Origin: Vampirovibrionales bacterium
GTDB taxonomy: Bacteria > Cyanobacteriota > Vampirovibrionia > Vampirovibrionales > Vampirovibrionaceae
Assembly (NCBI GenBank): GCA_029866025.1
Contig: JARXAD010000007.1
Location: forward strand, 1-64,000
Direction of reading: 5' to 3'
DNA: 64,000 nucleotides
Shown here: positions 1 through 64,000 of the stretch, in pieces
Layout of the letters: each line of letters starts with the position of its first letter
How positions within the stretch are numbered: the stretch's first letter is position 1
The notes under the pieces: generated by a model
What the model was told of the DNA's origin: nothing
The model's input: the letters and a program-made list of their open reading frames with translations, nothing else
Databases searched by the model: none
Program-made: the position numbers and the translations under genes

Positions 1-18
1 AGGCCGTCCCAAGTCGTT

Positions 19-78
19 TTAAAAGATGAAAAACTCAATCCGTTGCCACAGAGAATCTTTTAAAGGTTTGTATTTCAT
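19..78 (-). CDS. possible 19-residue small protein or leader peptide
   Basis: This is a very short reading frame starting with ATG at 78 on the minus strand. A GGAGG Shine-Dalgarno (complement of 88-92) sits 9 nt upstream, stronger than that of many real genes here. The peptide begins MKYKPLKDS and ends in an aromatic, hydrophobic stretch (IEFFIF) before TAA. No family is recognised. It lies downstream of, and in the same direction as, the gene at 162-518, so it could be its small downstream partner or a leader for a gene beyond the window edge. Chance occurrence is quite possible at this length. Confidence 0.25.
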   Translation of the reverse strand: MKYKPLKDSLWQRIEFFIF

Positions 79-161
79 CTCACAGCCCTCCAATAAAAAT
101 ACGTCTTTTATTTTACAACACCATTACGGGATGGGCTCTAATAAAAAAACCAAACAAAAAC

Positions 162-518
162 TTAATTGCCTTTTTTAAGGTAAGTGGTATCAAAGCCGCT
201 AATGGGTTTGGTTACTTCCACCTGATGAAACCGATCTTTATCGCGGGCAAAGCGATCTTTTTCCAATTGGGTAATCATATTGGCGCCAAAAATAGCCACG
301 CTGGCATAGGTGCACAACACCAACACCGCCACAACAATGCCAAAGCGCACCTTGGGGGTCATTTCAAAAGGCTTTTGGGGCGTGTCGTCCATCCCCGCCA
401 ACGAGGGTTCCATCTCAAAGGCGGCTGGTAGCCGCTCATGGGCACCGTCATCCAGCACATCGGGGGGTAAGTGATCCAAGGCGGGGGTTAAAGTCATGGC
501 GCACATCTTTTTAATCAA
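162..518 (-). CDS. small single-pass membrane protein, unknown function
   Basis: The protein is about 114-118 residues. It has an acidic, proline-containing N-terminal half, one hydrophobic membrane segment around residues 58-80 (VRFGIVVAVLVLC...), and a charged C-terminal tail rich in Lys, Arg and Asp. This suggests a single-pass membrane protein with about 55 residues on one side and 38 on the other. The furthest start is TTG at 518; ATG at 506 or 497 are equally possible, as none has a clear Shine-Dalgarno. It is transcribed away from recN and shares no operon with it. No family is recognised. Confidence 0.55.
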   Translation of the reverse strand: MIKKMCAMTLTPALDHLPPDVLDDGAHERLPAAFEMEPSLAGMDDTPQKPFEMTPKVRFGIVVAVLVLCTYASVAIFGANMITQLEKDRFARDKDRFHQVEVTKPISGFDTTYLKKGN

Positions 519-597
519 GGGGAGATGCCCCTAAGTTACCCCAGTCCCACAACCGCAGACAACCATAGGAGCAACCTCATGACCAAACCCGCGCTTA

Positions 598-625
598 TTG
601 GCTAGTAAAATTTGGCTGGTACAAT
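598..625 (+). promoter_or_regulatory. putative sigma70-type promoter of recN, probably giving a leaderless mRNA
   Basis: TTGGCT (598-603) and TACAAT (620-625) are separated by 16 bp, a good fit to a -35/-10 pair. The -10 box ends only 6 nt before the recN ATG (632), so the transcript would begin at or next to the start codon. No Shine-Dalgarno precedes the ATG, which fits leaderless translation. This is predicted from sequence only. Confidence 0.45.
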
Positions 626-631
626 ACGGCC

Positions 632-2362
632 ATGCTGCAACGCATCCAACTCACCAACATTGCCATCATCGACGCCCTCGACGTGTCGGTTCCCACAGGG
701 TTTACCGTCATTACCGGCGAAACCGGCTCTGGGAAAAGCATTTTGGTGGAATCCATTGCCTTGGCCTTTGGCCGCAAGGTCTCTCCCAAAGAGGTGCTGC
801 GCACCGGAACCACCAAAGGCAGCGTGGAGCTTACCTTTTCGGCAAAACACCCTGCCATTGGCGAGATTTTAAAAGCGGTCCAGTTGGAGAGTGTGTTAGA
901 CGACGGCCCCGAGCTGGTGCTCACGCGGGAATTTTCTGAAACCACCAGCCGCTACCGCCTAAACGGCGTGGCCATTACAGGCGATGTAGCCAGCCAGTTG
1001 CAACCCTGGGTGGTGGATCTCCACGGCCAGCACGAACTCACCAGCCTGTTTAAAAGCGATCAGCATCGCCATTACCTGGATTGCATTGGGGATGATGCCC
1101 ATCAGGGGTTGCGGGGTCAGGTTGCTGGGTTGTATAAAACGTGGCAACAAGCCCAAAAAGCCTACGACGCTTACATTGCCCAACGGGAGCAAGTGGCGCA
1201 GCAGCGCAGCTTTTGGGAGTTCCAGTTTCAAGAACTCAATAACGCCAAACTAACGGATGCCGAGGAAGACACACGCCTAAAAACCCAGCTGGATGGCTTG
1301 AAGCAAGCGGAAGCAGCGCAATCATTGCTGGCAGAGCTCCAAGCGTTGCTCCATGGTGATAGCGACAGTGGTGGGCTGTTGCCCTTATCCGAAGCCTTTC
1401 GAACCACGGTGGGGCGTTTGCCCAACGGCGTGGGGGATACCTTGGTCACGGCAGCCACCCAGCTCTCTCAGCACATTCGCGATGTTAGTGCCCTGAGTGA
1501 CGGCTTGGAACGCGACATTGCTCCTCTAGAAGCCGCAGCGTTAGACGCCGCCATTGAACGCCTCGATTTACTGGAGCGCCTCAAGCGCAAACACGTCAAA
1601 CCCTTAAGTGCCCTAATTGACGAGCGGGATCGGCTGGAAAAATTACTCAATCAAGCGGAAGACGATGACGCCGATGCCGAATTATTGCAGCGAAAAGCCG
1701 CCAAAGCCCAGCACCAGTTTCAAGCGCTTTGCTCTGATTTAACCCAAAGCCGATTGGTGCTTGCCCAACGTCTCACCGAATCGGTTCAAGGTGAACTGGC
1801 CGACTTGGCCCTCCCTCATGGGCGGTTCTCCACAGCTTTATCCGTTGCAATGCCTTCCGAACAAGGCTTGGATGCCGTGGGGTTTCAGTTTAGTGCCAAC
1901 CCCGGGGAACCCTTGCGCCCTTTGCAGGATGTGGCCAGTGGCGGCGAGCTATCGCGTGTACTGTTAGCCCTTAAAGTATTGTTGGCTGGCAATGCCGGTG
2001 TTCCTACGTTGGTGTTTGATGAAATTGACACGGGTATTAGCGGACCCACCGCTCGTGCCGTGGCCGAACGCCTGTACCGACTGGGGCAAGCCGTGCAAGT
2101 GGTATGCATTAGCCACCAGCCCATTGTGGCCGCGTATGGCCAAACCCATTGGCACGTTAGCAAAGCCTTTGTAAACAACAGCGTCTCGGTGGGGGTTGCG
2201 GCGCTTACGGGCGATGATCGCAAGCGGGTACTGGCCCAGCTGGCCAGTGGTGTTAGCTTTCACACCCCCAACGACACTGACAAAAACCCTTCAAGCGCTG
2301 CCTTAAGTGTAGACTGGGCCACCTTTGCCGATGCCCTGTTGGCGCAAGCGCCTATGAGCTAA
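632..2362 (+). CDS. recN: DNA repair protein RecN
   Basis: RecN is an SMC-like ATPase that acts early in recombinational repair of double-strand breaks. The 576-residue length is normal for the family. Walker A (GETGSGKS) is at residues 29-36. A central coiled-coil-prone region rich in Gln, Leu, Glu and Ala follows. The ABC signature (ASGGELSRVL) lies near residue 434 and Walker B (VFDEIDTGISG) near 460. The N-terminal LQRIQLTNIAIID is the classic RecN opening and fixes the start at 632. The stop codon abuts that of the convergent small gene at 2363. There is no operon partner. Confidence 0.96.
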   Translation: MLQRIQLTNIAIIDALDVSVPTGFTVITGETGSGKSILVESIALAFGRKVSPKEVLRTGTTKGSVELTFSAKHPAIGEILKAVQLESVLDDGPELVLTREFSETTSRYRLNGVAITGDVASQLQPWVVDLHGQHELTSLFKSDQHRHYLDCIGDDAHQGLRGQVAGLYKTWQQAQKAYDAYIAQREQVAQQRSFWEFQFQELNNAKLTDAEEDTRLKTQLDGLKQAEAAQSLLAELQALLHGDSDSGGLLPLSEAFRTTVGRLPNGVGDTLVTAATQLSQHIRDVSALSDGLERDIAPLEAAALDAAIERLDLLERLKRKHVKPLSALIDERDRLEKLLNQAEDDDADAELLQRKAAKAQHQFQALCSDLTQSRLVLAQRLTESVQGELADLALPHGRFSTALSVAMPSEQGLDAVGFQFSANPGEPLRPLQDVASGGELSRVLLALKVLLAGNAGVPTLVFDEIDTGISGPTARAVAERLYRLGQAVQVVCISHQPIVAAYGQTHWHVSKAFVNNSVSVGVAALTGDDRKRVLAQLASGVSFHTPNDTDKNPSSAALSVDWATFADALLAQAPMS

Positions 2363-2548
2363 TTACTTCTTATCTTTTTCTTCTTTTTCAGCTGCGATTA
2401 TTGCGTCTGTCTGCTTCTGGTTAAGGGGCTTTGTTTCTAATTCTTGTAATTGCTGCTCTTCTTCTTTTTGTAAGCGTTGGGCTTCCGTCTCAGCAGAAAA
2501 TTTAAGGCGTGTTGCAAAGGTTAGGGGGGGGGTAAAACCAAGTTTCAT
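2363..2548 (-). CDS. small charged protein, unknown function
   Basis: This 61-residue protein has a good Shine-Dalgarno (AAGGAG, 8 nt before the ATG), which supports a real gene. The first 15 residues are mildly hydrophobic and proline-containing. The rest is dominated by Glu, Lys and Gln and is strongly helical, possibly a short coiled coil, ending EKEEKDKK. It is convergent with recN with no space between the stop codons. No family is recognised. Confidence 0.6.
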   Translation of the reverse strand: MKLGFTPPLTFATRLKFSAETEAQRLQKEEEQQLQELETKPLNQKQTDAIIAAEKEEKDKK

Positions 2549-2645
2549 AAGTGTCGCTCCTTAAACTACACGGTAACAAAAAATAAAAGCTATTTTATCT
2601 AAAACACCTTCTATAGAAAACAAAACCAAAGGCTTTTTTAAATTG

Positions 2646-4337
2646 CTACTGCACTTTCACCAAACTAAATAATACTCCTTTATCCACCACGGTGGCAGTT
2701 AAAGGTTTGGGGAGCTGGACTTTCAAATCCTCAATAAGACGATTTTTGGTAACCACAAATACGGTGCCGTTGGCTTGGGCTAAAGCCTTGAATGTTGCTC
2801 CTTCGCCGCGCAGTACGCGTAACACGGGCTGGTTGGCGTAATACGTGAGGCTGGGCTTGGTAATTTCATAACTGACCCAGGCAGCACCACTGGGCTGAGA
2901 CGATACGTTTTCAGCAAAACGTCGCAAATCCCCTTGAGTGTGGGCATTAATGGCCGGTACCACCCCAACCAAGGCCGTTACCGTCACCCATACCATCATA
3001 CAAACCAGCGCAAGGCCCATGCGCTTGATGCGTTGGTGCCACACAAACACCGCCGAGGCCCCAAAGCCCAACACCAACAACCCGATCACAGCCCAAAGGG
3101 CTTTTAAGTCCCCCAAATGGCGGGCCTCTTTTGGGAGAATGGCCCCCGGATGAGCCGCAACCCAGGGCCCAGCCACGATTAAGGCAAGCGCAATGAGAGC
3201 CAAAACACAGGCCAGTGTTTTGGAAAGCTTGGGAGAAGGCTGTGCTGAGTAGTGAGTGAGTAAACACGCCATCCACAAAGCATAGCCAGGGGCCAAGGGC
3301 AAAATATAGGTCAGCAATTTGGTTTTAGCAATGGTGAAAAACCAGAATACCAACCCCGTCCACAGGCCGCTAAACCACGCCAAGCGCAGGGCCGGCTCCG
3401 TATCTCGCTGAGGCAGATGCTTCCACAAATGCCACTTGTAAGCCCCCCCCCATACCAACGCGGGAACAATCCACGGCATAAATCCCACCAACACCACGGG
3501 GAAAAAATACCACCACGGCTGGGGATGGTAATCCACCGCACCACTAAAGCGAGACACATTGTGGTTAAAGGTCGCCTCTAAAAAGGCTTGCCCGTTGGCT
3601 TGGTAGGCCGCCCAGTACCACGGCAGCGATAGAGCCAAGGCCATGAAAATGGCTACGGCAAAGTAGGGCGTGGCAAAAGCTTTTTTAAAGCGGCCCAACA
3701 GTAGCGACACCACCACCAAAATACCACCGGGCAACATCAAAGCCACAGGGCCTTTGGTGAGAATACCAACACCCGCCCATAAGCCAGCCCATAGCCACTG
3801 TTTTGGGTTACCTTCCGGGTTTTCTTTAGTGACGTTGCCCACATCGCCAATAACGCGATACAGCGCCAACGTCGTCAAGGTCATCCACAAGGAAAGGGTC
3901 ATATCCGTAATGCTCATATGAGCCAGCGCAACCATCAGCAAGCTGGTGGAGAGAATTCCCGCTGCCCACAGGGCTTGGGTTTTGTAGCCGAGACTTTTTA
4001 CCGTGGTGTAAAGCCCCAACACCATGGCCGTGGCGGCACCGGCACTCACCAAACGAGCCGACCACTCCGAGACGCCAAAAATGCTGTAAGACAAGGCCAA
4101 CAACCAGTAAAACAACGGGGGCTTATCAAAGCGAACCTCCCCATTAAAATAGGGTGTAATCCAGTCGCCACGCTGCATCATTTCTCGAGCACATTGGGCA
4201 TACCGGGGCTCGTCCACATCAAACAGAGAATAACCCCACAAGTTGGTGCCAAACACAACGGCACACAAAAGCAACAGCCACCCCCACGTGGGTATTTTTT
4301 GCCATACAGGCATAGAACTAACAGTGGACTGAGACAT
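2646..4337 (-). CDS. ArnT-like/PMT family glycosyltransferase (GT39/GT83-like), integral membrane
   Basis: The 563-residue polytopic membrane protein moves a sugar from a polyprenyl-phosphate carrier to an acceptor such as lipid A or protein. The first periplasmic loop has the family motif (DVDEPRYA, residues 40-47), whose acidic residues are catalytic in ArnT and PMT enzymes, followed by GDWITPYFNGEVRFDKPPLFYW. At least ten hydrophobic segments follow, then a soluble C-terminal domain from about residue 440. An ACGGAG ribosome-binding site lies 8 nt before the ATG. It is divergent from dapF. The donor and acceptor cannot be told from sequence; the arnBCAD genes for aminoarabinose are not in the window, so the arnT symbol is not given. 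Confidence 0.88.
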   Translation of the reverse strand: MSQSTVSSMPVWQKIPTWGWLLLLCAVVFGTNLWGYSLFDVDEPRYAQCAREMMQRGDWITPYFNGEVRFDKPPLFYWLLALSYSIFGVSEWSARLVSAGAATAMVLGLYTTVKSLGYKTQALWAAGILSTSLLMVALAHMSITDMTLSLWMTLTTLALYRVIGDVGNVTKENPEGNPKQWLWAGLWAGVGILTKGPVALMLPGGILVVVSLLLGRFKKAFATPYFAVAIFMALALSLPWYWAAYQANGQAFLEATFNHNVSRFSGAVDYHPQPWWYFFPVVLVGFMPWIVPALVWGGAYKWHLWKHLPQRDTEPALRLAWFSGLWTGLVFWFFTIAKTKLLTYILPLAPGYALWMACLLTHYSAQPSPKLSKTLACVLALIALALIVAGPWVAAHPGAILPKEARHLGDLKALWAVIGLLVLGFGASAVFVWHQRIKRMGLALVCMMVWVTVTALVGVVPAINAHTQGDLRRFAENVSSQPSGAAWVSYEITKPSLTYYANQPVLRVLRGEGATFKALAQANGTVFVVTKNRLIEDLKVQLPKPLTATVVDKGVLFSLVKVQ

Positions 4338-4436
4338 GGCAACGCTCCGTTGGGGATCAATAGATTTTTCAAAGGAGATCCATTATCGTTAAAGCATCCC
4401 CAAAAAACGAGTCACAGACGAGCAGCAGGACACAAA

Positions 4437-5315
4437 ATGACATCCCTCCCCTTTGTTAAAATGCACGGCCTTGGCAACGATTTTGTCATGCTGCGCCACG
4501 AAGACTTAGCCCTTGAGCAACAAACCGATGCAGCCCTGAGTGATTTAGCCAAGCAGGTATGCGATCGTCATTGGGGTGTTGGCGCCGATGGCCTGATTGT
4601 GGCCCTGCCGGCTTCGGAACAATCTGAGGCCGTGCGCCGCTTTGCGTATTGGAACAGCGACGGCTCGGTCTCCGCCATGTGTGGCAATGGCATTCGCTGT
4701 TTTGCCTTGTATTTAAAAGACTTGGGACTGGTGACGGGGAATTCGGTAACGGTGGAAACCGCCATTGGGTTGCGTACCCTTGTTTTTACCAATGTCGATC
4801 TCATTACCGTGGATATGGGGGCGCCGATTCTAGAAGCACAAGCGATTCCAGCCGATTGGCAAGCGTTGGGTCTTTCCTCTCAAAACGATTCCGTCATACA
4901 ACACGCTGTTACGATTGAAGGCCAAACCGTTCCCATCACCTTGGTCAATATGGGCAATCCTCACTGCGTGATTTTTCAAGACGACTTGGGGTCCCCTCTC
5001 GATCCAACGATTGTTGGCCCCTTGCTGGAAGTGCATTCGTTGTTTCCCCAAAAAACCAACGTGGAGTTTGTGACCCAACTGGGCGATAACCATTGGGATG
5101 TGGTGGTGTGGGAGCGCGGCTGCGGCTTTACCCAAGCCTGCGGCACCGGTGCTTGTGCCGTGGCGGTTGCCGTTATCCATACACATAAAAGCAGTGGGCA
5201 ACAGCGTATTACCTTGCCCGGCGGGGATTTATTGATTGACTACAACGGCCAAACCGTTGCCATGACGGGCCCCGCTGTTGTTGCGTTTACAGGCGCTGTA
5301 GCATTGGCTGTGTAA
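4437..5315 (+). CDS. dapF: diaminopimelate epimerase
   Basis: DapF converts LL- to meso-diaminopimelate for lysine and peptidoglycan synthesis, without cofactor, using two cysteines. Both are present: Cys82 in MCGNG and Cys235 in ACGTGACA. The N-terminal FVKMHGLGNDFV is the family signature. The start at ATG 4437 gives 292 residues, normal for DapF; the upstream extension of the frame overlaps the divergent glycosyltransferase gene and is not coding. AGCAGGA lies 7 nt upstream. Confidence 0.96.
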   Translation: MTSLPFVKMHGLGNDFVMLRHEDLALEQQTDAALSDLAKQVCDRHWGVGADGLIVALPASEQSEAVRRFAYWNSDGSVSAMCGNGIRCFALYLKDLGLVTGNSVTVETAIGLRTLVFTNVDLITVDMGAPILEAQAIPADWQALGLSSQNDSVIQHAVTIEGQTVPITLVNMGNPHCVIFQDDLGSPLDPTIVGPLLEVHSLFPQKTNVEFVTQLGDNHWDVVVWERGCGFTQACGTGACAVAVAVIHTHKSSGQQRITLPGGDLLIDYNGQTVAMTGPAVVAFTGAVALAV

Positions 5316-5329
5316 ACATGAGTCGGCCA

Positions 5330-5364
5330 AGCCCACTTAGACCCCTGTGAAAGGGCTGTTTTTT
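5330..5364 (+). terminator. weak intrinsic terminator after dapF
   Basis: AGCCC (5330-5334) can pair with GGGCT (5353-5357), and a run of six T follows at 5359-5364. The stem is only 5 bp with a long loop, so this is a weak prediction; its position 15 nt after the dapF stop supports it. Confidence 0.3.
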
Positions 5365-5416
5365 GGGGATAATAACCGCACATAATCGGTGGGTACTGTT
5401 GCTGCGGGAAGAACAT

Positions 5417-7357
5417 ATGAGAAGAAAAACCATCAAGATGCTGTTTTCTAAAAAAGCCCTTATTAGCGGATTATTGGCCGCTGTTTTATTAACAGGTTCT
5501 TCCGGGCTGCTAACGGCACAGGCCACCAAGCTACCCGACCCCGTGACCACCTACATTAAAGGGCAAGACGCCAATGCCACCATTCGCTTTGATGGCGTGA
5601 TTACCCTCAGCAATGGGGAGGTGTATTTACCCGTATTTCCTCAAGACCCCACCTTGCCTAAACTGCCCAGTGCCTCGCCCACGGAAATTTTGGCCAATCG
5701 CCCCGACTTGGTCACCTTTGACAACGGCTTTTATTTGATTCGGGTGGTGCGCACCAGCAGCGGCAAACTAGCTTTGGCCAAAGTGGATCCCTACCCCATC
5801 CGGCTAAAAGAAGGTCTACTGCCCCAAGATTTGATTTTACCCGATGCCCTTTACATTCCCAATGAACTGAAGGTGATTTTAGGCGATTTACCCTACCAGA
5901 CAGACGCGCTTAACGAGCCTTCCAAAAAAACCACGACACCTCCGCAAACCACGGCCCCCAATCTATCCAATGAATCCTCGGCTCTTTACGTGGCTCAGCC
6001 GATGGCAGCCATGGTAACCGTACTTGATGCAGTGCCTGTGGTAAAACCAACCCCTGCTCCCGTCACCACCCCACTCACTACCACCACAGTGACAACCACA
6101 AAAACCACCACGAAAACGGTTAACCCCCCCCTTGTAACAACAGCAACCTCCACACCGGCGTTACCCAAGCCTACCGTTGTTGCAGCCATTGACGTTCCCG
6201 CTGCTGCGTTGAAGGCCCCTACCATCACCCCCTTGCTCACCGAAACCACGGCCTTGCTGTACGTGGCGGATAAAACCAATTATCAAATCCGGCCCTATCG
6301 AGTTCACTTCCAGCAAAGCCCTCCCCTGATGGAGCCCTTGGAGCCCATTGCCTTGGGATGCTTGCCCCTCACGGTGCATCAAGACAGCAAAGGCCATTTG
6401 CTGGTTCCTTGCGTTAATCGCCCCGAAATTGTCACCATTGACCCTCTCACCAGCGGCGTTACCAACCGCATTCGCCTGTCGCATCCCATTCGCGAAACCT
6501 TGCTCATCGCCGAGGCGAACCGGTTGATTGTGAGCCACCGAGGACAAGACAGCACGCAGGCAAGCCTTAGCATTATTGACTTGGAAACCCGCCAAGCCTT
6601 GGCCAATGTTCCTATTCCAAGTTTAGGCGGTGCCATGGCATGGGATGGCGATTCGCAGACCGTATGGGTGGCCAACCCAACCCAGGCCAACATTTATGGC
6701 GTATCGTTAGCTCAAGGGCCCGATAGCAGTACGTCTCCTCGAACCCTTACCGGCTTGGCCAACATGAGCGCCTTGGTCGTAGAGCATTCCGCTATTGCCG
6801 CCAAAAACGAGATGGATAAACCCCAAATTTTAAACCGCTTGTGGGTGGCCAGTCGTACCCTCAATCAGGTGGTGGCACTGCAACTCAGTGATGGCACCTT
6901 GCTTAAAACCATTGCCGTGGGTCAAAAACCGGTGGCATTGCTCATGGCCCCTGCTCAATCGGGTGTGAAGCCGTATCAATCCTTGGCCAATGCCTACGAT
7001 ACACCCACGGACATTGCCCCCAGTATTGAAGCAGCGTCAGGTATGGACCCACACTTATGGGTGCTAAGCGCCGGTGATAGTCGTTTGCAGGCCGTCAACA
7101 CCCTTACGGGAGAAGTGACTTCTTTGGCGGCCTTACCCGAAGGGTCATTCCCCATTGGGTTGTCGTTATCCCCCGAATTGGCCAGTATTACGGCAGCTCC
7201 CGCGCCAGCCGCCATTATCCCCGCAGGGCAAGATGGCTTGCTGTTTTGGAACCCTCTCAATGGATTGTTGTTTCCTGCTCCTGATATGAACAGCCGCATT
7301 GGCGGCGCTTTGTGGAGCAACATTCTTCCCACTAGCCCAACAGTCGCCAAGCAATAA
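5417..7357 (+). CDS. secreted YVTN/NHL-like beta-propeller protein with Thr-rich linker
   Basis: This is a 646-residue exported protein. A basic start (MRRKTIKMLFSKK) is followed by a hydrophobic core and a likely signal peptidase site near LLTAQA. Residues about 180-270 form a low-complexity Thr/Pro/Val linker (TTTVTTTKTTTKTV). After it come repeats resembling beta-propeller blades: phrases such as ALLYVAD, HLLVPCVNRPEIVTID, TVWVANPTQANIYGV, RLWVASRTLNQVVAL and HLWVLSAGDSRLQAV recur at about 45-60 residue spacing, as in YVTN or NHL proteins. Start ATG 5417 has GGGAAGAA just upstream. It probably acts in the periplasm or at the surface; ligand unknown. Confidence 0.75.
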   Translation: MRRKTIKMLFSKKALISGLLAAVLLTGSSGLLTAQATKLPDPVTTYIKGQDANATIRFDGVITLSNGEVYLPVFPQDPTLPKLPSASPTEILANRPDLVTFDNGFYLIRVVRTSSGKLALAKVDPYPIRLKEGLLPQDLILPDALYIPNELKVILGDLPYQTDALNEPSKKTTTPPQTTAPNLSNESSALYVAQPMAAMVTVLDAVPVVKPTPAPVTTPLTTTTVTTTKTTTKTVNPPLVTTATSTPALPKPTVVAAIDVPAAALKAPTITPLLTETTALLYVADKTNYQIRPYRVHFQQSPPLMEPLEPIALGCLPLTVHQDSKGHLLVPCVNRPEIVTIDPLTSGVTNRIRLSHPIRETLLIAEANRLIVSHRGQDSTQASLSIIDLETRQALANVPIPSLGGAMAWDGDSQTVWVANPTQANIYGVSLAQGPDSSTSPRTLTGLANMSALVVEHSAIAAKNEMDKPQILNRLWVASRTLNQVVALQLSDGTLLKTIAVGQKPVALLMAPAQSGVKPYQSLANAYDTPTDIAPSIEAASGMDPHLWVLSAGDSRLQAVNTLTGEVTSLAALPEGSFPIGLSLSPELASITAAPAPAAIIPAGQDGLLFWNPLNGLLFPAPDMNSRIGGALWSNILPTSPTVAKQ

Positions 7358-7414
7358 CCTAAGGTAATAACCCAGCGTTTCCCTTTATGTTCATGTAACC
7401 AAGGAGTTTTACAC

Positions 7415-7879
7415 ATGATCACCGCCATTGAAGCAACCCCACTAACCGTCGGAACCAAAGCTCCCGCCTTTTCTCTCGCCGCCAGCGGCGTAGAGGGCAT
7501 CGTATCGTTGAGCGATTACGCTGGGAAAAACCTCATCATCGTCTTTTACCCCAAAGATTCTACCCCCGGGTGTACCCGCCAACTGTGTGCCTTGCGCGAT
7601 GACGTGGATCGCTTTGCCAAGCTGAATACCGCTATTTTGGGCAGTAATCCCGGTAGTATCACGAGCCATACGTCCTTTAGCCAAAAACAAGGCTATCCTT
7701 TTCCCATTTTGGTAGACGCCGACCGCACCATGGCCCGCGACTACGGCGCATTAAAAGAAAACGGCACCAGTATTCAACGCACCGTCTACATTATTGATGG
7801 CACGGGTGTCATTCGCTTTGCCCAGCAAGGCATGCCCACCGATGATGCACTGGAAGCCGCCATCAAAACCTTTGCGTAA
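7415..7879 (+). CDS. bcp: thioredoxin-dependent peroxiredoxin, Bcp/PrxQ type
   Basis: This reduces hydrogen peroxide and organic hydroperoxides in the cytoplasm. Peroxidatic Cys53 lies in the motif FYPKDSTPGCT, and the resolving cysteine is five residues later (Cys58, RQLC), the spacing of atypical two-Cys Bcp/PrxQ enzymes. The length of 154 residues is normal. AAGGAG lies 9 nt before the ATG. The next gene starts 11 nt after the stop, so this heads a probable peroxiredoxin-EVE-DUF4149 operon. Confidence 0.93.
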   Translation: MITAIEATPLTVGTKAPAFSLAASGVEGIVSLSDYAGKNLIIVFYPKDSTPGCTRQLCALRDDVDRFAKLNTAILGSNPGSITSHTSFSQKQGYPFPILVDADRTMARDYGALKENGTSIQRTVYIIDGTGVIRFAQQGMPTDDALEAAIKTFA

Positions 7880-7890
7880 AGGAGTTGGAA

Positions 7891-8343
7891 ATGACCCAAT
7901 ACTGGGTAACCGTTGGCAGCCAAGACAACTTTGAACGCTCGCGTGAATTGGGATTTACCCTCCATGGGTTTAAAACTCGGGCTCACAAAAAAGCCAGCCA
8001 CATCCAAGCGGGCGATAAGCTGCTGTACTACCTTACTGGCTTGTCCGTAATTGCCGGAGCCGCCACCATTACCAGCCCCATGCGAGAAGACCGAAGCTTT
8101 GTGTGGCCTTGTACCAGCAACGATCCCTACCCATGGCGGGTAGACATAAAGCCAGACTGGATACCCGACGATGCCACCGGTTTTTTACCCATCAAACCCT
8201 ACACCAGCAAGCTAGAGTACCTAAAAAAATGGGCCCCCGAGCGCTGGTCCCTCGGGTTTCAAGGCAATTTACACCAGTGGCCCCAAGCAGACTATGATGT
8301 CATTCGGGTGGCTTTAACCACCTTGGCCCCCGTTTCTGTTTAA
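7891..8343 (+). CDS. EVE domain-containing protein
   Basis: This protein of about 150 residues is made of a single EVE/PUA-like domain (UPF0310 type). Typical features are the opening TQYWVTVGSQDNF, the motif QAGDKLLYYLTGLSVIAGAATITS and the aromatic patch WPWRVDIKP. EVE domains bind modified bases in nucleic acids; the ligand here is unknown. Start ATG 7891 has AAAGGAG 6 nt upstream, overlapping the stop of the peroxiredoxin gene; coupling to it is likely. Confidence 0.85.
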   Translation: MTQYWVTVGSQDNFERSRELGFTLHGFKTRAHKKASHIQAGDKLLYYLTGLSVIAGAATITSPMREDRSFVWPCTSNDPYPWRVDIKPDWIPDDATGFLPIKPYTSKLEYLKKWAPERWSLGFQGNLHQWPQADYDVIRVALTTLAPVSV

Positions 8344-8358
8344 TTTGGAGACTCCATA

Positions 8359-8952
8359 ATGTTAATGACGCTTGCAGCCAATATGGCTAGCCTCACAGGC
8401 TTGTCTCTCATCATTGGCGGCACACTGGCGCTGGGTGCTTTTACAGCACCGGTGCTATTCCAACAATTTTCCCGCCCCGAAGCCGGTACGGCGATGACGG
8501 TTATTTTTCGTCGCTACGATGTGGTTTTAACGGTTGCCTTCGCTCTCGTTATTATTGGCGAGGCTCTTCGCCTGTGGCACTGCCAAGGCTGCCTCATGAA
8601 CCCCATGATTGGCTGGTTGCCCACAGCCCGTGTGGCCGCCACCGCCTTGTTGGTCATTGCCATGATCTTGGGATTATTTGTCCTTAGTCCCAAGCTGGAA
8701 GCCTTACAAACCGACCCCACGCTGCATACCGACAGCGTCAAAATGGCCGCCTTTCAAACCGTTCATAAGCAATCGGAGCAGGTGTATAAAGCCAAACTCA
8801 TGCTGGGCCTAATTTTATTAGCCTTACTGGCCACCGAATTTGCCTGCGCTGGCTGCATGACCCCCATGCATAAACCATGCCCTATGGGAGCAACGTCTTC
8901 CAGTGTGGAAGCGCCTGCGACGACTACTTCAACCACGCCTCATCATTCGTAA
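8359..8952 (+). CDS. DUF4149/TMEM205-like membrane protein
   Basis: This 197-residue integral membrane protein has four hydrophobic segments at about residues 5-30, 50-70, 85-115 and 145-165. The features GGTLALGAFTAPVLFQ near the N-terminus and a motif with KMAAFQTVHKQSEQVYKAKL before the last helix match the DUF4149 (TMEM205-like) family, of unknown function. A Cys- and Met-containing tail (CAGCMTPMHKPCPMG) follows the last helix and might bind metal, which is speculation. TTTGGAG lies 10 nt before the ATG. Confidence 0.75.
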   Translation: MLMTLAANMASLTGLSLIIGGTLALGAFTAPVLFQQFSRPEAGTAMTVIFRRYDVVLTVAFALVIIGEALRLWHCQGCLMNPMIGWLPTARVAATALLVIAMILGLFVLSPKLEALQTDPTLHTDSVKMAAFQTVHKQSEQVYKAKLMLGLILLALLATEFACAGCMTPMHKPCPMGATSSSVEAPATTTSTTPHHS

Positions 8953-8958
8953 CGCCCA

Positions 8959-9774
8959 ATGCCAGCAGCGACCCTAACGCTTCACGATCGCCCCTTAGTG
9001 GAAGCTGAGCCCGCCAAAGGCTTGGCCCGTTGGATAACGTTACAACGCCCTGACGTTCACAACGCCTTTAACGAGGTCGTCATTAAGGAACTCACCCAAG
9101 CGATCATGGACGCTGGTGCTGAGAACAGCGTTAAAGCGTTGGTACTGGCAGCCGAAGGGCCTTCGTTTTCAGCAGGAGCCGATTTGGCGTGGATGGCCAA
9201 GATGACAACCTACAGCCAAGCAGAAAACGAAGCCGACGCCCGAGGTTTATATTCACTTTTAAATACCTTACGCCATAGTGCCAAGCCCACCCTTGCGCGG
9301 GTGCAAGGCAATGCCTTTGGCGGTGGCGTGGGCCTTATTGCCGCCTGCGATATGGCTGTGGCTCTAGAATCCTGCCGGTTTGGCCTCACCGAAGTAAAGC
9401 TAGGCTTGATTCCGGCGGTGATTTCTCCGGTGGTGATTGAAGCCATTGGGCCTCGCCAAGCGCGGTGGTTGTTCCAAACGGGGGAACTGTTTGATGCCCC
9501 TGCTGCATTACGGATGGGCCTGTGCCACGCCGTGGTGAGCGATGAAACGGCCTTGGACGGGTGGATAACCAAACGCTTGGGTTATATTGCCGCCAATGGT
9601 CCCGTTGCTATGCACGATGCCAAAGAGCTTGTGTTTGCAGTCAATCACAGCCAACCCAGCGATTATGAACGCCTCACCACACAGTGGATTGCCCGCCGCC
9701 GCGCCAGCGCTGAAGGCAAAGAAGGCACTGCCGCCTTTTTAGAAAAACGGTCTCCCGTGTGGCCAACCGAATAA
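8959..9774 (+). CDS. liuC: methylglutaconyl-CoA hydratase (enoyl-CoA hydratase family)
   Basis: This crotonase-fold protein of 271 residues probably hydrates 3-methylglutaconyl-CoA to HMG-CoA in leucine breakdown. The oxyanion-hole motif SFSAGADLAWM is the LiuC/AUH form (GADLxWM), and FGGGVGLIAACDMAVA and FGLTEVKLGLIPAVISP match the family closely. Its specificity is further supported by the biotin carboxylase, biotin carrier and HMG-CoA lyase genes that follow on the same strand. It starts 6 nt after the preceding stop. Confidence 0.85.
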   Translation: MPAATLTLHDRPLVEAEPAKGLARWITLQRPDVHNAFNEVVIKELTQAIMDAGAENSVKALVLAAEGPSFSAGADLAWMAKMTTYSQAENEADARGLYSLLNTLRHSAKPTLARVQGNAFGGGVGLIAACDMAVALESCRFGLTEVKLGLIPAVISPVVIEAIGPRQARWLFQTGELFDAPAALRMGLCHAVVSDETALDGWITKRLGYIAANGPVAMHDAKELVFAVNHSQPSDYERLTTQWIARRRASAEGKEGTAAFLEKRSPVWPTE

Positions 9775-9788
9775 ACAATCTGAATAAA

Positions 9789-10481
9789 ATGGCTCATGAT
9801 AGCCACTGGCTATGGCGTATGGTGGGTTTTGTTGTCTGTCTCCTCATCGTCGTGTCGGTGGGTCAAGGGGTGGCGTCAGTGGGAGAGCTCTCTCACATAC
9901 CCATTGAACCCTTACCCGTTATTGGAACGTCACTAAAAAACCACTCCCCATCGGTGCGATTGCTCTATGTGGACACCTCCGGGCGCTACTGGCCTCTTCA
10001 AGCGGCCTTTGGCCATGTGGCCCTCGAAGTAGAAGGCGTGGTGTACAATTTTACCGCCCCGCATACCCTTTCAACAATTCCAAGCCGGGTCTACCTTACC
10101 AGCGTGACTCAGCCCACATCACCCCATAAACACAGTCTTAGCATCTATGCCTTTCCCCTCAAACTCTCCTACTCTGAAATTCAACGACTGAAGCAAGCGT
10201 TGGCTTCCCCTTCGGGCGAATATCACTTGCTCACCAACTCATGCGCCACCCACACCATACGAATGCTGACCTTTGCTACAGCCCAAAGCGCCTTACCCAT
10301 CCAAGCCAATCCCTTTGCAGCGGGCCTGTTTTTGTCAGGGCCCGGATTATCACCCTCGGATGTGGTGGACAGCGTCAAGGAATCGGGGCGACTGGAAAGC
10401 CCTGCCGTTGTTTACCCCAATAAAAACCGAACCTCACATACGCCAACGGTTCGCATTGCCTTGGATTGGGGGTTAAAATAG
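9789..10481 (+). CDS. exported or membrane-anchored protein with a possible permuted papain-like (NlpC/P60-type) fold
   Basis: The protein is about 230 residues with an N-terminal hydrophobic segment (WRMVGFVVCLLIVVSVGQG). The remainder carries FGHVALEVEGVVYNF and, later, LTNSCATHTIRML. A His in a GHxxL context followed downstream by Cys in an NSC context is the order seen in circularly permuted NlpC/P60, LRAT and DUF4105 proteins, so a hydrolase or acyltransferase activity is possible. That is inference from two short motifs. Start ATG 9789 lies just past the liuC stop; GTG 9759 inside liuC is an alternative. It interrupts the liu genes without an obvious metabolic link. Confidence 0.6.
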   Translation: MAHDSHWLWRMVGFVVCLLIVVSVGQGVASVGELSHIPIEPLPVIGTSLKNHSPSVRLLYVDTSGRYWPLQAAFGHVALEVEGVVYNFTAPHTLSTIPSRVYLTSVTQPTSPHKHSLSIYAFPLKLSYSEIQRLKQALASPSGEYHLLTNSCATHTIRMLTFATAQSALPIQANPFAAGLFLSGPGLSPSDVVDSVKESGRLESPAVVYPNKNRTSHTPTVRIALDWGLK

Positions 10482-10521
10482 CATTCACATCCAAGCAACT
10501 GAGTGGAAAGCAACTTTTGTA

Positions 10522-12057
10522 ATGAGCAACACACGTTTTAGCAAAGTCATGGTGGTGAACCGGGGAGAAATTGCCCTCCGGGTTATTCGCGGCATTCAAG
10601 CCGTAGGCCTAACAGCGGTCGCTGTATACTCCGATGCTGATACCAACAGCCTGCACCGCAAACAAGCCAACGAAGCCTACCGATTGGCAGGGGATTCCGC
10701 CACCGATACTTACCTGAATATGGACGCCATCCTTACTATTGCCAAACAAGCAGGCGTTCATGCCATCCATCCCGGTTATGGGTTCTTATCGGAAAACGCC
10801 ACCTTTGCCCAACGCTGCGCCGATGCGGGTCTCATTTTTATTGGCCCGTCTCCCAAGGTTATTACCGCTATGGGTGATAAAATTGCCGCCAAACAGGCCA
10901 TGACCCAAGCCGATGTGCCCGTGGTTCCGGGCATAACCCTGGACGACGCCTTTGACAGCAAGGCGGTTGCCAAGGACGCAAAAGCCATTGGCTACCCCGT
11001 ACTGGTAAAAGCCGCCGCCGGTGGGGGCGGCAAAGGCATGCGATTGGTTTATCAACCCGAAGAACTGGAAGCGGCCATTGATTCTTCACGAAGAGAAGCT
11101 GCTAAAGCCTTTGGGGATGGACGTGTTTTTGTTGAAAAATACATTGAACGCCCTCGCCACGTGGAAATTCAGGTAATGGGCGACCATCACGGGAACGTGG
11201 TCCATCTGTTTGAGCGAGAGTGCTCTATTCAGCGACGCCACCAAAAAATTGTGGAAGAAAGCCCTTCTCCAGCCCTCTCAAATGAGTTACGAGAAGTAAT
11301 GGGTAACGCGGCTGTGGCCGCAGCCAAGGCCATTGGCTACACCAACGCCGGAACGGTTGAGTTCATCTTGGCTCCCGATGGCTCGTTCTATTTTTTAGAA
11401 GTCAATACTCGCCTACAGGTAGAACACCCCGTTACCGAACTCGTCACCGGCGTGGATTTGGTGCGTTGGCAACTACTAATCGCCCAAGGAGAAGCATTGC
11501 CTCTCACTCAACAGCAATTGCATCAACGCGGCCATGCTGTTGAATGTCGTATTTACGCTGAAGACCCCGCCCATGGTTTTTTACCCGCCACAGGTACTTT
11601 GCACTACGTGCAGTGGCCTCAAGGCCCCAACATTCGGGTGGATGCCGGTGTAGAAACAGGCAGTGAGGTAGGCATTCACTACGACCCCATGTTGACCAAG
11701 CTGATTGTATGGGGCGAAAGCCGAGCGGTAGCCTTACAAACCATGGAGCAGGCCTTGCAAGAAACCATCTTGCTTGGGGTTACCACCAACGTGGGTTTCT
11801 TACTCAATCTCATTCAGCACCCTGAGTTTCAATTGGGGAATATTCACACCCACTTTTTAACGGAACACCCCATTGAAACCGCCACTCACCCCAGCAATGC
11901 CTTGTGGTCTATCAGCGCCTTGGCCCTCACCGAACCCTCAGCGCTAGGTAAAGTGCGGCAACAGTCGTCATCCAACCGTGGCGACTCTGCAACCCCTCTA
12001 AAAGGCCTGCACCACTTGGCCACCGATTTGGCTGCCCATTGGCGCCTCCACGCTTAG
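10522..12057 (+). CDS. liuD: biotin carboxylase subunit, probably of methylcrotonyl-CoA carboxylase
   Basis: This 511-residue protein carboxylates protein-bound biotin with ATP and bicarbonate. The opening KVMVVNRGEIALRVIR, the glycine-rich ATP-grasp loop KAAAGGGGKGMRLV (about 164-177), the HQKIVEESPSP segment and the active-site FLEVNTRLQVEHPVTE (about 291-306) are all present. It ends just after the biotin carboxylase domain; the BT and carrier domains that usually follow in the MCC alpha chain are encoded by the next gene. Linkage to liuC and HMG-CoA lyase favours 3-methylcrotonyl-CoA carboxylase over acetyl-CoA carboxylase, which an AccC homologue could otherwise serve. Confidence 0.85.
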   Translation: MSNTRFSKVMVVNRGEIALRVIRGIQAVGLTAVAVYSDADTNSLHRKQANEAYRLAGDSATDTYLNMDAILTIAKQAGVHAIHPGYGFLSENATFAQRCADAGLIFIGPSPKVITAMGDKIAAKQAMTQADVPVVPGITLDDAFDSKAVAKDAKAIGYPVLVKAAAGGGGKGMRLVYQPEELEAAIDSSRREAAKAFGDGRVFVEKYIERPRHVEIQVMGDHHGNVVHLFERECSIQRRHQKIVEESPSPALSNELREVMGNAAVAAAKAIGYTNAGTVEFILAPDGSFYFLEVNTRLQVEHPVTELVTGVDLVRWQLLIAQGEALPLTQQQLHQRGHAVECRIYAEDPAHGFLPATGTLHYVQWPQGPNIRVDAGVETGSEVGIHYDPMLTKLIVWGESRAVALQTMEQALQETILLGVTTNVGFLLNLIQHPEFQLGNIHTHFLTEHPIETATHPSNALWSISALALTEPSALGKVRQQSSSNRGDSATPLKGLHHLATDLAAHWRLHA

Positions 12058-12089
12058 TATCCTAACCTCTTGGAGATACCACACCCGCA

Positions 12090-12638
12090 ATGACGACATC
12101 TTCCATCACGATTGGCTCGGACACCGCTCAGTGGGCCACAACTCCCAGCGGGTGGGAACTTACCTTACCCAATGGCACTATCGCCCTCATAGGAAAAGAC
12201 TCTATTGCCCCCTTAACAACGGAAGGCCCGACACAAAAGGGGCTTATTACCTTGCAGGGAAAGCAATGGCCGTATGCCGTGGCCTATTCCACCACCCACA
12301 TTTTTTTGTGGGTAGCCGGGCAAACGATTACCCTCCCCAAACCTCAAAATACAAAGGGACGGCGAGGAAGCAACAACACCGGGGATAACAGCCAGTCATC
12401 AGGACTGGTATCAGCCACCATGCCGGGAAACATTGTCTCCGTGGCTGTAGCTGTCGGTCAGCCGGTGACGTCAGGCGATGTGTTGGTCGTCATGGAATCC
12501 ATGAAGATGGAACTTAGCCTTACCAGCGCCATTGCTGGAACCATCACCACGGTAAACGTCGCCGAAGGTGACAAGGTGTCCATTGGCCAAGTGTTGGTAG
12601 AAGTGACCCCTGCGGTATTGGAGGAAGTAGCCTCATGA
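12090..12638 (+). CDS. biotin carboxyl carrier protein with MCC-like N-terminal BT region
   Basis: The 182-residue protein ends in a biotinyl-lipoyl domain of about 75 residues, with biotin attached to Lys139 in the motif ESMKME. The N-terminal 100 residues end in ...HIFLWVAGQTITL, which resembles the BT domain that bridges the carboxylase and carrier parts in one-piece MCC and PCC alpha chains. The alpha chain thus appears split into two genes (10522-12057 and this one). Its stop overlaps the HMG-CoA lyase start by 4 nt, so translation is probably coupled. CTTGGAGA lies upstream of the ATG. Confidence 0.85.
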   Translation: MTTSSITIGSDTAQWATTPSGWELTLPNGTIALIGKDSIAPLTTEGPTQKGLITLQGKQWPYAVAYSTTHIFLWVAGQTITLPKPQNTKGRRGSNNTGDNSQSSGLVSATMPGNIVSVAVAVGQPVTSGDVLVVMESMKMELSLTSAIAGTITTVNVAEGDKVSIGQVLVEVTPAVLEEVAS

Positions 12639-13570
12639 GCCCAACCCTTCCCACCCACGTTAAATTAGTGGAAGTGGGCCCCCGCGATGGCCTTCAAAAT
12701 GAAGGCGCTTTAATTCCCACAGCGGATAAAATTCGCTTTATTCAAGCACTCGGGAAGGCTGGCCTCACCCATATTGAAGCCACGTCCTTTGTTCACCCCA
12801 AAGCCGTGCCACAAATGGCGGATGCACTAGAGGTGTTGGCATCGTTGGATTTAAGCTCCAACTCACCCATTACCTATTCCGCCTTGGTGCCCAACTTAAA
12901 AGGGCTAGAGCGCGCCATAGATAGCGGCGTGAAACGCATTGCCGTGTTTACAGCCACTTCCAATAGCTTTACCCAAAAAAACATTGGCATGACGGTGGCC
13001 GAATCCCTCACCACCTTTGAAACCGTTGTTCAGCAAGCCTTAGCCGCAGGGCTATCGGTTCGTGGCTATGTCTCCACCGCGTGGGTGTGCCCGTATGAAG
13101 GACAGATGCCCGCCGAGAGCGTGCGCGACGTCACCGAGGCTCTTTTTAACATGGGTGTGGATGAAGTGTCTTTAGGGGATACCATTGGCGCCGCCACACC
13201 GGTTCAAATTCAGCACACATTAAGCGTATTACTCAATAAACATCCAAACTATCTGTCAGCGCTTGCGCTGCATTGCCACGATACCTACGGCACGGCGCTG
13301 GCCAACGTGATGGCAGGCTTACAGATGGGAATCTCGACCTTTGATGCCTCTGCCGGAGGGTTGGGGGGTTGCCCCTATGCCCCAGGGGCCAGCGGCAACG
13401 TGGCCACCGAAGACGTGGTGTCTCTGATGGATCGCCTTGGCATTAATACGGGCGTGGACGTGACCCGAGTGGTGGAGGCCACAGCCCTAATGGAAACCCT
13501 GTTGGGACGCCCTCTTACCAGCAAAACCTACCAGCGGTTGCGTACGGTAAAAACCGAGTCGTGCGTTTAA
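12635..13570 (+). CDS. liuE: hydroxymethylglutaryl-CoA lyase
   Basis: HMG-CoA lyase splits HMG-CoA into acetyl-CoA and acetoacetate, the last step of leucine breakdown. This 311-residue TIM-barrel protein has the catalytic VGPRDGLQNEG near residues 14-24, the metal-binding HCHDTYG (about 209-215) and the C-terminal loop GGCPYAPGASGNVATED with the catalytic Cys246. It is the last gene of the liu operon and overlaps the carrier gene by 4 nt. Carboxyltransferase (liuB) and isovaleryl-CoA dehydrogenase (liuA) are not in the window. Confidence 0.94.
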   Translation: MSPTLPTHVKLVEVGPRDGLQNEGALIPTADKIRFIQALGKAGLTHIEATSFVHPKAVPQMADALEVLASLDLSSNSPITYSALVPNLKGLERAIDSGVKRIAVFTATSNSFTQKNIGMTVAESLTTFETVVQQALAAGLSVRGYVSTAWVCPYEGQMPAESVRDVTEALFNMGVDEVSLGDTIGAATPVQIQHTLSVLLNKHPNYLSALALHCHDTYGTALANVMAGLQMGISTFDASAGGLGGCPYAPGASGNVATEDVVSLMDRLGINTGVDVTRVVEATALMETLLGRPLTSKTYQRLRTVKTESCV

Positions 13571-13661
13571 CTGAACTAACGCCATGGTTTAGCCCACACA
13601 GGCGCTAAACACACTACAGTAACAGATCCTTCCATCGTTTTTTGTGGGGTCTTTTTCACGC

Positions 13662-15002
13662 ATGTCGGCCAACCCCTTTCAAGCTGCTGCTCCTAACCTT
13701 TCATCCCCTAATCCTTTGCACGAAAGCCCACCATTGCCCACCAAGCAGGCCTTTCTTCCCAAGCCCCCCGCCACATGGGGCGAAGTGGGCATTAACGATT
13801 TATGGGTGGAAGGACTGCTCCTCAAGTGGTTGCTGGCCAAGGGATCCCTCACAGGCCACGCCATTGCCCGCTACCTGTGCCTGCCTTACACGCTGGTAGA
13901 AATGCTGCTGCAACGCTTAAAGCAAAGCATGGCCATTGCTCATAAAAGCACCACCTCTATGGGAGATTTTGACTACCAGCTTACCGACGATGGCCGCCGC
14001 CGGGCCCTCATTGCTCGCGATGAATCGGCATACTTAGGCCCCGTACCCGTGCCGTTAAACGATTACGTGACGAGCATAACGGCCCAATCGGTGAAAGACG
14101 AATGCCCTGATGAAATCCGGCTTCGCAAAGCCTTTTCCGATCTCACCATGCCGGATCACTTGTTTGATATTTTGGGGCCAGCTGTGGCCAGCGGTAAAGG
14201 TCTATTTTTGTACGGCGAGCCGGGCAACGGAAAAACCTCGGTAGCCGAGCGCATTTGCCTGAGTTTTAACAGCGCCATTTGGATTCCCACCACCATTATG
14301 GCGGAAGGCCAAGTCATTCAAGTGTTTGATTCTCAATGCCATGAGAAAACTACCGAAACAAATAATCCATTAGGGATGAGCCAACCCGACGCCCGCTGGG
14401 TACAAATTGAACGCCCCGCCGTGGTGGTGGGGGGTGAACTCACACTCGACGCCCTGGATATTCAACTCAATCGCACCACCCAAGTAGCAGAAGCCCCCCT
14501 ACAACTGAAGGCCAACGGTGGCGTGTTCCTGATTGATGACTTTGGGAGACAAATAGTGGAGCCTGCGGCGCTTTTAAACCGGTGGATTGTGCCCCTAGAA
14601 AAACGCGTGGATTATTTAACCTTGCCCAACGGCCAAAAAATTACGGTGCCCTTCGATCCCCTCATTATTTTTTCCACCAACCTAGACCCCAAAGCCTTGG
14701 TGGATGACGCTTTTTTACGCCGGATTCCGTATAAAATTCACATTGAAAACCCCAGCCGCCAAACCTTTGAAACCATTATGCGCGGCGTGGCCAAAAAATT
14801 TGGCATTGAGTACAGCGACGATGCTTTTGATTATTTGGTAAAAACCCACTACGACGGCAAACGCCCCTTTCGTGCCTGCCAAGCCCGCGACTTGCTGGAC
14901 CAAGTGCTGCAAATGGCCCGCTACAAGCGCCAGAAACCCCAAATGACCCCTGACAGCCTAAATGCCGCCTGCGCCAATTACTTCTCCGCCATGGGCCAAT
15001 AG
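13662..15002 (+). CDS. AAA+ ATPase with N-terminal winged-helix-like region, next to the Tad cluster
   Basis: The protein has about 446 residues. The N-terminus is Pro/Ala-rich, then residues about 40-115 look like a winged helix (LLLKWLLAKGSLTGHAIAR...YQLTDDGRRRAL). The AAA domain has Walker A (GEPGNGKT, about 185-192), Walker B (GVFLIDDFG), sensor 1 (IIFSTNL) and an arginine finger-like DDAFLRRIPYKI. Similar ATPases are often found beside Tad/Flp pilus genes, and this one sits about 820 bp upstream of tadZ on the same strand, but a small unrelated gene and a terminator intervene. Start ATG 13662 is preferred over GTG 13644. The exact role is unknown. Confidence 0.75.
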   Translation: MSANPFQAAAPNLSSPNPLHESPPLPTKQAFLPKPPATWGEVGINDLWVEGLLLKWLLAKGSLTGHAIARYLCLPYTLVEMLLQRLKQSMAIAHKSTTSMGDFDYQLTDDGRRRALIARDESAYLGPVPVPLNDYVTSITAQSVKDECPDEIRLRKAFSDLTMPDHLFDILGPAVASGKGLFLYGEPGNGKTSVAERICLSFNSAIWIPTTIMAEGQVIQVFDSQCHEKTTETNNPLGMSQPDARWVQIERPAVVVGGELTLDALDIQLNRTTQVAEAPLQLKANGGVFLIDDFGRQIVEPAALLNRWIVPLEKRVDYLTLPNGQKITVPFDPLIIFSTNLDPKALVDDAFLRRIPYKIHIENPSRQTFETIMRGVAKKFGIEYSDDAFDYLVKTHYDGKRPFRACQARDLLDQVLQMARYKRQKPQMTPDSLNAACANYFSAMGQ

Positions 15003-15021
15003 CCGCCCAAAGGGCGGTTTT
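15003..15021 (+). terminator. intrinsic terminator after the AAA+ ATPase gene
   Basis: CCGCCC (15003-15008) pairs perfectly with GGGCGG (15012-15017) across an AAA loop and is followed by TTTT (15018-15021). It begins directly after the stop codon. Confidence 0.75.
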
Positions 15022-15145
15022 GTAAAGGTTTGTAAAAAATTTAACGGCTGGTTTAGCACGTGTTCTTATTGACGGGCGTTTAACAAGGTAACACTACAGC
15101 CTTAGGGTTGGGTGGTTTCACCCCTTTTTACTGGAGACAATACCC

Positions 15146-15535
15146 ATGAATGCCATTCAATTTGGTGCCTTAAAATTTAATCGTAGTTGTTCTAAAAGCG
15201 ATCAAAAGAAATTTGAAGGCACAGAAGGCATAATCAATGAATCGGTCAACGCATGGAATGACCTTGGATTTGACGTTTTAGTGACTCATCAAAACGATGA
15301 TAGCTATGGTGTGGCTATTTGCGAAAAAGGTATGGGAGATGCACTTTTAGAGATGTTCGAACTAGACCAAGAAAAATATAACGAATGGTCAAAAGCTGAG
15401 CATTTAAAAGCTGACCAAATTTTTCATGGCTTTGACTCTGTAAAGAATGCAAAGGATGCCGTTGAGCCTCTTTATAACTATGCGAGCATTATTTTAAGGT
15501 TTCTTCAAGTCATTAAACAAAATCAAACTCAGTAA
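15146..15535 (+). CDS. conserved-looking hypothetical protein of lower GC content
   Basis: The gene encodes 129 residues with a good ribosome-binding site (CTGGAGA, 11 nt before the ATG). The protein is soluble, charged and probably alpha/beta, with a Glu/Lys-rich middle (MFELDQEKYNEWSKAEHLKADQ) and no signal peptide. Codon use is AT-richer than the genes on either side (many AAA, GAT and TTT), which suggests recent acquisition or low expression. It stands alone between a terminator and tadZ. No family is recognised. Confidence 0.65.
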   Translation: MNAIQFGALKFNRSCSKSDQKKFEGTEGIINESVNAWNDLGFDVLVTHQNDDSYGVAICEKGMGDALLEMFELDQEKYNEWSKAEHLKADQIFHGFDSVKNAKDAVEPLYNYASIILRFLQVIKQNQTQ

Positions 15536-15825
15536 TTTACTGCTTAACGTATTTCATCTCACTCAAGCTTTTCTCATCACAGAGGCTGGGGTTTTCACTA
15601 GGGCACCTTTATCGAACTGGTTACGCCAAATGCCAGTGTACAAAACCGCCTTGCGGGTCGTAAATCTCTTTCGCTATGGTTTTTTGGTAACCACTGGTAT
15701 GGTGTCGTTAGCCCTAATTTTAAAGCCCCCTCACAGAAACTCACTTGGCATCCAAAGCCCTTACGCCTAATGCCCATGGATAGTTCCAGCTTGCTGGGCG
15801 GCTCCGTTGGCTGGGGGAGGACGCA
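15536..15825 (+). other. intergenic region before tadZ
   Basis: There is no convincing gene in this 290-bp stretch. The long minus-strand open frame crossing it continues into tadZ antisense and has no family features. A short GC-rich segment near 15575-15600 could be a weak hairpin. A GGGGGAGGA at 15813-15821 serves as ribosome-binding site for tadZ. Confidence 0.5.
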
Positions 15826-17139
15826 GTGAGGGCGCTTCGGTATCATCAGGGGGTTCCTCACCTTGGAGAAACCATCGTTACCGTTATGCGCGTGTTGATC
15901 GTTACCTCCCATCAAGCCACCCAACTGCAACTGCAACAGCAATTGGAGGGGTTGTCGTGCGTGGCTAGCATCACCATAAGCTCGCTGGCGGAGAATATTA
16001 CTGAGCAAAATACCGATTGGTCTTTGGCCGTTATTGATTGCACCGACACCGAAGCCGAATCTCAAGCACTCATTAGCCAGTGGAGCCAGCAATACCCAAA
16101 TCGCTGGTGTGTGGCCCTTCACAACCGCATGGATGCCGACATTATTTTGGGCGCCGTGCGCGCCGGTGCCAAAGAATTTGTACATTACCCCTTTGATTCC
16201 GCCTCACTCACCCACATTGTGGAACGCTGTGCCAAGCAATCCACACCCCCCGAAGCGCCTACAAAGCCCTCTCCCCCTCTAATGCTGAACGGCAGCGCCC
16301 CCAAGCAACTGGGCAGCCTCATAGGGGTGTTCTCTCCCAAGGGCGGCGGTGGCGGCACCACGGTGGCCGTAAATGTGGCCCACCAATTGAGTTTACTCTC
16401 CAAGCAACCCGTGGCTATTATCGATTTAAACCCTCAGTACGAAGGCTTTGGCCACGCTTTTAATCAACCCTTTAAGCATGCCTTAGGCGATGTGGCGCGC
16501 ACACTGAACACACACCCCGAAGGGTTGGATACCGATGTGCTTCAAAAGCTCATTCACGAGCACCCCAGTGGGCTGCATTTATTGGCCGTCTGCAAATCCG
16601 TCCACGATGACAACCCGCTACTGTCGGATGGATTACTGACACAAACCCTCAAAGAATTGCAGCGCCTGTATGCTTATGTCGTCGTCGATTGCCCCAGCCA
16701 GTGGGTGGAAGACACGCACCAGCGATTGTTTGCCATGGCCAATCATATGCTGGTAGTCTCTATGATGGACTTGCCCAGCCTCTCTCGCACCCAACAATAT
16801 TTGTCACTGGTGGATGAGTATCTGGATCCAAAGAAAATTCGTTTGGTCCTCAATCGTTACAATTTATCGGCAGCCTTTAGCATTAATAATCAACAGCTGG
16901 AAGAAGCCTTTGGCCTGCCGGCATACGGGCGCTTAACCAACGACTGGACGGTGTGTGTGGAAGCCGCCAGCCTGGGACAATTGTTAACGGATACGAAGCC
17001 CGGTGCTCCCCTCGTCAAAGATCTTCAGCAACTGGCCGAAGCCTTGATGGGCGTGGCAACCAACAGCACAGAAAAAACCAGTAGTGGAAAACAAGGTGGC
17101 TGGCTGTCTCGCGTCACCCACGCCATTCGCCACGCCTAG
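15826..17139 (+). CDS. tadZ: TadZ/CpaE-like pilus localisation ATPase
   Basis: This 437-residue protein has an N-terminal receiver-like domain (RVLIVTSHQATQL, residues about 22-120) and a C-terminal ParA/MinD-type ATPase domain starting at GVFSPKGGGGGTTVAVNVA. The P-loop keeps the first (signature) lysine but has Gly where ParA has the second, as is common in TadZ/CpaE proteins. TadZ places the Tad pilus machine at a cell pole. The start GTG 15826 is chosen for its strong GGAGG at 5-nt spacing; ATG 15886 would begin right at the receiver domain and cannot be excluded. Confidence 0.85.
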   Translation: MRALRYHQGVPHLGETIVTVMRVLIVTSHQATQLQLQQQLEGLSCVASITISSLAENITEQNTDWSLAVIDCTDTEAESQALISQWSQQYPNRWCVALHNRMDADIILGAVRAGAKEFVHYPFDSASLTHIVERCAKQSTPPEAPTKPSPPLMLNGSAPKQLGSLIGVFSPKGGGGGTTVAVNVAHQLSLLSKQPVAIIDLNPQYEGFGHAFNQPFKHALGDVARTLNTHPEGLDTDVLQKLIHEHPSGLHLLAVCKSVHDDNPLLSDGLLTQTLKELQRLYAYVVVDCPSQWVEDTHQRLFAMANHMLVVSMMDLPSLSRTQQYLSLVDEYLDPKKIRLVLNRYNLSAAFSINNQQLEEAFGLPAYGRLTNDWTVCVEAASLGQLLTDTKPGAPLVKDLQQLAEALMGVATNSTEKTSSGKQGGWLSRVTHAIRHA

Positions 17140-17174
17140 GGCCTTAAAAGACCCCCTAAAAGGCCCCTATTTTT
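17138..17174 (+). terminator. intrinsic terminator between tadZ and tadA
   Basis: AGGGCCTT (17138-17145) pairs with AAGGCCCCT (17160-17168, one bulged C), followed by ATTTTT. It overlaps the tadZ stop codon. Read-through may still feed tadA, but a separate tadA promoter in 17175-17240 is likely. Confidence 0.6.
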
Positions 17175-17243
17175 ACACGCTTCATTTTTACTTAGCGCGC
17201 CCTCACTCCGCATCCCACACCGCACTAAAGGCTCACCTTGTTT

Positions 17244-18734
17244 ATGGGACTTCTACGCTCACCCTTTAGCGATCCGCGGAAAGAGGCGCCTTTAAACGAA
17301 GCGTCCGTTACTGACGCTGCAATCCATGCCACAGCAGAAACAGACTCTTCCAGTACCCAGCAGCTTTCTCAGCACGGTGAATTCACTGCCAGCACCATCA
17401 AAGCAGAAGAGCCAACCAGCGTAGAAGAAATTTCTGCCTGGGACGACAAATGGGATGGGCTGAAACATCGGCTGCACCAACGCCTCATGGAAGCCGTGGA
17501 TATTCCTCGCCTCATGGCCCTGAATCCCACCGAAACCCATGAGCAAATTCGCATTGCCTTGGGGCAACTGATTGAAGGCACCGATGCCCTTTTAAGCTAC
17601 AAAGAAAAACAACAGCTCATTGATGGCTTAATGGACGATATTTTGGGCTTGGGACCGCTGGAGGTGCTTCTCAAAGACACCACTGTGAACGATATTTTAA
17701 TTAACGGACCCTACAATGTGTTTGTAGAACGCAAAGGAAAACTGGTCCGTAGCCATGTACGCTTTAAAGATGATAAACATCTCTTACAAGTCATTGATCG
17801 CATTGTGGCTGCGGTGGGCCGCCGCGTAGATGAATCGCAACCGTTGTGTGATGCGCGCTTAAAAGACGGCTCTCGCTTTAACTGCATTATTCCCCCCCTA
17901 GCGCTGGATGGCGCCTTGGTCTCCATTCGTAAATTTTCCAAAGATCCGCTCAAAGTAGAGGATTTGATTCAATACGGCACTCTGAATAAGCAAGCTGCAG
18001 AGCTACTGAAAGGCTTTGTAGAAGCTCGCCTCAATATTATTATTAGCGGTAGTACAGGCAGTGGTAAAACCACCATGCTTAATGTGCTTAGTAGTTTTAT
18101 CCCCGATGACGAACGAATTGTCACCATTGAAGATGCGGCCGAATTGCAGCTGCAAAAAGATCACGTGGCGCGGATGGAAACCCGCCCTGCCAACATTGAA
18201 GGCCGTGGCGAAATTACCATGCGCGATTTGTTTAAAAACGCCTTACGCATGCGCCCCGAACGCATTGTGGTGGGGGAATGCCGAAGCGGCGAAGCCCTAG
18301 ACATGCTACAAGCCATGAATACGGGTCATGATGGATCGTTGACCACCTTACACGCCAACAACCCACGCGACGCGCTGCGCCGACTGGAAACCATGGTGCT
18401 CATGGCCGGTTACGATTTACCGGCTCGTGCCATCCGTGAGCAAGTGGCGTCTGCGGTGCATGTAATTTTGCAAGTAAGCCGACTGAGTGATGGCAGCCGA
18501 AAAGTGATGAACATTACGGAAGTGGTGGGCATGGAAGGCGATGTGATTTTACTGCAAGACATTTATAAATTTGTGCAAACCGGTGTGGATGAAAATAAAA
18601 AAGTGCTGGGCCGTTTTGAACCCACGGGGATTCGCCCAAAGTTTTTAGAACATCTGGAAGCCGCTGGTATTGCCATTGACCCCAGCATTTTTAGTAGCAG
18701 TTTTAACGCCTTAAATGATGGAGGCTGGGGCTAG
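17244..18734 (+). CDS. tadA: TadA/CpaF secretion ATPase
   Basis: This hexameric ATPase drives assembly of Tad (Flp) pili at the inner membrane. The 496-residue protein has a variable N-terminal part to about residue 65, then the VirB11/GspE domain: Walker A GSTGSGKT (about 269-276), an acidic Asp box ([12 protein letters not shown]), the arginine-rich [20 protein letters not shown] Walker B region and the His-box [18 protein letters not shown]. Start ATG 17244 is preferred to TTG 17238; AAAGG is at 17227-17231. The stop overlaps the tadB start by one base. Confidence 0.93.
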
Positions 18735-19705
18735 TGGACGCGTGGATGGCATCTAGCCTACCGGTACTTGCTGGCTTACTGGTGCTTACGTTAGCAGCCA
18801 GTTTGTATTTCACTTTTTTTTCCAAATCGGATCAGGCCACACAACGCTTTGAAACCACCTTTAAAAAGCAGGACAACAGCCCTCAACGTTCTGCTAAAGT
18901 GATTGCCGCTGAAAAGTTTATTCTTAAAAAAGTGTACGATGGGTCTACCAAGCAATCCCAAACCCTGTCCAAATTGGCCCTTAAGTTAGAGCAAGCCAAC
19001 ATTGCCATGGCCCCCCATGAGTTTCAAACCCTCACGTTTTTAGCGGCGGCATTATCGGGTGTGTTGGGTTTTTTAGCCCACCAGAATATGTTATTGGGTG
19101 TGGGTTGGGCGGTGAGTGTGTGGTTTATTCCCGACTGGTTTGTGTCTATCAAGGCCTGGCTTCGCTTGGCCAAAGCGGAAGAGCAATTTTCTGACGTGTT
19201 GGATGCCATGATTAGCTGCCTGAAAACCGGATTTGGATTTAACCAGGCGGTCCATAGCATTACCGAAAATTTTGAAGACCCGTGGGGCACCGAGTTTGGC
19301 AAAATGGCCATTGAAATTGGCATGGGGCAAAGTAAAACCACAGTGCTTCGCAATTTGTATCGGCGTATTCCCAACACCGATGTGGAACTATTTACCACCG
19401 CCATGCAAATTTATTTTGAAAGCGGTGGAAATTTAGTGGAACTGCTGGGAAATCTGAGCACCACCATTCGCACACGCTATAAATTGTTCCGTAAAATTCG
19501 AACCCTTTCGGCCCAAGGAAAATTATCGGCTGGCATGATTACGTGTATTCCGTTTTTTTTGATGAGCTTTATGGCTCTGATTATTCCCGAAGCGGTGCAT
19601 GGGTTTATTGCCCACCCTTTGGGGATGATTTTATTAGGCTTAACCGGCATCTGGATGCTGTTTGGTATTTTTATCCTCTTTAAAACTGTTCAGATTGAGG
19701 TATAG
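18734..19705 (+). CDS. tadB: TadB-like pilus assembly inner-membrane protein
   Basis: The 323-residue protein belongs to the GspF-like platform family, which forms the inner-membrane base of the Tad pilus with TadC. It has an N-terminal membrane segment (residues about 5-28), a helical cytoplasmic domain with FSDVLDAMISCLKTGFGFNQAV and a T2SSF-like region (ALQIYFESGGNLVELLGNLSTTIR-type, read here as TAMQIYFESGGNLV), then two closely spaced C-terminal membrane helices. GTG 18734 overlaps the tadA stop codon; GGAGG lies 9 nt upstream. Translational coupling is likely. Confidence 0.88.
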   Translation: MDAWMASSLPVLAGLLVLTLAASLYFTFFSKSDQATQRFETTFKKQDNSPQRSAKVIAAEKFILKKVYDGSTKQSQTLSKLALKLEQANIAMAPHEFQTLTFLAAALSGVLGFLAHQNMLLGVGWAVSVWFIPDWFVSIKAWLRLAKAEEQFSDVLDAMISCLKTGFGFNQAVHSITENFEDPWGTEFGKMAIEIGMGQSKTTVLRNLYRRIPNTDVELFTTAMQIYFESGGNLVELLGNLSTTIRTRYKLFRKIRTLSAQGKLSAGMITCIPFFLMSFMALIIPEAVHGFIAHPLGMILLGLTGIWMLFGIFILFKTVQIEV

Positions 19706-19710
19706 ACCGT

Positions 19711-20697
19711 ATGTGGATCGGGCTTCTTGCTGGACTGAGTGTTTTTTTATTGGCCTACGGGGCTTTAATTACCTGGGGTATGATGCGCCAGCAGCATCAA
19801 CAAGTAGCCGAACGCGTTGCCACCCTTAGCACTGTAGAAGCCAAAAAACGACGCCTTCAACAACACATGTTGGGGCCCAATGGCTTTCAAGCGTCCTTTA
19901 CCGAACGCGTTATTTTACCTGTCGCCGTTGCCTTGTTTAAACGCATTAAAGTCTACATTCCTTTAGGTGGCCAAATGGACTGGGTGCAAGAGCACTTGAC
20001 CTATGCTGGCTATAAAAAATCATCGCTAGTACCGGCTTTTTTAGGCATTCAATGCCTATCGGTATTGGTAATTGGGGGATCCTTTTATCTTCAAGCGGCG
20101 TTACTGGGTAAAACACTCATTAGTTTACCGGCCTTATTTTTTGGCAGCATTGGCGCCGTGTTTGGGTATTTATTGCCCATGATGGTGCTCAATGCAAAAG
20201 TAGGGGCTCGACAGGGGCTCATTCAAAAAAGTTTGCCCGATTTTTTAGAGCTACTGGTTATTTGCGTAGAAGCGGGCCTGAGCATGGATGGCGCCATTTT
20301 AAAAATCATTCAGCACCAAACGCCCACACCCAATACCTTGCCGTGGCGAGAGGAACTGATGCGCTATTTGGGCGATATTGAATTTGGCATGAACCGCAAA
20401 CAAGCCATGTTGTTATTGGGTGAACGTACCGGTGTGGAAGACGTGAAAACCTTTGTAAACGCCTTAATAATGGCGTATGAGATGGGTGCCAGCGTGGCCC
20501 AAACCTTGCGTGTGCAGTGTGATACGTTGCGCAACAAACGCCTACAGCGTGCGGAAGAAAAAGCCCAAAAAATTCCAGTCAAAATGGTGCCGCCCATTTA
20601 TATCTTTTTATTTCCCGCTATTTTTGTGTCTATTTTTGGCCCTTTGGGCATGATCCTCATTCAAAATATTGGCGGCCTGATTGGCAAAGGACTGTAG
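19711..20697 (+). CDS. tadC: TadC-like pilus assembly inner-membrane protein
   Basis: This 328-residue paralogue of TadB has an N-terminal membrane helix, two central helices (about residues 110-155) and the T2SSF domain with SLPDFLELLVICVEAGLSMDGAI and GASVAQTLRVQCDTLRNKRLQRAEEKAQK, the usual TadC motif ahead of a C-terminal helix pair. It starts 5 nt after tadB and is the last gene of the tadZABC run. The prepilin, secretin and prepilin peptidase genes are not in the window. Confidence 0.9.
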   Translation: MWIGLLAGLSVFLLAYGALITWGMMRQQHQQVAERVATLSTVEAKKRRLQQHMLGPNGFQASFTERVILPVAVALFKRIKVYIPLGGQMDWVQEHLTYAGYKKSSLVPAFLGIQCLSVLVIGGSFYLQAALLGKTLISLPALFFGSIGAVFGYLLPMMVLNAKVGARQGLIQKSLPDFLELLVICVEAGLSMDGAILKIIQHQTPTPNTLPWREELMRYLGDIEFGMNRKQAMLLLGERTGVEDVKTFVNALIMAYEMGASVAQTLRVQCDTLRNKRLQRAEEKAQKIPVKMVPPIYIFLFPAIFVSIFGPLGMILIQNIGGLIGKGL

Positions 20698-20719
20698 GCC
20701 TTCATTAAAAAAGCAGGCA

Positions 20720-21589
20720 TTAATTAGCGATAGGAGATTTCCAGTGTTCCATTACTTTTACTATGGGCTTGGCCGCTGTCCAAAGTATTTTTTGCGCTCC
20801 TAAGGTTAGCTTTTGCCCCAATGTTTTAGGGCCAAACACAAAGTCTGCATACACTTGTTCAAACGGGTATACTCGGCTTTTCCGAAGCAACGCAGCCTCC
20901 CGGGTTTTTTCTGGAAAAACCTGATCCATCAAAATACGGCCTTCCATTTTTGTCTTCACATAGCCCATCAAAGTATCCATAGAACATGGGGGCAGATTGC
21001 TTGCTTTAAAAATTTTTGCTAACTGTTGCTTACCAAAATTATGTTGGTTACACAATTTTTTAAGATTAACTATTTGTACCGCTGACAGTGGTGTTTGACC
21101 ATGCCGTTGATGATACTGCCCCAAAGCCTCAATGTATTCATCCACTTCTTGTTGATAATGATTGGGTGCCGATGGTGTTTTTTTAATTTTATAAGCCGCC
21201 AGTTTTCGCAATGATTTTAGCAGAAGGGGTGAACACTCAACACGAGAAGACGTTGAATCAGCCCCTGATTCGACGTCTTTTTCGACATCTAGCCAAGCCA
21301 AATCACCCACTTCGGTATAGGGTTCCCCGTCATGAGCATGCGATTCATAGTAGCCCTTCTGGCCAACCCAAACAAAGGGTCCCCCCATCAAATATCTGTA
21401 TTCTGATGGGAGGATTTCGCTGTACTTGCATTTAATTGTTGGTGCTGTGGGGTATGGGACATATTGGTCACCCGTCATCCCCTGAGAAACCATCTGGGGC
21501 GTTAAACCATCAATGGCTTTAACCACAATAGCTTTTGCAGGGATGTACCCAAAGTGCGGCGCTGCTGTGGAAAGACGATGACCAGACAC
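20720..21589 (-). CDS. hypothetical protein, unknown function
   Basis: The protein has about 289 residues, is soluble and has no signal peptide. The C-terminal half is Lys-rich and helical (GQKLTLGAQKILWTAAKPIVKVMEHWK at the end), while the N-terminal 100 residues are rich in Gly, Tyr and Pro. The start is probably GTG 21589, with AAGGTG about 12 nt upstream, but the spacing is not ideal. Base composition is lower in GC than in the Tad genes and msrA. It stands alone, convergent with tadC. No family is recognised; an accessory origin is possible. Confidence 0.55.
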   Translation of the reverse strand: MSGHRLSTAAPHFGYIPAKAIVVKAIDGLTPQMVSQGMTGDQYVPYPTAPTIKCKYSEILPSEYRYLMGGPFVWVGQKGYYESHAHDGEPYTEVGDLAWLDVEKDVESGADSTSSRVECSPLLLKSLRKLAAYKIKKTPSAPNHYQQEVDEYIEALGQYHQRHGQTPLSAVQIVNLKKLCNQHNFGKQQLAKIFKASNLPPCSMDTLMGYVKTKMEGRILMDQVFPEKTREAALLRKSRVYPFEQVYADFVFGPKTLGQKLTLGAQKILWTAAKPIVKVMEHWKSPIAN

Positions 21590-21744
21590 AATAACTGAAG
21601 CACCTTAAATAAAAAATTTTGTAAGTTACCCAACAATTATGCTTACTCAAGCCACTGTTGTATGACAACTGAATGACATACTTTGTTAAAACCCGCCCAT
21701 ACCAGCCAATTGCCTGTTACACAAAGTAACAATACGAATGGCCG

Positions 21745-22227
21745 CTAGGCCAACGTGTGGCAACTGGGAGCCATGCCGCGTTTGGCAAAGTACTGCTGAT
21801 GGTAGTCTTCTGCCGGCCAGAAAGTGGGTGCAACGGCAATTTCAGTCACAATAGGCTTTGAAAACCCTACTTGGGCCAACTGTTTACTGGTTGCGGCCAA
21901 AGTAGCTTGGTCTGGCGTGGTGGTAAAAATAGCAGAGCGATACTGAGTGCCAATGTCTGGCCCTTGGCGGTTGAGAGTCGTCGGATCGTGTAAGCGCCAA
22001 AACAAGCTAAGCAACTCACTGTAGCTCACCACAACAGAATCAAACACCACGGCGACCCCTTCCGCATGGCCGGTGGTACCCGTACACACCTGCTCATAGG
22101 TAGGATGGTCGACCGAACCGCCAATATAGCCCACTTGGGTAGAAACCACCCCCGGCACTTGAGCGAAAAAGGCTTCCACACCCCAAAAGCAGCCCGCTGC
22201 CACAATCGCTGTTTCAATGGTTGTCAT
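21745..22227 (-). CDS. msrA: peptide-methionine (S)-S-oxide reductase
   Basis: MsrA repairs oxidised methionine in proteins with thioredoxin. The catalytic Cys13 lies in the signature GCFWGVEAFF. The sequence GYIGGSVDHPTYEQVCTGTTGHAEGVAV and the tail AEDYHQQYF are also diagnostic. The 160-residue length is normal. It is in a minus-strand run with the methyltransferase gene, whose stop is 5 nt upstream of its start. Confidence 0.96.
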   Translation of the reverse strand: MTTIETAIVAAGCFWGVEAFFAQVPGVVSTQVGYIGGSVDHPTYEQVCTGTTGHAEGVAVVFDSVVVSYSELLSLFWRLHDPTTLNRQGPDIGTQYRSAIFTTTPDQATLAATSKQLAQVGFSKPIVTEIAVAPTFWPAEDYHQQYFAKRGMAPSCHTLA

Positions 22228-22232
22228 CGTGT

Positions 22233-23048
22233 TTATACCGCCTGTGTTCGTTTACTTCGAGCCGGCTTGGTACGTGCGATTTGCATCCACCACGGCCACG
22301 GTTGTAAGGTCAGCAAGGGTTCGGCCACATCACTTAAGGCTTTTTTAAGCACGCTGTCATCGGGCCATACTTGGCCATCTTTGGAAAGACCTTCGCCCGT
22401 AGGCAATCGCATCCCCAATTGTTCAAACGCATGATTGGACTTGGGCCATAAGCTCACAAGGGTGCCGGTAATGGGGCGATGCGCCGACACCAACAAATGT
22501 CCACTGCACACACGCGCCAGTTCACGCACCACACGGCCAATGGTTTGATTGTTGGCTTGTTCATAAACGTTCAAGGCAATCGCCATATCAAAATGGTCAT
22601 CGGCGTAAGGCAATGCAGTGAGTGGGCTGTCATCAAAGCGAAAGCGGCACTGAATTTTTTCTTGGGCTTCTCGAGCCATCGTTTCATCGCTATCCAGCAG
22701 GGTAATAGTGCTAAAGGGCAACACAAAGCCGAGTCGTCTCGCCACATCCAACTGACGGCAGCCACCCACCATTAAAATGCGCTTGGGATCGGCGCTAGTT
22801 TTTTCAGCACGGGCCTCAAACAATAGCTCTAGACTGTTGTAAAAAGCGGTTTCCAGCTGACGCGCCACCCACGGGCGGTTGGTGTCTTGCTCGGCTGGAA
22901 TATCGTCCGACACATCGCCACAGGGTTTATGGCCACCCTGAGTATCCTTACAGCCGCCACAGTCCTTCTCAGCAGGCTCTTCCGCCAAAGGAAAGGGCAT
23001 GGTTTTAGCGATAACGTCGGTCGAAGCGTGTTCCATGGTTGATTCCAT
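22233..23048 (-). CDS. class I SAM-dependent methyltransferase-like protein
   Basis: This 271-residue protein has an N-terminal region of about 75 residues with Cys/His-rich CGGCKDTQGGHKPCGD, which could bind a metal. It is followed by a Rossmann-type methyltransferase fold: RILMVGGCRQLDVARRLGF (motif I), TITLLDSDETMARE (motif II) and LPYADDHFDMAIALNVYEQ (motif IV). The substrate is unknown. GAGGA precedes the ATG by 5 nt. It lies between aspartase and msrA on the same strand; the two Cys pairs before the domain are the only odd feature. Confidence 0.7.
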   Translation of the reverse strand: MESTMEHASTDVIAKTMPFPLAEEPAEKDCGGCKDTQGGHKPCGDVSDDIPAEQDTNRPWVARQLETAFYNSLELLFEARAEKTSADPKRILMVGGCRQLDVARRLGFVLPFSTITLLDSDETMAREAQEKIQCRFRFDDSPLTALPYADDHFDMAIALNVYEQANNQTIGRVVRELARVCSGHLLVSAHRPITGTLVSLWPKSNHAFEQLGMRLPTGEGLSKDGQVWPDDSVLKKALSDVAEPLLTLQPWPWWMQIARTKPARSKRTQAV

Positions 23049-23061
23049 TAGTCCTCGTCCA

Positions 23062-24504
23062 TTAATTGGGGCTCGTCATTTTTTCAACGGCCAGTATTTC
23101 CGCCAAACGCTTGGCGTCAATGGTTTGGCCTGTCAGTTTATCGGTTAGGTTCATGGCCAGGGCCACATCACTCACAGGTTTGCCTTCGCTCAGTACTTTT
23201 TTGGCAATATCCGCTGCCGCCGCATACCCGATATGGGGATTGAGGGCTGTGAGGAGCACGCAGCTGGTTTCAATGCGATGCATAGCCACCGCTTCGTCCA
23301 CCTTCAGTCCATCAATGCACTCGGCGGCAAACAACTTAAAGCTGTTGGTGAGGATACGTTGCGACTCCACCATCTTGAGCAAAATCGTGGGCATCATCAC
23401 ATTCAGTTGCAGCTGGCCGTTTTGGGCACACAGGGCAATGGTCAGATCGTTACCCTGCACAATGTAACTCATCTGGTCCATCAATTCGGGGTAAATGGGG
23501 TTGATTTTCCCCGGCATAATGGACGACCCCGGTTGTTTGCTGGGCAACAACAGCTCGCCCAAGCCGGTTTTTGGGCCCATGGAATAGAGTTTTAGATCGT
23601 GGGCAGTTTTTTCCAACTCAATGGCCACGCTGCGAAGCGCTGCCGAATAATCGGAAAAATGGCCAAAACTGCTGGTGGCCTGAAAATAATCGGGGTGCAT
23701 CACCAAGGGTAAGCCGCTAATAACGGTTAATTTTTCTGTTACCACCGGGCGGTATTGGGGATGGGTGTTCAAACCGGTTCCCAAGGCCGACGCGCCCAAG
23801 CCAATTTGGTGGAGACGCTTGGCGGCGTGCTCTACATTGTCAATGGCGTCTTGCATGGCATGAGCGTAGGCGCCAAATTGCTGGCCCATGGTGAGAGGAA
23901 CCGCATCTTGCATGTGGGTGCGTCCGGCAATGAGCACGTCTTTAAACTCATTGGCTTTTTTTGCTAAGCTGGCTTGAAATTGCTTAAGGGACAACACCAA
24001 AGGCCCATGCATGCTTAAAAACGTGAGACGCATCATGGTGGGGGTCACGTCATTGGTGGATTGGCCATAATTAACGTGATCGTTGGGATTAACGGTGTAG
24101 TCGCCTTTTTGCCCGCCCATCAGTTCCGTGGCACGGTTGGCCAAAATTTCATTCACGTTCATGTGGTGGCTGGTACCGGTGCCGCCTTGGTACACGTCCA
24201 CAATAAATTGATCGTTGAATTTTCCGTCAATCATTTCTTGGGCCGCCATGGCAATGGCATCCGCCATGTCTTGGGGAATTAGACCCAGCTGGCCGTTGGT
24301 TTGGGCTGTGGCTTTTTTAATCCACCCGTAAGCCCTAATGGCTTCGGGGTAGGCCATGGAGGCCGTAACGCCCGAAATGGGGAAGTTTTCGCAGCCCCGC
24401 AAGGCTTGCACGCCATAGTAGGCCTCGGCAGGCACTTGGCGCACGCCCATCGAATCTTTTTCATCGCGGGTAGCACCGGTGGGGTTTAATGTTGCAGTCG
24501 ACAT
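23062..24504 (-). CDS. aspA: aspartate ammonia-lyase
   Basis: Aspartase converts aspartate to fumarate and ammonia. This 480-residue member of the aspartase/fumarase superfamily has the signature GSSIMPGKINP and continues YPELMDQM, closer to aspartase than to class II fumarase. The N-terminal VPAEAYYGVQALRGCENFPIS also matches aspartases. Start ATG 24504 has GGAG 8 nt upstream; the longer open frame to 24591 lacks support. Fumarase activity cannot be fully ruled out without alignment. Confidence 0.88.
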   Translation of the reverse strand: MSTATLNPTGATRDEKDSMGVRQVPAEAYYGVQALRGCENFPISGVTASMAYPEAIRAYGWIKKATAQTNGQLGLIPQDMADAIAMAAQEMIDGKFNDQFIVDVYQGGTGTSHHMNVNEILANRATELMGGQKGDYTVNPNDHVNYGQSTNDVTPTMMRLTFLSMHGPLVLSLKQFQASLAKKANEFKDVLIAGRTHMQDAVPLTMGQQFGAYAHAMQDAIDNVEHAAKRLHQIGLGASALGTGLNTHPQYRPVVTEKLTVISGLPLVMHPDYFQATSSFGHFSDYSAALRSVAIELEKTAHDLKLYSMGPKTGLGELLLPSKQPGSSIMPGKINPIYPELMDQMSYIVQGNDLTIALCAQNGQLQLNVMMPTILLKMVESQRILTNSFKLFAAECIDGLKVDEAVAMHRIETSCVLLTALNPHIGYAAAADIAKKVLSEGKPVSDVALAMNLTDKLTGQTIDAKRLAEILAVEKMTSPN

Positions 24505-24593
24505 GGCATTTCTCCATCGATAGTGATAAATCTCCTCTATTATTTCGCCAACGGCTGGGATTCGCAATGACTTTGACCTGCCCACGAACACCC

Positions 24594-25787
24594 CTACAAG
24601 CGAGAGAACTGAGCCCCCGGATGCTGCTTGGCCAAGCCCATCAGTTCCAGCAAGGTTAAGGTGGTTTGCAGCACGTCTACTGAAAGCCCACTGTGTTGCT
24701 GCAAGAGCGCCAAGGGCTTTGGTTCATAGGCCAAAGCCTTCATTACCAAGCGCTGATCGTCGGTTAAGTTCAACGCCAACAAGCTGGGTTGAATCTCAGA
24801 ACTTTCAGAACTATCGATACTATCGACCAGGCCATTATTGGGCCAGCTTGCTGGCTCCCAGTGGAGCTCGTGGAGGATGTCGGTGGCACTGGTGGTGAGG
24901 ATGGCGCCATCTTTGATAAGGCTATGGGGGCCTTCGCTACCGGGGCTAAAGGCATGGCCCGGCACGGCAAACACGGCACGGCCGTCGTCCATAGCGCACC
25001 GGGCCGTAATGAGAGATCCACTGGCAATGGCACCTTCCACCACCACAGTGCCATAGCTTAATCCCGAAATAATGCGATTCCGTTGGGGGTAGGTGCCGCG
25101 GGTACCGCCCATACCCGGTGGATATTCACTCACCAAGGCTCCGCCTTCCGCCACAATGCGTTGGGCCAAGCGCTTATGAAACGCCGGAAACACTTTATCA
25201 ATGCCGCACCCAAACACCGCCACTGTGGGCAAGCCATTCGCTAAAGCGGCCTCGTGGGCAGCCCCATCCACCCCTTCTGCCAACCCACTGATAATACAAG
25301 CCCCAACAGGCACCAAACCTTCCACCAAATGGTTCACCATCTGGCGTCCATATTCACTAATGCGGCGGGTGCCCACCATGCCCACCGTTTTGCCTTCCAA
25401 GGCGTGAGGATTGCCTTTGACATACACAATATTGGGCGGGTCCTCAGTGTTGGCTAGTAATTCAGGATAGGTCAAAGAGTCGGGTGCCCATGTGTTTTTA
25501 GGAGAAATAAGAATGCTCACCCCCTGAGATCGAATTTTTTCCACCTTGGCCAGTGGATTGGCGTGGTGAATCGCGTGTCGCCAACCTTCAATCACCGGAT
25601 CCGCGCAGCGGTTGGGGAGTAGCTCACGTAATACGGTGGGATCATCGGTCCACAACCCATCTACACTTCCGACTTTGGCCAATAAATACGTCAACGTTCG
25701 GCTTCCAATGCCGTTTACCTCACTGAGTACCAGCAAGCGCCCCAGTGCAAGGTCCACATCGATTTTAGAAAGAGATGAAGAAATCAT
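24594..25787 (-). CDS. dprA: DNA processing protein DprA
   Basis: DprA protects incoming single-stranded DNA and loads RecA during natural transformation. The 397-residue protein has an N-terminal helix-hairpin-like segment (LLVLSEVNGIGSRTLTYLL), the Rossmann-type core with GMVGTRRISEYGRQMV, ISGLAEGVDGAAHEAAL, TVAVFGCGIDKVFP and PQRNRIISGLSYGTVVVEGAIASGSLITAR, and a C-terminal winged-helix region (LALLQQHSGLSVDVLQTTL). It stands upstream of aspA on the same strand. Together with the Tad genes it hints at, but does not prove, competence. Confidence 0.95.
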   Translation of the reverse strand: MISSSLSKIDVDLALGRLLVLSEVNGIGSRTLTYLLAKVGSVDGLWTDDPTVLRELLPNRCADPVIEGWRHAIHHANPLAKVEKIRSQGVSILISPKNTWAPDSLTYPELLANTEDPPNIVYVKGNPHALEGKTVGMVGTRRISEYGRQMVNHLVEGLVPVGACIISGLAEGVDGAAHEAALANGLPTVAVFGCGIDKVFPAFHKRLAQRIVAEGGALVSEYPPGMGGTRGTYPQRNRIISGLSYGTVVVEGAIASGSLITARCAMDDGRAVFAVPGHAFSPGSEGPHSLIKDGAILTTSATDILHELHWEPASWPNNGLVDSIDSSESSEIQPSLLALNLTDDQRLVMKALAYEPKPLALLQQHSGLSVDVLQTTLTLLELMGLAKQHPGAQFSRL

Positions 25788-25863
25788 AGAGATAATTTAC
25801 GGAAATCATGGGTACCTGCACCGTCTATTTTTACGGTAAAGCCACATGTAACAAAAAAGTCGA

Positions 25864-25914
25864 CTGCAGCGCGCCCAACAGTTGGGGAATACCCGTGTTG
25901 GGCGTAAGATGCAG
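25864..25914 (+). promoter_or_regulatory. hairpin in the leader upstream of kdsA
   Basis: CGCCCAACA (25872-25880) pairs perfectly with TGTTGGGCG (25896-25904). Inside it GGG (25885-25887) pairs with CCC (25892-25894), and outside CTGCA (25864-25868) pairs with TGCAG (25910-25914). No T run follows, so a terminator is unlikely. The element lies about 50 nt before the kdsA ATG and may affect its transcript. Confidence 0.5.
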
Positions 25915-25964
25915 CGTGTTACGGGTTATCCTCTAACCTTATTCTTCATTTTAGGACTGCTTTT

Positions 25965-26867
25965 ATGACGGTTGAACTCACCTCATTGCCTTACCCTACC
26001 GAGCCTTTTGCCTCGTCTGCCTTAGCAAAATTGCCATTCACCTTGCTGGCTGGACCTGATGTGCTGGAAGGCGACGGCAGCATCAATTTGCAATCCGCCC
26101 ATTACCTAAAGGCTATGGTGGACCGCCTAAGCAAGACCTATGCCATTGAGTATTATTTTAAAAGCTCGTACGACAAAGCCAACCGCACCAGCATTACCGC
26201 CTACCGTGGCCCCGGCGCCAAGCAAGGCCTAGAAATGCTGAAACGCATCCAAGGCGACGTTGGTGTGAAGCTGATTACAGACGTTCACAGCGTGGAAGAA
26301 GCCACCTTGGCGGGCACTGTGGTAGACATGATTCAAGTGCCCGCGTTTTTAAGCCGCCAAACTGATTTACTACTGGCCGCTGGCGACACTGGCAAGATTG
26401 TGAACATCAAAAAAGGGCAATTTCTTAGCCCCCACGACACCATTAACGCCGTGGAAAAGGTAAAAAGCACGGGCAACACCAACGTGTTTGTGACCGAACG
26501 CGGTACCACCTTTGGCTACAATAATTTGGTGGTGGATATGCGCGGCGTGCCCATTGTGCAAGGGTATGGCGTGCCTGTTATTTTTGATGCCACCCACAGC
26601 ATTCAATTGCCCGGCGGGCAAGGAACGTCATCGGGCGGGCAGCGCGAATACGCCATTACACTAGCGCGAGCCGCTGTAGCAGCCGGTTGCAACGGCCTGT
26701 TTTTTGAAACCCACCCCGACCCAGCAACGGCGTTGTGCGACGGACCCAACATGCTTCCCCTCACGTGGATGGAGCCGTTGCTGGAAACCTGCCTATCCAT
26801 TCGTAGCCTGTTGTTGCAGTCGGCGGCAAAAACGGCTTCCACGTCCGCTCAACCTGTGTTGGTTTAA
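25965..26867 (+). CDS. kdsA: 3-deoxy-8-phosphooctulonate synthase (KDO-8-P synthase)
   Basis: KdsA condenses phosphoenolpyruvate and arabinose-5-phosphate for Kdo synthesis in lipopolysaccharide. The 300-residue TIM-barrel protein has FKSSYDKANRTS (about 65-76), ITDVHSVEEA, VPAFLSRQTDL, ERGTTFGYNNLVVDMRG and FDATHSIQLPGGQGTSSGGQRE. Asp32 occupies the first metal-site position in AGPDVLEG, where known enzymes have Cys (metal-dependent) or Asn (metal-independent). Downstream genes follow closely, but their functions are unrelated. Confidence 0.94.
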   Translation: MTVELTSLPYPTEPFASSALAKLPFTLLAGPDVLEGDGSINLQSAHYLKAMVDRLSKTYAIEYYFKSSYDKANRTSITAYRGPGAKQGLEMLKRIQGDVGVKLITDVHSVEEATLAGTVVDMIQVPAFLSRQTDLLLAAGDTGKIVNIKKGQFLSPHDTINAVEKVKSTGNTNVFVTERGTTFGYNNLVVDMRGVPIVQGYGVPVIFDATHSIQLPGGQGTSSGGQREYAITLARAAVAAGCNGLFFETHPDPATALCDGPNMLPLTWMEPLLETCLSIRSLLLQSAAKTASTSAQPVLV

Positions 26868-26882
26868 TCGCGGCACGTTAAT

Positions 26883-27488
26883 TTGAGCACCTCTCAGTCG
26901 CTTGTTTCCCAACCGTCTCCTTTGGCCCCCAAGGGTGAGTGGCGTGTTTGGGCCAAACAGAACCGAACCACCCTATTAACGCCTCATCGTTCTCAAGCAT
27001 TGATCGCTCAATGCTTAAGTTGGGAAGGCTTCCTTAAAGCGGATGAGCTTCTCATCACATGGCCCACTGGAGATGAATTGGATGTTCGACCGCTGATTCA
27101 GGCCTTTCAAGGGCTAGTCTATTTGCCGCGTATCACAGGCCCACGCCAAATGGCTTTTCATCAGTTTGAATCAGAAGCCCCTTTGGTTGAAGGGTCTTAT
27201 GGTATTTTGGAGCCTGAGAAAATCGCCCCCCTGTGGCAACCCAACCCAAGGCTACATACCCTGCTGATGGCACCTGCTTTGTGTGTGGATGCCGCCCGTT
27301 ATCGCTTGGGCTACGGGGGCGGTTACTTTGATGCGTGGCTTCACGCGCATCGGCCTTTATTACAAGAGTCTTTAACCGTAGCTTCACTCATCCCATTGGC
27401 ATTGGTGGTGAAACACTTACCCCATGACGACTGGGATCAACGATTGGACACCGTTTTGACTGAAGACGGTGGGGTGGGTAATGCCTGA
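26883..27488 (+). CDS. 5-formyltetrahydrofolate cyclo-ligase
   Basis: This enzyme (MTHFS/YgfA family) returns 5-formyl-THF to the folate pool using ATP. The 201-residue protein has the substrate-site pattern MAFHQFESEAPLVEGSYGILEP and the C-terminal signature PALCVDAARYRLGYGGGYFDAWL. The start is probably TTG 26883 with no clear Shine-Dalgarno. The stop overlaps the start of the TOPRIM gene by 8 nt, implying coupled translation. Confidence 0.92.
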   Translation: MSTSQSLVSQPSPLAPKGEWRVWAKQNRTTLLTPHRSQALIAQCLSWEGFLKADELLITWPTGDELDVRPLIQAFQGLVYLPRITGPRQMAFHQFESEAPLVEGSYGILEPEKIAPLWQPNPRLHTLLMAPALCVDAARYRLGYGGGYFDAWLHAHRPLLQESLTVASLIPLALVVKHLPHDDWDQRLDTVLTEDGGVGNA

Positions 27489-28932
27489 CGAAAACAACCA
27501 CTCATTCAACACGGGCTTTGCCTGTCGTCCGCTGGATGCCGAACGCGCCCACAGCGCCTTGTACAAATTATTACGCCTGTCTCCCCCCGATACCCGCTAT
27601 GGCGAGGCGTTACAGTATCTGGTTCAGTCCCACGCCCTTCAGCCCAAGCAAGATGCCGCTGCCATCAGCCAGTGGAGCTACGCTCAGCTAGCCCAAATCA
27701 CCCGTAATTGGCTATACCCCAACAACAGTCAAGCATTTGAGATAGATGAATGCTTAACCGCCTTGTGGGTATTGGAAGAATTCCAACAATGCCAAGCAAT
27801 CCCTTGGTTGTACGCCATTTCCAACCGTTTGATTACGAACACCGCCTTGCACCAAGCGGCCCCCCATACGGCTTCGGGCCTTCCGTCCACCCCTGGTGAG
27901 ATCAACACCCTTACGCTTCACCAGTGGCTAAAGCGCACCGGCATTGTGTTTTCGCCAACCAATAATTCCACACCTTTGGGAGAAACTCTGGATGAAGCCG
28001 CTCAAACCGCCTTGCTCTCCGTGTATCATCAACATCCATTCCCGTGGAGCGCCTTACTGGAGGCTGTCGCCGCCGCTTCCTCCATTGCCTGCCACCCTTC
28101 GGTACAGCGGTTACAAACCCACTATCAAGCACTCCTAAAAAGTCCACCCGCATCATGGCAACGCCTCTCGTGGCCTCAGCGCGTCGAATACCTTCAAACC
28201 CTTATCAACCCTGCCGTCGACCTTCCCGCTACCTATTCAGAGACAATCGAAACCCTTCCGATGCTCAAAGCCACGCGTTGCAGGCCCATCCGCTGTGTGC
28301 TGCTGGTGGAAGGAACCTCGGAAGTGGTTCTGTTGCCTGCTGTTGCCCACGCGTTGGGCTGTCCCCTTGCTCACCATAAAATTCAACTGGTGGCTGTGGG
28401 AGGAAAATCACTGATGCTGAAAGCCTACCATCAGCTGGCTGGTTTTATCAGCCCACCCATTATTGCGGTGTTGGATGCCGACGGAGCAACCGAGCAGCGC
28501 CACCTTGCAGAAGCCATGGGTAACTCTAATACGAGGGACAGTGCCTTGATTTTACCCGAAGGCACACTGGAAGACGCTTTGAGTGATGCCCTGATTGCCG
28601 AGACTCTCAATCAATACTACGATCCACCCGAACCCCTAACCACCGCCGATATGGCCGCCCGCCGTTGCGCTGGCAAGCACGGAAATCAAACCATTACGGC
28701 CCTAGAAACCCTGTTTAACGATTGGGAATTGGCGTCGCCTCGCAAAGGCAGCCACAAGGGTAAGCAATTTAACAAAGTCGATTTTGCCTATCATGTGGCC
28801 CAAACCTTACTGGCCTCTCCGCCCACAACCTGCGAACAATGGGTTAGCTCCTCACTGGCAGGCTTGATTCATCAGGCAGTAGCCTTGGCCCAACAGGACG
28901 CGTTACCCTTGCCTCAGCAAGGCGCTGAATGA
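27481..28932 (+). CDS. stand-alone OLD-type TOPRIM domain protein
   Basis: The protein has about 483 residues. A helical N-terminal part of 260 residues matches nothing I recognise. Residues about 270-350 form a TOPRIM domain, with the catalytic Glu in CVLLVEGTSEVVLLP (about residue 277) and the DxD acidic pair in AVLDADG (about 330). The tail KGSHKGKQFNKVDFAYHVA has the Lys/His features of OLD nucleases. No ABC ATPase domain is present, unlike OLD and GajA. Start ATG 27481 overlaps the preceding gene; a nuclease is possible but unproven. Confidence 0.7.
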   Translation: MPDENNHSFNTGFACRPLDAERAHSALYKLLRLSPPDTRYGEALQYLVQSHALQPKQDAAAISQWSYAQLAQITRNWLYPNNSQAFEIDECLTALWVLEEFQQCQAIPWLYAISNRLITNTALHQAAPHTASGLPSTPGEINTLTLHQWLKRTGIVFSPTNNSTPLGETLDEAAQTALLSVYHQHPFPWSALLEAVAAASSIACHPSVQRLQTHYQALLKSPPASWQRLSWPQRVEYLQTLINPAVDLPATYSETIETLPMLKATRCRPIRCVLLVEGTSEVVLLPAVAHALGCPLAHHKIQLVAVGGKSLMLKAYHQLAGFISPPIIAVLDADGATEQRHLAEAMGNSNTRDSALILPEGTLEDALSDALIAETLNQYYDPPEPLTTADMAARRCAGKHGNQTITALETLFNDWELASPRKGSHKGKQFNKVDFAYHVAQTLLASPPTTCEQWVSSSLAGLIHQAVALAQQDALPLPQQGAE

Positions 28933-28942
28933 GGAACTTTTT

Positions 28943-29755
28943 ATGCCGAAAGAAACACACTGTGGCCAGTGGCTCAATGGAGCCATTCAGCCCTTAGAAG
29001 AGAGTAGTATTTCCAGGGTTGAGTCGTCTTATTACGGGTACAGTGCCTTTACCAGTTTCCTGTGGCCCTTAGAGCCTCGTTGGTTGGAGGCCCACCTTCA
29101 GCGGGTCACGTCTCACGCGGCACACCTGGGAATGATTGAACCCACCGAGTCATTGGAAGCCTTTCAACACGGCATTGTTCACTGGTTACAAGGTACAAGC
29201 GCTTCACCTTCTGGCTTGTTACGGGTTCGCCTCACCGCTTTCCCCGCTTCCGGTGGCTTAGAGACTTTCTCTAACCAAAAAATCCACACCCAGTGGGTTA
29301 TTCAGGCCATTCCCTACACGTCTCAGGAACAGTCTAAGCCGCTTCAACTGGGGCTGGTACGGTACACCAAGGCCTTGCCCCACATTAAACATGGCAGCTT
29401 GGCAGAGCCCTTTTATTTACGCCGCTTGGCAAAACAGCAAGGCTTGGATGACGTGCTATGGGTGAATGGTGACGATCACATTACCGAAGCCACCAGCGCC
29501 AATGTTTTTTTTGAAACCGTTACTGGCGGCTCTTTGCAATGGGTTACCCCTCCTTTAACGCAATGCTTGGCGGGGATTTGTCGCCAGCAAGTAATGGAAA
29601 ACGCCTTAGTCAAAGGGCAACCCATTATTGAGCGACCCATTGCCCTAGAAGAAATAGGCATCACAGTATGCCGTGGGTTTCTCACCAATGCTATTAAAGG
29701 CATTCAACCCTTTGAGTGCCCTCAACCGTTGCCTTGGGTGATTGCAACCTCATAA
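28943..29755 (+). CDS. class IV PLP-dependent aminotransferase (aminodeoxychorismate lyase or branched-chain type)
   Basis: This 270-residue fold type IV enzyme has its likely PLP lysine in LPHIKHGSLAEPFYLRR, followed by GLDDVLWVNGDDHITEATSANVFF, the family's cofactor-binding stretch. Position after folate cyclo-ligase suggests 4-amino-4-deoxychorismate lyase (PabC) in folate synthesis, but sequence alone also allows branched-chain or D-amino-acid aminotransferase. The GAGGAA ribosome-binding site is 8 nt before the ATG. It is followed by a terminator. Confidence 0.8.
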   Translation: MPKETHCGQWLNGAIQPLEESSISRVESSYYGYSAFTSFLWPLEPRWLEAHLQRVTSHAAHLGMIEPTESLEAFQHGIVHWLQGTSASPSGLLRVRLTAFPASGGLETFSNQKIHTQWVIQAIPYTSQEQSKPLQLGLVRYTKALPHIKHGSLAEPFYLRRLAKQQGLDDVLWVNGDDHITEATSANVFFETVTGGSLQWVTPPLTQCLAGICRQQVMENALVKGQPIIERPIALEEIGITVCRGFLTNAIKGIQPFECPQPLPWVIATS

Positions 29756-29760
29756 CAGCT

Positions 29761-29796
29761 AAAAGCCGCCCAAACCCACGGTTCAGACGGCTTTTT
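29761..29796 (+). terminator. intrinsic terminator after the aminotransferase gene
   Basis: AAAAGCCG (29761-29768) pairs with CGGCTTTT (29788-29795), and T residues follow directly. The A-rich left side means it could also serve minus-strand transcripts. Confidence 0.75.
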
Positions 29797-29851
29797 AGAG
29801 AATGTATGCTTAAACAGTGGGAAGCAATAAAGCAACCCCGCTGGCTAACAA

Positions 29852-30373
29852 TTACTTTTTAACGGGCATTGTTGTTTTAACAGGCATCGTGGCGCTGGCC
29901 GTGGTGTTCAAACGAGTGAGCACATCGCTGGTAATGTCCACGCCGCCTTCAAACACGGCTTGACGGGCCAACACCACGTTGATTTGACGGGTTTTGGCAG
30001 CATCTTTCACCGCAGCTTGCAGCGAGTCATCAATGGATTTTTGTTGCGAAGTCGACCAATCACGGTACTCTTGCACCTTCACACCCAACTGATCATTGAG
30101 TTGTTTTTCGAGGGTGTTGCTGGCCACTGGGTTTTTGGGGGCATTTTTACGGGTTTCTTCAATTTGTTTGACGTAGTCGGCTTGTAGCTTACGCAACTCG
30201 GCTTCGCGCACTTTGGCATCGGCCATAAAGGATTGGGCACGATCGTATTCACCCATTAGTTTTTCAAAGTCCACGTAGCCAATAGCATCGGCAAAGGCAG
30301 TGCTGGCAAGGGTAGATACACCCATGACTGCGACAGTACCGGCCACCAACAAGGTTTGCATCATGCGTTTCAT
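29852..30373 (-). CDS. skp: OmpH/Skp family periplasmic chaperone
   Basis: Skp chaperones outer-membrane proteins through the periplasm. The 173-residue protein has a signal peptide (MKRMMQTLLVAGTVAVMGV..., cleavage near TAFADA), then GYVDFEKLMGEYD, a typical OmpH opening, and a long coiled-coil region with EAELRKLQADYVKQIEETRK. The tail ends with a repeated PVKTTMPVKK. It follows bamA in the same direction, the usual bamA-skp order. A GGAG box precedes the ATG. Confidence 0.88.
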   Translation of the reverse strand: MKRMMQTLLVAGTVAVMGVSTLASTAFADAIGYVDFEKLMGEYDRAQSFMADAKVREAELRKLQADYVKQIEETRKNAPKNPVASNTLEKQLNDQLGVKVQEYRDWSTSQQKSIDDSLQAAVKDAAKTRQINVVLARQAVFEGGVDITSDVLTRLNTTASATMPVKTTMPVKK

Positions 30374-30492
30374 TCCAGAGTCTCCTTCAATGAACCAATA
30401 TCAACAATTGTTCAACAACCATACGTTACCCGAGACGGCCACAAAAGCCAAGGTTCCAAGACCGACCTTAGTGTTGCTTCAGCACTGAGGCA

Positions 30493-32418
30493 CTAGAATT
30501 TTTGACCGACGCCAAAATTAAAGCGCTGAAAGTAATTGCTATTGCCGCCAGCCACCGGCAAGGCATAATCAATACGCAACGGCCCCACCCCCGGAATGGT
30601 AAACCGTAAGCCTGCACCAATGGATGCCCCAAAACCGCTCTGGGCATAATCGCCGCTGGCTAGCTTTTCTTGGCCAATCACTTGGCCTGCATCCAAGAAG
30701 AAGGCTGAGGTCATGGTATTCAACACCGGCAAGTCTTTCATTTTGCCCCACAGGGGGACTTTGGTCCGAATTTCAGAGCTGGCCTGCATAAAACCGTTCC
30801 CAATGCCCAAGCCACCCATTTGGAAACCGCGAACGCTGTAGGGCCCACCCAAACGGAACATATTGAAAGTAGGCACATCGCCCAATAGGCTGGTGCCTCC
30901 TTGGGCATTCAGCGCCAGTACCACGCCTTCACGCAACTGGGTAAATTTACGTACATTCACGCTGGCCGTACCATACGAGGAGCCACCCAAGCCCATCGCC
31001 CCTGTGAGAGAGGCTGTATTGAGCCAGCCTTGAGTGGGGTTAAAGCGATTATCACGGGAATCGTAGGCGAGGGTTGGGGTGACATTAATAAAGGTACCGC
31101 CCGACAGACTCTTGCCTCGATCGGAAATGCCCAAATCAGCCAAGTCGCTGGCAGAGCCACCTTCACGCAACGACACGTTTTCTGCCCCTAAGCCCAAGCT
31201 AAAGGCGGTATTTTCCCAGCGTTTAACAGGACGGGACCAGTTGAAGCTGGTTCCAATACGCCGCTCAATACCCAAAGGAATATTCAGGCTCGACATGTCT
31301 CGCGCATAGGTAGAAACCCCCACCGAGTTATCGGTTTGGCGGAAGCTGGGCGTGCTCCAGCCCACTTCAAACTGATACGTGCGGGCATCGGCAACGCTTT
31401 CGCCACGGCCAATGACGCCGGTCCCGATCATGGCCACCGAGTTAAAGTTTTCGCCACGGCCTCTAAAGTTGGGGTCGGTGTAACCCACCGAGCCGAACAG
31501 GCCGGTGCCTGTATCCATACCACCACCCAAACTAATGGCACCGGTGCGTTTTTCATCCAGTTCAATGGTTACATCGTATTTATCCGGGTCTTCTGGGGAC
31601 GCTGCAATGACGCGTCGCACATCACTAAAAGATTGGGTACCAAAAATACGTTTTAAATCGTCGCTAAGCACTTTTTCGTTGTACACCTGACCTGATTTTA
31701 CGGCCATTAAGCGTTCGACCACATAATCTTTGGTTTTTCGGTTGCCCACAAAGCGCACGTTGTTAATGGTGCCTTCGTTGACTTTTAGGTTAATCACGCC
31801 ATCGGGGTCATCGGCAATGGCCTTTACGCGTGCCAAAATATAACCTTTATCGGCGTACAGTTTCTCAATGGATTCTACCGTTTTATTGAGTTGGGTAATG
31901 TTTTGAGGCAGACCTGTTTGGCCTTCAAATAGTTTGTTCAGCTCGTCATCTTTTAAAACCGTATTGCCTTCAATTTGCACACCGGTGACGGGGGCATTTT
32001 CTTCCACCTCAATGCGCAAATGAATGCCATCACGGGTGGCTACGGGCACCGCGCGGATGCGATCCGTAAAATAACCCAAGTCGTAAACACGTTTTAAATC
32101 ATCCTTTAGCGTGGATTTGTTATACAAGCTGCCCGACTTGAGGGCCATGGAGTCTTTAATTTGGTACTCATCAATCAGCTGGTTGCCCTTAATGGATACT
32201 TGGCGAATGGTGAGGGCCTGGTCATAGCGCTTGTTACTCGACGCCGTGACGGTATCGGGGGCAAATTCAGAGACGGGCGTTGCTGTGGTTTCTTCAGGGG
32301 TAACGTCATCGCCCCAAGCAAGAACATCGGGGCCGGTGGCGCAGGCCGCCAAGGTGGCTAACAAGGTTACTTGGGCCAGCCCGTGGCGAAAGCGACGAAT
32401 CATGTGGAGAAAGGTCAT
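30493..32418 (-). CDS. bamA: outer-membrane protein assembly factor BamA (Omp85), three POTRA domains
   Basis: BamA inserts beta-barrel proteins into the outer membrane. The 641-residue protein has three POTRA domains (about residues 70-145, 146-222 and 223-305; conserved phrases IKGNQLIDEYQ, IEGNTVLKDDEL and FVGNRKTKDYVVE) and a C-terminal 16-strand barrel. The barrel has the loop-6 motif VRGF and a terminal Phe (GQKF). Cyanobacteria also have three POTRA domains where proteobacteria have five. The N-terminus reads LAAC (Cys26), a match to the lipobox, followed by a Thr/Glu-rich linker. It lies upstream of skp. Confidence 0.94.
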   Translation of the reverse strand: MTFLHMIRRFRHGLAQVTLLATLAACATGPDVLAWGDDVTPEETTATPVSEFAPDTVTASSNKRYDQALTIRQVSIKGNQLIDEYQIKDSMALKSGSLYNKSTLKDDLKRVYDLGYFTDRIRAVPVATRDGIHLRIEVEENAPVTGVQIEGNTVLKDDELNKLFEGQTGLPQNITQLNKTVESIEKLYADKGYILARVKAIADDPDGVINLKVNEGTINNVRFVGNRKTKDYVVERLMAVKSGQVYNEKVLSDDLKRIFGTQSFSDVRRVIAASPEDPDKYDVTIELDEKRTGAISLGGGMDTGTGLFGSVGYTDPNFRGRGENFNSVAMIGTGVIGRGESVADARTYQFEVGWSTPSFRQTDNSVGVSTYARDMSSLNIPLGIERRIGTSFNWSRPVKRWENTAFSLGLGAENVSLREGGSASDLADLGISDRGKSLSGGTFINVTPTLAYDSRDNRFNPTQGWLNTASLTGAMGLGGSSYGTASVNVRKFTQLREGVVLALNAQGGTSLLGDVPTFNMFRLGGPYSVRGFQMGGLGIGNGFMQASSEIRTKVPLWGKMKDLPVLNTMTSAFFLDAGQVIGQEKLASGDYAQSGFGASIGAGLRFTIPGVGPLRIDYALPVAGGNSNYFQRFNFGVGQKF

Positions 32419-32478
32419 GCGTGGTTCACCCCTAGGTAAAAGCTTATGCCCGTTTATTGTAGCAGTTTTGGCTAACAG

Positions 32479-32507
32479 TTTTGTTTGGAACGAATACTGG
32501 CTACAAT
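32479..32507 (+). promoter_or_regulatory. possible promoter of the nuclease-helicase operon
   Basis: TACAAT (32502-32507) makes a good -10 box. TTTTGT (32479-32484) 17 bp upstream, or TTGTTT at 32481-32486, would be a weak -35. The nuclease start codon is about 48 nt downstream. The region is shared with the divergent bamA gene. Confidence 0.35.
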
Positions 32508-32555
32508 AACTGAAATCAAGCTGATAGCAAAGTTTTTGGAGATAACGTTCCTACC

Positions 32556-33800
32556 GTGACAGCCACCTATTACCAACATGTAGCCGACTTACCCACCTTA
32601 AAAATGGCGAACGGCGGTAGACTTGCAAACCTTTCTCTTGAAGGTCAGGCTTGGCTAGACGCTCGTGTAATGACGTCTTCCAGTAATGAATCAACCGTTC
32701 GCCCCAGCCTGTGGTCTGCCTTAACCCCTCCGTCTCCTCAATCCATCTGGCCCACAACCGAAATTATCACCCTAAGCCCCAGTAGCATCAATCGTTACAT
32801 GGCTTGCCCCCGCCAGTTTTTTTACCAGCACGTGTTACGGCTGCCTACCCCAGCCAGCGAAACCCTGTTGCAAGGGCTACTGGTCCATGGGCTGATGGAA
32901 ACCCTCAACCGACAATTCCCCGAATATCCCTACAGTGCCCAACGGCTGCACGATATTTTTAAGCTGTTTATGGCCAACAATGAATCACTACTGAAGGATC
33001 CCAACAGTGGCTTAACTTACGAGCTTTATGAGCAGTGGAACACCTTACCCACCCTTCTCCAAGAGCAACTCTCTCAAGTTATCCCCAACACCATTGATGA
33101 TTTAGAGGCCTCTGGCTACTTTAATCAGACCCCCACAGCTATTTTAAGTGAGCAAAAAATTCACTACACCCACCCATCACTGCCCAACGTGGCTATTACC
33201 GGCGCCCTGGATGCACTCATTGGCTATGAGTCCAATGATCTCACTGATAACAACGACTTGCGCTGGAAGATTGTGGATTACAAAACCGGGCAAACGTCTC
33301 GCTACCGCCAAAGCGATGACAAAGAACAAGCCAGTCTCCTGAAAGCATTGGAGCCCTTGCCCATAAATACGGAGGACGCCTTACCTCTGACCCACACTGA
33401 GCGATTTAAAGACCGCACCAGCCGAAATTATCAAATCCCTTTGTACTATTTGGCTACCCAAGTGGATACGAAGCTTCAGCAAGCACTACACAACCCTCCC
33501 CCTACCGTCGATTCCATTGGCCTGCAAGTATTGCGCCCTAGCTTGGGTGATGGGATTGGTTCGCGCAGCATTTCGGTTTCAGGTACTTCTGTAGAAGCTC
33601 GTTTAGACAGTTGCTTGAGCGACCTACGTCAGTGGATTGTGGAGCCTCTTCAGCAAAGCGATGCCTTGCCCACCGTCACGGGCCTTCACTGCCAGCAATG
33701 CGCCTTTACAGCCATTTGCAATGACCCCAATATTGGCAAAGAGGCCCCGAGGGGGCCTTATGCAAAAAACAAAACAAGCGGAGAAGGGGAAAGCCCATGA
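32556..33800 (+). CDS. PD-(D/E)XK nuclease with AddB-like Fe-S cysteine set
   Basis: This 414-residue protein resembles the C-terminal nuclease domain of AddB/RecB. LSPSSINRYMACPRQFFYQHV opens the domain; catalytic residues are in VHGLMETLN, ITGALDALIGY and WKIVDYKTGQ (D241, K243), and the QhxxY motif is RNYQIPLYYLATQ. Cys84 with Cys379, Cys382 and Cys388 (CQQCAFTAIC) matches the spacing of an AddB-type 4Fe-4S cluster. It lacks the helicase-like part of AddB. GTG start with GGAG 14 nt upstream. The stop overlaps the helicase ATG (ATGA), implying coupling and a joint complex. Confidence 0.85.
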   Translation: MTATYYQHVADLPTLKMANGGRLANLSLEGQAWLDARVMTSSSNESTVRPSLWSALTPPSPQSIWPTTEIITLSPSSINRYMACPRQFFYQHVLRLPTPASETLLQGLLVHGLMETLNRQFPEYPYSAQRLHDIFKLFMANNESLLKDPNSGLTYELYEQWNTLPTLLQEQLSQVIPNTIDDLEASGYFNQTPTAILSEQKIHYTHPSLPNVAITGALDALIGYESNDLTDNNDLRWKIVDYKTGQTSRYRQSDDKEQASLLKALEPLPINTEDALPLTHTERFKDRTSRNYQIPLYYLATQVDTKLQQALHNPPPTVDSIGLQVLRPSLGDGIGSRSISVSGTSVEARLDSCLSDLRQWIVEPLQQSDALPTVTGLHCQQCAFTAICNDPNIGKEAPRGPYAKNKTSGEGESP

Positions 33801-36550
33801 TTTCCCTTCTTACACCCACATTAGAAGTACCTGAATGGGACAAAGACCCTATTTTGGAGCGTTTATTGGAAGGGCTGAATCCAGAGCAACGCCAAACCGT
33901 CATGCATCCCTTTCATCAGGGTGTGCAAGTGCTGGCCGGGGCAGGCACGGGGAAAACGCGGGTTATTACACACCGCTATGTGGGGGCCTTACACCACCTA
34001 CAGCAGCATAATGGCCACGAGCTACCGCCTGAATCCCAAATTTTGGCCGTTACCTTTACAGTCAAAGCCGCCGAAGAAATGAAAGAACGGATTCATGCCC
34101 TGATTGGCCGATTGGGCTTACCTCAGCCCGAAACCCCGATGTGGGTTCATAATTTTCATGGCTATGGGCGGCGATTACTAAAAACCCACGGACACTTACT
34201 GGGCTTTACCGAACACTTTGCGGTGTTAGACACCAACGAGCGAAACCAACACTTGCAAGCCGTGCTAAGGGATTGGGAAGCCAACCGGCTGGACGACTTG
34301 GAAGCCGCTCTGGCTTGGGCACAACTCCCCCTCCATGCCCATGACGTTCTCGCGCTACCGCCTCATGCCCCCACCGATTTTATCCACTGGGTGCGGGCCT
34401 TTCCTCATGTGCTGAACCGGGCCAAATCAGCAGGACTGTCTCCCCAAGCATTTTACGACACGGCACTACTTCAAACCCAACGATTATCCAGCCAAGTTCA
34501 CCATCATCCGGTAACAGAAGCGGACGGGAGCGTGTTTGAGAACAACGAGGCTATGAGCAGTGCTTGGAGCAATCACTGGCGACGTTGGGCACCTGATTCG
34601 TCGTTGTGGTTTGGCAGCGATGATGAACAATCCGCTTATATTGCTCATCGAACCGCCACCCTAAAAAAAGGCGACCCCACCGATTTAGAACCCTATTATG
34701 GCAAACGCTTGGAGTGGCTGAACAAGCAATGGCAGTGGATGCACCAAGGCCAAGCCTTGCAACCCCTCCCCAAAAAAGTGCGCAACACGGTGGAGACAGG
34801 CGAATTGGCTTCTTTGGAGACCTTGGCCACCACCCACGCCGATGAACAAACACTCATTGGCCTAATGGCCGGCTTGTACGCCGTGTACCAATACCGCCTG
34901 TACCAAGCCAACACCTGCGATTTTGATGATCTCATTTTAAAACCACTGGAGCTGCTTCAAAACCACCCAACGTTGCAGACCCAAATCCAGCAGCAGTTTC
35001 AGCTGGTGATTGTGGATGAATTTCAGGATACCAACGGCAGCCAACTGGCCTTAATGCGGGAAACCATCCGCCCTGACACTACCAACCTCACAGTGGTGGG
35101 GGATATCAAGCAATCCATTTACGGCTTTAGAGACGCTCAGCCCGACAACATGCACTGGATCTTTTCGGGCCGAAGTGACGTTACCACGGTGCATCTCACT
35201 CAAAACTACCGTAGCCACGCCCCCATTGTAGCGTTAGCCAACGCCGTGGCCGATGGCTTAAATTTACCCAACACCCACGCCTTAAGCGCCGCCTTACAGA
35301 CCGAACAGCCCCCCCCACCCGTAACGCACGTAACGCTAGAAGACGCCGACGCCCAAAAAAGCAAAGTGGGCACGGTACGAGATACGGAAGCCCAGTGGGT
35401 GGCTTCCGAAATCCAGCGGCTCCACACTGAAGAAGGTTTACCTTACAGCGATGTAGCCATTCTGGTGAAAGACAACACCAAAGCCAAGCGCATGGCCGCC
35501 GCACTCAAAACCGCGGGTATTCCTAGCGATCGCCAAGAATCCTTGGCCGAATGGCTGAACACGCCGGAACTAAAGAATATTCGGGCTCTGCTAAAAATAC
35601 TAGCCCGCCTCAACGACGACGTGGCTTGGGTTCGCTTGTTAGAACAACGCCTGAATCACCGACAGTTGCGCATCCTTTCTCAGGCGTTAAATACTCTGCG
35701 CAATGGGCATGAAAAAACCACGGGCAGTAAGGTAAATCAACCTCATTGGATTCATGTATTGCTTCAGCTGGGGAATTTTGAGGTTTGCCCAGAGCTTTCC
35801 TTGCCTGTTCGCGAAGCCTTGCTCGATCTTGCTCAGCAAATCATGCAGGCCCGCAGCCTGCTGAATCGGAGATCGTGGACCACTCTTGTGTGGGTATTGG
35901 CCCAGCACCTAGGCTTATTTGACGCGAGCCCAGACGATAGTTTTCCTTTAACCGAGCCCGTTAGCATTGAGGCCGTTGGCAAATGGCTGCATAAGCTGAG
36001 TGTGCAAAAAGCCACCCGTAGTATGAGCTTACGAACCCTGTGCGAGTGGATTGATACCCAAGCCACCACGGCCCACCAAGAGCTAGCCGACGCTGAAGCC
36101 GAATTAGAGCCCTTAACAGTCAAGATTTTGACGATGCATGCGGCCAAGGGGTTGGAATTTCCCGTGGTGTTTGTATCGTGCACCGATAGCTTTGCCCCAA
36201 GACCTCGCACCACTAAAGTGGACTTGGAAATTCAATACCCAGCCTTTTTGCTGGGAGAATCGCCCACCGCACTGCCGGGTTTTGGGTTGTATTTAACGGA
36301 GCACCACCGGTTTTGGAGCAGCTCAGGCTCTATGGCAACTCTCAAGCGCCGCTTGGCTGATAATTTATGGTTAAAGCCCCGCGCCAAGGCCGAAACCCAA
36401 CGCCTGTTTTACGTGGCCATTACTCGTGCTCAACAGCGTTTGTATTTGTTACGCAGTCCCCAGTCGCCGGAGTGGACTAACCCGGAAACACTGCTGCCCT
36501 CCTCACAACACAGCACGTTACTCAACACTATCACCGTGGCTTTAGAGTGA
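33797..36550 (+). CDS. UvrD/AddA-like superfamily 1 DNA helicase
   Basis: This 917-residue helicase has the Q-motif LNPEQRQTV, Walker A AGAGTGKT (47-54), FTVKAAEEMKERI (motif Ia), Walker B LVIVDEFQDTN, VVGDIKQSIYGFRDA (motif III), LTMHAAKGLEFPVVF (motif V) and FYVAITRAQQRLYLL (motif VI). A long insertion of about 300 residues lies between motifs Ia and II. It has no C-terminal nuclease domain; that function is likely supplied by the coupled upstream gene. By inference the two form an AddAB/RecBCD-like end-processing enzyme. It is convergent with mutY, 5 nt apart. Confidence 0.88.
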   Translation: MISLLTPTLEVPEWDKDPILERLLEGLNPEQRQTVMHPFHQGVQVLAGAGTGKTRVITHRYVGALHHLQQHNGHELPPESQILAVTFTVKAAEEMKERIHALIGRLGLPQPETPMWVHNFHGYGRRLLKTHGHLLGFTEHFAVLDTNERNQHLQAVLRDWEANRLDDLEAALAWAQLPLHAHDVLALPPHAPTDFIHWVRAFPHVLNRAKSAGLSPQAFYDTALLQTQRLSSQVHHHPVTEADGSVFENNEAMSSAWSNHWRRWAPDSSLWFGSDDEQSAYIAHRTATLKKGDPTDLEPYYGKRLEWLNKQWQWMHQGQALQPLPKKVRNTVETGELASLETLATTHADEQTLIGLMAGLYAVYQYRLYQANTCDFDDLILKPLELLQNHPTLQTQIQQQFQLVIVDEFQDTNGSQLALMRETIRPDTTNLTVVGDIKQSIYGFRDAQPDNMHWIFSGRSDVTTVHLTQNYRSHAPIVALANAVADGLNLPNTHALSAALQTEQPPPPVTHVTLEDADAQKSKVGTVRDTEAQWVASEIQRLHTEEGLPYSDVAILVKDNTKAKRMAAALKTAGIPSDRQESLAEWLNTPELKNIRALLKILARLNDDVAWVRLLEQRLNHRQLRILSQALNTLRNGHEKTTGSKVNQPHWIHVLLQLGNFEVCPELSLPVREALLDLAQQIMQARSLLNRRSWTTLVWVLAQHLGLFDASPDDSFPLTEPVSIEAVGKWLHKLSVQKATRSMSLRTLCEWIDTQATTAHQELADAEAELEPLTVKILTMHAAKGLEFPVVFVSCTDSFAPRPRTTKVDLEIQYPAFLLGESPTALPGFGLYLTEHHRFWSSSGSMATLKRRLADNLWLKPRAKAETQRLFYVAITRAQQRLYLLRSPQSPEWTNPETLLPSSQHSTLLNTITVALE

Positions 36551-36555
36551 GACCA

Positions 36556-37722
36556 CTAAACTGGGAGAAGCGTGGCATTTGGAGACTCTTTAGGAGTTTT
36601 TGACGCTGCCAAGCCTTCTTCAAGGGCGTCAATGACTCGCAAATTAGCTTTGGGGTAAGCGTATTGACGCAATTCGGTGGGCAGCACCCACGCCATAGCA
36701 TCGGCACACTTGGGAGTTGGTTCTCCCGATACCCACTGGGTATGGTACGCGTGCAAGGTAATTTTAAAATGGCTGTAGGCATGTTTGACGGTAGCAATTT
36801 TTTTGCCCACCGTGACGGCAATGCCCAATTCTTCTTGTAATTCTCGGTGTACCGTCTCTTCCAGCGTTTCATTGGCTTCTTGTTTTCCACCGGGAAATTC
36901 CCACAAGCCGCCCAGCAAGCCTTTTTGGGGCCGCTGCTGAATCAAGATTTTACCGTTGTGCCAAATAACCGCCGCCCCAATATGAAAATGTGGCACTGGC
37001 GCTTTCGCCACTTTCACGGGACGTTCATGCTGAGTGCCTGCCGCGGCGGCATCGCACCACTGTTTAACAGGGCACAACAAACACTGTGGATTGTTGGGAG
37101 TACAGAGGGTCGCTCCCAGTTCCATAATGGCTTGATTATACGTATACGCATCGTCGGATTCTTCCAGCAGTACTTCGGAATACGTCCACATAGCCTTGGT
37201 GGTGGCAGTCTCTGCCGGAGGGGTATCCACATCGTACAAGCGACTTAACACCCGTTTTACATTGCCATCCAGCAAGGGGTGCTTTTGGCCATGGCCAAAG
37301 GTTAAAATAGCGCCAGCAGTGCTTTTACCCACGCCACATAAGGCTTCCGCTTCTTCTAACGTTTTGGGGAATTTCCCCCCGTGGTGGGCCATCATGTGCT
37401 GGGCCGCTTTGTGAAGGTTCCGCCCACGGCTGTAGTAACCCAAGCCTTCCCACGCTTTTAACACCGCACTTTGGGGCGCCTTGGCCAAGGCTTCAATGGT
37501 TGGAAACTGTTGCAAAAACCGGCCATAATACGGAATAACGGTAGCCACTTGGGTTTGCTGCAACATAATTTCTGACACCCAAATGGCGTAAGGATCGTTG
37601 GTATTACGCCACGGTAAATCGCGGCAATTCAGGCGATACCAATCTTGCAAGGCCGTGGCAAAGCCCTGCTTGTAGAGGCTGGGTATGGGTTTAGCGTCGT
37701 TGGGTTTGGGAGCTTTTTTCAT
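36556..37722 (-). CDS. mutY: A/G-specific adenine glycosylase MutY with intact C-terminal Nudix domain
   Basis: MutY removes adenine mispaired with 8-oxoguanine. The 388-residue protein has catalytic Glu in WVSEIMLQQTQVATVIPYY, the helix-hairpin-helix CGVGKSTAGAIL, catalytic Asp in LLDGNVKRVLSR, and the 4Fe-4S cysteines C-x6-C-x2-C-x5-C (CTPNNPQCLLCPVKQWC). The C-terminal domain contains a complete Nudix box (GGKQEANE...RELQEELGI, about residues 278-301), usually degenerate in MutY, so it may also hydrolyse oxidised nucleotides. Start ATG 37722 has GGTGG upstream; a longer TTG frame to 37791 is less likely. Confidence 0.93.
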   Translation of the reverse strand: MKKAPKPNDAKPIPSLYKQGFATALQDWYRLNCRDLPWRNTNDPYAIWVSEIMLQQTQVATVIPYYGRFLQQFPTIEALAKAPQSAVLKAWEGLGYYSRGRNLHKAAQHMMAHHGGKFPKTLEEAEALCGVGKSTAGAILTFGHGQKHPLLDGNVKRVLSRLYDVDTPPAETATTKAMWTYSEVLLEESDDAYTYNQAIMELGATLCTPNNPQCLLCPVKQWCDAAAAGTQHERPVKVAKAPVPHFHIGAAVIWHNGKILIQQRPQKGLLGGLWEFPGGKQEANETLEETVHRELQEELGIAVTVGKKIATVKHAYSHFKITLHAYHTQWVSGEPTPKCADAMAWVLPTELRQYAYPKANLRVIDALEEGLAASKTPKESPNATLLPV

Positions 37723-38021
37723 GAATCCACCATAGCCTAAACTCACGGTTGTATTCAAAAGGCTTAGAGTGCTGAAGTTGATTTGTAACAAAAAAGAGTG
37801 ATTCCCTTCAGAAAAGGCAATTATCCCTATTATATTGTTTTTATTCAGTATAGATATTCATTCTTAATTATTCATGCTCCAAACCCGATCGATACCACCC
37901 AAATACCCTTACATCCTCCTAATTTTGTCTGTCGTGGCCAATTCTTAAGTCGTCGCTATTGGTAGCAAGGCCTTAGGAATAATTGCGATGCAAAACCATT
38001 GAGAAACATCAGGCCATTTGC
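37723..38021 (+). other. AT-rich intergenic region between mutY and the Ser/Thr-rich gene
   Basis: The region is divergent and noticeably AT-rich (37800-37900 includes TTATATTG, TATAGATA and TTAATTATTC). It probably holds promoters for both flanking genes, but no clear -35/-10 pair stands out and no gene is seen. Confidence 0.4.
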
Positions 38022-39479
38022 ATGCGTCTGACGAGGCTTCCTGTGACGTCTTCCCTAAACAACGCCAGCTTTAACAACAGCGCCAATAACGCGCTGCTGG
38101 CCCAATGGTTGCTTAGTAGTCAGGCCGCTTCAGCCTCTCAGCATCGGGTAGTAGAAGGCAACCGAATACCCAGCTACCTGCTACAAAGCAGCTTTGGCAC
38201 GGTGGAAGGTGGAACGGGTGAGTACAACCCCAAAGACTTTGGCTGGGGTGATTTTCAAAACCCCAAAGACATTATTAAAGCGGGCGAAGACACCACCTTT
38301 GGTAACGGAAATAAAGTGGTGGATCTCTACGGCGAAGCCTTTTTAAAACCCGAAACCATTCGTAAGCGCACCACAGAGCTGGCCGATGGGGTATTTAATG
38401 GCACGGCCATACCCATAACAGGAAAAATTACCAATTTATCCTCGGTGTTTAACACGGGCGATGACAAATACCTCGCAATGCCGTATATTAGCCCGCTGGG
38501 TAACAGCACCATTAGCAACGCCTTTAGCACTTTTGTGTTTTCAACTGTAGTGGGCTCGTTGCTTACGGGTCAGCCCAACCCGCTAACAGCTTCCATGCTA
38601 ACCAACAACCTGTTTGGTTTTGCCGATGGCGATAAATACCAAAACGCCTTTTTAACCAACAGTTTGGGCGCCAAGCCTCCGCTAGAATCTCTCACGGCGG
38701 CGTCGCTGAATGCCAAAGTACTCAGCGATTTAGGCCAATCTCCTCTCAATCAATCGGTGCAAGAGTTTATTTCCGGCACGGATAGCGGCATTCCCAGTAC
38801 GGTTTCTTCCAACACAACGTCATCTGCCGCCAACGCCAGTGATGCCGAATTATTGGCTTTACTCAGCAACAGCGCTACCAGTTCCACTGCAGCCGCTACC
38901 GCCATACCCGCTGCTACCGATAGCGTCTCTGCCGAAACCACCGCATCGGTGGTGTATGGCGACATGCTTAGCGCCAGCCAAGTGGGCATGATGAGCGAAA
39001 CCAGCAACTGGCTCAAACAATATCAAGCGGCCAATGGCACTGGCAGCTCCGCCGGAATAGGCAGCCTACCCAGCGCAACACCCGCTACAGCAGCGGTCAC
39101 AACCACCAGTACAGCTACAGGCATTGATGCCAACAAACTAGCCGACGCCACCCAATGGATAAGACAGCTTAGTGTCTTGGGCGTTGACGCAGAACGCGCC
39201 AAGCGATTGGCTTTACAAAAGTTGTTAGCCCCCGATACCACCGACTACACCTTAAAAGTACCCAGCACAGGCCCTAACCTAAACGCCGAAACCCTCCAAT
39301 CCCTCATTCAATCCACGACGCAAACAACAGTGCAGCAAACCCTGCAAAGCGTGTTTAAAACCATTTTGCCCAAGCTGCAACAGCTGGTGTATTACTGGTC
39401 TCAACACCCACCTTCAACCACAACAAGTGATACTACAACCGACGATCATAGTGACTCTGTAAGCGACAACACCACCTAA
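38022..39479 (+). CDS. Ser/Thr/Ala-rich protein, unknown function
   Basis: The protein is about 485 residues, strikingly rich in Ser, Thr, Ala and Asn, with no signal peptide or membrane segment. The N-terminal third has a folded look (RVVEGNRIPSYLLQSSFGTVEGG; NPKDFGWGDFQNPKD). The middle has repeated short hydrophobic-polar stretches (TSSTAAATAIPAAT; TTAAVTT). The C-terminus is helical (QTTVQQTLQSVFKTILPKLQQLV) and ends in a Thr/Ser/Asp tail. Alternative start GTG 38043 has a better Shine-Dalgarno (GAGG, 6 nt). A surface or secreted protein using a non-Sec route is possible. No family is recognised. Confidence 0.6.
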   Translation: MRLTRLPVTSSLNNASFNNSANNALLAQWLLSSQAASASQHRVVEGNRIPSYLLQSSFGTVEGGTGEYNPKDFGWGDFQNPKDIIKAGEDTTFGNGNKVVDLYGEAFLKPETIRKRTTELADGVFNGTAIPITGKITNLSSVFNTGDDKYLAMPYISPLGNSTISNAFSTFVFSTVVGSLLTGQPNPLTASMLTNNLFGFADGDKYQNAFLTNSLGAKPPLESLTAASLNAKVLSDLGQSPLNQSVQEFISGTDSGIPSTVSSNTTSSAANASDAELLALLSNSATSSTAAATAIPAATDSVSAETTASVVYGDMLSASQVGMMSETSNWLKQYQAANGTGSSAGIGSLPSATPATAAVTTTSTATGIDANKLADATQWIRQLSVLGVDAERAKRLALQKLLAPDTTDYTLKVPSTGPNLNAETLQSLIQSTTQTTVQQTLQSVFKTILPKLQQLVYYWSQHPPSTTTSDTTTDDHSDSVSDNTT

Positions 39480-39915
39480 CAACAAAACACCAAAACCTTG
39501 ACACCCTGGTGAATGGGCCGAGTAATAATCCACGGCCACCGGAACCGCTTCCACCCTTTATACCAACTATGAAACGGCCCTCCGTGTTTTGAGAGAGAAG
39601 AAGAGCGTTAATTAATGAGAGAGAGAATGAATTATTAAAATTAATTATTAAATTGAATCATCGTGAATGACCCCACCTCAATTAAACACAACTTTATTTA
39701 GATTCATGACACTAACTATCTCGTTTAACTACCTGAGAAACAAGGTAACCGCCACGCGACGTTTGGAAGCCCCCTGTTAAGGGACCCTAAGGACCACCGA
39801 GACTGAGTCTACTGTCTACTACTGACGACCCACTCATCCGAGTCACCACCCACTCCGCTCCACACGTCGCAGGCTTTACCCTCACCTTGTTTAAAAGCAT
39901 GATTGTTATTCATTA
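39480..39915. other. 436-bp intergenic region, possible promoter and untranslated RNA
   Basis: There is no supported gene here. TTGACA (39497-39502) is followed after 19 bp by TAATAA (39522-39527), a possible promoter reading rightward with no coding gene downstream on that strand. A purine tract (GAGAGAG repeats) lies around 39590-39630, then an AT-rich block, then a pyrimidine-rich stretch at 39798-39870. The 3' end of the HDOD gene (minus strand) is at 39916. Confidence 0.4.
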
Positions 39916-40902
39916 TTATTCGGCAAACAAGGTCGCAATTTGCTCGCAGGCGTCCATACACTTGGGCCACACTGCCACCACTTGCGCGCGCGTTACGTTT
40001 AACGCGGCTAGCCAGTCTTCATTCATTTCAATAGTACTGGCACCCAATAAGGCATCAGCGCCTTTATCATACAGGGCATGGGCTAAGGTATTGGCAATAG
40101 CCACCACCAACACCAAGGGCGGGCAATGGGTTGCCTGGAGCGGTGTGTGATGAAAGGCCATCACTTCTTGAATAGCCACCGGCAGCTTCCAGCGATGGGC
40201 CAAAATAGCACCCAAAGCGGTATGGCTTAGTCCCAGTTGTTCTACTTCCGCCTCAAAAAAAGAAGTGCCATAGTAGACTTGTTTTTGGAGCCGAGCGTCA
40301 TGGAGAAATGGGCGATACACATCGGGGAAATACACATCCAGCACCAGTTTTCCCATATCGTGGAGCATGCCTGCCGTAAAGGCGTCATCGCTGCCCGGTA
40401 ATTTAAAGTGCTCGGCCAAGGTTTTGGCCATAAGCGCGGTAGCGGCACTGTGCCACCAAAAGGCTTCGTGATTGAGGCCATCGGGGTGTTGTTTGCCTTC
40501 AAACAGTTTAAGCACGCTGGCACTCAGCACCACGCCTCGCACCGCATTAAAGCCCATTAACATCATGCCATGCTGAATAGACGTAATTTGACGCTGTACC
40601 CCAAAAGCCGCTGAATTAACCATACGCAGCACTTTGGAGGTTAGCGCTGGATCGTAGGCAATCACATTAGCCACACGAGACGCCGGCACTTGAGGATCTT
40701 GCATTAAATGCAGCAAGTGGGTCATTACCGTGGGTAAGGACGGCAAATCTCTAATTTTTTTTAACGCCACCGGATTCAGCTGAGCCAGCGTCCGTTCCGT
40801 CCAAGCTTCCAAACTCACCGCATCAGCAAACACAACGGATTCCCCCACAACGGAGGCCTCCAGTGGTTGAGCTTCTGTCAATGATAGGGACGCATCCAGC
40901 AC
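39916..40902 (-). CDS. HDOD domain signalling protein
   Basis: The 328-residue protein has an HDOD domain, a HD-related signal-output module. Typical features are LPSLPTVMTHLLHLMQDPQVPASRVANVIAYDPALTSKVLRMVNSAAFG and the HD-like TAGMLHDMGKLVLDVYFP. HDOD proteins often act in signalling, motility or stress responses. The GTG start at 40902 has AAGGA 7 nt upstream. It follows the receiver-like gene on the same strand by 21 nt, so the two probably form one operon. Confidence 0.85.
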   Translation of the reverse strand: MLDASLSLTEAQPLEASVVGESVVFADAVSLEAWTERTLAQLNPVALKKIRDLPSLPTVMTHLLHLMQDPQVPASRVANVIAYDPALTSKVLRMVNSAAFGVQRQITSIQHGMMLMGFNAVRGVVLSASVLKLFEGKQHPDGLNHEAFWWHSAATALMAKTLAEHFKLPGSDDAFTAGMLHDMGKLVLDVYFPDVYRPFLHDARLQKQVYYGTSFFEAEVEQLGLSHTALGAILAHRWKLPVAIQEVMAFHHTPLQATHCPPLVLVVAIANTLAHALYDKGADALLGASTIEMNEDWLAALNVTRAQVVAVWPKCMDACEQIATLFAE

Positions 40903-40923
40903 CGAGTATCCTTAACCCATCCT

Positions 40924-41823
40924 TTAAAACTGCTCATCGGCCATTTGGCGGGCCAAGGACAATTTGGCCTTGTACAAGCGCACGGCCTTACTTACGGAAA
41001 AGGTATTGAGAGGCTTGATCACCACTTCAATACCCGCTTGGCGGGCCTGATCGAGAATACGCTCGCGATCCACCACATCGCCCGCCGTAGCCTGTGGAGC
41101 AACTGTTAAAATCACATGCTCAATACCAAAAGTACGACGCAAACTATTGAGCTTGGCCACCATGCTGGTTAAGGGGTGGGCGGCTTCATCCACAATCAAC
41201 ACCGAAGGACGAACCCGCTTTACCCACTCAATGAGTTGGGCCGGATCATGACTGCAATGCAAGTGGGGCATACGAACCCCTGCCAGGGTGAGGGTATCAA
41301 TGAGTTTGCGTAAATGCTTGTCACTGGGGTCAATCAGCACCATTTCCATGGAATGAGCCCCTGCCGTTGTTCTGGTACCGTTGCCCTGTAAGGCTTCGGG
41401 CAAGGTAACCCCCACTGGCGGTACCAACGAAGGCGTATCAACGTTTTGTGTTTCGCCCGTTTCTCGGTTTTGAATAATAAATTGGGCCGGTTTGGCCCCA
41501 TGACGAATAAGCTTGGGCAACATGTGAGGTTTTACCGTAACCCCCGCAGGTAATAATAACAGGCCATTGGATCCCGATTCGCCGCTAGGCGACGGTGCTG
41601 CGTAAATATCTTCACGCGCTAGTAGTTCCATGTCGTCGGGCAGCCATGTTAGCGAGGCCACAGCTTCATCCGCCTCTGGAGAAAAGGCCCCTTGGCGAGA
41701 TTTTACTGTGGTGCTTGTATTTGTGCTTGTGGTCGTGTTGGCCTGAAAGGGTTTAAAAGGCTTGTTTAACCCTTGGGCATTGCCTTGATTGGAAGCAAGA
41801 GGTTTTGGCAAAAAATCAAACAT
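40924..41823 (-). CDS. protein with C-terminal receiver-like domain, partner of the HDOD protein
   Basis: This protein of about 299 residues has a Thr/Ser/Asn-rich N-terminus, a middle region with LLLLPAGVTVKPHMLPKLIRHG, and a C-terminal domain resembling a response-regulator receiver fold: MVLIDPSDKHLRKLIDTL at the start, RPSVLIVDEAAHPLTSM near the phosphorylation-site position and VVIKPLNTFSV at the end (the KP motif of receivers). The usual Asp triad is hard to place, so phosphorylation is uncertain. ATG 41823 with GGAG 9 nt upstream is preferred over ATG 41838. Confidence 0.65.
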   Translation of the reverse strand: MFDFLPKPLASNQGNAQGLNKPFKPFQANTTTSTNTSTTVKSRQGAFSPEADEAVASLTWLPDDMELLAREDIYAAPSPSGESGSNGLLLLPAGVTVKPHMLPKLIRHGAKPAQFIIQNRETGETQNVDTPSLVPPVGVTLPEALQGNGTRTTAGAHSMEMVLIDPSDKHLRKLIDTLTLAGVRMPHLHCSHDPAQLIEWVKRVRPSVLIVDEAAHPLTSMVAKLNSLRRTFGIEHVILTVAPQATAGDVVDRERILDQARQAGIEVVIKPLNTFSVSKAVRLYKAKLSLARQMADEQF

Positions 41824-41995
41824 TGGGGGTGTCTCCATCGTCTCTCTCGGGTTTTATCCGCTCTTGTCCTTGTTATCGGCAAATCCATCGCCTTTCTTCA
41901 GGTAAAGCACCCAACAATCTCCTGCATTTACAGGAGCGACTATAAATCGTCACTCAATAGCCTACTCGACGCGATAGCCTGCCGGCGGTAGAGTA

Positions 41996-42739
41996 ATGAG
42001 TATGACTTCCACATCTTCTTCTGCCATACCCACGGAACTGCCTGCCCCCCAAGGCCAGCACCGAGAGCCTTTGGTGGCCGCCATGTTTAATCGCATTGCC
42101 CCCACCTACGACTGCCTCAATGATGTGATTTCCTTTGGCATGCACCGCGTGTGGAAACGCCAAGCCGTAAAGGCTTTGCACCTTAAGGCTGGCCAAACGG
42201 TGTTGGATGTGTGCACCGGCACCGGCGATTTATTGGCCTATTTAGCCCCTGCGGTGGGCCCCAGTGGAAAGCTTATTGGGGTGGATGTGTCTGCCGATAT
42301 GCTGGCCGTGGCCCAAAAGCGCTTTGGAACCGTTGCCACACTGCATCATGCCAGTGCTTTGGCCTTGCCGTTAGCCAGTGCTTCGGTGGATGCGGCTATG
42401 GTCTCTTTTGGGTTGCGCAATGTGGATGACGTGCCCCAAGCCATTAGCGAAATGGCCCGTACGCTAAAGCCCGGTGGAATAATGGTCAGCTTAGATACCA
42501 CCCCCGACCCGTGGCTACCCGGTTACTGGTGGTATTTTGATACGATTATGCCCTTGGTGGGCCGCTTTATGTCGGGGGATGTGGGTGCTTACCAGTATTT
42601 AAGCGAATCCAGCAAGCGCTTTGCCCCACCCAGCCAACTGGCCTTGTGGTTTGAAGAATCGGGGCTGGAGAATGTTTGTGCAAAGCGGTTGGCCTTTGGC
42701 AGCGTGGCGCTTATTGTTGGGCAAAAGCCTGCGCTTTAA
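41996..42739 (+). CDS. ubiE: demethylmenaquinone/ubiquinone methyltransferase
   Basis: This 247-residue methyltransferase carries out the C-methylation step of menaquinone (menG) or ubiquinone synthesis. It has MFNRIAPTYDCLNDVISFGMHRVWK, a signature of UbiE/MenG, SAM motif I VLDVCTGTGDLLAYLA, and FGLRNVDDVPQAISEMARTLKPGG. Given the inferred lineage, menaquinone or plastoquinone-type chemistry is more likely than ubiquinone, but this cannot be decided here. It is divergent from the receiver-like gene. Confidence 0.93.
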   Translation: MSMTSTSSSAIPTELPAPQGQHREPLVAAMFNRIAPTYDCLNDVISFGMHRVWKRQAVKALHLKAGQTVLDVCTGTGDLLAYLAPAVGPSGKLIGVDVSADMLAVAQKRFGTVATLHHASALALPLASASVDAAMVSFGLRNVDDVPQAISEMARTLKPGGIMVSLDTTPDPWLPGYWWYFDTIMPLVGRFMSGDVGAYQYLSESSKRFAPPSQLALWFEESGLENVCAKRLAFGSVALIVGQKPAL

Positions 42740-42792
42740 GGTAACCGGCCAAAAACCTCTTTATAAATAATAGGGGGGATCTTTAAGGGTGA

Positions 42793-42903
42793 GGGAACGG
42801 CCCCCTCAAGCAAAGATTCTCAAATAAAAACGGTGCCATCCCGGGTGCTGGAGAATTCATTCTCGACAGCAAAGAAAGGGGATGACACCGGCGCACCGTT
42901 CCC
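42793..42903. repeat. nested inverted repeats, candidate structured RNA or bidirectional terminator
   Basis: Outer arms GGGAACGG (42793-42800) and CCGTTCCC (42896-42903) are perfectly complementary. Within them CGGTGCCATCCC (42831-42842) pairs with the GGGATGACACCG of 42879-42890 (one mismatch). Next comes GCTG (42847-42850) with CAGC (42867-42870), and innermost GAGAAT (42851-42856) with ATTCTC (42859-42864). This lies between convergent ubiE and the gene at 42948, with no run of T after it on the plus strand. Confidence 0.6.
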
Positions 42904-42947
42904 GTGAGTGTGTGGGTTGGGTGCGAGTAGGAGGGAAAGGAAAGGTG

Positions 42948-43925
42948 TTACGCTAAAGGCGGTTGCGTGCCAAAGGTAGAAAACTGAGGGCCTGCTCCGT
43001 AATTTGCCAACGCATTAGACGGAGAAACAAATTGTTGGGGAGGGACTGCATTAGGTGGGCTTTGAGCGCCAGAGCTACTAAACCAGCTGCTCATTCCTTT
43101 AATCAGAGAGACTGCCGTCCACGCCGCAGCAATACCACCCGCCAACCAGCCTATAGGCCCAGCAAAGCCCATGCCTGTAAGCACCGAGCGTAACGAGAAC
43201 CGGAGACCCGTTTGAGTCAGAGTGGTGCTAGCAGTCCCGGTACCACAAAAGCTACCAGCGCCTTTTAAGAAACGGGCAATACCTGAGTACCATCGTTTTT
43301 CGCCAAGGGTGTTCCAGCCGGGGCCAAACTCTGCAACACGCTTTAAGCCGTTCCAAAGGCCACCGCTGGCTTTGCCACGGCCCAACAAGTTGCCCACACC
43401 GCATTTATCCAGCACAAAGCTAGAGATTTTATTGCCCCAAGGCACCAATTTTTCAGTAAACCAGTGGCACATATCCACCAACCCATGAAAAGGCTTTGCA
43501 AACCAATTGGCCTTGGCTCGTTTTAAAACATCTGTCGCTACTTTTTCTCCGGCGGCGTTTTTTTCCATTACTTTACCGCCCAAACCAAAAAGGCTTAACA
43601 TGCCCACCATTGCGGGCATGTATACCCAACTACTGGCGCTTTCAAAGCGGTGCCATAAGGTGCCAAAAAAGCCTTTGGGCTTGGGCGCTTCTTGTGCAGC
43701 CCCTTGCAAGCCGCGCTGCTGAGACAATTGTTGCATGGCTTCTGGACTGAGCGCCATGGCGTCTCCCATGGGTGCGCTGGCCGCGTCTTTCATATTTAAC
43801 AATAACTGTGTTTGAGCCTTTTGAGCCGCTAAATCCGCTTCCGACAATCCAGCCGTCACATCAAAATTTTGGCCCTGAATGGTCCCAAATTGAACAGCGC
43901 TGAATGGATTTTTGGAATCACTCAT
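42948..43925 (-). CDS. hypothetical protein with two hydrophobic segments
   Basis: The protein has 325 residues, a Gln/Ala/Met-rich N-terminal 95, then a hydrophobic segment (YMPAMVGMLSLFGLGG, about 98-114) and a second, longer one near 265-290 (GPIGWLAGGIAAAWTAVSLI). The C-terminus is Pro/Ser/Gln-rich and disordered. There is no signal peptide. The pattern of hydrophobic patches in an otherwise soluble protein is seen in secreted effectors and translocon proteins as well as in membrane proteins, so topology is open. No family is recognised. Confidence 0.55.
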   Translation of the reverse strand: MSDSKNPFSAVQFGTIQGQNFDVTAGLSEADLAAQKAQTQLLLNMKDAASAPMGDAMALSPEAMQQLSQQRGLQGAAQEAPKPKGFFGTLWHRFESASSWVYMPAMVGMLSLFGLGGKVMEKNAAGEKVATDVLKRAKANWFAKPFHGLVDMCHWFTEKLVPWGNKISSFVLDKCGVGNLLGRGKASGGLWNGLKRVAEFGPGWNTLGEKRWYSGIARFLKGAGSFCGTGTASTTLTQTGLRFSLRSVLTGMGFAGPIGWLAGGIAAAWTAVSLIKGMSSWFSSSGAQSPPNAVPPQQFVSPSNALANYGAGPQFSTFGTQPPLA

Positions 43926-44341
43926 GGTGATGGTGACGCTCTCAATCTCTCGCTCTGGCCATGTCTCTTCACGGCCTGTCCCCTAAGTTAGGTTTTACTA
44001 GCCACTCATTTCAAGTGAAGCCAGTAATCCTTATATGGATAAACACCAGCCTCGTGATTTTGATGCCGTTTTGTAACGGGTTTGTTTCACAAAACATTCC
44101 TTTTGTTAACCGCCGGAGTAACGGTTTGTTACAGCTTACCGACCTTTCCTACAGACGGTAGAGGGAGCATCCGAAGCTTAATTATCGGACAACATTAATT
44201 TAACAATTAATTACCAGCCTCAATTCCACCCCATCGGATTGCTGGGTTTGTTGGCGTCAGATTTTTATGTGACGGCCTATAAAACCTTAGCCAACAGGAG
44301 GGGGAATGCTTGAGAGACCTACCTTAATCAGGGAGCTATTT
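43926..44341. other. divergent intergenic region
   Basis: No gene is seen. Short inverted repeats occur, for example GTAAC/GTTAC around 44112-44126 and ACCG/CGGT around 44139-44160, and an AT-rich segment lies at 44176-44215. TATAAA (44278-44283) lies 15 nt before the GGAGG at 44298-44302 and may be part of a promoter for the downstream gene, but no good -35 is found. Confidence 0.4.
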
Positions 44342-45403
44342 ATGCTGCACTTTTTTAACAAAAAAATGCCCACCATGGACGCACCATATTCTAAAAAATT
44401 AACAAGCTGCTTACTCATAAGCGCCCTATGGATGAGCGTGTGTTTGCCGGCCAGTACGGCACCCTTCCCTCCGCAAACCACTGTTGCACTGGGGGGCCAA
44501 CACTCTTCTGCCACTGCATTGTTGGTTACCAACAGTAGCCCTTCTGCATCGGCAGCACAAGCCGCTTCGTTTCAAAACGCCTATCGTCAAGGGGTATTGG
44601 CGTATCGCCATGGCGATTACACCACCGCCCTAAACCATTTTTACCAAGCCGAAGCCTTAGAACCTGACCACGTCAATACCCAATATTACTTAGCGCTGGT
44701 GTTAGACACCTTGGCCAAGCCCAACGAAGCCCAAAAGTATTACGGCCTAGTAAGCACCTATGGTGCTGAGGCGCCTATTTTACTGTATTCTCGCCAGCGC
44801 CTCAAAGAACTCTCAGAAACCGCAACAATCGCAACCAGTACCCCCTCTAAAAATATGTCCATTAGTAACGCCATGGCAATGCCTGTTACCTCGTTACTAA
44901 CCAACCCCAGCACGTCTCATACCCTTAACACCACCGTCAATCAAATTACGCAGCATCTGCAATCGGGCCTTCAGTCGTTAGCTAGCCCCAACAGCGAAGC
45001 CTCTAAAGCCGTTGAAGACCCCGGCATTGTCATCCCTTTAATGAACCAAACCAACGCTTTAATGGTCTCAGCCAAGCTAAACGACCGCGCCACTGGCACC
45101 TTTGTGGTGGATACGGGTGCCACGTACACGTCCATCTCTCAAGAACTGGCGGATAGCATGGGCCCCGGCCTTCGCTACGTAGGTACGGTGCGCATTACCA
45201 CAGCCAATGGCCAAATTGATGTGCCCAAAGTGGTCATCGATCGCATTCGCATTAACAACCTGGAAGCTCGCAATGTGGAAGCCACGGTCATTAACTTACA
45301 CAAAGGTGGTAGTTTCTCTGGATTATTGGGCCTAAGCTTTTTGCGTAATTTTCAGCTCACCATTAACCCCAAGTCCAATCAGTTGGTATTTCGCGCCATT
45401 TAA
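44342..45403 (+). CDS. exported TPR protein with retropepsin-like aspartic protease domain
   Basis: The protein has about 353 residues. A basic N-region and a hydrophobic segment (LTSCLLISALWMSVCLPASTA) suggest Sec export. Residues about 75-145 contain a TPR-like repeat (AYRHGDYTTALNHFYQAEALEPDHVNTQYYLALVLDTL). The C-terminal domain has FVVDTGATYTSISQELA, the Asp-Thr-Gly active site of retropepsin-like (clan AA) proteases, with a GLLGLSFLRNFQ closing motif. A homodimer would supply the second aspartate. ATG 44342 has GGGAG 6 nt upstream; ATG 44306 with GGAGGGGG is an alternative. Confidence 0.8.
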   Translation: MLHFFNKKMPTMDAPYSKKLTSCLLISALWMSVCLPASTAPFPPQTTVALGGQHSSATALLVTNSSPSASAAQAASFQNAYRQGVLAYRHGDYTTALNHFYQAEALEPDHVNTQYYLALVLDTLAKPNEAQKYYGLVSTYGAEAPILLYSRQRLKELSETATIATSTPSKNMSISNAMAMPVTSLLTNPSTSHTLNTTVNQITQHLQSGLQSLASPNSEASKAVEDPGIVIPLMNQTNALMVSAKLNDRATGTFVVDTGATYTSISQELADSMGPGLRYVGTVRITTANGQIDVPKVVIDRIRINNLEARNVEATVINLHKGGSFSGLLGLSFLRNFQLTINPKSNQLVFRAI

Positions 45404-45435
45404 TGTGACTTATTTCTAATCAATAACTTCCTTTG

Positions 45436-45477
45436 GGCCTGCAAATCTTCTGTAACAGAAGGGTGGCGGGCCTTTTT
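45436..45477 (+). terminator. intrinsic terminator after the retropepsin gene
   Basis: GGCCTGC (45436-45442) pairs with GCGGGCC (45466-45472, one G-T pair), enclosing a second stem CTTCTG/CAGAAG (45447-45452 with 45456-45461). Five T follow at 45473-45477. Confidence 0.75.
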
Positions 45478-45585
45478 ATTGAGAATACCCTTGCTTACTG
45501 GCTTCAGGTGCTGCTCAGCCGTTGATATAATTAATATATTCTATACTCAATTGCATAACATTAGACCGGGGGTGAATCCTTTGCC

Positions 45586-45619
45586 CCCTCAGCATCCACC
45601 CAACGGTGGATGCTGAGGG
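45586..45619. repeat. perfect 15-bp inverted repeat with 4-nt loop
   Basis: The arms CCCTCAGCATCCACC (45586-45600) and GGTGGATGCTGAGGG (45605-45619) are exactly complementary, separated by CAAC. No T run follows on either strand. It lies about 70 bp before the start of the gene at 45689 and may be a protein-binding site or an RNA hairpin in its leader. Confidence 0.6.
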
Positions 45620-45688
45620 TAAGCCTCCCATGCCTGTGTTTCGCCTACAATGACTGCGGTGTAGTCCATTGTGCCCATAGGGTAAAGG

Positions 45689-47719
45689 ATGGCTCACCAA
45701 CGAGTCGCTTTTTTGTTTGGGGTGTACGTGGTTTCCATGAGTCTTGGTGGATTTTTCTCATTGGACGGAGTGGCCTTATTGGCTGGGCTTGCCGTGTTCA
45801 CCTGGCAAGCCTGGATGATTGTGATGGCCGAGCGGGGTCGCCGCAGCGACCTTATTAAGAAGGCCTACAAAGGTCGGCAGCCTTTTCAATTAGCGCTACT
45901 GGTGGCCTACACCGATCCACAACACCTTCCCGACTTGCAACACTTACTCCGCGCCATCGACCAACAAGAATACCCCACCAGCCGCCTGTCTGTTCATTTG
46001 GCCTGCACCCCAGAGACAGCCGCCGACTTTGAAAACGGCCTTCTTAACCCCAATGTGCGCTATTGGGTCCTACCCCCCGAAATTAATCCCTCCCACACTG
46101 GCTCTGTTCGCCAGTGGTTGATTGACCGTAGTTTGGCCACCCATCCTGCCGATTTTTTGGTCATGCTGCAAGCCAGTGACCTCATTAAACCTGATTTTTG
46201 TTCCAGTGTGGCTTCCTACGGGTATGAGTTCCCTGTCTTTCAAGGGTATGTGGGCACACGCAGCTCTAACTTGGGTGGCAAACAAACCAACATTTCCCCC
46301 ATGGAGCGTTTGGATGCCATTCATGGCCGCATTTTAAACCGGGTGGAGCAAGCCGGACGATTCCATGCCGGCTTACCATGTCAACTGCTTAGCAGTGGCT
46401 GGGCCATTCGCCCCGATGTATTGGAACGGGTGCCTTACCCCGACTCTCAAGCTCTGGATGCCTTAGCCTACACACTCCAACTCTCTCTCAATCATATTCG
46501 CGTGGGTTGGGCACCGGGTATGGTTGTCTTTCAGCGTAACCGGCTACGCTTGTTTGGCTGGTTGGGCCAGCATTGGCAAAATGCTTGGCAACGAACCTCC
46601 CTCCTCATTCAATCGGCCTCTCCTCTTTTAGGACGAAGCCTTGCCGAGGGGCGCGTTTCTGATGCGCTGGAATGGTGGTTGCTCATAGCCCCTCCTGGGT
46701 GGCTTGTAAGCGCAACTCTACTGTTACTGGCTCTTAGCACCACGTGGCAAAGCGGCTCTATTTGGGGTATCTCTCACTGGGGGCGCCCTTTGGTGTGGTG
46801 GATGCTTACCGCAGGCTGGTGCAGCTTTCAGGGTTTGGCTATGGCCGTGGCCCGGTGCAAATGGGGAGATGCGGTTTTTTCTCTCTGGTTAACCCCCTGG
46901 CTGGTAGCAGCCTCTGTGGCGCTTACCCCCTTGGTTTGGCTGAATGGCGCGGTAAAACAAGTGGTATTACGCCAACAAGCCAATCGTGGGTATCGGCAGC
47001 AACCCACCAACCGCCTCAATGAATCGTTAGTACCCATTCAAAACGTGTTTGACTTGCCTACAAGCCAATCATCGGTAATCGATTACTTAGCCAACGAAGG
47101 CCAGCAAGTCATGGACGACGCTGCCGATTCAGGACCGCCTAAGGCTTATCCGAAAGGGTTTCAAGACGCTTCCTTTGATCAAGCGGCCTCCATTCCCTCG
47201 CCTCAACCCGCATTACCAGAGGACGCCCCTCGCCTTGCCCCTCAACTATCCGAAAAAACCGTGTGGATTAGCAATGGCTCTCAACAAGTGGATGCCATCC
47301 TTCAAATTCATACGTTGCCCCCCAAAAGCAATGATGCCGAAGGGAAACAACGCTATCGGCTTACTCTTAACTATCGGCGTGTCTCTTTTTCTACCCAGCG
47401 CTATAAGATTTTAGATCAAGCCTATTACGAACTTCACGCCAAAATGAAGAGCAAAGGCTTAACCATCATGACCTGTGGCAGCTGCGGGTATTTTTACAAC
47501 CCCACCGCCGATGTCAGCGATCGGCTAAAAGGCAGTAGTGGCGTGTGCCTGTTTGGTAAGTTTGGCCGCCAAGTGGATTGGGAAACCGACGCCGTTACCG
47601 TGGTCACCGACGCTTGTAATTTTCACGCCGAGATTGGCGAACGCGAAAGCATTGTGCGCGAATGGCAAGAAAGCCTCTCGTCACCCACGCCCCACGCGGA
47701 TCATGTAACACATTATTAA
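45689..47719 (+). CDS. GT2-like membrane protein with degenerate active site and Cys4 C-terminal domain
   Basis: The 676-residue protein has two N-terminal membrane helices, a cytoplasmic GT2-like domain (FQLALLVAYTDPQHLPDLQHLLRAIDQQEYP opens it) and two or more helices around residues 330-420. Where active GT2 enzymes have DAD, the sequence here is LQASDLIKPDF, with both metal-site Asp positions changed. The C-terminal 160 residues form a separate domain with four cysteines (about 596, 599, 620 and 641: CGSC, GVC, DAC). It may be a regulator or scaffold rather than an active transferase. The ribosome-binding site is weak. Confidence 0.65.
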   Translation: MAHQRVAFLFGVYVVSMSLGGFFSLDGVALLAGLAVFTWQAWMIVMAERGRRSDLIKKAYKGRQPFQLALLVAYTDPQHLPDLQHLLRAIDQQEYPTSRLSVHLACTPETAADFENGLLNPNVRYWVLPPEINPSHTGSVRQWLIDRSLATHPADFLVMLQASDLIKPDFCSSVASYGYEFPVFQGYVGTRSSNLGGKQTNISPMERLDAIHGRILNRVEQAGRFHAGLPCQLLSSGWAIRPDVLERVPYPDSQALDALAYTLQLSLNHIRVGWAPGMVVFQRNRLRLFGWLGQHWQNAWQRTSLLIQSASPLLGRSLAEGRVSDALEWWLLIAPPGWLVSATLLLLALSTTWQSGSIWGISHWGRPLVWWMLTAGWCSFQGLAMAVARCKWGDAVFSLWLTPWLVAASVALTPLVWLNGAVKQVVLRQQANRGYRQQPTNRLNESLVPIQNVFDLPTSQSSVIDYLANEGQQVMDDAADSGPPKAYPKGFQDASFDQAASIPSPQPALPEDAPRLAPQLSEKTVWISNGSQQVDAILQIHTLPPKSNDAEGKQRYRLTLNYRRVSFSTQRYKILDQAYYELHAKMKSKGLTIMTCGSCGYFYNPTADVSDRLKGSSGVCLFGKFGRQVDWETDAVTVVTDACNFHAEIGERESIVREWQESLSSPTPHADHVTHY

Positions 47720-47803
47720 GCTTTTCACAGGCGCCTAGCATCTCTTTTCTTTCAGGCGCATTTAATCCTCTATTAGAGAGAGTTTTCTACGGGAGCCCTA
47801 GTT

Positions 47804-48541
47804 ATGTCTTCAGTCCCCCCTTTTTCCATCCCCCTTATCAATGGCCTATCGGGCCCCTATACCGCTGCCATGCAACAAGGCAAGGCAGGCGCTTATGGAA
47901 GAAATGCAGCCTTTAACAGTAGTTGGGTCAATCAAACTCAGCCGGGCACCATGCCACAAGTGCATGTGCAATTATCCCCACATACGCCCAAAACCAATAC
48001 ACATGGTTTTTTAGCCGATGCGGTGGCTTACAGCGCCGAAGACATGGCCATTTACGACGGAAAAAACGGCGCCCCTAAAGATGGCTTTATTGACCTCAAC
48101 GAACTCACAGCGGTCTTTCAACGGCTTACGCCCAATGTAGGAACCGCACAAAAACTGGCCGTTCAATGGCTGACGACCTTTGATACGGACCTTGACTTTA
48201 AAATTAACCTTTCTGAGCATACCGCCAGCACGTTAATGGAACTGAACCCGATGGAATACGCGGGGCGCTTGCAAGCTGCGGGCATTCAACCGGGCGTTCC
48301 CAGCAATACAAACACACCTGCCGCCAATGCAGTCATTGCTTCGTTTTATAACAGTGGCAACACCTCTACCCCCAAAGGACGGGAAGCCAAACATGTGTTT
48401 GCCCTCCAAAGCCCTTCTCCAACCAGCTCTATTACTCAATCCCAGCCACCCAACATAGCCCAAGCAGTGTGCGCCCAATTACGTGCCAGCTTTAACTTAG
48501 ATAACTGGAGTGATTGGTATCGTCAGGCTTGGCCCCAGTAA
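47804..48541 (+). CDS. EF-hand-containing protein, unknown function
   Basis: The protein has 245 residues and no signal peptide or membrane segment. A probable EF-hand loop reads DGKNGAPKDGFIDLNEL, with Asp, Asn, Asp and Glu at the calcium-binding positions. A second, degenerate one is DTDLDFKINLSEH, about 40 residues later. The rest is rich in Asn, Ser, Thr and Pro. GGGAG lies 10 nt before the ATG. It follows the degenerate glycosyltransferase on the same strand. Calcium-regulated secretion or surface function is possible, but only the EF-hand is supported. Confidence 0.6.
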   Translation: MSSVPPFSIPLINGLSGPYTAAMQQGKAGAYGRNAAFNSSWVNQTQPGTMPQVHVQLSPHTPKTNTHGFLADAVAYSAEDMAIYDGKNGAPKDGFIDLNELTAVFQRLTPNVGTAQKLAVQWLTTFDTDLDFKINLSEHTASTLMELNPMEYAGRLQAAGIQPGVPSNTNTPAANAVIASFYNSGNTSTPKGREAKHVFALQSPSPTSSITQSQPPNIAQAVCAQLRASFNLDNWSDWYRQAWPQ

Positions 48542-48615
48542 CATCCATTCTTTTTGATACATTTGTTTACAAATTAGCAGCAAAGCCCTACCTTTTGTTT
48601 TTATGCTACCGAGGG

Positions 48616-48711
48616 TACTCCCCAATCACCTCATGTTGTGAGCATTTTGGGAGTATAGCAAGGTATTTGGAGGTAACCGCCGTTGTTGGCCTGATAAGAA
48701 CAGGCAACGAC
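48616..48711 (+). promoter_or_regulatory. two stem-loops in the leader of the small gene at 48738
   Basis: TACTCCC (48616-48622) pairs with GGGAGTA, and TCAC with GTGA inside, forming a hairpin at 48616-48656. A second stem is GTTGTTGGCCTG (48682-48693) with CAGGCAACGAC (48701-48711), with one bulged G and one G-T pair. Both lie in the 200-bp stretch before the small gene's ATG, which is otherwise without a gene. Confidence 0.45.
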
Positions 48712-48737
48712 TGCTGTATGGAGAGGCATTAGCCCCA

Positions 48738-48965
48738 ATGAAAGCACCCAACGATTTAGAAAAACTATTGGCCAAAAAGTATGCTGAACAGTTAAGTAGC
48801 AGCACGGATTTAGCCAAGCTAGAAAGCGTGCGAAGCGAAGCTCGCAATGTGCTAAACCAAAACTTGGATGCCCTAGGATTTTTTAACCATGCCATGCTCG
48901 TGGTTAAAAAGCAGTTTCATACACCCCCGCAACCCCCGCCTGAACGATCTATTGCGCCGGCTTAA
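48738..48965 (+). CDS. small helical protein, unknown function
   Basis: This 75-residue protein starts at ATG 48738, about 12 nt after GGAGAGG. The first 50 residues are amphipathic and likely helical (LEKLLAKKYAEQLSSSTDLAKLESVRSEAR), and the tail is Pro-rich (TPPQPPPERS). It has no signal peptide. It is preceded by a structured leader and followed within 20 nt by a strong bidirectional terminator, which supports it as an independent transcription unit. No family is recognised. Confidence 0.5.
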   Translation: MKAPNDLEKLLAKKYAEQLSSSTDLAKLESVRSEARNVLNQNLDALGFFNHAMLVVKKQFHTPPQPPPERSIAPA

Positions 48966-48983
48966 CAAGGAAAAAACTTTACA

Positions 48984-49029
48984 AAACACAAAGGCAAGCT
49001 TTCATCCGTGAAAGCTTGCCTTTGTGTTT
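48984..49029. terminator. strong bidirectional terminator between convergent genes
   Basis: A perfect 21-bp stem joins 48984-49004 and 49009-49029 around the loop TCCG. The arms begin with A-rich and end with T-rich sequence, and on the minus strand a TTTTGTAAAGTTTTTT run follows, so transcripts from both sides could end here. It separates the small gene at 48738 from the minus-strand gene at 49069. Confidence 0.85.
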
Positions 49030-49068
49030 GAGGACTGTTAGAGAGCGATGCCGTGTTAAGATTCCTTG

Positions 49069-49374
49069 TTAAAGAGTGGCAAACACCGCATCCAGGCGAG
49101 TTTTTAACAGCGTGGCTTTGTGTAGCTGACGAATCCCTTCCATCACATTCATGGTGCGCAAGGGCGGTCGGCTGGCCCCCATATTGGCTTGGGCCACACG
49201 CATATGATCGTGAGGATTCAGCAAATGACGCCCATCTGCAAACAGCCATAAGGCATCCGATTTGGTAGATGAAGATACCAAACGCTCAGAGGAGGGAGGA
49301 CTTCCCCAGGGTTTATTGTAATACTGTTCGTCCAGTACCGCCTTTAAATGGGGCGGTCGCATGTTAGAAGGCAT
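49069..49374 (-). CDS. hypothetical protein downstream of flagellin
   Basis: This protein of 101 residues is soluble and rich in Arg, Leu, Pro and Ser, with no motif I recognise. It lies 96 nt downstream of the flagellin gene on the same strand. Its start ATG 49374 is preceded by AAAGGATTGTGCCC, nearly the same as the flagellin leader (GAGGATTGTTCCC), which suggests shared control. A flagellar assembly or regulatory role is possible by position only. Confidence 0.5.
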   Translation of the reverse strand: MPSNMRPPHLKAVLDEQYYNKPWGSPPSSERLVSSSTKSDALWLFADGRHLLNPHDHMRVAQANMGASRPPLRTMNVMEGIRQLHKATLLKTRLDAVFATL

Positions 49375-49470
49375 GGGCACAATCCTTTCAACTATCACGA
49401 GAGGGTGGGAGTAATCCTATGAATGAGCGGGGAAAAAGAGGAATTCATCTAGTTAAAACAGCGAAGCCTT

Positions 49471-50382
49471 CTACGACAGTAGCTTTTGAACCACGCTGGC
49501 ATCAAACTGATTGATTTGAGAGAGAACCGACTGGGCTACATTTTGCTTCACCTGGTTTTGGGTCAATTCACTACTCGCCCGGGCAATATCCACATCACGA
49601 ATAGCCGAATGCGCTGCGGATAAGGACTCTTCGTACACACCTAAGTTGGTTGCCACGCCTTGCAAGCGGTTTTCTAAGGCACCAATAATGCCCCGACGAT
49701 TGGAAACCACTTGTAGAGCCCCATCAATGTCATTCATAAAGCTACGGAACAAAGCCCCTGTGGTAAGAGCAGTGGTACCTGTTGCAGGGTTATAAATGCT
49801 GTTTAAGCTATTAACGGTAAGCGTGCCGCCCGAATCAATGAGCCCAATGCCCCCACCGGTTAAATCGGTGTTGGCCTGCTGCATGGCACTGGTTAAATCC
49901 ACGGTGTTACCAGCAGCCAAGGTACGGGTACCCACTTGCACCAAGGCATTGGTAACCGTTCCATCCATCAATTTTTGGCCATTAAACTCCGATGACGAAG
50001 CCAAACGATTGATTTCATCTGCCAATGTACGAATTTCCATCGCTGCCGCGATACGGGCACTGGCGCTTTGGGTATCACTGGCTGCTTGAACAGCCAATTC
50101 ACGCATCCGCTGCAAATGGTCTTGAATCGTTCCTAAAGTAGATTCTGCAGTGCCTAAAATATTCACACCGGTTTCCGCATTAATGTTAGCTTGCCGAATG
50201 GAACGAAGATCTTGCTTCATGGCCACAGCGGTGGCATAGCCCACCGGATCATCCGAAGCCCGATTCACACGATAGCCCGTGGTTAACTGTTCAAAAGTAC
50301 GGCTCGTCGCCTTGGTACTTAAATTCATCTGATAGACTGCTCTCAGGCTAGAAATATTGGTATTGATGTTGGCAACGGCCAT
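49471..50382 (-). CDS. fliC: flagellin
   Basis: The 303-residue protein has the conserved N-terminal D0/D1 region (AVANINTNISSLRAV...ASDDPVGYATAVAMKQDLRS; NAETGVNILGTAESTLGTIQDHLQRMRELAVQA) and the matching C-terminal D1/D0 (EESLSAAHSAIRDVDIARASSELTQNQV...QSVLSQINQFD). The short variable centre (about residues 150-230) is typical of minimal flagellins. It polymerises into the external filament. AGAGGA lies 8 nt before the ATG. No other flagellar gene is in the window, so it is unlinked from the flagellar clusters. Confidence 0.96.
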   Translation of the reverse strand: MAVANINTNISSLRAVYQMNLSTKATSRTFEQLTTGYRVNRASDDPVGYATAVAMKQDLRSIRQANINAETGVNILGTAESTLGTIQDHLQRMRELAVQAASDTQSASARIAAAMEIRTLADEINRLASSSEFNGQKLMDGTVTNALVQVGTRTLAAGNTVDLTSAMQQANTDLTGGGIGLIDSGGTLTVNSLNSIYNPATGTTALTTGALFRSFMNDIDGALQVVSNRRGIIGALENRLQGVATNLGVYEESLSAAHSAIRDVDIARASSELTQNQVKQNVAQSVLSQINQFDASVVQKLLS

Positions 50383-50688
50383 GGGAACAATCCTCTCTCA
50401 GCTTATTAGGTTCTTCCGCTCATTTTCCATCGCTGTGGATACAGTGGGTATCGCTCTACGGCCCAATTTCATGAAGGGCACTGCGGTGTAAAATCCACCC
50501 CACAGGCGACTTAAAGCCACTCTGCCCACACCACTTGATGGAGAAAGTCATCCTTTACCCCCGCTTCTCTCCTCTGAGTAAAGGGGGGATAAACCCCACA
50601 TCCACCGCCTGCTGTTTTCACCTTGTGTTTGGTACCATTAGAAAAACGCCATCATCATGTTGGTTTTAGACGGAAGGAAGTGCATATC
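50383..50688. other. divergent intergenic region, flagellin and ugd-like promoters expected
   Basis: No gene is supported. I looked on the minus strand for a FliA (sigma28) promoter before flagellin and found only a poor match (GAGCGATA). No clean sigma70 pair stands out for the plus-strand dehydrogenase gene. The AAGGAAG at about 50674-50680 is that gene's ribosome-binding site. Confidence 0.4.
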
Positions 50689-52116
50689 ATGCCCCATCAA
50701 ACAGCCAAAAAAGGGATGAAAATGGCGGTGATTGGCTCTGGCTATGTGGGTACCGTAACGGGTGCGTGCCTGGCAGAATTAGGCCATACCGTGGTATGCA
50801 CCGACTTGGACGCCGATAAAATTTCACTGCTCCAAAAAGGCGACGTGCCTTTTTTTGAAAAAGGTCTAGCCAGTCTTATTCGCACCCACCAGCAAGACAA
50901 GCGCCTGACCTTTACCACCCAAACGCGAGAGGCCATTGCCGACGCCGACATTATTTTTCTCTGTGTGGGACCTGTTTCGTCTCATGTGGGGGGCAAACCT
51001 GATATGAAGCCGCTAACCTTAGCGGTAGACGATATTGCCGCCACCATGCGGCCTGACAAGTACCGCTTGATTGTGGAAAAAAGCACATTGCCTGTAAAAT
51101 CGGGCGAGTACCTTAAACAATTATTGTCTAAATCACTGCAGCTAGCCCACCCCGAAATTAGCCTAGACGAAGCCACCCGTCCCTTTGATATTACGGCGGT
51201 GCCCCAATTTATGCGGGAAGGCAACGCGATTCACGATTTTTTCAACCCTGATCGGGTGGTTATTGGCAGCGATAGCGAACGTGCCACGGATATGTTGGTC
51301 AAAATCTATCAGGCCCTCAATGCCCCGTTGCTGATTACCGATGTGAACAGTGCCGAAGTGATTAAGCACGCCACTAATGCCTTTTTGGCCATGAAAATCT
51401 CCTTTATTAACTCCATTGCCCATGTGTGCGAAAAAACCGACGCCGACATTACCATGGTGGCCAAAGGTTTGGGCATGGATAAACGCATTGCCCATGATTA
51501 CTTAAACGCAGGTATTGGGTATGGCGGCATTTTCTTCCCCAAAGATATTCATTCGCTGGTGAGCATTGCCGACGAATACCACATTAATTTGGATTTACTA
51601 AAAGCCACCGAAACCATCAATCGCTACCAACGCATTCATTTTATTGAGCAGGTGGAAGCCGCCGTGCGCCAGTCCACGGGTAGCCACTCACTGGAAGGTA
51701 AACGTATTGGGGTGTGGGGGTTGGCCTTTAGGCCCGACACCGACGACATGCGCGATTGCCCTAGTACCCATATTATTCGAGGGCTTCTCCACCGTGGGGC
51801 TCATATTCAGGCGTATGACCCTATTGCCATGGGCAAGGCCAAGGCGTTGTTTCCTAAAATTACGTATTGCGCCGACCTTTACGATGCCGCCCAGAACGTT
51901 GATGCCATTGCCATTTTAACCGAGTGGCCGGAATTTATTTATGCCGATTTTCAAAAACTGAAAGCTGAGAGTGCTTGCCGTGTGATTGTGGATGGACGCA
52001 ACTTGTACCACCCTCAAAAAATGGCAGAGTTAGGCTACGCCTACGTCAGTATTGGCCGTAAAAGCGTGATGCCCAAAGCTTCGAGCACCGATGAAAAACC
52101 TTTGGCCCACGTGTAG
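50689..52116 (+). CDS. UDP-glucose 6-dehydrogenase homologue lacking the catalytic cysteine
   Basis: This 475-residue protein has the NAD-binding MAVIGSGYVGTVTGACLAELGHTVVCTD, the central helix and UDP-sugar domain of the UDP-glucose/UDP-ManNAc dehydrogenase family. The active-site loop reads GYGGIFFPKD, so the catalytic Cys (C260 in the Streptococcus pyogenes enzyme) is Phe282. Gln173 replaces the Glu of the PEF motif (E141). The other residues remain: E177 (E145), K226 (K204), N230 (N208) and D286 (D264). AAGGAAG precedes ATG 50689. It may perform a different oxidation or be regulatory. It is followed by xseA with no gap. Confidence 0.88.
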   Translation: MPHQTAKKGMKMAVIGSGYVGTVTGACLAELGHTVVCTDLDADKISLLQKGDVPFFEKGLASLIRTHQQDKRLTFTTQTREAIADADIIFLCVGPVSSHVGGKPDMKPLTLAVDDIAATMRPDKYRLIVEKSTLPVKSGEYLKQLLSKSLQLAHPEISLDEATRPFDITAVPQFMREGNAIHDFFNPDRVVIGSDSERATDMLVKIYQALNAPLLITDVNSAEVIKHATNAFLAMKISFINSIAHVCEKTDADITMVAKGLGMDKRIAHDYLNAGIGYGGIFFPKDIHSLVSIADEYHINLDLLKATETINRYQRIHFIEQVEAAVRQSTGSHSLEGKRIGVWGLAFRPDTDDMRDCPSTHIIRGLLHRGAHIQAYDPIAMGKAKALFPKITYCADLYDAAQNVDAIAILTEWPEFIYADFQKLKAESACRVIVDGRNLYHPQKMAELGYAYVSIGRKSVMPKASSTDEKPLAHV

Positions 52117-52119
52117 CCA

Positions 52120-53511
52120 ATGTCCCATTTCAAAACAGCCGTTGATCAGCTTTCATTATTGGGAACGCCACCCCTTCCTTCTTCAGAAGATAATGACACC
52201 CCAAAAGTCTCTCCAGCCTCAAAAACGCCACGGCGTAAAAAGGCCCCATCGTTGCTGCACCCGGAGAATGCACCGTCCTCCGACAATTCCATGAGTGACC
52301 GGCCCTCATCGTATACCGTGTCCCAACTCACGCAACATCTGCAAGGGGTGCTGCAAGACGACCCGGTGCTGGGTCAAACCGTTACCGTGCGTGGCGAACT
52401 ATCCAATCACAGCCCGTCATCTCGTGGGCACGTGTATTTTCAGCTAAAAGATGACAGCGCTAGCCTGAAAGCCGTGGTGTGGTCCAGCGTAGCCGCACGC
52501 TTACCATTCAACTTGCAAAACGGCTTAGACGTGTACGCTACCGGCACCGTGGAAGTGTATGCCCCCAGTGGCTCCTATTCGCTGGTGGTTAAAACATTAG
52601 AGCCCGTTGGCGTGGGAGCCTTGCAACTGGCTTTTCAGCAGCTTAAAGAGCGCCTAGACGCCGACGGCTGCTTTGACCCTGAGCTGAAGCAACCCTTGCC
52701 CAGTTTCCCTTGGCGACTTGGCATTATCACCGCCAAAACCGGTGCCGTCATTCACGATATGCTGCGCGTCATTCGCCGCAAAAACCCACTGGTGAGTGTC
52801 CTACTGCATCCTGTGTCCGTTCAAGGCGTGGGGGCTGCACAAAGCATTGCCAATGCCATCACCGAGCTCAACCGCCCCGAGTATGGGTTGGATCTATTGA
52901 TTGTGGGCAGAGGCGGCGGCAGCTTTGAAGATCTGTTTTGCTTTAGCGAAGAGCCTGTGGTGCGAGCCATTGTGGCGTCTAAAGTACCCATTGTGGCGGG
53001 CATTGGCCACGAGCCAGATTTCTCACTGGCGGACGCCGCTGCAGATCTGAGTTGTTCCACCCCCACGGCGGCTGCCGAAGCTGCCGTGCCCGATGTGGTG
53101 GCCATGCAACAGCAATTTGAAGCGGTGGGTGAATACTTGGCCAGAGAACTGCAACAACGCCTCAATACCGATGAACAGCGCCTGGATGCCCAAGCTGATC
53201 GGCTGTGTGAAATGGTAAACCGACAAGTACAAATAGCAACCCATCTGCTGGCTCAACATCAGCAAACCTTAACCCATGTGGGTGAACAGCTTTTAAACCC
53301 GTATGAGCATCACTTGGCCCAACAGGTTGGGGAACTGGATGGTCTAAGCCCGTTAAAAACCTTGGCCCGTGGGTACGCCGTGGCCCAGCACCCAACGGGT
53401 GCCGTTATCACCAGTATTCATCAATTAGCGCCTCAAGAAACCATCACCCTTCGTTTTTCGGATGGCGGAGCCACGGCGTCCATTCAAACCATCCAATCAT
53501 TCACCCCATAA
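52120..53511 (+). CDS. xseA: exodeoxyribonuclease VII large subunit
   Basis: XseA, with XseB, degrades single-stranded DNA. The 463-residue protein has an N-terminal extension of about 60 residues rich in Ser, Pro and Lys, then an OB-fold (SYTVSQLTQHLQGVL...VTVRGELSNHSPSSRGHVYFQLKD), the catalytic core (PWRLGIITAKTGAVIHDMLRVIRRKNP; LIVGRGGGSFEDLFCFSEEPVVRAI; IVAGIGHEPDFSLADAAADL) and a coiled-coil C-terminus. Start ATG 52120 follows the dehydrogenase stop by 3 nt. The N-terminal extension makes it slightly longer than E. coli XseA. Confidence 0.94.
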   Translation: MSHFKTAVDQLSLLGTPPLPSSEDNDTPKVSPASKTPRRKKAPSLLHPENAPSSDNSMSDRPSSYTVSQLTQHLQGVLQDDPVLGQTVTVRGELSNHSPSSRGHVYFQLKDDSASLKAVVWSSVAARLPFNLQNGLDVYATGTVEVYAPSGSYSLVVKTLEPVGVGALQLAFQQLKERLDADGCFDPELKQPLPSFPWRLGIITAKTGAVIHDMLRVIRRKNPLVSVLLHPVSVQGVGAAQSIANAITELNRPEYGLDLLIVGRGGGSFEDLFCFSEEPVVRAIVASKVPIVAGIGHEPDFSLADAAADLSCSTPTAAAEAAVPDVVAMQQQFEAVGEYLARELQQRLNTDEQRLDAQADRLCEMVNRQVQIATHLLAQHQQTLTHVGEQLLNPYEHHLAQQVGELDGLSPLKTLARGYAVAQHPTGAVITSIHQLAPQETITLRFSDGGATASIQTIQSFTP

Positions 53512-53527
53512 TTTGGAGACCCCACTC

Positions 53528-53770
53528 ATGCCTACGCCACCGCCCACCTCTTTTTCTGCCGCCACCGAAACTCTGGAATCCGTGTTGCAGCGCTTTCGGA
53601 ATGATAATTTACCCTTAGAAGACGCCATTGCCTTGTTTGAGGAAGGCGTGGGTGCCTTGAATGTGTGCCAAACCACTTTGCAGCAAGCCCGCGGCAAGGT
53701 AGAGGTACTGCTCACCAGCATAAGTGATAGCACTACCGGTAAGGCAACGACGGAACCTTTTGATGTTTAA
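53528..53770 (+). CDS. xseB: exodeoxyribonuclease VII small subunit
   Basis: XseB is a short helical protein that binds the C-terminal coiled coil of XseA. This 80-residue protein has the family pattern FSAATETLESVLQRFRNDNLPLEDAIALFEEGVGAL, matching the XseB motif LEExVxxLExGxLxLExxLxxFExGxxL. Start ATG 53528 has GGAGA 9 nt upstream; the frame extends to 53462 inside xseA but that is unlikely. It is 16 nt after xseA. Confidence 0.93.
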   Translation: MPTPPPTSFSAATETLESVLQRFRNDNLPLEDAIALFEEGVGALNVCQTTLQQARGKVEVLLTSISDSTTGKATTEPFDV

Positions 53771-53865
53771 CAGTGTTCTTGCCTCCCTCATTCAGAGGTA
53801 GCTTACGGGTACCAGAGTGCCTACAATAGTGGCCAATTGTTTTTCTAACACTGGGAGAATTTTCT

Positions 53866-54753
53866 GTGACCACCGCCACCAATAACCTGCCAATGCCTTG
53901 GGCCCCAACTGAGATTCCTTCCAACCTGTACAAGCTGGCCAACCCCTTTACCGCTACGGTGTTGGAAAATCGTCGTTTGACCCAGGCCGAATCTCCCAAC
54001 GATGTGCGCCACATTGTGATGAACCTGGAAGGCAGTGAGTATCGTTACCTGGATGGCCAAAGTGTGGGCGTATTGCCCCCTGGTACAACCGATGACGGCA
54101 AAGCCCACAAACTGCGCCTGTATTCCATTGCGTCTCCCAGTGTGGGCGACGATGGCCACGGGAAAACCGTGACGCTTTGCGTGAAACGAGCGCTCAGCAA
54201 GGGGCATCCGCCGGGGGTGTGCAGTAGTTTTTTGTGTAATAGCCAGCCGGGCGATACCGTCAATCTTACCGGCCCTGTGGGCAAGGCCTTTCTCATGCCA
54301 CCTGTGGAAAACGGCCACATGATTATGATTGCGACCGGAACGGGCATTGCGCCGTTTCGTGCCTTTTTAAAAACCCGTTATAACCAACGTGCCCACGAAA
54401 CGGGCCAAAGCTGGCTGTTTTTTGGCTGCCAAACCCAGCAAGATATGCTATACGCTGATGAGCTGGCCAGCTACGACCCCAACACCTTTAATTTGGTAAC
54501 GGCCATTAGCCGCGAACAGCAAAACAAAGACGGCGGGCGTATGTATGTGCAACACCGTTTGCAAGAGCAAGCCGAGACCCTGTTTAATCTGCTAAAAGAC
54601 GAACGCACCTACATTTACATGTGTGGCCTGCGGGGTATGGAGCCGGGCGTGATGGAAGGCCTCGCCGGTGCGGCGGCTTCTCAAGGGATTGATTGGGATA
54701 GCTTTTTGGCCGACCTGAAAGCCCAGCACCGCTGGCACGTGGAAGTATACTAA
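53866..54753 (+). CDS. petH: plant-type ferredoxin-NADP+ reductase
   Basis: This 295-residue flavoenzyme moves electrons between ferredoxin and NADP(H). It has the FAD-binding RLYSIASPSVGDDGHGKTVTLCVKRA, SSFLCNSQPGDTVNLTGPVGK, the NADP-binding MIATGTGIAPFRAFLKTRY, and a C-terminal Tyr (WHVEVY), as in chloroplast and cyanobacterial FNR. The phycobilisome-linker extension of cyanobacterial PetH is absent. GTG start with GGGAG about 9 nt upstream. It stands alone. In a non-photosynthetic cell it would more likely make reduced ferredoxin or NADPH in metabolism. Confidence 0.9.
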   Translation: MTTATNNLPMPWAPTEIPSNLYKLANPFTATVLENRRLTQAESPNDVRHIVMNLEGSEYRYLDGQSVGVLPPGTTDDGKAHKLRLYSIASPSVGDDGHGKTVTLCVKRALSKGHPPGVCSSFLCNSQPGDTVNLTGPVGKAFLMPPVENGHMIMIATGTGIAPFRAFLKTRYNQRAHETGQSWLFFGCQTQQDMLYADELASYDPNTFNLVTAISREQQNKDGGRMYVQHRLQEQAETLFNLLKDERTYIYMCGLRGMEPGVMEGLAGAAASQGIDWDSFLADLKAQHRWHVEVY

Positions 54754-54843
54754 ACCTCTGCTGCTTACCATGTGTTTTAGGCAATTGGAGTGCTTCACCA
54801 TACTTTAATGGAGATACCATTATTGTCATAAAGCCATTCGCTG

Positions 54844-55893
54844 ATGCTTACCATAACGTCTCCTTCTTTCTCTGGCATTTCAACTCCTAAAAAAAGCACT
54901 GTCTCGAATGACCCTAAAAAACCCGAGACGTTACCCACATCCCCTACCACCAAGGGAAGTCGGCAACCAGTTTACCTCCATCAGTGGGGAATGGGTTTGT
55001 GGCCTTTCAAGCTTATTGGCAAACCCAAACCTGTTGAGTTGGTGCATGTAAACATTGGGCTCCACAACTTACCCAAGGAACTGGTTGACTTAAAAATCGC
55101 TCACCTCTCTGATCTACATGCCCACCACGATTATGGACGACTCCCAAAAAACTACTGGGAAAATGCCATCGATAAAGTAGTAGAGGCAAAACCGGACGTC
55201 ATTGTATTTACCGGGGACGCCGTGCACTTGGGTAGCCATTTTTTAACAAAGGCCACCAAACTCTTAAGTCAGCTGCCAAAAAACACCCCGAAAATAGCCG
55301 TTTTGGGGAATCACGACATGGCCGATGGCCAACACGGCAAAGGGGCGTCTCAAGCGCTAAAAGATGCTGGTTTTATTGTGTTAGAAGATAGCGTTACCGA
55401 TATTATGCTACGTGGCAAGCGTATACGGCTACTGGGTGCAAAAGATTGCTGTGGAGAAAAAGGGAGTCTTAGCAATGTTCTAGCCAAGCAAAGTATTCAG
55501 GCTTTAAGAGAAGTCTTAAACAAGGTTCGTTATCATCAGACCCCTGCTGATTTAAAAATTGGCTTGGTTCATCACCCTGATTTGGCTAAAAAGCTGAAAA
55601 AAAACAATCTGAATGCGCAGCTCTTTCTCGCAGGCCATACTCACGGAGGGCATCATCAATTTAAGAAAGAGCCATTAAAAGGGCTCTACAAATGGGCTAA
55701 AGAGAGATTTGCTTTTGGGACCCCCAAGTACAACCACAAACTCTACACCATCTACGGAAATAGAAAGCTCTATGTATCTGGCGGAATGGCTACCCATATG
55801 CAAATTAAATGGGAGCATCCCCTCGCTACTATGCCCCCCATTCGCTTTGGCATGCCCCCCGAAATTCCTATATTAACCTTGAAGCAGGCTTAG
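54844..55893 (+). CDS. metallophosphoesterase (YkuE-like)
   Basis: The 349-residue protein has the calcineurin-like metal-binding motifs DLKIAHLSDLHAHHDYG (D, H), VIVFTGDAVHLGS, IAVLGNHDMADG and LFLAGHTHGGHHQ. Proteins of this type include UDP-diacylglucosamine hydrolase-like and YkuE enzymes; the substrate is unknown. The N-terminal 80 residues (Lys, Thr and Pro-rich, with a hydrophobic patch) may anchor it. Its codons are AT-richer than those of neighbouring genes. No clear Shine-Dalgarno is seen. It is convergent with, and overlaps by 4 nt, the ABC permease gene. Confidence 0.82.
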   Translation: MLTITSPSFSGISTPKKSTVSNDPKKPETLPTSPTTKGSRQPVYLHQWGMGLWPFKLIGKPKPVELVHVNIGLHNLPKELVDLKIAHLSDLHAHHDYGRLPKNYWENAIDKVVEAKPDVIVFTGDAVHLGSHFLTKATKLLSQLPKNTPKIAVLGNHDMADGQHGKGASQALKDAGFIVLEDSVTDIMLRGKRIRLLGAKDCCGEKGSLSNVLAKQSIQALREVLNKVRYHQTPADLKIGLVHHPDLAKKLKKNNLNAQLFLAGHTHGGHHQFKKEPLKGLYKWAKERFAFGTPKYNHKLYTIYGNRKLYVSGGMATHMQIKWEHPLATMPPIRFGMPPEIPILTLKQA

Positions 55894-56807
55894 TTGGAGT
55901 TTTGAAAATGTTTTTGCGATAAGCCAAGGCCCGCCAATAACACAAAGAGCAACACCCCCAAAGCGGCGGCGGCGCCAATATTAAATTGTTCAAAAGCCAG
56001 CTTTACCAGCCAAAACACCCACAGGGTGGTGGCGTTATTGGGCCCCCCCCGTGTGAGTAGATACACACTATCAAAGGTTTGGCAAGTATTAATGAGAGTC
56101 ACCGTCACCACAAACACCACGGTGGGCCACAACAGTGGTAGCGTAATTTTGCTCAACGCCTTCAGCCCGCTGGCGCCATCCAACTTAGCGGCTTCCAGCA
56201 CACTGTCTGGGATAGCTTGCAGCCCTGCCAAAAATAAAATGACGGTATAACCCACGTGTTTCCACACATGCAAGGCCACCAATGCCCCCAAAGCCGTGCG
56301 TTCATCGTACAACCACACCATGGGCTGACCGCCATTCAGCCAATTTAAAGCCCCAACCCATTGTAAGAGTTGATTGAGTAATCCAGTGGCCGGATCATAA
56401 ATCCAACCCCATACCAAGGCCACGCTAACCAGGGGAGCCACCACCGGTGTAAAACTTAACCATTGAATCCACTTGGCGCTTCGGGTGGCCTGTTGATGCA
56501 ACCACAGTGCCAGCCCTAGGCCCAATATCAACTCAAACACCGTAACCAACACCACAAACCACAGGGTTTGGGTCATCACCTTGGCAAACAACGGATCCAT
56601 TAACAGCGTTTGATACTGGTGGAGCCCTACCCACTGGGGCGCACCCAGCATATCCCAATGAGTAAAACTAAGGCCCAACGATGCTACGGTAGGAAGCCAC
56701 GTAAACAGAATAAGCCCCAACAGGACGGGTGCCACCAACCACCAGCCAAGAGTGTTTGACCAAAGTGTATTGGAGCAAAGGGACGACGGTTTTTGTGGAG
56801 GTGTCAT
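55890..56807 (-). CDS. ABC sugar transporter permease (MalF/UgpA-like)
   Basis: This 305-residue inner-membrane permease has six hydrophobic segments and the EAA loop EAAKLDGASGLKALSKITLPLLWP (about residues 208-231) that docks the ATPase. It overlaps the solute-binding protein gene by 4 nt (ATGA), so the two are co-translated. The partner permease (UgpE/MalG) and the ATPase are not nearby: the gene ends at the convergent metallophosphoesterase gene. The importer is presumably completed by genes elsewhere. Confidence 0.9.
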   Translation of the reverse strand: MTPPQKPSSLCSNTLWSNTLGWWLVAPVLLGLILFTWLPTVASLGLSFTHWDMLGAPQWVGLHQYQTLLMDPLFAKVMTQTLWFVVLVTVFELILGLGLALWLHQQATRSAKWIQWLSFTPVVAPLVSVALVWGWIYDPATGLLNQLLQWVGALNWLNGGQPMVWLYDERTALGALVALHVWKHVGYTVILFLAGLQAIPDSVLEAAKLDGASGLKALSKITLPLLWPTVVFVVTVTLINTCQTFDSVYLLTRGGPNNATTLWVFWLVKLAFEQFNIGAAAALGVLLFVLLAGLGLSQKHFQNSN

Positions 56808-58111
56808 GAGGAGAAGCCCCCGTGTGTGTTATGGCAAAAACGCTGAGCCAAGGGTTGAAGCGCAGTTGATAACTGCTCCGGTGTAGCTTCGGTATCCCAA
56901 TAGGGTTCCAAGGCCTGAGCCAACGCCGCTTCCACTTCGGGCCATTGAGCGTGGCTAGGGGTGGGTTGTCCTGTCGCGATGCTTTTACGCACCACACGGT
57001 AAAAAGCCGGCTCGTTGGCTAACGTTTTTTTTGCGACAGAGGAGCGCGCAGCTACCAATAAACCACTGGTCGCTTGGGCGTAAAGTACTCGCTCACTGGT
57101 GAGAAAATCCACCAGTTCCCGAGCCTCTCTTTGATGCTGAGAGACTTTGGCAATAACATAGCCTGTCGCGTCTACTCCTGTGGTACTACCCGCTTGCCCT
57201 GCTGGCAAAGGCCACACTCCCCAATTAAAGCGAGCTTGCTCGCGCAAAAGGGGCACTGTCCATCGGCCTGTCACTAAAAACGCCAGCCGTTGCTGCAAAA
57301 ACAGCTGGGTCATGGTGGTGCGCGCCGAGTCCTTCCGCAGGGGAGCATGGCCTTGAGCCGTTAAGCGCATATAATCGGCTAAGGCTTTGGTCGCCTTGGG
57401 CGTGTGCAGATTAAAACAGCCGTGGTTGTCCCAAAGTTGGCCGCTATTGCCCCACACCCACGGTAGCCAGTACAAAGGGGGTTCACGGTAAAACGACAGG
57501 GGGTAAACCTTTTCAGAAAGAGGTGTTTTTGGTTGGGCTTGAAGGATTTTTTGGTTAAGCCTTCCCATCTCCTCAAGGGTCCAATGGCGCGATGGGTAAG
57601 GGACCCCAAAACGCCGAAGCACATCGGTATTGACCAAAACCACCAAAGTAGAGACATCCCGTGGAATGGCCATCAACTGCCCATTTACTTGCAACGATTT
57701 TAGAGCCGTTGGGAAAAAAGTGCGGGCCTCTTTTGTGGGCAGCTTGATTGGCTCCAACAGCCCATGGCTGGCAAAAGGGGGGACTTGCCAGCTGTTCATC
57801 AGCATGACATCGGGCAGAAGATTGCTAACCGCCAGTAAGTGGAGCTTGGTTAAATAGCTTTCTGGGATATGACTGACATGCACCCGAATACGCAGGTGTT
57901 CTTCTTCAAAGCGAACCAATTGGTGGCGCAAGGTAGCCAGCTCTTGGGCGCCACCCCACGTAGAGAGAGTTAACGTAACCGTTTCTCCCTGTGGAATGGG
58001 AGGAAGTACTTGATTGCATCTATTGAACCCCAGCAATAAAAAAATCAGCAGCCCGCCCGCCAACCAAGGCCAAGCAGCAGCTACTCTATAGTCTGTGGGG
58101 AAAAAACGCAT
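56804..58111 (-). CDS. ABC transporter extracellular solute-binding protein (sugar type)
   Basis: The 435-residue protein has a hydrophobic N-terminal segment (WLAGGLLIFLLLGF, no clear lipobox) and the family 1 solute-binding fold: TLTLSTWGGAQELATLRHQLVRFEEEHLRIRV, LPDVMLMNSWQVPPFASHG and GVDATGYVIAKVSQHQREARELVDFLTS. It binds the sugar or oligosaccharide in the periplasm and delivers it to the permease. It is the first gene of a two-gene operon. Confidence 0.88.
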   Translation of the reverse strand: MRFFPTDYRVAAAWPWLAGGLLIFLLLGFNRCNQVLPPIPQGETVTLTLSTWGGAQELATLRHQLVRFEEEHLRIRVHVSHIPESYLTKLHLLAVSNLLPDVMLMNSWQVPPFASHGLLEPIKLPTKEARTFFPTALKSLQVNGQLMAIPRDVSTLVVLVNTDVLRRFGVPYPSRHWTLEEMGRLNQKILQAQPKTPLSEKVYPLSFYREPPLYWLPWVWGNSGQLWDNHGCFNLHTPKATKALADYMRLTAQGHAPLRKDSARTTMTQLFLQQRLAFLVTGRWTVPLLREQARFNWGVWPLPAGQAGSTTGVDATGYVIAKVSQHQREARELVDFLTSERVLYAQATSGLLVAARSSVAKKTLANEPAFYRVVRKSIATGQPTPSHAQWPEVEAALAQALEPYWDTEATPEQLSTALQPLAQRFCHNTHGGFSS

Positions 58112-58270
58112 CGCTTTAGCCTATCACGGCCTTGTCTACTCCGCGGTAAGCAACAAGCAAAATAACCAAAGGCGTTAAAAAAAGGAGGGCTTTACCCCCC
58201 AATTGTTAAGAATTTTAAAAGTGTGGTTTTTCGCTAGCAATTTTTAAAGCCCACACGCCTTTATCTAAGT

Positions 58271-58642
58271 ATGAGTCTAGAATTTTGTGTGAACGATATG
58301 ACAACCCCCAACGCCTCTGCGGCCTTTGTACACTACTTACAACACCAACCCGAAGCGTCCCAAACCGGCTGCTTACTGTGGTTATGGGCCAGCCAAGGCC
58401 CCGAAGGCCTCGCCAATCTCCAATCCAGTGCGCTTCAACACGTGTTGCACTCGTTAGAAACTCTGACCAGCGAAGAAGGCGTAACCATTCTCAGCCGCCA
58501 GAGTCTTAACGACGTAGTCGGTTGGACGGTCATGCACGAATTTGGCGTGCCCTTTAGCACCAAAAGCGTGTTCCCCCGGTTGGTGCAATCGGTATGCCAA
58601 CGGCTACAAGCCACCAACGAGATTCAAGCCATTACTGCCTAA
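58271..58642 (+). CDS. small hypothetical protein
   Basis: The protein has 114-123 residues and is soluble, helical and leucine-rich (LANLQSSALQHVLHSLETLTSEEG). Start ATG 58271 or 58298; neither has a good Shine-Dalgarno. An inverted repeat lies upstream: AAAGGCG at 58168-58174 with CGCCTTT at 58256-58262, and GTGTGG at 58221-58226 with CCACAC at 58251-58256. It stands alone between divergent transporter genes and glmU. No family is recognised. Confidence 0.5.
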   Translation: MSLEFCVNDMTTPNASAAFVHYLQHQPEASQTGCLLWLWASQGPEGLANLQSSALQHVLHSLETLTSEEGVTILSRQSLNDVVGWTVMHEFGVPFSTKSVFPRLVQSVCQRLQATNEIQAITA

Positions 58643-58680
58643 CATTTTTCCTAAAGCATCACCAATAGAGACGAGACTTT

Positions 58681-58755
58681 ATGGGACTACTGACCCTTTT
58701 CATCCGCGCCTTGCTCATCCGCTGGAGTGTCTACAACCAAAGCCGACCCGCTTAA
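58681..58755 (+). CDS. possible 24-residue hydrophobic peptide
   Basis: An ATG at 58681 starts a 24-residue frame with a hydrophobic N-terminal half (LLTLFIRALLIRW) and a polar tail, resembling small membrane peptides. It follows the gene at 58271 by 38 nt on the same strand. The upstream GAGACGAG is a weak ribosome-binding site. It could be chance. Confidence 0.2.
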   Translation: MGLLTLFIRALLIRWSVYNQSRPA

Positions 58756-58760
58756 TAGGG

Positions 58761-60194
58761 TTACTTTATCAACAGTGATGACAGGGTTTTACTGACCCAC
58801 CCAGCTAGAGTGGTTTGGCGTGGCCGAGCAATGGCCAAAGCATCGGGTGCTACCCCTTCAGTAATCACGCTACCCGCAGCCACACAAGCGTTTTTCCCAA
58901 CCGCTACAGGGGCTACCAACACACTATTGCAGCCTACTTTCACATGGTCCTCAATCGTGGTGCGGTGCTTTGTTTTACGAATGGGATCGTAATTGGCAAT
59001 AATGCTGCCAGCGCCCATATTCACGTGGCTGCCAATGTCGCTATCGCCTAAGTAGCTTAAGTGAGCAGCATTCGTGTTGGCACCAATGCTGCTGTTTTTC
59101 ACTTCCACAAAATTGCCCAAGCGCACATCATCCGCTACCACGGTTTGGTTGCGAATGTGAGCAAAAGGCCCAATGCTGCAGCGATTGCCAATCGTTGAAT
59201 CCTGAATCACACTGGCAAGCACTGAGGTGTGATTCCCAATAGAAACAACCCCTACTAGCTGAGTGTTGGCTCCAATTTTGCAATTATCGCCAATGGAAAC
59301 AGGCCCCAAGAGCTGGCAATTGGGCTCAAGAATCGTATCCGAACCAATGTGGAGGACTTCAGGAGAAATCCACGTGGTGGCAGGGTCAACAAAGGTCACG
59401 CCTTGGGCCATCCAGTGGCGGGTGGTCCGTTCATTGAGGAGGCGATGACATTCTGCTAAATCCGCTCGACTATTCACTCCCAGCATTTCGCTGTCGTCTT
59501 TTAAGGTAAACACGCCCACTGTTTGGTGGTGCTGGCGCGCAATGGCCACCAAGTCGGTTACGTACACTTCGTTTTGTGCATTGTTATTGGAAAGTTGCGA
59601 CAACCATGGGGCAATTGTTGGCCAATGCAACGCATAAATACCGGCATTCACCAGAGAAATAGCCCGTTGCTCTTCTGTCGCATCTTTTTCTTCCACAATG
59701 GCTTGCAATTGACCATCGAATGATTGCAATAGCCGCCCATAGCCTTTGGGGTTCTCTACCGTGGCACCCACCACCAGCATGGCCACATTGTTTTCGGTGC
59801 GTTGTTCATCAAAAGCTTGTTTTAGCTTCGCCAAGGTTTCGACGCGTAACAGCGGCACATCACCCGATAGCAACAGCACACACTCACCTAATGTGACGGC
59901 TTTGGCTACTTCTTGCAAGGCATGGCCTGTACCACACTGTGGTTCTTGCAACACGGGGTTCCATACTTCACCGCTCCGTGTCAGCAAAAAATCACTCACC
60001 ACATTGGCCTGGTGCCCCACCACCACGCAGCGCTGGCCTAGTGAAATACCCGAAGACTCCACCGTGCGCAGTACATGCTCCAACAACGGCAACCGCATAA
60101 GCGGGTGCAACACCTTGGGTAACTGACTTTTCAGTCGCGTGCCTTTGCCTGCCGCCAGTACAACCACGGCAACGCCGTGTTTATTAGCCTGCAT
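58761..60194 (-). CDS. glmU: bifunctional N-acetylglucosamine-1-phosphate uridyltransferase/acetyltransferase
   Basis: GlmU makes UDP-GlcNAc for peptidoglycan and lipid A. The 477-residue protein has the pyrophosphorylase signature LAAGKGTRLKSQLPKVLHPL and GDVPLL with EEKDATEEQ, then a left-handed beta-helix acetyltransferase domain of hexapeptide repeats (about residues 265-440), including GSIIANYDPIRKTKHRTTIEDHVKVGCN. Start ATG 60194 has GAAGG 7 nt upstream; ATG 60221 is an alternative. It is last in the minus-strand fabZ-lpxA-glmU group. Confidence 0.95.
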   Translation of the reverse strand: MQANKHGVAVVVLAAGKGTRLKSQLPKVLHPLMRLPLLEHVLRTVESSGISLGQRCVVVGHQANVVSDFLLTRSGEVWNPVLQEPQCGTGHALQEVAKAVTLGECVLLLSGDVPLLRVETLAKLKQAFDEQRTENNVAMLVVGATVENPKGYGRLLQSFDGQLQAIVEEKDATEEQRAISLVNAGIYALHWPTIAPWLSQLSNNNAQNEVYVTDLVAIARQHHQTVGVFTLKDDSEMLGVNSRADLAECHRLLNERTTRHWMAQGVTFVDPATTWISPEVLHIGSDTILEPNCQLLGPVSIGDNCKIGANTQLVGVVSIGNHTSVLASVIQDSTIGNRCSIGPFAHIRNQTVVADDVRLGNFVEVKNSSIGANTNAAHLSYLGDSDIGSHVNMGAGSIIANYDPIRKTKHRTTIEDHVKVGCNSVLVAPVAVGKNACVAAGSVITEGVAPDALAIARPRQTTLAGWVSKTLSSLLIK

Positions 60195-60230
60195 GGTGGA
60201 ACCTTCGGAAGATACTGACATGAATCTTAC

Positions 60231-61088
60231 CTATTCGCCCGTATCACTGGCTTCATGGCGGCGAATGCCACGTTTGCTAGCGCGCACAAAGGCCAACAGC
60301 TCTTGCACGTTGGGGTCGTGACCGTACTCGGCTTCAACTTGCGAGAGGGCGTCTTGCATTTGCAAATGGGAGAACCACAATAAATCATAGGCTCGTTGCA
60401 AATTGTGGCGTTGTTCTTGGGTAAAGCCTTTGCGGCGCAAGGCCACTTTGTTAATGCCTTGAATAGACACAGGACGTCCATCCGTCATGGCGAAAGGGGG
60501 AATGTCTTGGCGGGTGCCGCTAGCACCGGCTAACATGGATAACCGGCCAATGGCCACAAACTGGTGCACGATGGTGGCGGCGCTAATAAAGGCCCCATCG
60601 CCCACCGTAATGTAACCCGCCAGCAACGCCCCGTTGGCTAAAATCACATCATTGCCCAACACGGTGTTGTGGGCCACGTGGCTATTGGCCATCAACATGC
60701 AACGATCACCCACGCGGGTTTCGTTGCCTTCGCCACTGGCCCGATGGACCGTCACGCCTTCGCGAATCCAGCAGCCCTGCCCAATGACGACACGGCTGAT
60801 TTCGCCTTGATAGGCCATGTCTTGAGGATCACATCCCAACACCGCGGTGGGGTAAATTTTAGTGCCGTTGCCGATGGTTACATCTTTATCCAACACAACG
60901 TGACCACCTATTTCACAGTCGGTTCCAACAATGCACCGAGGCCCAATGAGGCTAAATGCGCCTACCGTCGTGTTGGCCCCCACGCTGGCGGTACTGTCCA
61001 CCACCGCCAAGGGGTGAATAGCCGCCGAGGGGTGAATATCTGGGGCCAGAGTATGGGCAGGAATGGACGACATTAAGGTGGCAGTCAT
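60231..61088 (-). CDS. lpxA: UDP-N-acetylglucosamine acyltransferase
   Basis: LpxA adds the first acyl chain of lipid A. The 285-residue protein is a left-handed beta-helix with hexapeptide repeats from about residue 18 (IHPSAAIHPLAVVDSTASVGANTTVGAF). It has the catalytic His in SHVAHNTVLGNDVILANG and GAFISAATIVHQFVAIG, then a C-terminal helical bundle starting at IQGINKVALRRKGFTQEQ. This C-terminal sequence separates LpxA from GlmU and LpxD. It lies between fabZ and glmU on the minus strand. Confidence 0.95.
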   Translation of the reverse strand: MTATLMSSIPAHTLAPDIHPSAAIHPLAVVDSTASVGANTTVGAFSLIGPRCIVGTDCEIGGHVVLDKDVTIGNGTKIYPTAVLGCDPQDMAYQGEISRVVIGQGCWIREGVTVHRASGEGNETRVGDRCMLMANSHVAHNTVLGNDVILANGALLAGYITVGDGAFISAATIVHQFVAIGRLSMLAGASGTRQDIPPFAMTDGRPVSIQGINKVALRRKGFTQEQRHNLQRAYDLLWFSHLQMQDALSQVEAEYGHDPNVQELLAFVRASKRGIRRHEASDTGE

Positions 61089-61134
61089 GAGATTCTTTCT
61101 AACAATGTTTCAGCGCATTCACACGACAGAAAGG

Positions 61135-61632
61135 CTACACAAGGTTGTCCACCAGAGAAAACATGAGTTCGCCTTCCACGGCTACTTCACCATTGACGCT
61201 GGCTTTGCAAAGCGATTTACCAATGGGGGGGCGGAAACGAATCAGTTCGCATTCCAAATCCAGACGATCGCCAGGCAGCACCATACGGCGAAACTTGACG
61301 TTAGTAATGCCAGAAAACACCGCCAGCTTGCCTTTGCCTTCCGGAATGTGGCTAATCAAAATGCCTCCAAGCTGCGCAAGTGCTTCTACCTGCAATACAC
61401 CTGGCATAATGGGACGATTGGGAAAATGCCCCTGAAAGTAAGGCTCATTCATGGTGATGTTTTTAAAACCCTTAATGGAGTGCCCTAAATAGTGTTCCGT
61501 GACACCATCCACCAATAAAAATGGGTAGCGGTGTGGGATGCACTGCATAATGTCCATAATGCTTAAGGGTGGTAATGATTTTTTGTCAGTGGGGGTCGAT
61601 TCAGCGGAAGGGGCTTGGGTCATCACAGTCAT
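61135..61632 (-). CDS. fabZ: 3-hydroxyacyl-ACP dehydratase
   Basis: FabZ dehydrates 3-hydroxyacyl-ACP in fatty-acid synthesis and competes with LpxA and LpxD for 3-hydroxyacyl-ACP. The 165-residue hot-dog protein has IMQCIPHRYPFLLVDGV, the catalytic His in GHFPNRPIMPGVLQVEALAQLGG and the Glu in the following helix. Start ATG 61632 has AAGG 11 nt upstream; a TTG at 61656 is less likely. It heads the minus-strand group with lpxA and glmU. Confidence 0.95.
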   Translation of the reverse strand: MTVMTQAPSAESTPTDKKSLPPLSIMDIMQCIPHRYPFLLVDGVTEHYLGHSIKGFKNITMNEPYFQGHFPNRPIMPGVLQVEALAQLGGILISHIPEGKGKLAVFSGITNVKFRRMVLPGDRLDLECELIRFRPPIGKSLCKASVNGEVAVEGELMFSLVDNLV

Positions 61633-61688
61633 GGGTTCAACAACCTTACAATCCAATACAGAGGTAAAGAAAGACTAAAATCATCGTC

Positions 61689-61694
61689 ATTATA
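61689..61694 (-). promoter_or_regulatory. possible -10 box for fabZ-lpxA-glmU
   Basis: The minus strand reads TATAAT at this position, about 57 bp upstream of the fabZ start. No well-placed -35 is present (best candidates have spacers of 17 bp with poor match). A -10-driven promoter in the divergent region between fabZ and lpxD is plausible. Confidence 0.35.
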
Positions 61695-61858
61695 GGCAAA
61701 ACACAGCCACTAGAGTGCCCAATGCCATTAGGGACACACAAGATGTTACGGAAGTGTAACGTTTTGGGCCGGTGTCAATTTTTTCAAAGCTGTGGCGCGG
61801 CTGTCTTCGTTACAATGGAAGAGGTTTATTTGTGTTTGCCTGCTTAGGATATTTTTGT

Positions 61859-63043
61859 ATGACTGCGACCCTAGCCCCTTCTCCAACGTCCTCATCGCAG
61901 TCGGCGTCACAGCTCTGGACAGTAGGGGGCCTAGCCGAGTTTATGACCGCTTTGGTAGGCCCAGGCGCCACCACTGAAGGACAAGTCGACACCCCTGTCA
62001 CAGCGGTCTCTCACCCCAAGTACGCCGCAGACCCCAACGCCATGCTGGTGGTGCTGGATGAAGCCATCATTCCGTTGCTGCAGCAAGCGGTTGCCCAACA
62101 AGGCCACCCTTTTTACAGCGTGCTTACGGCAGAAAAAATCACTCTGCCCAAGGGCATCGCGCTGGCTCAGCTTAAACACCCCCGCCCTCGTGTGGCCTTG
62201 GGGGTATTACTCAAAATATTTTCCACACCGCCTTACGTCACCCAAGGGATTCATCCCACAGCAATTGTTGATCCAACAACCACCCTCGGCAGTAACGTGA
62301 CCATCGGAGCTTATACGTTCGTGGGACCGAACTGCACGCTAGGGGATGACGTAACGCTTATGCCCCACGTGACCCTTGGCGCCAACGTTGCCATTGGAGA
62401 CGACTCGTGGCTGTATTCCGGCGTTCGGGTGGCCGATAATTGTGTGTTGGGCAAGCGCGTCATGCTTCACCATAACGTGAGCATTGGTGCCGATGGCTTT
62501 AGTTATGTGACTCCTGAAAAAGGCAGCGTTGAAGCCGCTAAATTGGGCGAAAAAATAACGGCCCAAAACACCACCATTCATAAAATTGAATCGCTGGGCA
62601 ACGTAATCTTGGAAGACGACGTGGAAGTGGGCGCCAACAGCACCATTGACCGTGCCAACTTAGGCCCCACCTTAGTTAAAAAAGGCACCAAAATTGATAA
62701 CCTGGTGATGATTGGCCACAACAACACACTGGGCGAAAACTGCCTGATAGCAGGCCAAGTAGGCATTGCTGGCAGCTGCGTGATAGGCGACCGCGTGGTA
62801 CTCGGCGGCCAAGTAGGCACCGCCGACCACCTAACCCTAGGAGATGACGCCATTGTGATGGCCAAAAGCGGTTTGATGCGGGATGTCCCCGCAAGCGAAA
62901 TTCACTTTGGCACGCCTGCCGAAAACCAACGCGACTTTTTTAAAAAATGGGCGTCTCTGGGTAAAGTGTCTGCCTTGCGCGCTACCGTAAGAGATTTGGA
63001 AAAACGCCTCAGCGACCTGGAACAAGCCACCCACACCCATTAA
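61859..63043 (+). CDS. lpxD: UDP-3-O-(3-hydroxyacyl)glucosamine N-acyltransferase
   Basis: LpxD adds the N-linked acyl chain in lipid A synthesis. The 394-residue protein has an N-terminal alpha/beta domain (from SQLWTVGGLAEFM) and a left-handed beta-helix from about residue 135 (IHPTAIVDPTTTLGSNVTIGAYTFVGP). It has DGFSYV, VGANSTIDRANL and catalytic IGHN in DNLVMIGHNNTLGEN. Start ATG 61859 has AGGAT 9 nt upstream. It ends with a coiled-coil-like helix (LRATVRDLEKRLSDLEQA). TACAAT at 61811-61816 could be its -10 box. lpxC follows after 6 nt. Confidence 0.95.
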   Translation: MTATLAPSPTSSSQSASQLWTVGGLAEFMTALVGPGATTEGQVDTPVTAVSHPKYAADPNAMLVVLDEAIIPLLQQAVAQQGHPFYSVLTAEKITLPKGIALAQLKHPRPRVALGVLLKIFSTPPYVTQGIHPTAIVDPTTTLGSNVTIGAYTFVGPNCTLGDDVTLMPHVTLGANVAIGDDSWLYSGVRVADNCVLGKRVMLHHNVSIGADGFSYVTPEKGSVEAAKLGEKITAQNTTIHKIESLGNVILEDDVEVGANSTIDRANLGPTLVKKGTKIDNLVMIGHNNTLGENCLIAGQVGIAGSCVIGDRVVLGGQVGTADHLTLGDDAIVMAKSGLMRDVPASEIHFGTPAENQRDFFKKWASLGKVSALRATVRDLEKRLSDLEQATHTH

Positions 63044-63049
63044 TCTTTT

Positions 63050-63940
63050 ATGAGTACTGCCCCCATGCCCACCGCTACTGCCTCTTTGTCGTCTTTTCTT
63101 TTAAGCCCTTCTGCTGTAAGCGTTTCCGGCATTGGACTGATTACCGGATTGCCCGTGACGGTAACACTCGCCCCCGCCTTGGTGGGTCAAGGTATTACCT
63201 TTCAATTGCCCAATAGGGCCGTCATTCCCGCATCACTAGCTACGCTAGCGGACGCCAACCGTGGCGTCACCCTTATTGACCCTGCCACGAGTAAAACCCT
63301 CTCCATTGTGGAACATTTTTTATGCGCGTGCGCTTTGTCCAACCGGCTGGATGTACGCGTTACTATTGAGATGGCGACCGACGCACCGCTATGGGAGTTG
63401 CCTTTATTGGATGGCAGCGCGGCGGATTGGCTGCCCTTTCTTAATCAACTCTCTTGCCGTGGGGAGGAATCGCCCCTAGAGCTAACCAAGGCCTTGTGGT
63501 ACCGCCAAAATGATGACGTGTGCATTTATGCCCTGCCGTCAGACCGTTTGCAAATGACCTACGCTATCAATCTGGATCATGCTGAAACCGCCAACCAGTG
63601 GGCCCGCTGGGATAGCGCCACCGATGATATTTTGACGATTGCCTCATCGCGTACGTTTGGTTTGTTACGAGAATTACCTGCCCTGCAGGCCAGTGGCATG
63701 GCCCGCGGCGTAAGCCTAGAGAATACCTTAGGCTTGGTGGATGACGGCACCACCACCTCGCCCTTACGACACCCTCAAGAGCCACTTTTCCACAAAATGC
63801 TGGATTTATTGGGCGATTTAATGCTGATAGGCTTAAATCCCTTGCGCCTGAATGCCCATCTCATTGCCATTAATGCGGGCCATGCTAGCCATACGGCCTT
63901 TGGTAAGCTAGTATGGAACCACTTGAAGGCCAGCGTGTAA
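63050..63940 (+). CDS. lpxC: UDP-3-O-acyl-N-acetylglucosamine deacetylase
   Basis: LpxC is the zinc deacetylase at the committed step of lipid A synthesis. The 296-residue protein has zinc ligands His89 (SIVEHFL), His248 and Asp252 (FHKMLDLLGD), and the catalytic His278 in NAGHASH. GIGLITG replaces the usual GxGLHSG/GLHTG, so the conserved His of that motif is Ile. The gene starts 6 nt after lpxD. The usual lpxD-fabZ-lpxA order is instead divided into two divergent groups here. Confidence 0.94.
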   Translation: MSTAPMPTATASLSSFLLSPSAVSVSGIGLITGLPVTVTLAPALVGQGITFQLPNRAVIPASLATLADANRGVTLIDPATSKTLSIVEHFLCACALSNRLDVRVTIEMATDAPLWELPLLDGSAADWLPFLNQLSCRGEESPLELTKALWYRQNDDVCIYALPSDRLQMTYAINLDHAETANQWARWDSATDDILTIASSRTFGLLRELPALQASGMARGVSLENTLGLVDDGTTTSPLRHPQEPLFHKMLDLLGDLMLIGLNPLRLNAHLIAINAGHASHTAFGKLVWNHLKASV

Positions 63941-64000
63941 ACGCTCCTCAAACAGGGTTTAGGGATTCAATTGTTTAGATAAGCAGCAGCCCTTTATTGT

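Follow-up and report, generated by a model that had tools for sequence, protein, structure and literature searches.

The OLD family is defined by an ABC ATPase combined with a TOPRIM domain, and the portions of two sources available to us (PMC10568477, PMC12796447) describe its bacterial nucleases mainly as defence effectors whose ATPase is either attached or paired. In Bp OLD, the accessible text of PMC6755086 assigns metal A to E400, D455 and D457, metal B to E404, T506 and E508, and the role of catalytic lysine to K562, and it reports that the ATPase region is dispensable for DNA cutting. For archaeal Cran1, the accessible text of PMC12796447 reports that the nuclease region is inactive without its ATPase and that the gene was shown not to be deletable. 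Here, we describe a gene from a Vampirovibrionales bacterium whose product has the putative catalytic half of such an enzyme and no ABC ATPase. It lies in the window, by which we mean the whole 64,000-nucleotide stretch of DNA analysed, together with two neighbours and the following parts:

26883..27488, forward strand: 5-formyltetrahydrofolate cyclo-ligase, upstream neighbour (PF01812, 7.8e-24)
27481..28932, forward strand: ATPase-free OLD-type TOPRIM protein gene, 483 aa from ATG (ORF, Pfam, alignment)
27481..28275, forward strand: N-terminal helical region, aa 1-265, matching no known family (Pfam, NCBIfam, PDB sequence, model)
28282..28560, forward strand: TOPRIM core, aa 268-360 (Pfam, alignment, PDB sequence match, predicted fold)
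28309-28311, forward strand: E277, putative metal ligand in the TOPRIM core
28321-28323, forward strand: E281, putative metal ligand in the TOPRIM core
28474-28476, forward strand: D332, putative metal ligand in the TOPRIM core
28480-28482, forward strand: D334, putative metal ligand in the TOPRIM core
28561..28911, forward strand: C-terminal helical part of the OLD catalytic region, aa 361-477 (alignment, predicted fold)
28564-28572, forward strand: T362-x-E364, in the C-terminal helical part
28774-28776, forward strand: conserved lysine K432, in the C-terminal helical part
28943..29755, forward strand: class IV aminotransferase, PabC-like, downstream neighbour (Pfam; kept in 11/11 f1/f2 loci)

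The OLD-type gene at 27481-28932 is a real gene. Its start overlaps the folate cyclo-ligase gene, as the original prediction had noted; measured from the ATG to the cyclo-ligase stop at 27488 the overlap is 8 bp, and a GTG 12 bp upstream of the ATG offers an alternative start. Searching its own genome with the window protein returned a single match, the protein itself.

Residues 268-477 contain a complete OLD-type TOPRIM and helical catalytic region. The Pfam family PF20469 (OLD-like_TOPRIM) matches residues 271-334 at 3.3e-11, over its cut-off, and at E 0.1 it matches all 29 members of our first alignment; DUF3226 matches 10 of the 29 at the same threshold (in the window protein over the TOPRIM, E 0.08), and eight other Pfam families appear in one of the 29 members each, the best at 0.0018. 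NCBIfam at E 0.1 gives no family for the window protein, hence no recorded function, and among the 29 members it gives seven stray matches in single members (best 0.0043). A PADLOC search matched 29 models at E ≤ 1; the 25 listed comprise GajA/Old models and one mad4, over residues 248-401. In the 29-row alignment (A1), E277, G278, E281, P286, G307, G308, D332, D334, E364, D365, F430, K432 and A436 are kept in every row. Both the OLD TOPRIM glutamate with its DxD aspartates (E277, D332, D334) and the putative second metal site and lysine (E281, E364, K432) are invariant in 29/29 rows of A1 and 56/56 rows of a second alignment (A4). Position 362 is E in 26 rows, A in 2 and T in 1 of A1, and E in 55 rows and T in 1, the window, of A4. 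The 56 rows of A4 were drawn from the window and named loci. Of the best 80 relatives, L083, L088, L107 and L151 were left out because their reading frames are poor or interrupted, L090 and L148 because theirs are short, and another 19 loci were likewise not included. Conservation of the putative catalytic residues is far from chance. Window residues were equated with those of Bp OLD by motif spacing and fold rather than by residue-by-residue alignment. The TOPRIM residues that the original prediction had recognized in LLVEG...LDADG are therefore present, being kept in all 29 aligned sequences, whereas its OLD-like Lys/His segment stands only in part: RKGSHKGKQ is an insertion local to the window protein, and it is the adjoining F-x-K-x-x-[FL]-A, with K432, that is conserved.

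Structural comparison points to the same relatives. Two PDB sequences fall below E 0.01, both of them class 2 OLD catalytic regions (6njv, 1.3e-8; 6nk8, 5e-6). AlphaFold2 gave models of the window protein (pLDDT 81.8, pTM 0.83) and of a 329-residue Gastranaerophilus member (pLDDT 93.3, pTM 0.88), for both of which Foldseek placed Xanthomonas and Burkholderia OLD at the top, with best E values of 6.3e-4 and 5.0e-6, respectively. In VIA-align the best match is 6nk8 (Burkholderia OLD) for the window model (Z 14.4, 172 aligned, rmsd 3.1) and again for the Gastranaerophilus model (Z 15.4, 170 aligned, rmsd 3.1), so the OLD C-terminal fold is present in the predicted models. Next for the window model come Xanthomonas OLD, Thermus OLD (10.2), a PARIS chain (10.0), GajA (at most 9.5) and PH0156 (9.4); the PARIS chain is absent from the list obtained with the Gastranaerophilus model. 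Response regulators, lumazine synthase and similar folds, with Z of about 7-8 in fold searches, represent common arrangements and were set aside.

The N-terminal half is helical in both models and has no credible match to a known domain in Pfam, NCBIfam or PDB sequences. Matches of this region in Pfam and NCBIfam are confined to single members (best Pfam E 0.0059), those to TRPC6 helices (E 0.045) and EBP2 (E 0.33) among PDB sequences are taken as chance or noise, and TOPRIM dominates the matches in fold searches of the whole models. The Walker A motif is absent from all ATPase-free forms (0/29 in A1, 0/56 in A4) and present in 20/20 long OLD-type proteins retrieved from the same class, which served as a positive control; no AAA family occurs among the Pfam matches of the 29 members. 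The proposal of an OLD-type TOPRIM protein whose first 260 or so residues are not an ABC ATPase is borne out on these points, and the homology search suggested for that part recognized no known domain by sequence. The N-terminal half spans 265 aa in the window protein and 143-163 aa in the nine rows from f6; across all 29 rows the range is 71-310 aa, with start codons unsettled for most rows. The best conserved element, at aa 29-33, has the consensus RLxRF and is degenerate (KLLRL) in the window; in A4, 54/56 rows have R at position 29, and at position 32 there is R (51 rows) or K (5 rows). The N-terminal half has a median pI of 8.65 and the catalytic half one of 5.4; for the N-terminal half of the window protein the pI is 5.9.

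The ATPase-free gene is widespread within one bacterial class. NCBI taxonomy places Vampirovibrio chlorellavorus in Candidatus Melainabacteria, Vampirovibriophyceae, Vampirovibrionales, and we take the class of the window's order to be Vampirovibrionia. A single-protein search matched 33/58 genomes, with one match each. A profile search gave matches in all 18 genomes of the window's order, in G017 to a fragment only, and in 118/146 genomes of the class (Melainabacteria/Vampirovibrionia), one of the 118 only via ATPase-bearing OLD proteins; where a single class genome gave extra profile matches, these often seem to be another part of one gene. All 20 listed of the 28 genomes missed by the profile belong to f5, f7 and f8, three families of the class in which the profile did not find the ATPase-free gene. 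The lone f5 profile match (G029, 6.3e-7) lies in a genome in which the OLD-type ORFs are long ones that carry an ATPase. Among the matches listed, PF20469 occurs in 70/72 genomes of f1-f4, f6 and f9, missing G017 and G093, and in 2/25 genomes of f5, f7 and f8, namely G029 and G045, the latter without a profile match. As a separate observation, the gene escapes both the profile and PF20469 in G093, a 99%-complete f6 genome, where loss is possible.

OLD proteins with an ATPase are present in the same genomes only as additional copies, scattered in their occurrence. Besides the ATPase-free orthologues there are 24 PF20469 matches, 20 of which were retrieved; the four left out are G012:C165 (202 aa), G008:C191 (492 aa), G089:C9 (538 aa) and G045:C56 (427 aa). 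The window's own genome encodes, at L178 787-2523 (G000:C13), a second protein of 578 aa with an AAA ATPase and, by eye, a TOPRIM-like segment (WVEGPSD...IIIDSD); it adjoins an ORF that resembles gyrB by eye.

A 194-genome phylum sample gave three matches outside the class, all weak (1.8e-8 to 1.8e-7), and none were found in viral contigs or plasmids. A scan of genome contigs found nothing with the single protein and 321 matches with a profile of 10 relatives; the best 80 of the 321, used as loci, are labelled Melainabacteria (52), Cyanobacteriota (2), Clostridia (1) or carry no phylum label (25), and the Clostridia-labelled locus, from an uncultured bin, is probably mislabelled. A single phage record gave a match, to a relative (L154; 30.5% identity over 37% of the query) in GenBank MW495066.1, deposited as Microcystis phage MaAM05 (273,876 bp). 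Between 250882 and 263370 of that record, panB, a gluconeogenesis factor, pxpA and guaD surround the OLD-type relative, the gene order and sizes resemble by eye those of Vampirovibrionales loci L055-L058, and the record looks like a piece of bacterial chromosome deposited as phage.

Phylogenetic trees of the ATPase-free forms agree for the most part with family relationships. In the full-length tree, f2, f3 (78/88), f4 and f6 each form one group and f1 is split in two, for a total of four label changes, the least possible, with f1 needing two. The window protein sits on a long branch and, together with G001, apart from the other f1 rows, on a weak branch (64/49) where long branches meet. In the TOPRIM-only tree, which took in 16 of 21 long proteins (L159, L166, L173, L174 and own-genome C13 had no usable domain match), a 97/95 branch separates the 29 ATPase-free forms from the long ones with one exception, the long row L167, which falls inside the short group on a branch of 3.08; a single clade of short forms is not rejected by the AU test (p 0.40), and when L167 is omitted the 29 short forms are one group (98/96). 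All 16 rows of the window's order fall together (99/94). This grouping, set against the scatter of ATPase-bearing copies, points to a single origin of the ATPase-free form and to its being passed on vertically for the most part. Most likely, the form would have arisen once, by ATPase loss or replacement before the carrying families diverged, and the distribution and trees suggest that it was then inherited as one chromosomal copy.

Gene neighbourhoods vary between families. The aminotransferase begins 10 bp after the OLD-type stop and is found downstream in 11/11 f1 and f2 loci and in 0/10 others; all of its NCBIfam matches, including aminodeoxychorismate lyase, are below cut-offs, so the PabC identity is a guess. 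The cyclo-ligase neighbours the OLD-type gene in only 2/21 loci, the window and G001. The coupling to folate metabolism that had been proposed for this gene is accordingly weak, and as a general feature we reject it. The absence of an ATPase or helicase gene adjoining the window gene, also part of the original prediction, extends across the sample: Walker A-like strings occur in 2 of 83 flanking ORFs (up to two on each side, 21 loci), each in one locus, one being an 868-aa ORF on the opposite strand and the other a small membrane protein in which the string looks like chance. Further downstream in the window (32556-36550), 3.6 kb away and with genes between, a PDDEXK_1 nuclease gene overlaps a UvrD-type helicase gene that starts 4.9 kb past the OLD-type stop codon. 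This pair, perhaps AddAB-like by resemblance, has no blastp match at 1e-6 among the ORFs of the 20 other loci and was dropped as a candidate partner. In f4 and f9, a gene for a small protein that looks membrane-like by eye lies directly 3' in 5/5 loci (L069-L073; for example L069 8713-9141), which it overlaps at the end of the OLD-type gene in each of the four f4 loci and follows after 4 bp in the f9 locus; in L069, L071 and L073 the protein has no Pfam match. Other annotated neighbours, in a sample, include a RimI-type acetyltransferase, BioY, MgtC, MATE, a 5'-nucleotidase, flagellar genes and several without a family; among them, no gene for repair or replication is conserved next to the OLD-type gene. 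The gene context gives no information on substrate and bears no likeness to a defence island.

We consider the window protein probably a stand-alone OLD-type enzyme that cuts nucleic acid, judging from its sequence and predicted models. To the whole of our main explanation, a single-gene, ATP-independent OLD-type nuclease, inherited once, that does housekeeping on chromosomal DNA, we assign a probability of roughly 0.5. As conservation and predicted fold suggest, the C-terminal TOPRIM and helical region would bind two Mg or Mn ions, at a site A formed by E277, D332 and D334 and a site B formed by E281, T/E362 and E364, with K432 stabilising the transition state, and would cut the phosphodiester backbone without ATP. 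The N-terminal helical region may replace the ABC ATPase and would probably serve in substrate binding and/or assembly, and the most likely job for the enzyme would be the processing of repair, replication or recombination intermediates. ATP-independence is plausible given the dispensable ATPase region of Bp OLD, but it is not assured, given the inactivity of the Cran1 nuclease region without its ATPase. A housekeeping job is probable because most sampled genomes of the class hold one inherited copy rather than a patchy set; since three families and the 99%-complete G093 are without the gene, it is not needed everywhere. Against the main explanation stand the long branch of the window protein, the split of f1 in the full-length tree, the degenerate N-terminal motif of the window protein, its N-terminal pI of 5.9 and the lack of a conserved repair or replication neighbour. 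RecR was detected in 53/56 genomes and RuvC in 53/56 at E 1e-5 (46 over its cut-off), in carriers and gene-free families alike, and thus no displaced function was found; we rejected replacement of RecR, RuvC or RNase M5 by the OLD-type gene, there being no complementary pattern in the 56 genomes.

The alternative that survives best, though we regard it as doubtful, keeps the same protein and catalysis and makes the substrate structured RNA, in rRNA or tRNA processing, as with RNase M5 or AriB. The accessible text of PMC6755086 describes the OLD active-site layout as common to RNase M5, and that of PMC12409363 describes AriB, the PARIS TOPRIM nuclease, as cutting tRNA by two-metal chemistry; the window model aligns to PARIS chain 8ux9_A (Z 10.0, 177 aligned, rmsd 4.1), and most members have a basic N-terminal region. 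RNase M5 (TIGR00334) is over its cut-off in 0/56 genomes, with two weak matches, yet it is missing equally from gene-free families, which leaves no replacement pattern, and the nearest sequences and folds are those of DNA-cutting class 2 OLD.

An anti-phage effector whose ATPase or sensor is encoded elsewhere, as with the separate AriA in PARIS, is unlikely. The PADLOC matches to GajA/Old models and one mad4 are compatible with it, as are other AAA ATPases in the window's own genome and the link between reviewed bacterial OLD classes and phage defence drawn in the accessible text of PMC10568477. However, the gene is inherited and near-universal in six families (70/72 genomes, among the matches listed), plasmids and viral contigs yielded no copies, the annotated neighbours in the sample are metabolic, transport or unknown genes, no ATPase adjoins it among the 83 flanking ORFs of 21 loci, and the one own-genome OLD-type ATPase that was read, C13, bears, by eye, its own TOPRIM-like segment. 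Distribution, neighbours and the lack of mobile copies found led us to reject a defence system as the main explanation, and the original view of a defence-type OLD missing its partner gives way to that of a gene inherited in most of its lineage (18/18 genomes of the order, 118/146 of the class). It is highly improbable that the protein is structural, or weak in catalysis, and uses its TOPRIM for binding only: the sequence outside the active site does diverge fast, the other alignment rows being 19-29% identical to the window protein, but catalytic positions kept in members that differ elsewhere are the opposite of what a decaying enzyme would display.

Returning to the proposed housekeeping nuclease, we call this form of OLD-type nuclease, which has no ATPase and is kept in most of a bacterial class, new; no earlier description of such a family was found in a literature search made without most subscription journals and without bioRxiv. 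A class that keeps an inherited ATPase-free copy would show that the OLD catalytic module can be domesticated, perhaps also that it is able to run without ATP control, and genomes that hold both ATPase-bearing and ATPase-free OLD proteins would provide a ready comparison for the role of the ATPase.

Among known systems, the best PDB match to the window protein, by sequence and fold, is class 2 OLD/GajA (B. pseudomallei and X. campestris OLD, B. cereus GajA), with which it shares the TOPRIM and helical region, the putative metal ligands and the lysine. It differs in having neither the N-terminal ABC ATPase nor an adjoining gene for the UvrD-type helicase GajB, and in being encoded by an inherited lineage gene, whereas theirs is a patchy defence gene. 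The window protein fails the OLD family proper by architecture, and its sequence and predicted fold indicate that it should work like the catalytic half. In AriB of PARIS (class 4 OLD), too, the polypeptide with the OLD-type TOPRIM includes no ATPase, but AriB is paired with an adjoining AriA ATPase, and no such gene adjoins the window gene or is conserved next door elsewhere. PH0156 (2p62), an archaeal TOPRIM protein with a 241-residue chain, shares the TOPRIM and helical region (Z 9.4, 178 aligned); it aligns from its first residue, which leaves no room for an N-terminal region of the window type. We take PH0156 to belong to DUF3226, and the literature search found no function for PH0156 or DUF3226 Toprim proteins. 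RNase M5 has a related active-site geometry, going by the accessible text of PMC6755086. According to the portion of PMC12796447 available, Cran1, the class 5 OLD of Sulfolobales, is likewise lineage-wide and apparently outside defence, has E-x-E at metal site B, and has a predicted membrane protein gene in its operon, a likeness found here in f4 and f9 only (5/5 loci); it differs in being archaeal and in keeping an ABC ATPase that it needs for nicking. We tentatively entertain, at somewhat under even odds, the further idea that, in the ancestor of the lineages that carry the gene, a defence nuclease of the OLD type exchanged its ABC ATPase for a new helical domain and became an ATP-independent core enzyme that maintains the chromosome; this enzyme would be required in most carriers and would constitute a further OLD class and the bacterial counterpart of Cran1. 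In its broader form, as a domesticated, lineage-wide OLD-type nuclease, the window protein is probably a bacterial parallel to archaeal Cran1.

Follow-up and report, generated by a model that had tools for sequence, protein, structure and literature searches.

Our analysis shows that the Vampirovibrionales, which are flagellated and belong to the non-photosynthetic relatives of cyanobacteria (cf. PMC4451040), carry a homolog of UDP-glucose 6-dehydrogenase (UGD) in which the nucleophilic Cys and a catalytic Glu are replaced by Phe and Gln in every ortholog, and that these orthologs (here called Cys-less, with reference to the nucleophile) are under strong purifying selection. The representative described here is encoded in a 64,000-nucleotide stretch of a Vampirovibrionales genome (the window; contig JARXAD010000007.1, positions 1 to 64,000, assembly GCA_029866025.1), and its features are collected in Table 1. 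The explanation that we favor, to which we give an even chance, is that of a neofunctionalized UGD paralog that would act as a UDP-sugar-binding pseudo-dehydrogenase and form no UDP-glucuronate.

Table 1. Coordinates in the window of the Cys-less gene, its active-site codons, and its upstream neighbor
Feature	Position	Strand	Basis or distribution
Cys-less, Gln-for-Glu UGD-fold protein, 475 aa	50689..52116	+	ORF from ATG to stop, Pfam domains, AlphaFold2 model
VGTP loop, changed to GPVSSH with one residue inserted; family-invariant Thr83 absent	50968..50985	+	Alignment
Val171 for Asn of (N)PEF	51199..51201	+	Val in 17/17 orthologs
Gln173 (CAA) in place of Glu141/Glu161	51205..51207	+	Gln in 17/17 orthologs
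Lys226 to Asn230 (Lys204/Asn208)	51364..51378	+	Kept in 17/17
Ile281, adjoining Phe282; Ser in most canonical relatives	51529..51531	+	Ile in 17/17 orthologs
Phe282 (TTC) in place of the catalytic Cys (Cys260 in S. pyogenes, Cys276 in human)	51532..51534	+	Phe in 17/17 orthologs
Asp286 (Asp264)	51544..51546	+	Kept in 17/17
Arg348 for the family-invariant Lys320, which coordinates the UDP diphosphate (PMC4794789)	51730..51732	+	Arg in 17/17
Flagellin gene, divergent neighbor	49471..50382	-	PF00669/PF00700
Divergent intergenic region, 306 bases	50383..50688	.	No sigma-28-like promoter over background on the ugd-like strand

By its domains and predicted fold, the window protein is a member of the nucleotide-sugar dehydrogenase fold family. 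The UDPG/MGDP dehydrogenase Pfam domains PF03721, PF00984, and PF03720 score 173, 109, and 108 bits, all well over the cut-off, and TIGR03026 scores 388 bits (cut-off, 189.8). The AlphaFold2 model (pLDDT 89, pTM 0.86), in which confidence falls below 50 at residues 97-102, around the insertion in the Thr83 loop, has 2y0e, 3gg2, and 4a7p as its closest PDB entries. With the TuaD/BceC/UgdG group of bacterial UDP-glucose 6-dehydrogenases (NF047673; 2y0e, 4a7p, 3gg2), the window protein has in common the three domains, about 38-40% identity, the predicted fold (TM 0.84-0.95), the UDP-sugar-side residues, and GxGYVG, whereas the catalytic Cys, Glu141, and Lys320 are replaced and Thr83 is lost. Its score against the TuaD equivalog NF047673 is 438.9 bits, below the cut-off of 700, a shortfall that is weak taken alone, as this cut-off was not applied to canonical relatives.

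A sequence-only reading of this DNA had placed Phe282 at the position of the nucleophilic Cys and Gln173 at that of the Glu of the PEF motif (E141). Both assignments are borne out by the codons and by a gap-free alignment with the solved UGDs 3gg2, 2y0e, and 4a7p, which have the Cys and the Glu within the same motifs, and the E177, K226, N230, and D286 that it had named are mapped correctly. The active-site loop of the window protein reads GYGGIFFPKD, the region of the Glu motif reads VPQFMREG, and the loop consensus of the 17 orthologs is GYGGIF(F/L)(P/T)(K/R)D. Family members with Phe at the Cys site, for which the same reading had proposed a search, include every ortholog found in the order. 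In a survey of 229 nucleotide-sugar dehydrogenases, 18 residues were invariant, including Cys260, Glu141, and Lys320 (PMC4794789). Judged by its sequence, the window protein lacks three of the residues that mark a UDP-glucose 6-dehydrogenase (EC 1.1.1.22), namely, the Cys in GGxC, the Glu of PEF, and Lys320. The losses of family-invariant residues go beyond the two first noticed, as Lys320 is Arg in all orthologs (a conservative change) and Thr83 is lost in the window protein. A substitute Cys elsewhere was considered and rejected: the ortholog alignment has no clade-specific Cys close to the active site, since Cys430, fixed across the clade, belongs to the C-terminal domain, whereas canonical relatives also have Cys27, Cys37, and Cys247.

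On the UDP-sugar side, the equivalents of Lys204, Asn208, Arg244, Gly257, Gly258, and Asp264 are kept in all 17 orthologs. Of the two nicotinamide ribose contacts, Thr83 is lost in six orthologs, the window protein among them, and Thr118 in four, the window protein having retained it; both are intact in 11/17. GxGxxG and the ribose-binding Asp are retained in 14/17, window protein included. In family f3, Ala replaces the third Rossmann Gly (GxGYVA) and Gly replaces the ribose-binding Asp, possibly reflecting a change or loss of cofactor. In a paired comparison of eight genomes carrying both the Cys-less protein and a canonical UGD, the mean pairwise identities of Cys-less versus canonical proteins were 62% versus 72% for the NAD domain, 81% versus 76% for the central domain, and 64% versus 68% for the C-terminal domain. 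The NAD-versus-central shift exceeds column permutation (p 0.00015, with columns treated as independent); the NAD domain of the Cys-less protein evolves faster, and its central domain slower, than in the canonical paralog.

Orthologs were found in all 10 genomes of the window's family and in 17 of the 18 genomes of the order, with 53-72% identity over nearly the full length; the 17 include the window protein itself and span three families (f1, f2, and f3). Phe is encoded by TTC in nine of them and by TTT in eight, Gln by CAG in 12 and by CAA in five, and the position of Arg348 by five different codons. Pairwise dN/dS values are 0.020-0.122, similar to those of the canonical paralog (0.041-0.137). 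Given the synonymous codon variation and the low dN/dS, the replacements have been kept by selection. In the Cys-less clade, catalytic residues have gone while purifying selection has persisted, a combination that would suit a pseudoenzyme.

The window genome has a separate canonical UGD (L002, with GYGGSCFPKD and NPEF) and a UDP-ManNAc-dehydrogenase-like protein (L003), each encoded on another contig. The Cys-less and canonical paralogs are present together in most f1 and f2 genomes, where the two genes are unlinked. In family f3 (G014, G015, and G016; loci L036, L037, and L035), the Cys-less protein is the only full-length nucleotide-sugar dehydrogenase found. Phylogenetically, the Cys-less proteins form a single clade (100/100) that clusters with canonical enzymes of another class of the phylum (100/99), and the canonical paralog of the same genomes lies farther from this clade than do those enzymes. 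The next-best relatives in a sample of 386 genomes of the phylum (425-448 bits) are likewise canonical Cys/Glu enzymes of another class. The nearest canonical relatives (L070-L077), at 46-51% identity, have the helix motif KHASNAF in common with the Cys-less clade but all have the Cys and NPEF, and several adjoin a gene for a UDP-glucuronate-decarboxylase-like SDR (assigned by eye) rather than flagellin. Because a single clade clusters with canonical Cys/Glu enzymes, the Cys-to-Phe and Glu-to-Gln changes most simply arose once, from a normal UGD.

Across 289 genomes of the class, orthologs were restricted to the order, and among the loci read the pattern GxGGIF(F/L) matched only unrelated frames elsewhere in the class; the 386 phylum genomes likewise yielded no Cys-less ortholog beyond the order. 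Relatives in plasmid and phage collections were all below 60% identity, the best at about 42% and about 40% (compared by identity); a single match to the Phe-loop pattern in viral contigs was discarded as a methyltransferase-like frame, and a scan of genome contigs returned one relative, which is canonical. Nucleotide-sugar dehydrogenases outside the phylum were searched superficially, and further Cys-less clades may exist. In the literature searched, which included few subscription journals, neither a naturally Cys-less UGD nor the nucleotide sugars or flagellin of Vampirovibrionales were found to be described.

The second oxidation of UGDH runs through a thiohemiacetal and a thioester on the Cys. 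Because Phe and Gln occupy both catalytic sites, normal UDP-glucuronate formation by the Cys-less protein is very unlikely; we strongly infer that acid formation has been lost, with no thioester route, and we infer that UDP-sugars are still bound. Of the human UGDH mutants, C276S accumulates the adduct, C276A oxidizes added aldehyde and cannot complete the reaction from UDP-glucose, and Glu161Gln has been solved with the thiohemiacetal bound (PMC3184952; 3KHU). These mutants are altered at the same two catalytic positions, with intermediates trapped or the reaction incomplete, but they represent single laboratory changes, whereas the Cys-less proteins of an entire order combine the two, in fixed form, with further replacements.

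In the scheme that we favor, the ancestor of the order would have exchanged the nucleophilic Cys for Phe, the Glu of the second half-reaction for Gln, the adjoining Asn for Val, and the diphosphate Lys for Arg; the fold, the central domain that forms the dimer, and the contacts to the UDP-sugar would have been preserved. A UDP-sugar, accompanied in most members probably by NAD(H), would occupy the old active site and set a protein conformation or assembly that a partner reads; the partner process might be flagellin expression or surface glycosylation, as suggested by conserved flagellin adjacency. A pseudo-dehydrogenase is preferred because the nicotinamide contacts were repeatedly lost, the UDP-sugar contacts were all kept, and the dimer-forming domain is more conserved. 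Strong purifying selection, retention in f3 without a canonical UGD, the divergent flagellin neighbor, and the loss of in vivo function in Cys-to-Ala PmrE UGDs (PMC9927302) also speak for this reading. UDP-xylose and UDP-4-keto-xylose are allosteric effectors of human UGDH (PMC11713868), so there is precedent for a UGD scaffold that answers UDP-sugars without turnover. A sensor role of the Cys-less protein is speculative. Only tentatively, and at well below even probability, would we see in the Cys-less protein the first natural pseudoenzyme among nucleotide-sugar dehydrogenases to extend over an order, UGD derived and responsive to a UDP-sugar (and NAD(H)), which would tie the production or modification of flagellin to the state of the nucleotide-sugar pool. 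Against a pseudo-dehydrogenase, the first-oxidation residues Lys226, Asn230, and Asp286 never vary, and 14/17 orthologs have both GxGxxG and the ribose Asp, so that some hydride chemistry may have been retained; the 11/17 with Thr83 and Thr118 both intact and the lack of a sigma-28 promoter signal on the ugd-like side also count against it.

The main rival, possible if clearly short of probable, is a two-electron (one-NAD+) oxidoreductase that performs a single hydride step on an NDP-sugar, alcohol-aldehyde or other; its substrate perhaps has no free C6 hydroxyl, and its product is perhaps released or reduced for a surface or flagellar glycan. Such an enzyme would account for the retention of the Lys204, Asn208, and Asp264 equivalents and the Rossmann GxGYVG along with the loss of the second-half-reaction residues, for a bulky Ile-Phe pair at the site of the C6 group (placed there by homologous position), and for the flagellin gene next door. 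It is harder to reconcile with the loss of Thr83 and Thr118, invariant in the surveyed family, in separate sub-lineages (the window protein has no Thr83), with an NAD domain that is the less constrained part, with the lack of a consistently linked sugar-modifying gene, and with the five genomes, the window genome and four others, that have no match to Maf-type flagellin glycosyltransferases (PF01973). The sequence-only reading had proposed a stop at the aldehyde, another substrate, or a regulatory role. Changed chemistry or a regulatory role is upheld against error or decay, and the regulatory or non-catalytic branch is now somewhat favored over an aldehyde stop because Thr83 and Thr118 (in f3, the Rossmann Gly and the Asp) are being lost and the UDP-sugar contacts are not.

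A regulatory subunit that forms mixed oligomers with canonical UGD is improbable. The unusually conserved, dimer-forming central domain and the co-occurrence of the paralogs in most f1 and f2 genomes would suit it, but the two genes are unlinked, and a role purely as a subunit of canonical UGD is at odds with the Cys-less protein being retained in f3 genomes in which neither canonical UGD nor any other full-length member of the family was detected. Slow formation of the uronic acid by direct oxidation of the aldehyde hydrate, independent of Cys, is more improbable still. The oxidation of added aldehyde by human C276A and the three genomes with a Cys-less protein and no canonical UGD speak for it; against it, C276A could not complete the reaction from UDP-glucose (PMC3184952), a Cys-to-Ala change in PmrE UGDs abolished in vivo function (PMC9927302), Glu141 is gone as well, and the NAD site is most eroded in exactly those genomes that have no canonical UGD. 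An error of sequencing or assembly, or gene decay, which the sequence-only reading would have seen in a second, canonical ugd plus relatives with a normal Cys, can be dismissed: that second gene (L002) exists, but no ortholog has the Cys, and all 17, over three families, have identical replacements with varied codons, intact frames, and low dN/dS.

A flagellin gene lies upstream of and divergent from the Cys-less gene in 12 of the 13 f1/f2 loci with wide flanks, 8-437 bases from the called ORFs, and the flagellins there often number two to six in a row. The fourteenth f1/f2 genome (G009) has the same divergent layout by search coordinates, giving 13/14, with G011 as the lone exception. In 10 f1/f2 loci, a gene for a protein of about 220 aa follows 3' of the Cys-less gene in the same direction, in most cases no more than 150 bases away. 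The genes downstream in the window are instead xseA and xseB (assigned by eye). Neither flagellin nor the ~220-aa neighbor adjoins the Cys-less gene in family f3, though all 18 genomes of the order carry multiple flagellins. In the window genome (2.2 Mb), there are ten flagellin N-terminal domain matches, on contigs C3, C7, C8, and C13. The 306-base intergenic region gave no signal above background for a sigma-28 promoter that would drive the ugd-like gene, the Cys-less gene has no sugar-modifying gene as a consistent neighbor, and flagellin glycosylation by Maf is unsupported in the window genome, which has no PF01973 match. A flagellar link of the Cys-less protein is suggestive and speculative, and the two genes could be neighbors through inheritance of an old gene order that has no functional meaning.

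A clade in which the survey-invariant Cys and Glu (PMC4794789) are both replaced, under strong selection across an order, amounts to a natural experiment on the scaffold without its second half-reaction, and it offers a testable link between sugar nucleotides and flagella. For these genomes, the automatic label “UDP-glucose 6-dehydrogenase” would be corrected; in f3, with the Cys-less protein alone, that label would wrongly predict UDP-glucuronate.

The ~220-aa family, which has the motif DxDRSxG...WHxxSF...GRI and neither a Pfam match nor a PDB fold match, is present in 16/18 genomes of the order, often immediately 3' of the Cys-less gene (members, L063:6496-7158 on the minus strand and L120-L135; the copy of the window genome is at 150438-150821 on contig C13). 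Elsewhere in the window, positions 45689-47719 (+) encode a 676-aa protein with hydrophobic stretches that resembles family 2 glycosyltransferases by eye and matches no Pfam family at E 0.1. Positions 55890-58111 (-) hold genes resembling those for the permease and the binding protein of a sugar ABC transporter, and six further genomes have members of the same neighbor families close to their Cys-less/flagellin locus.
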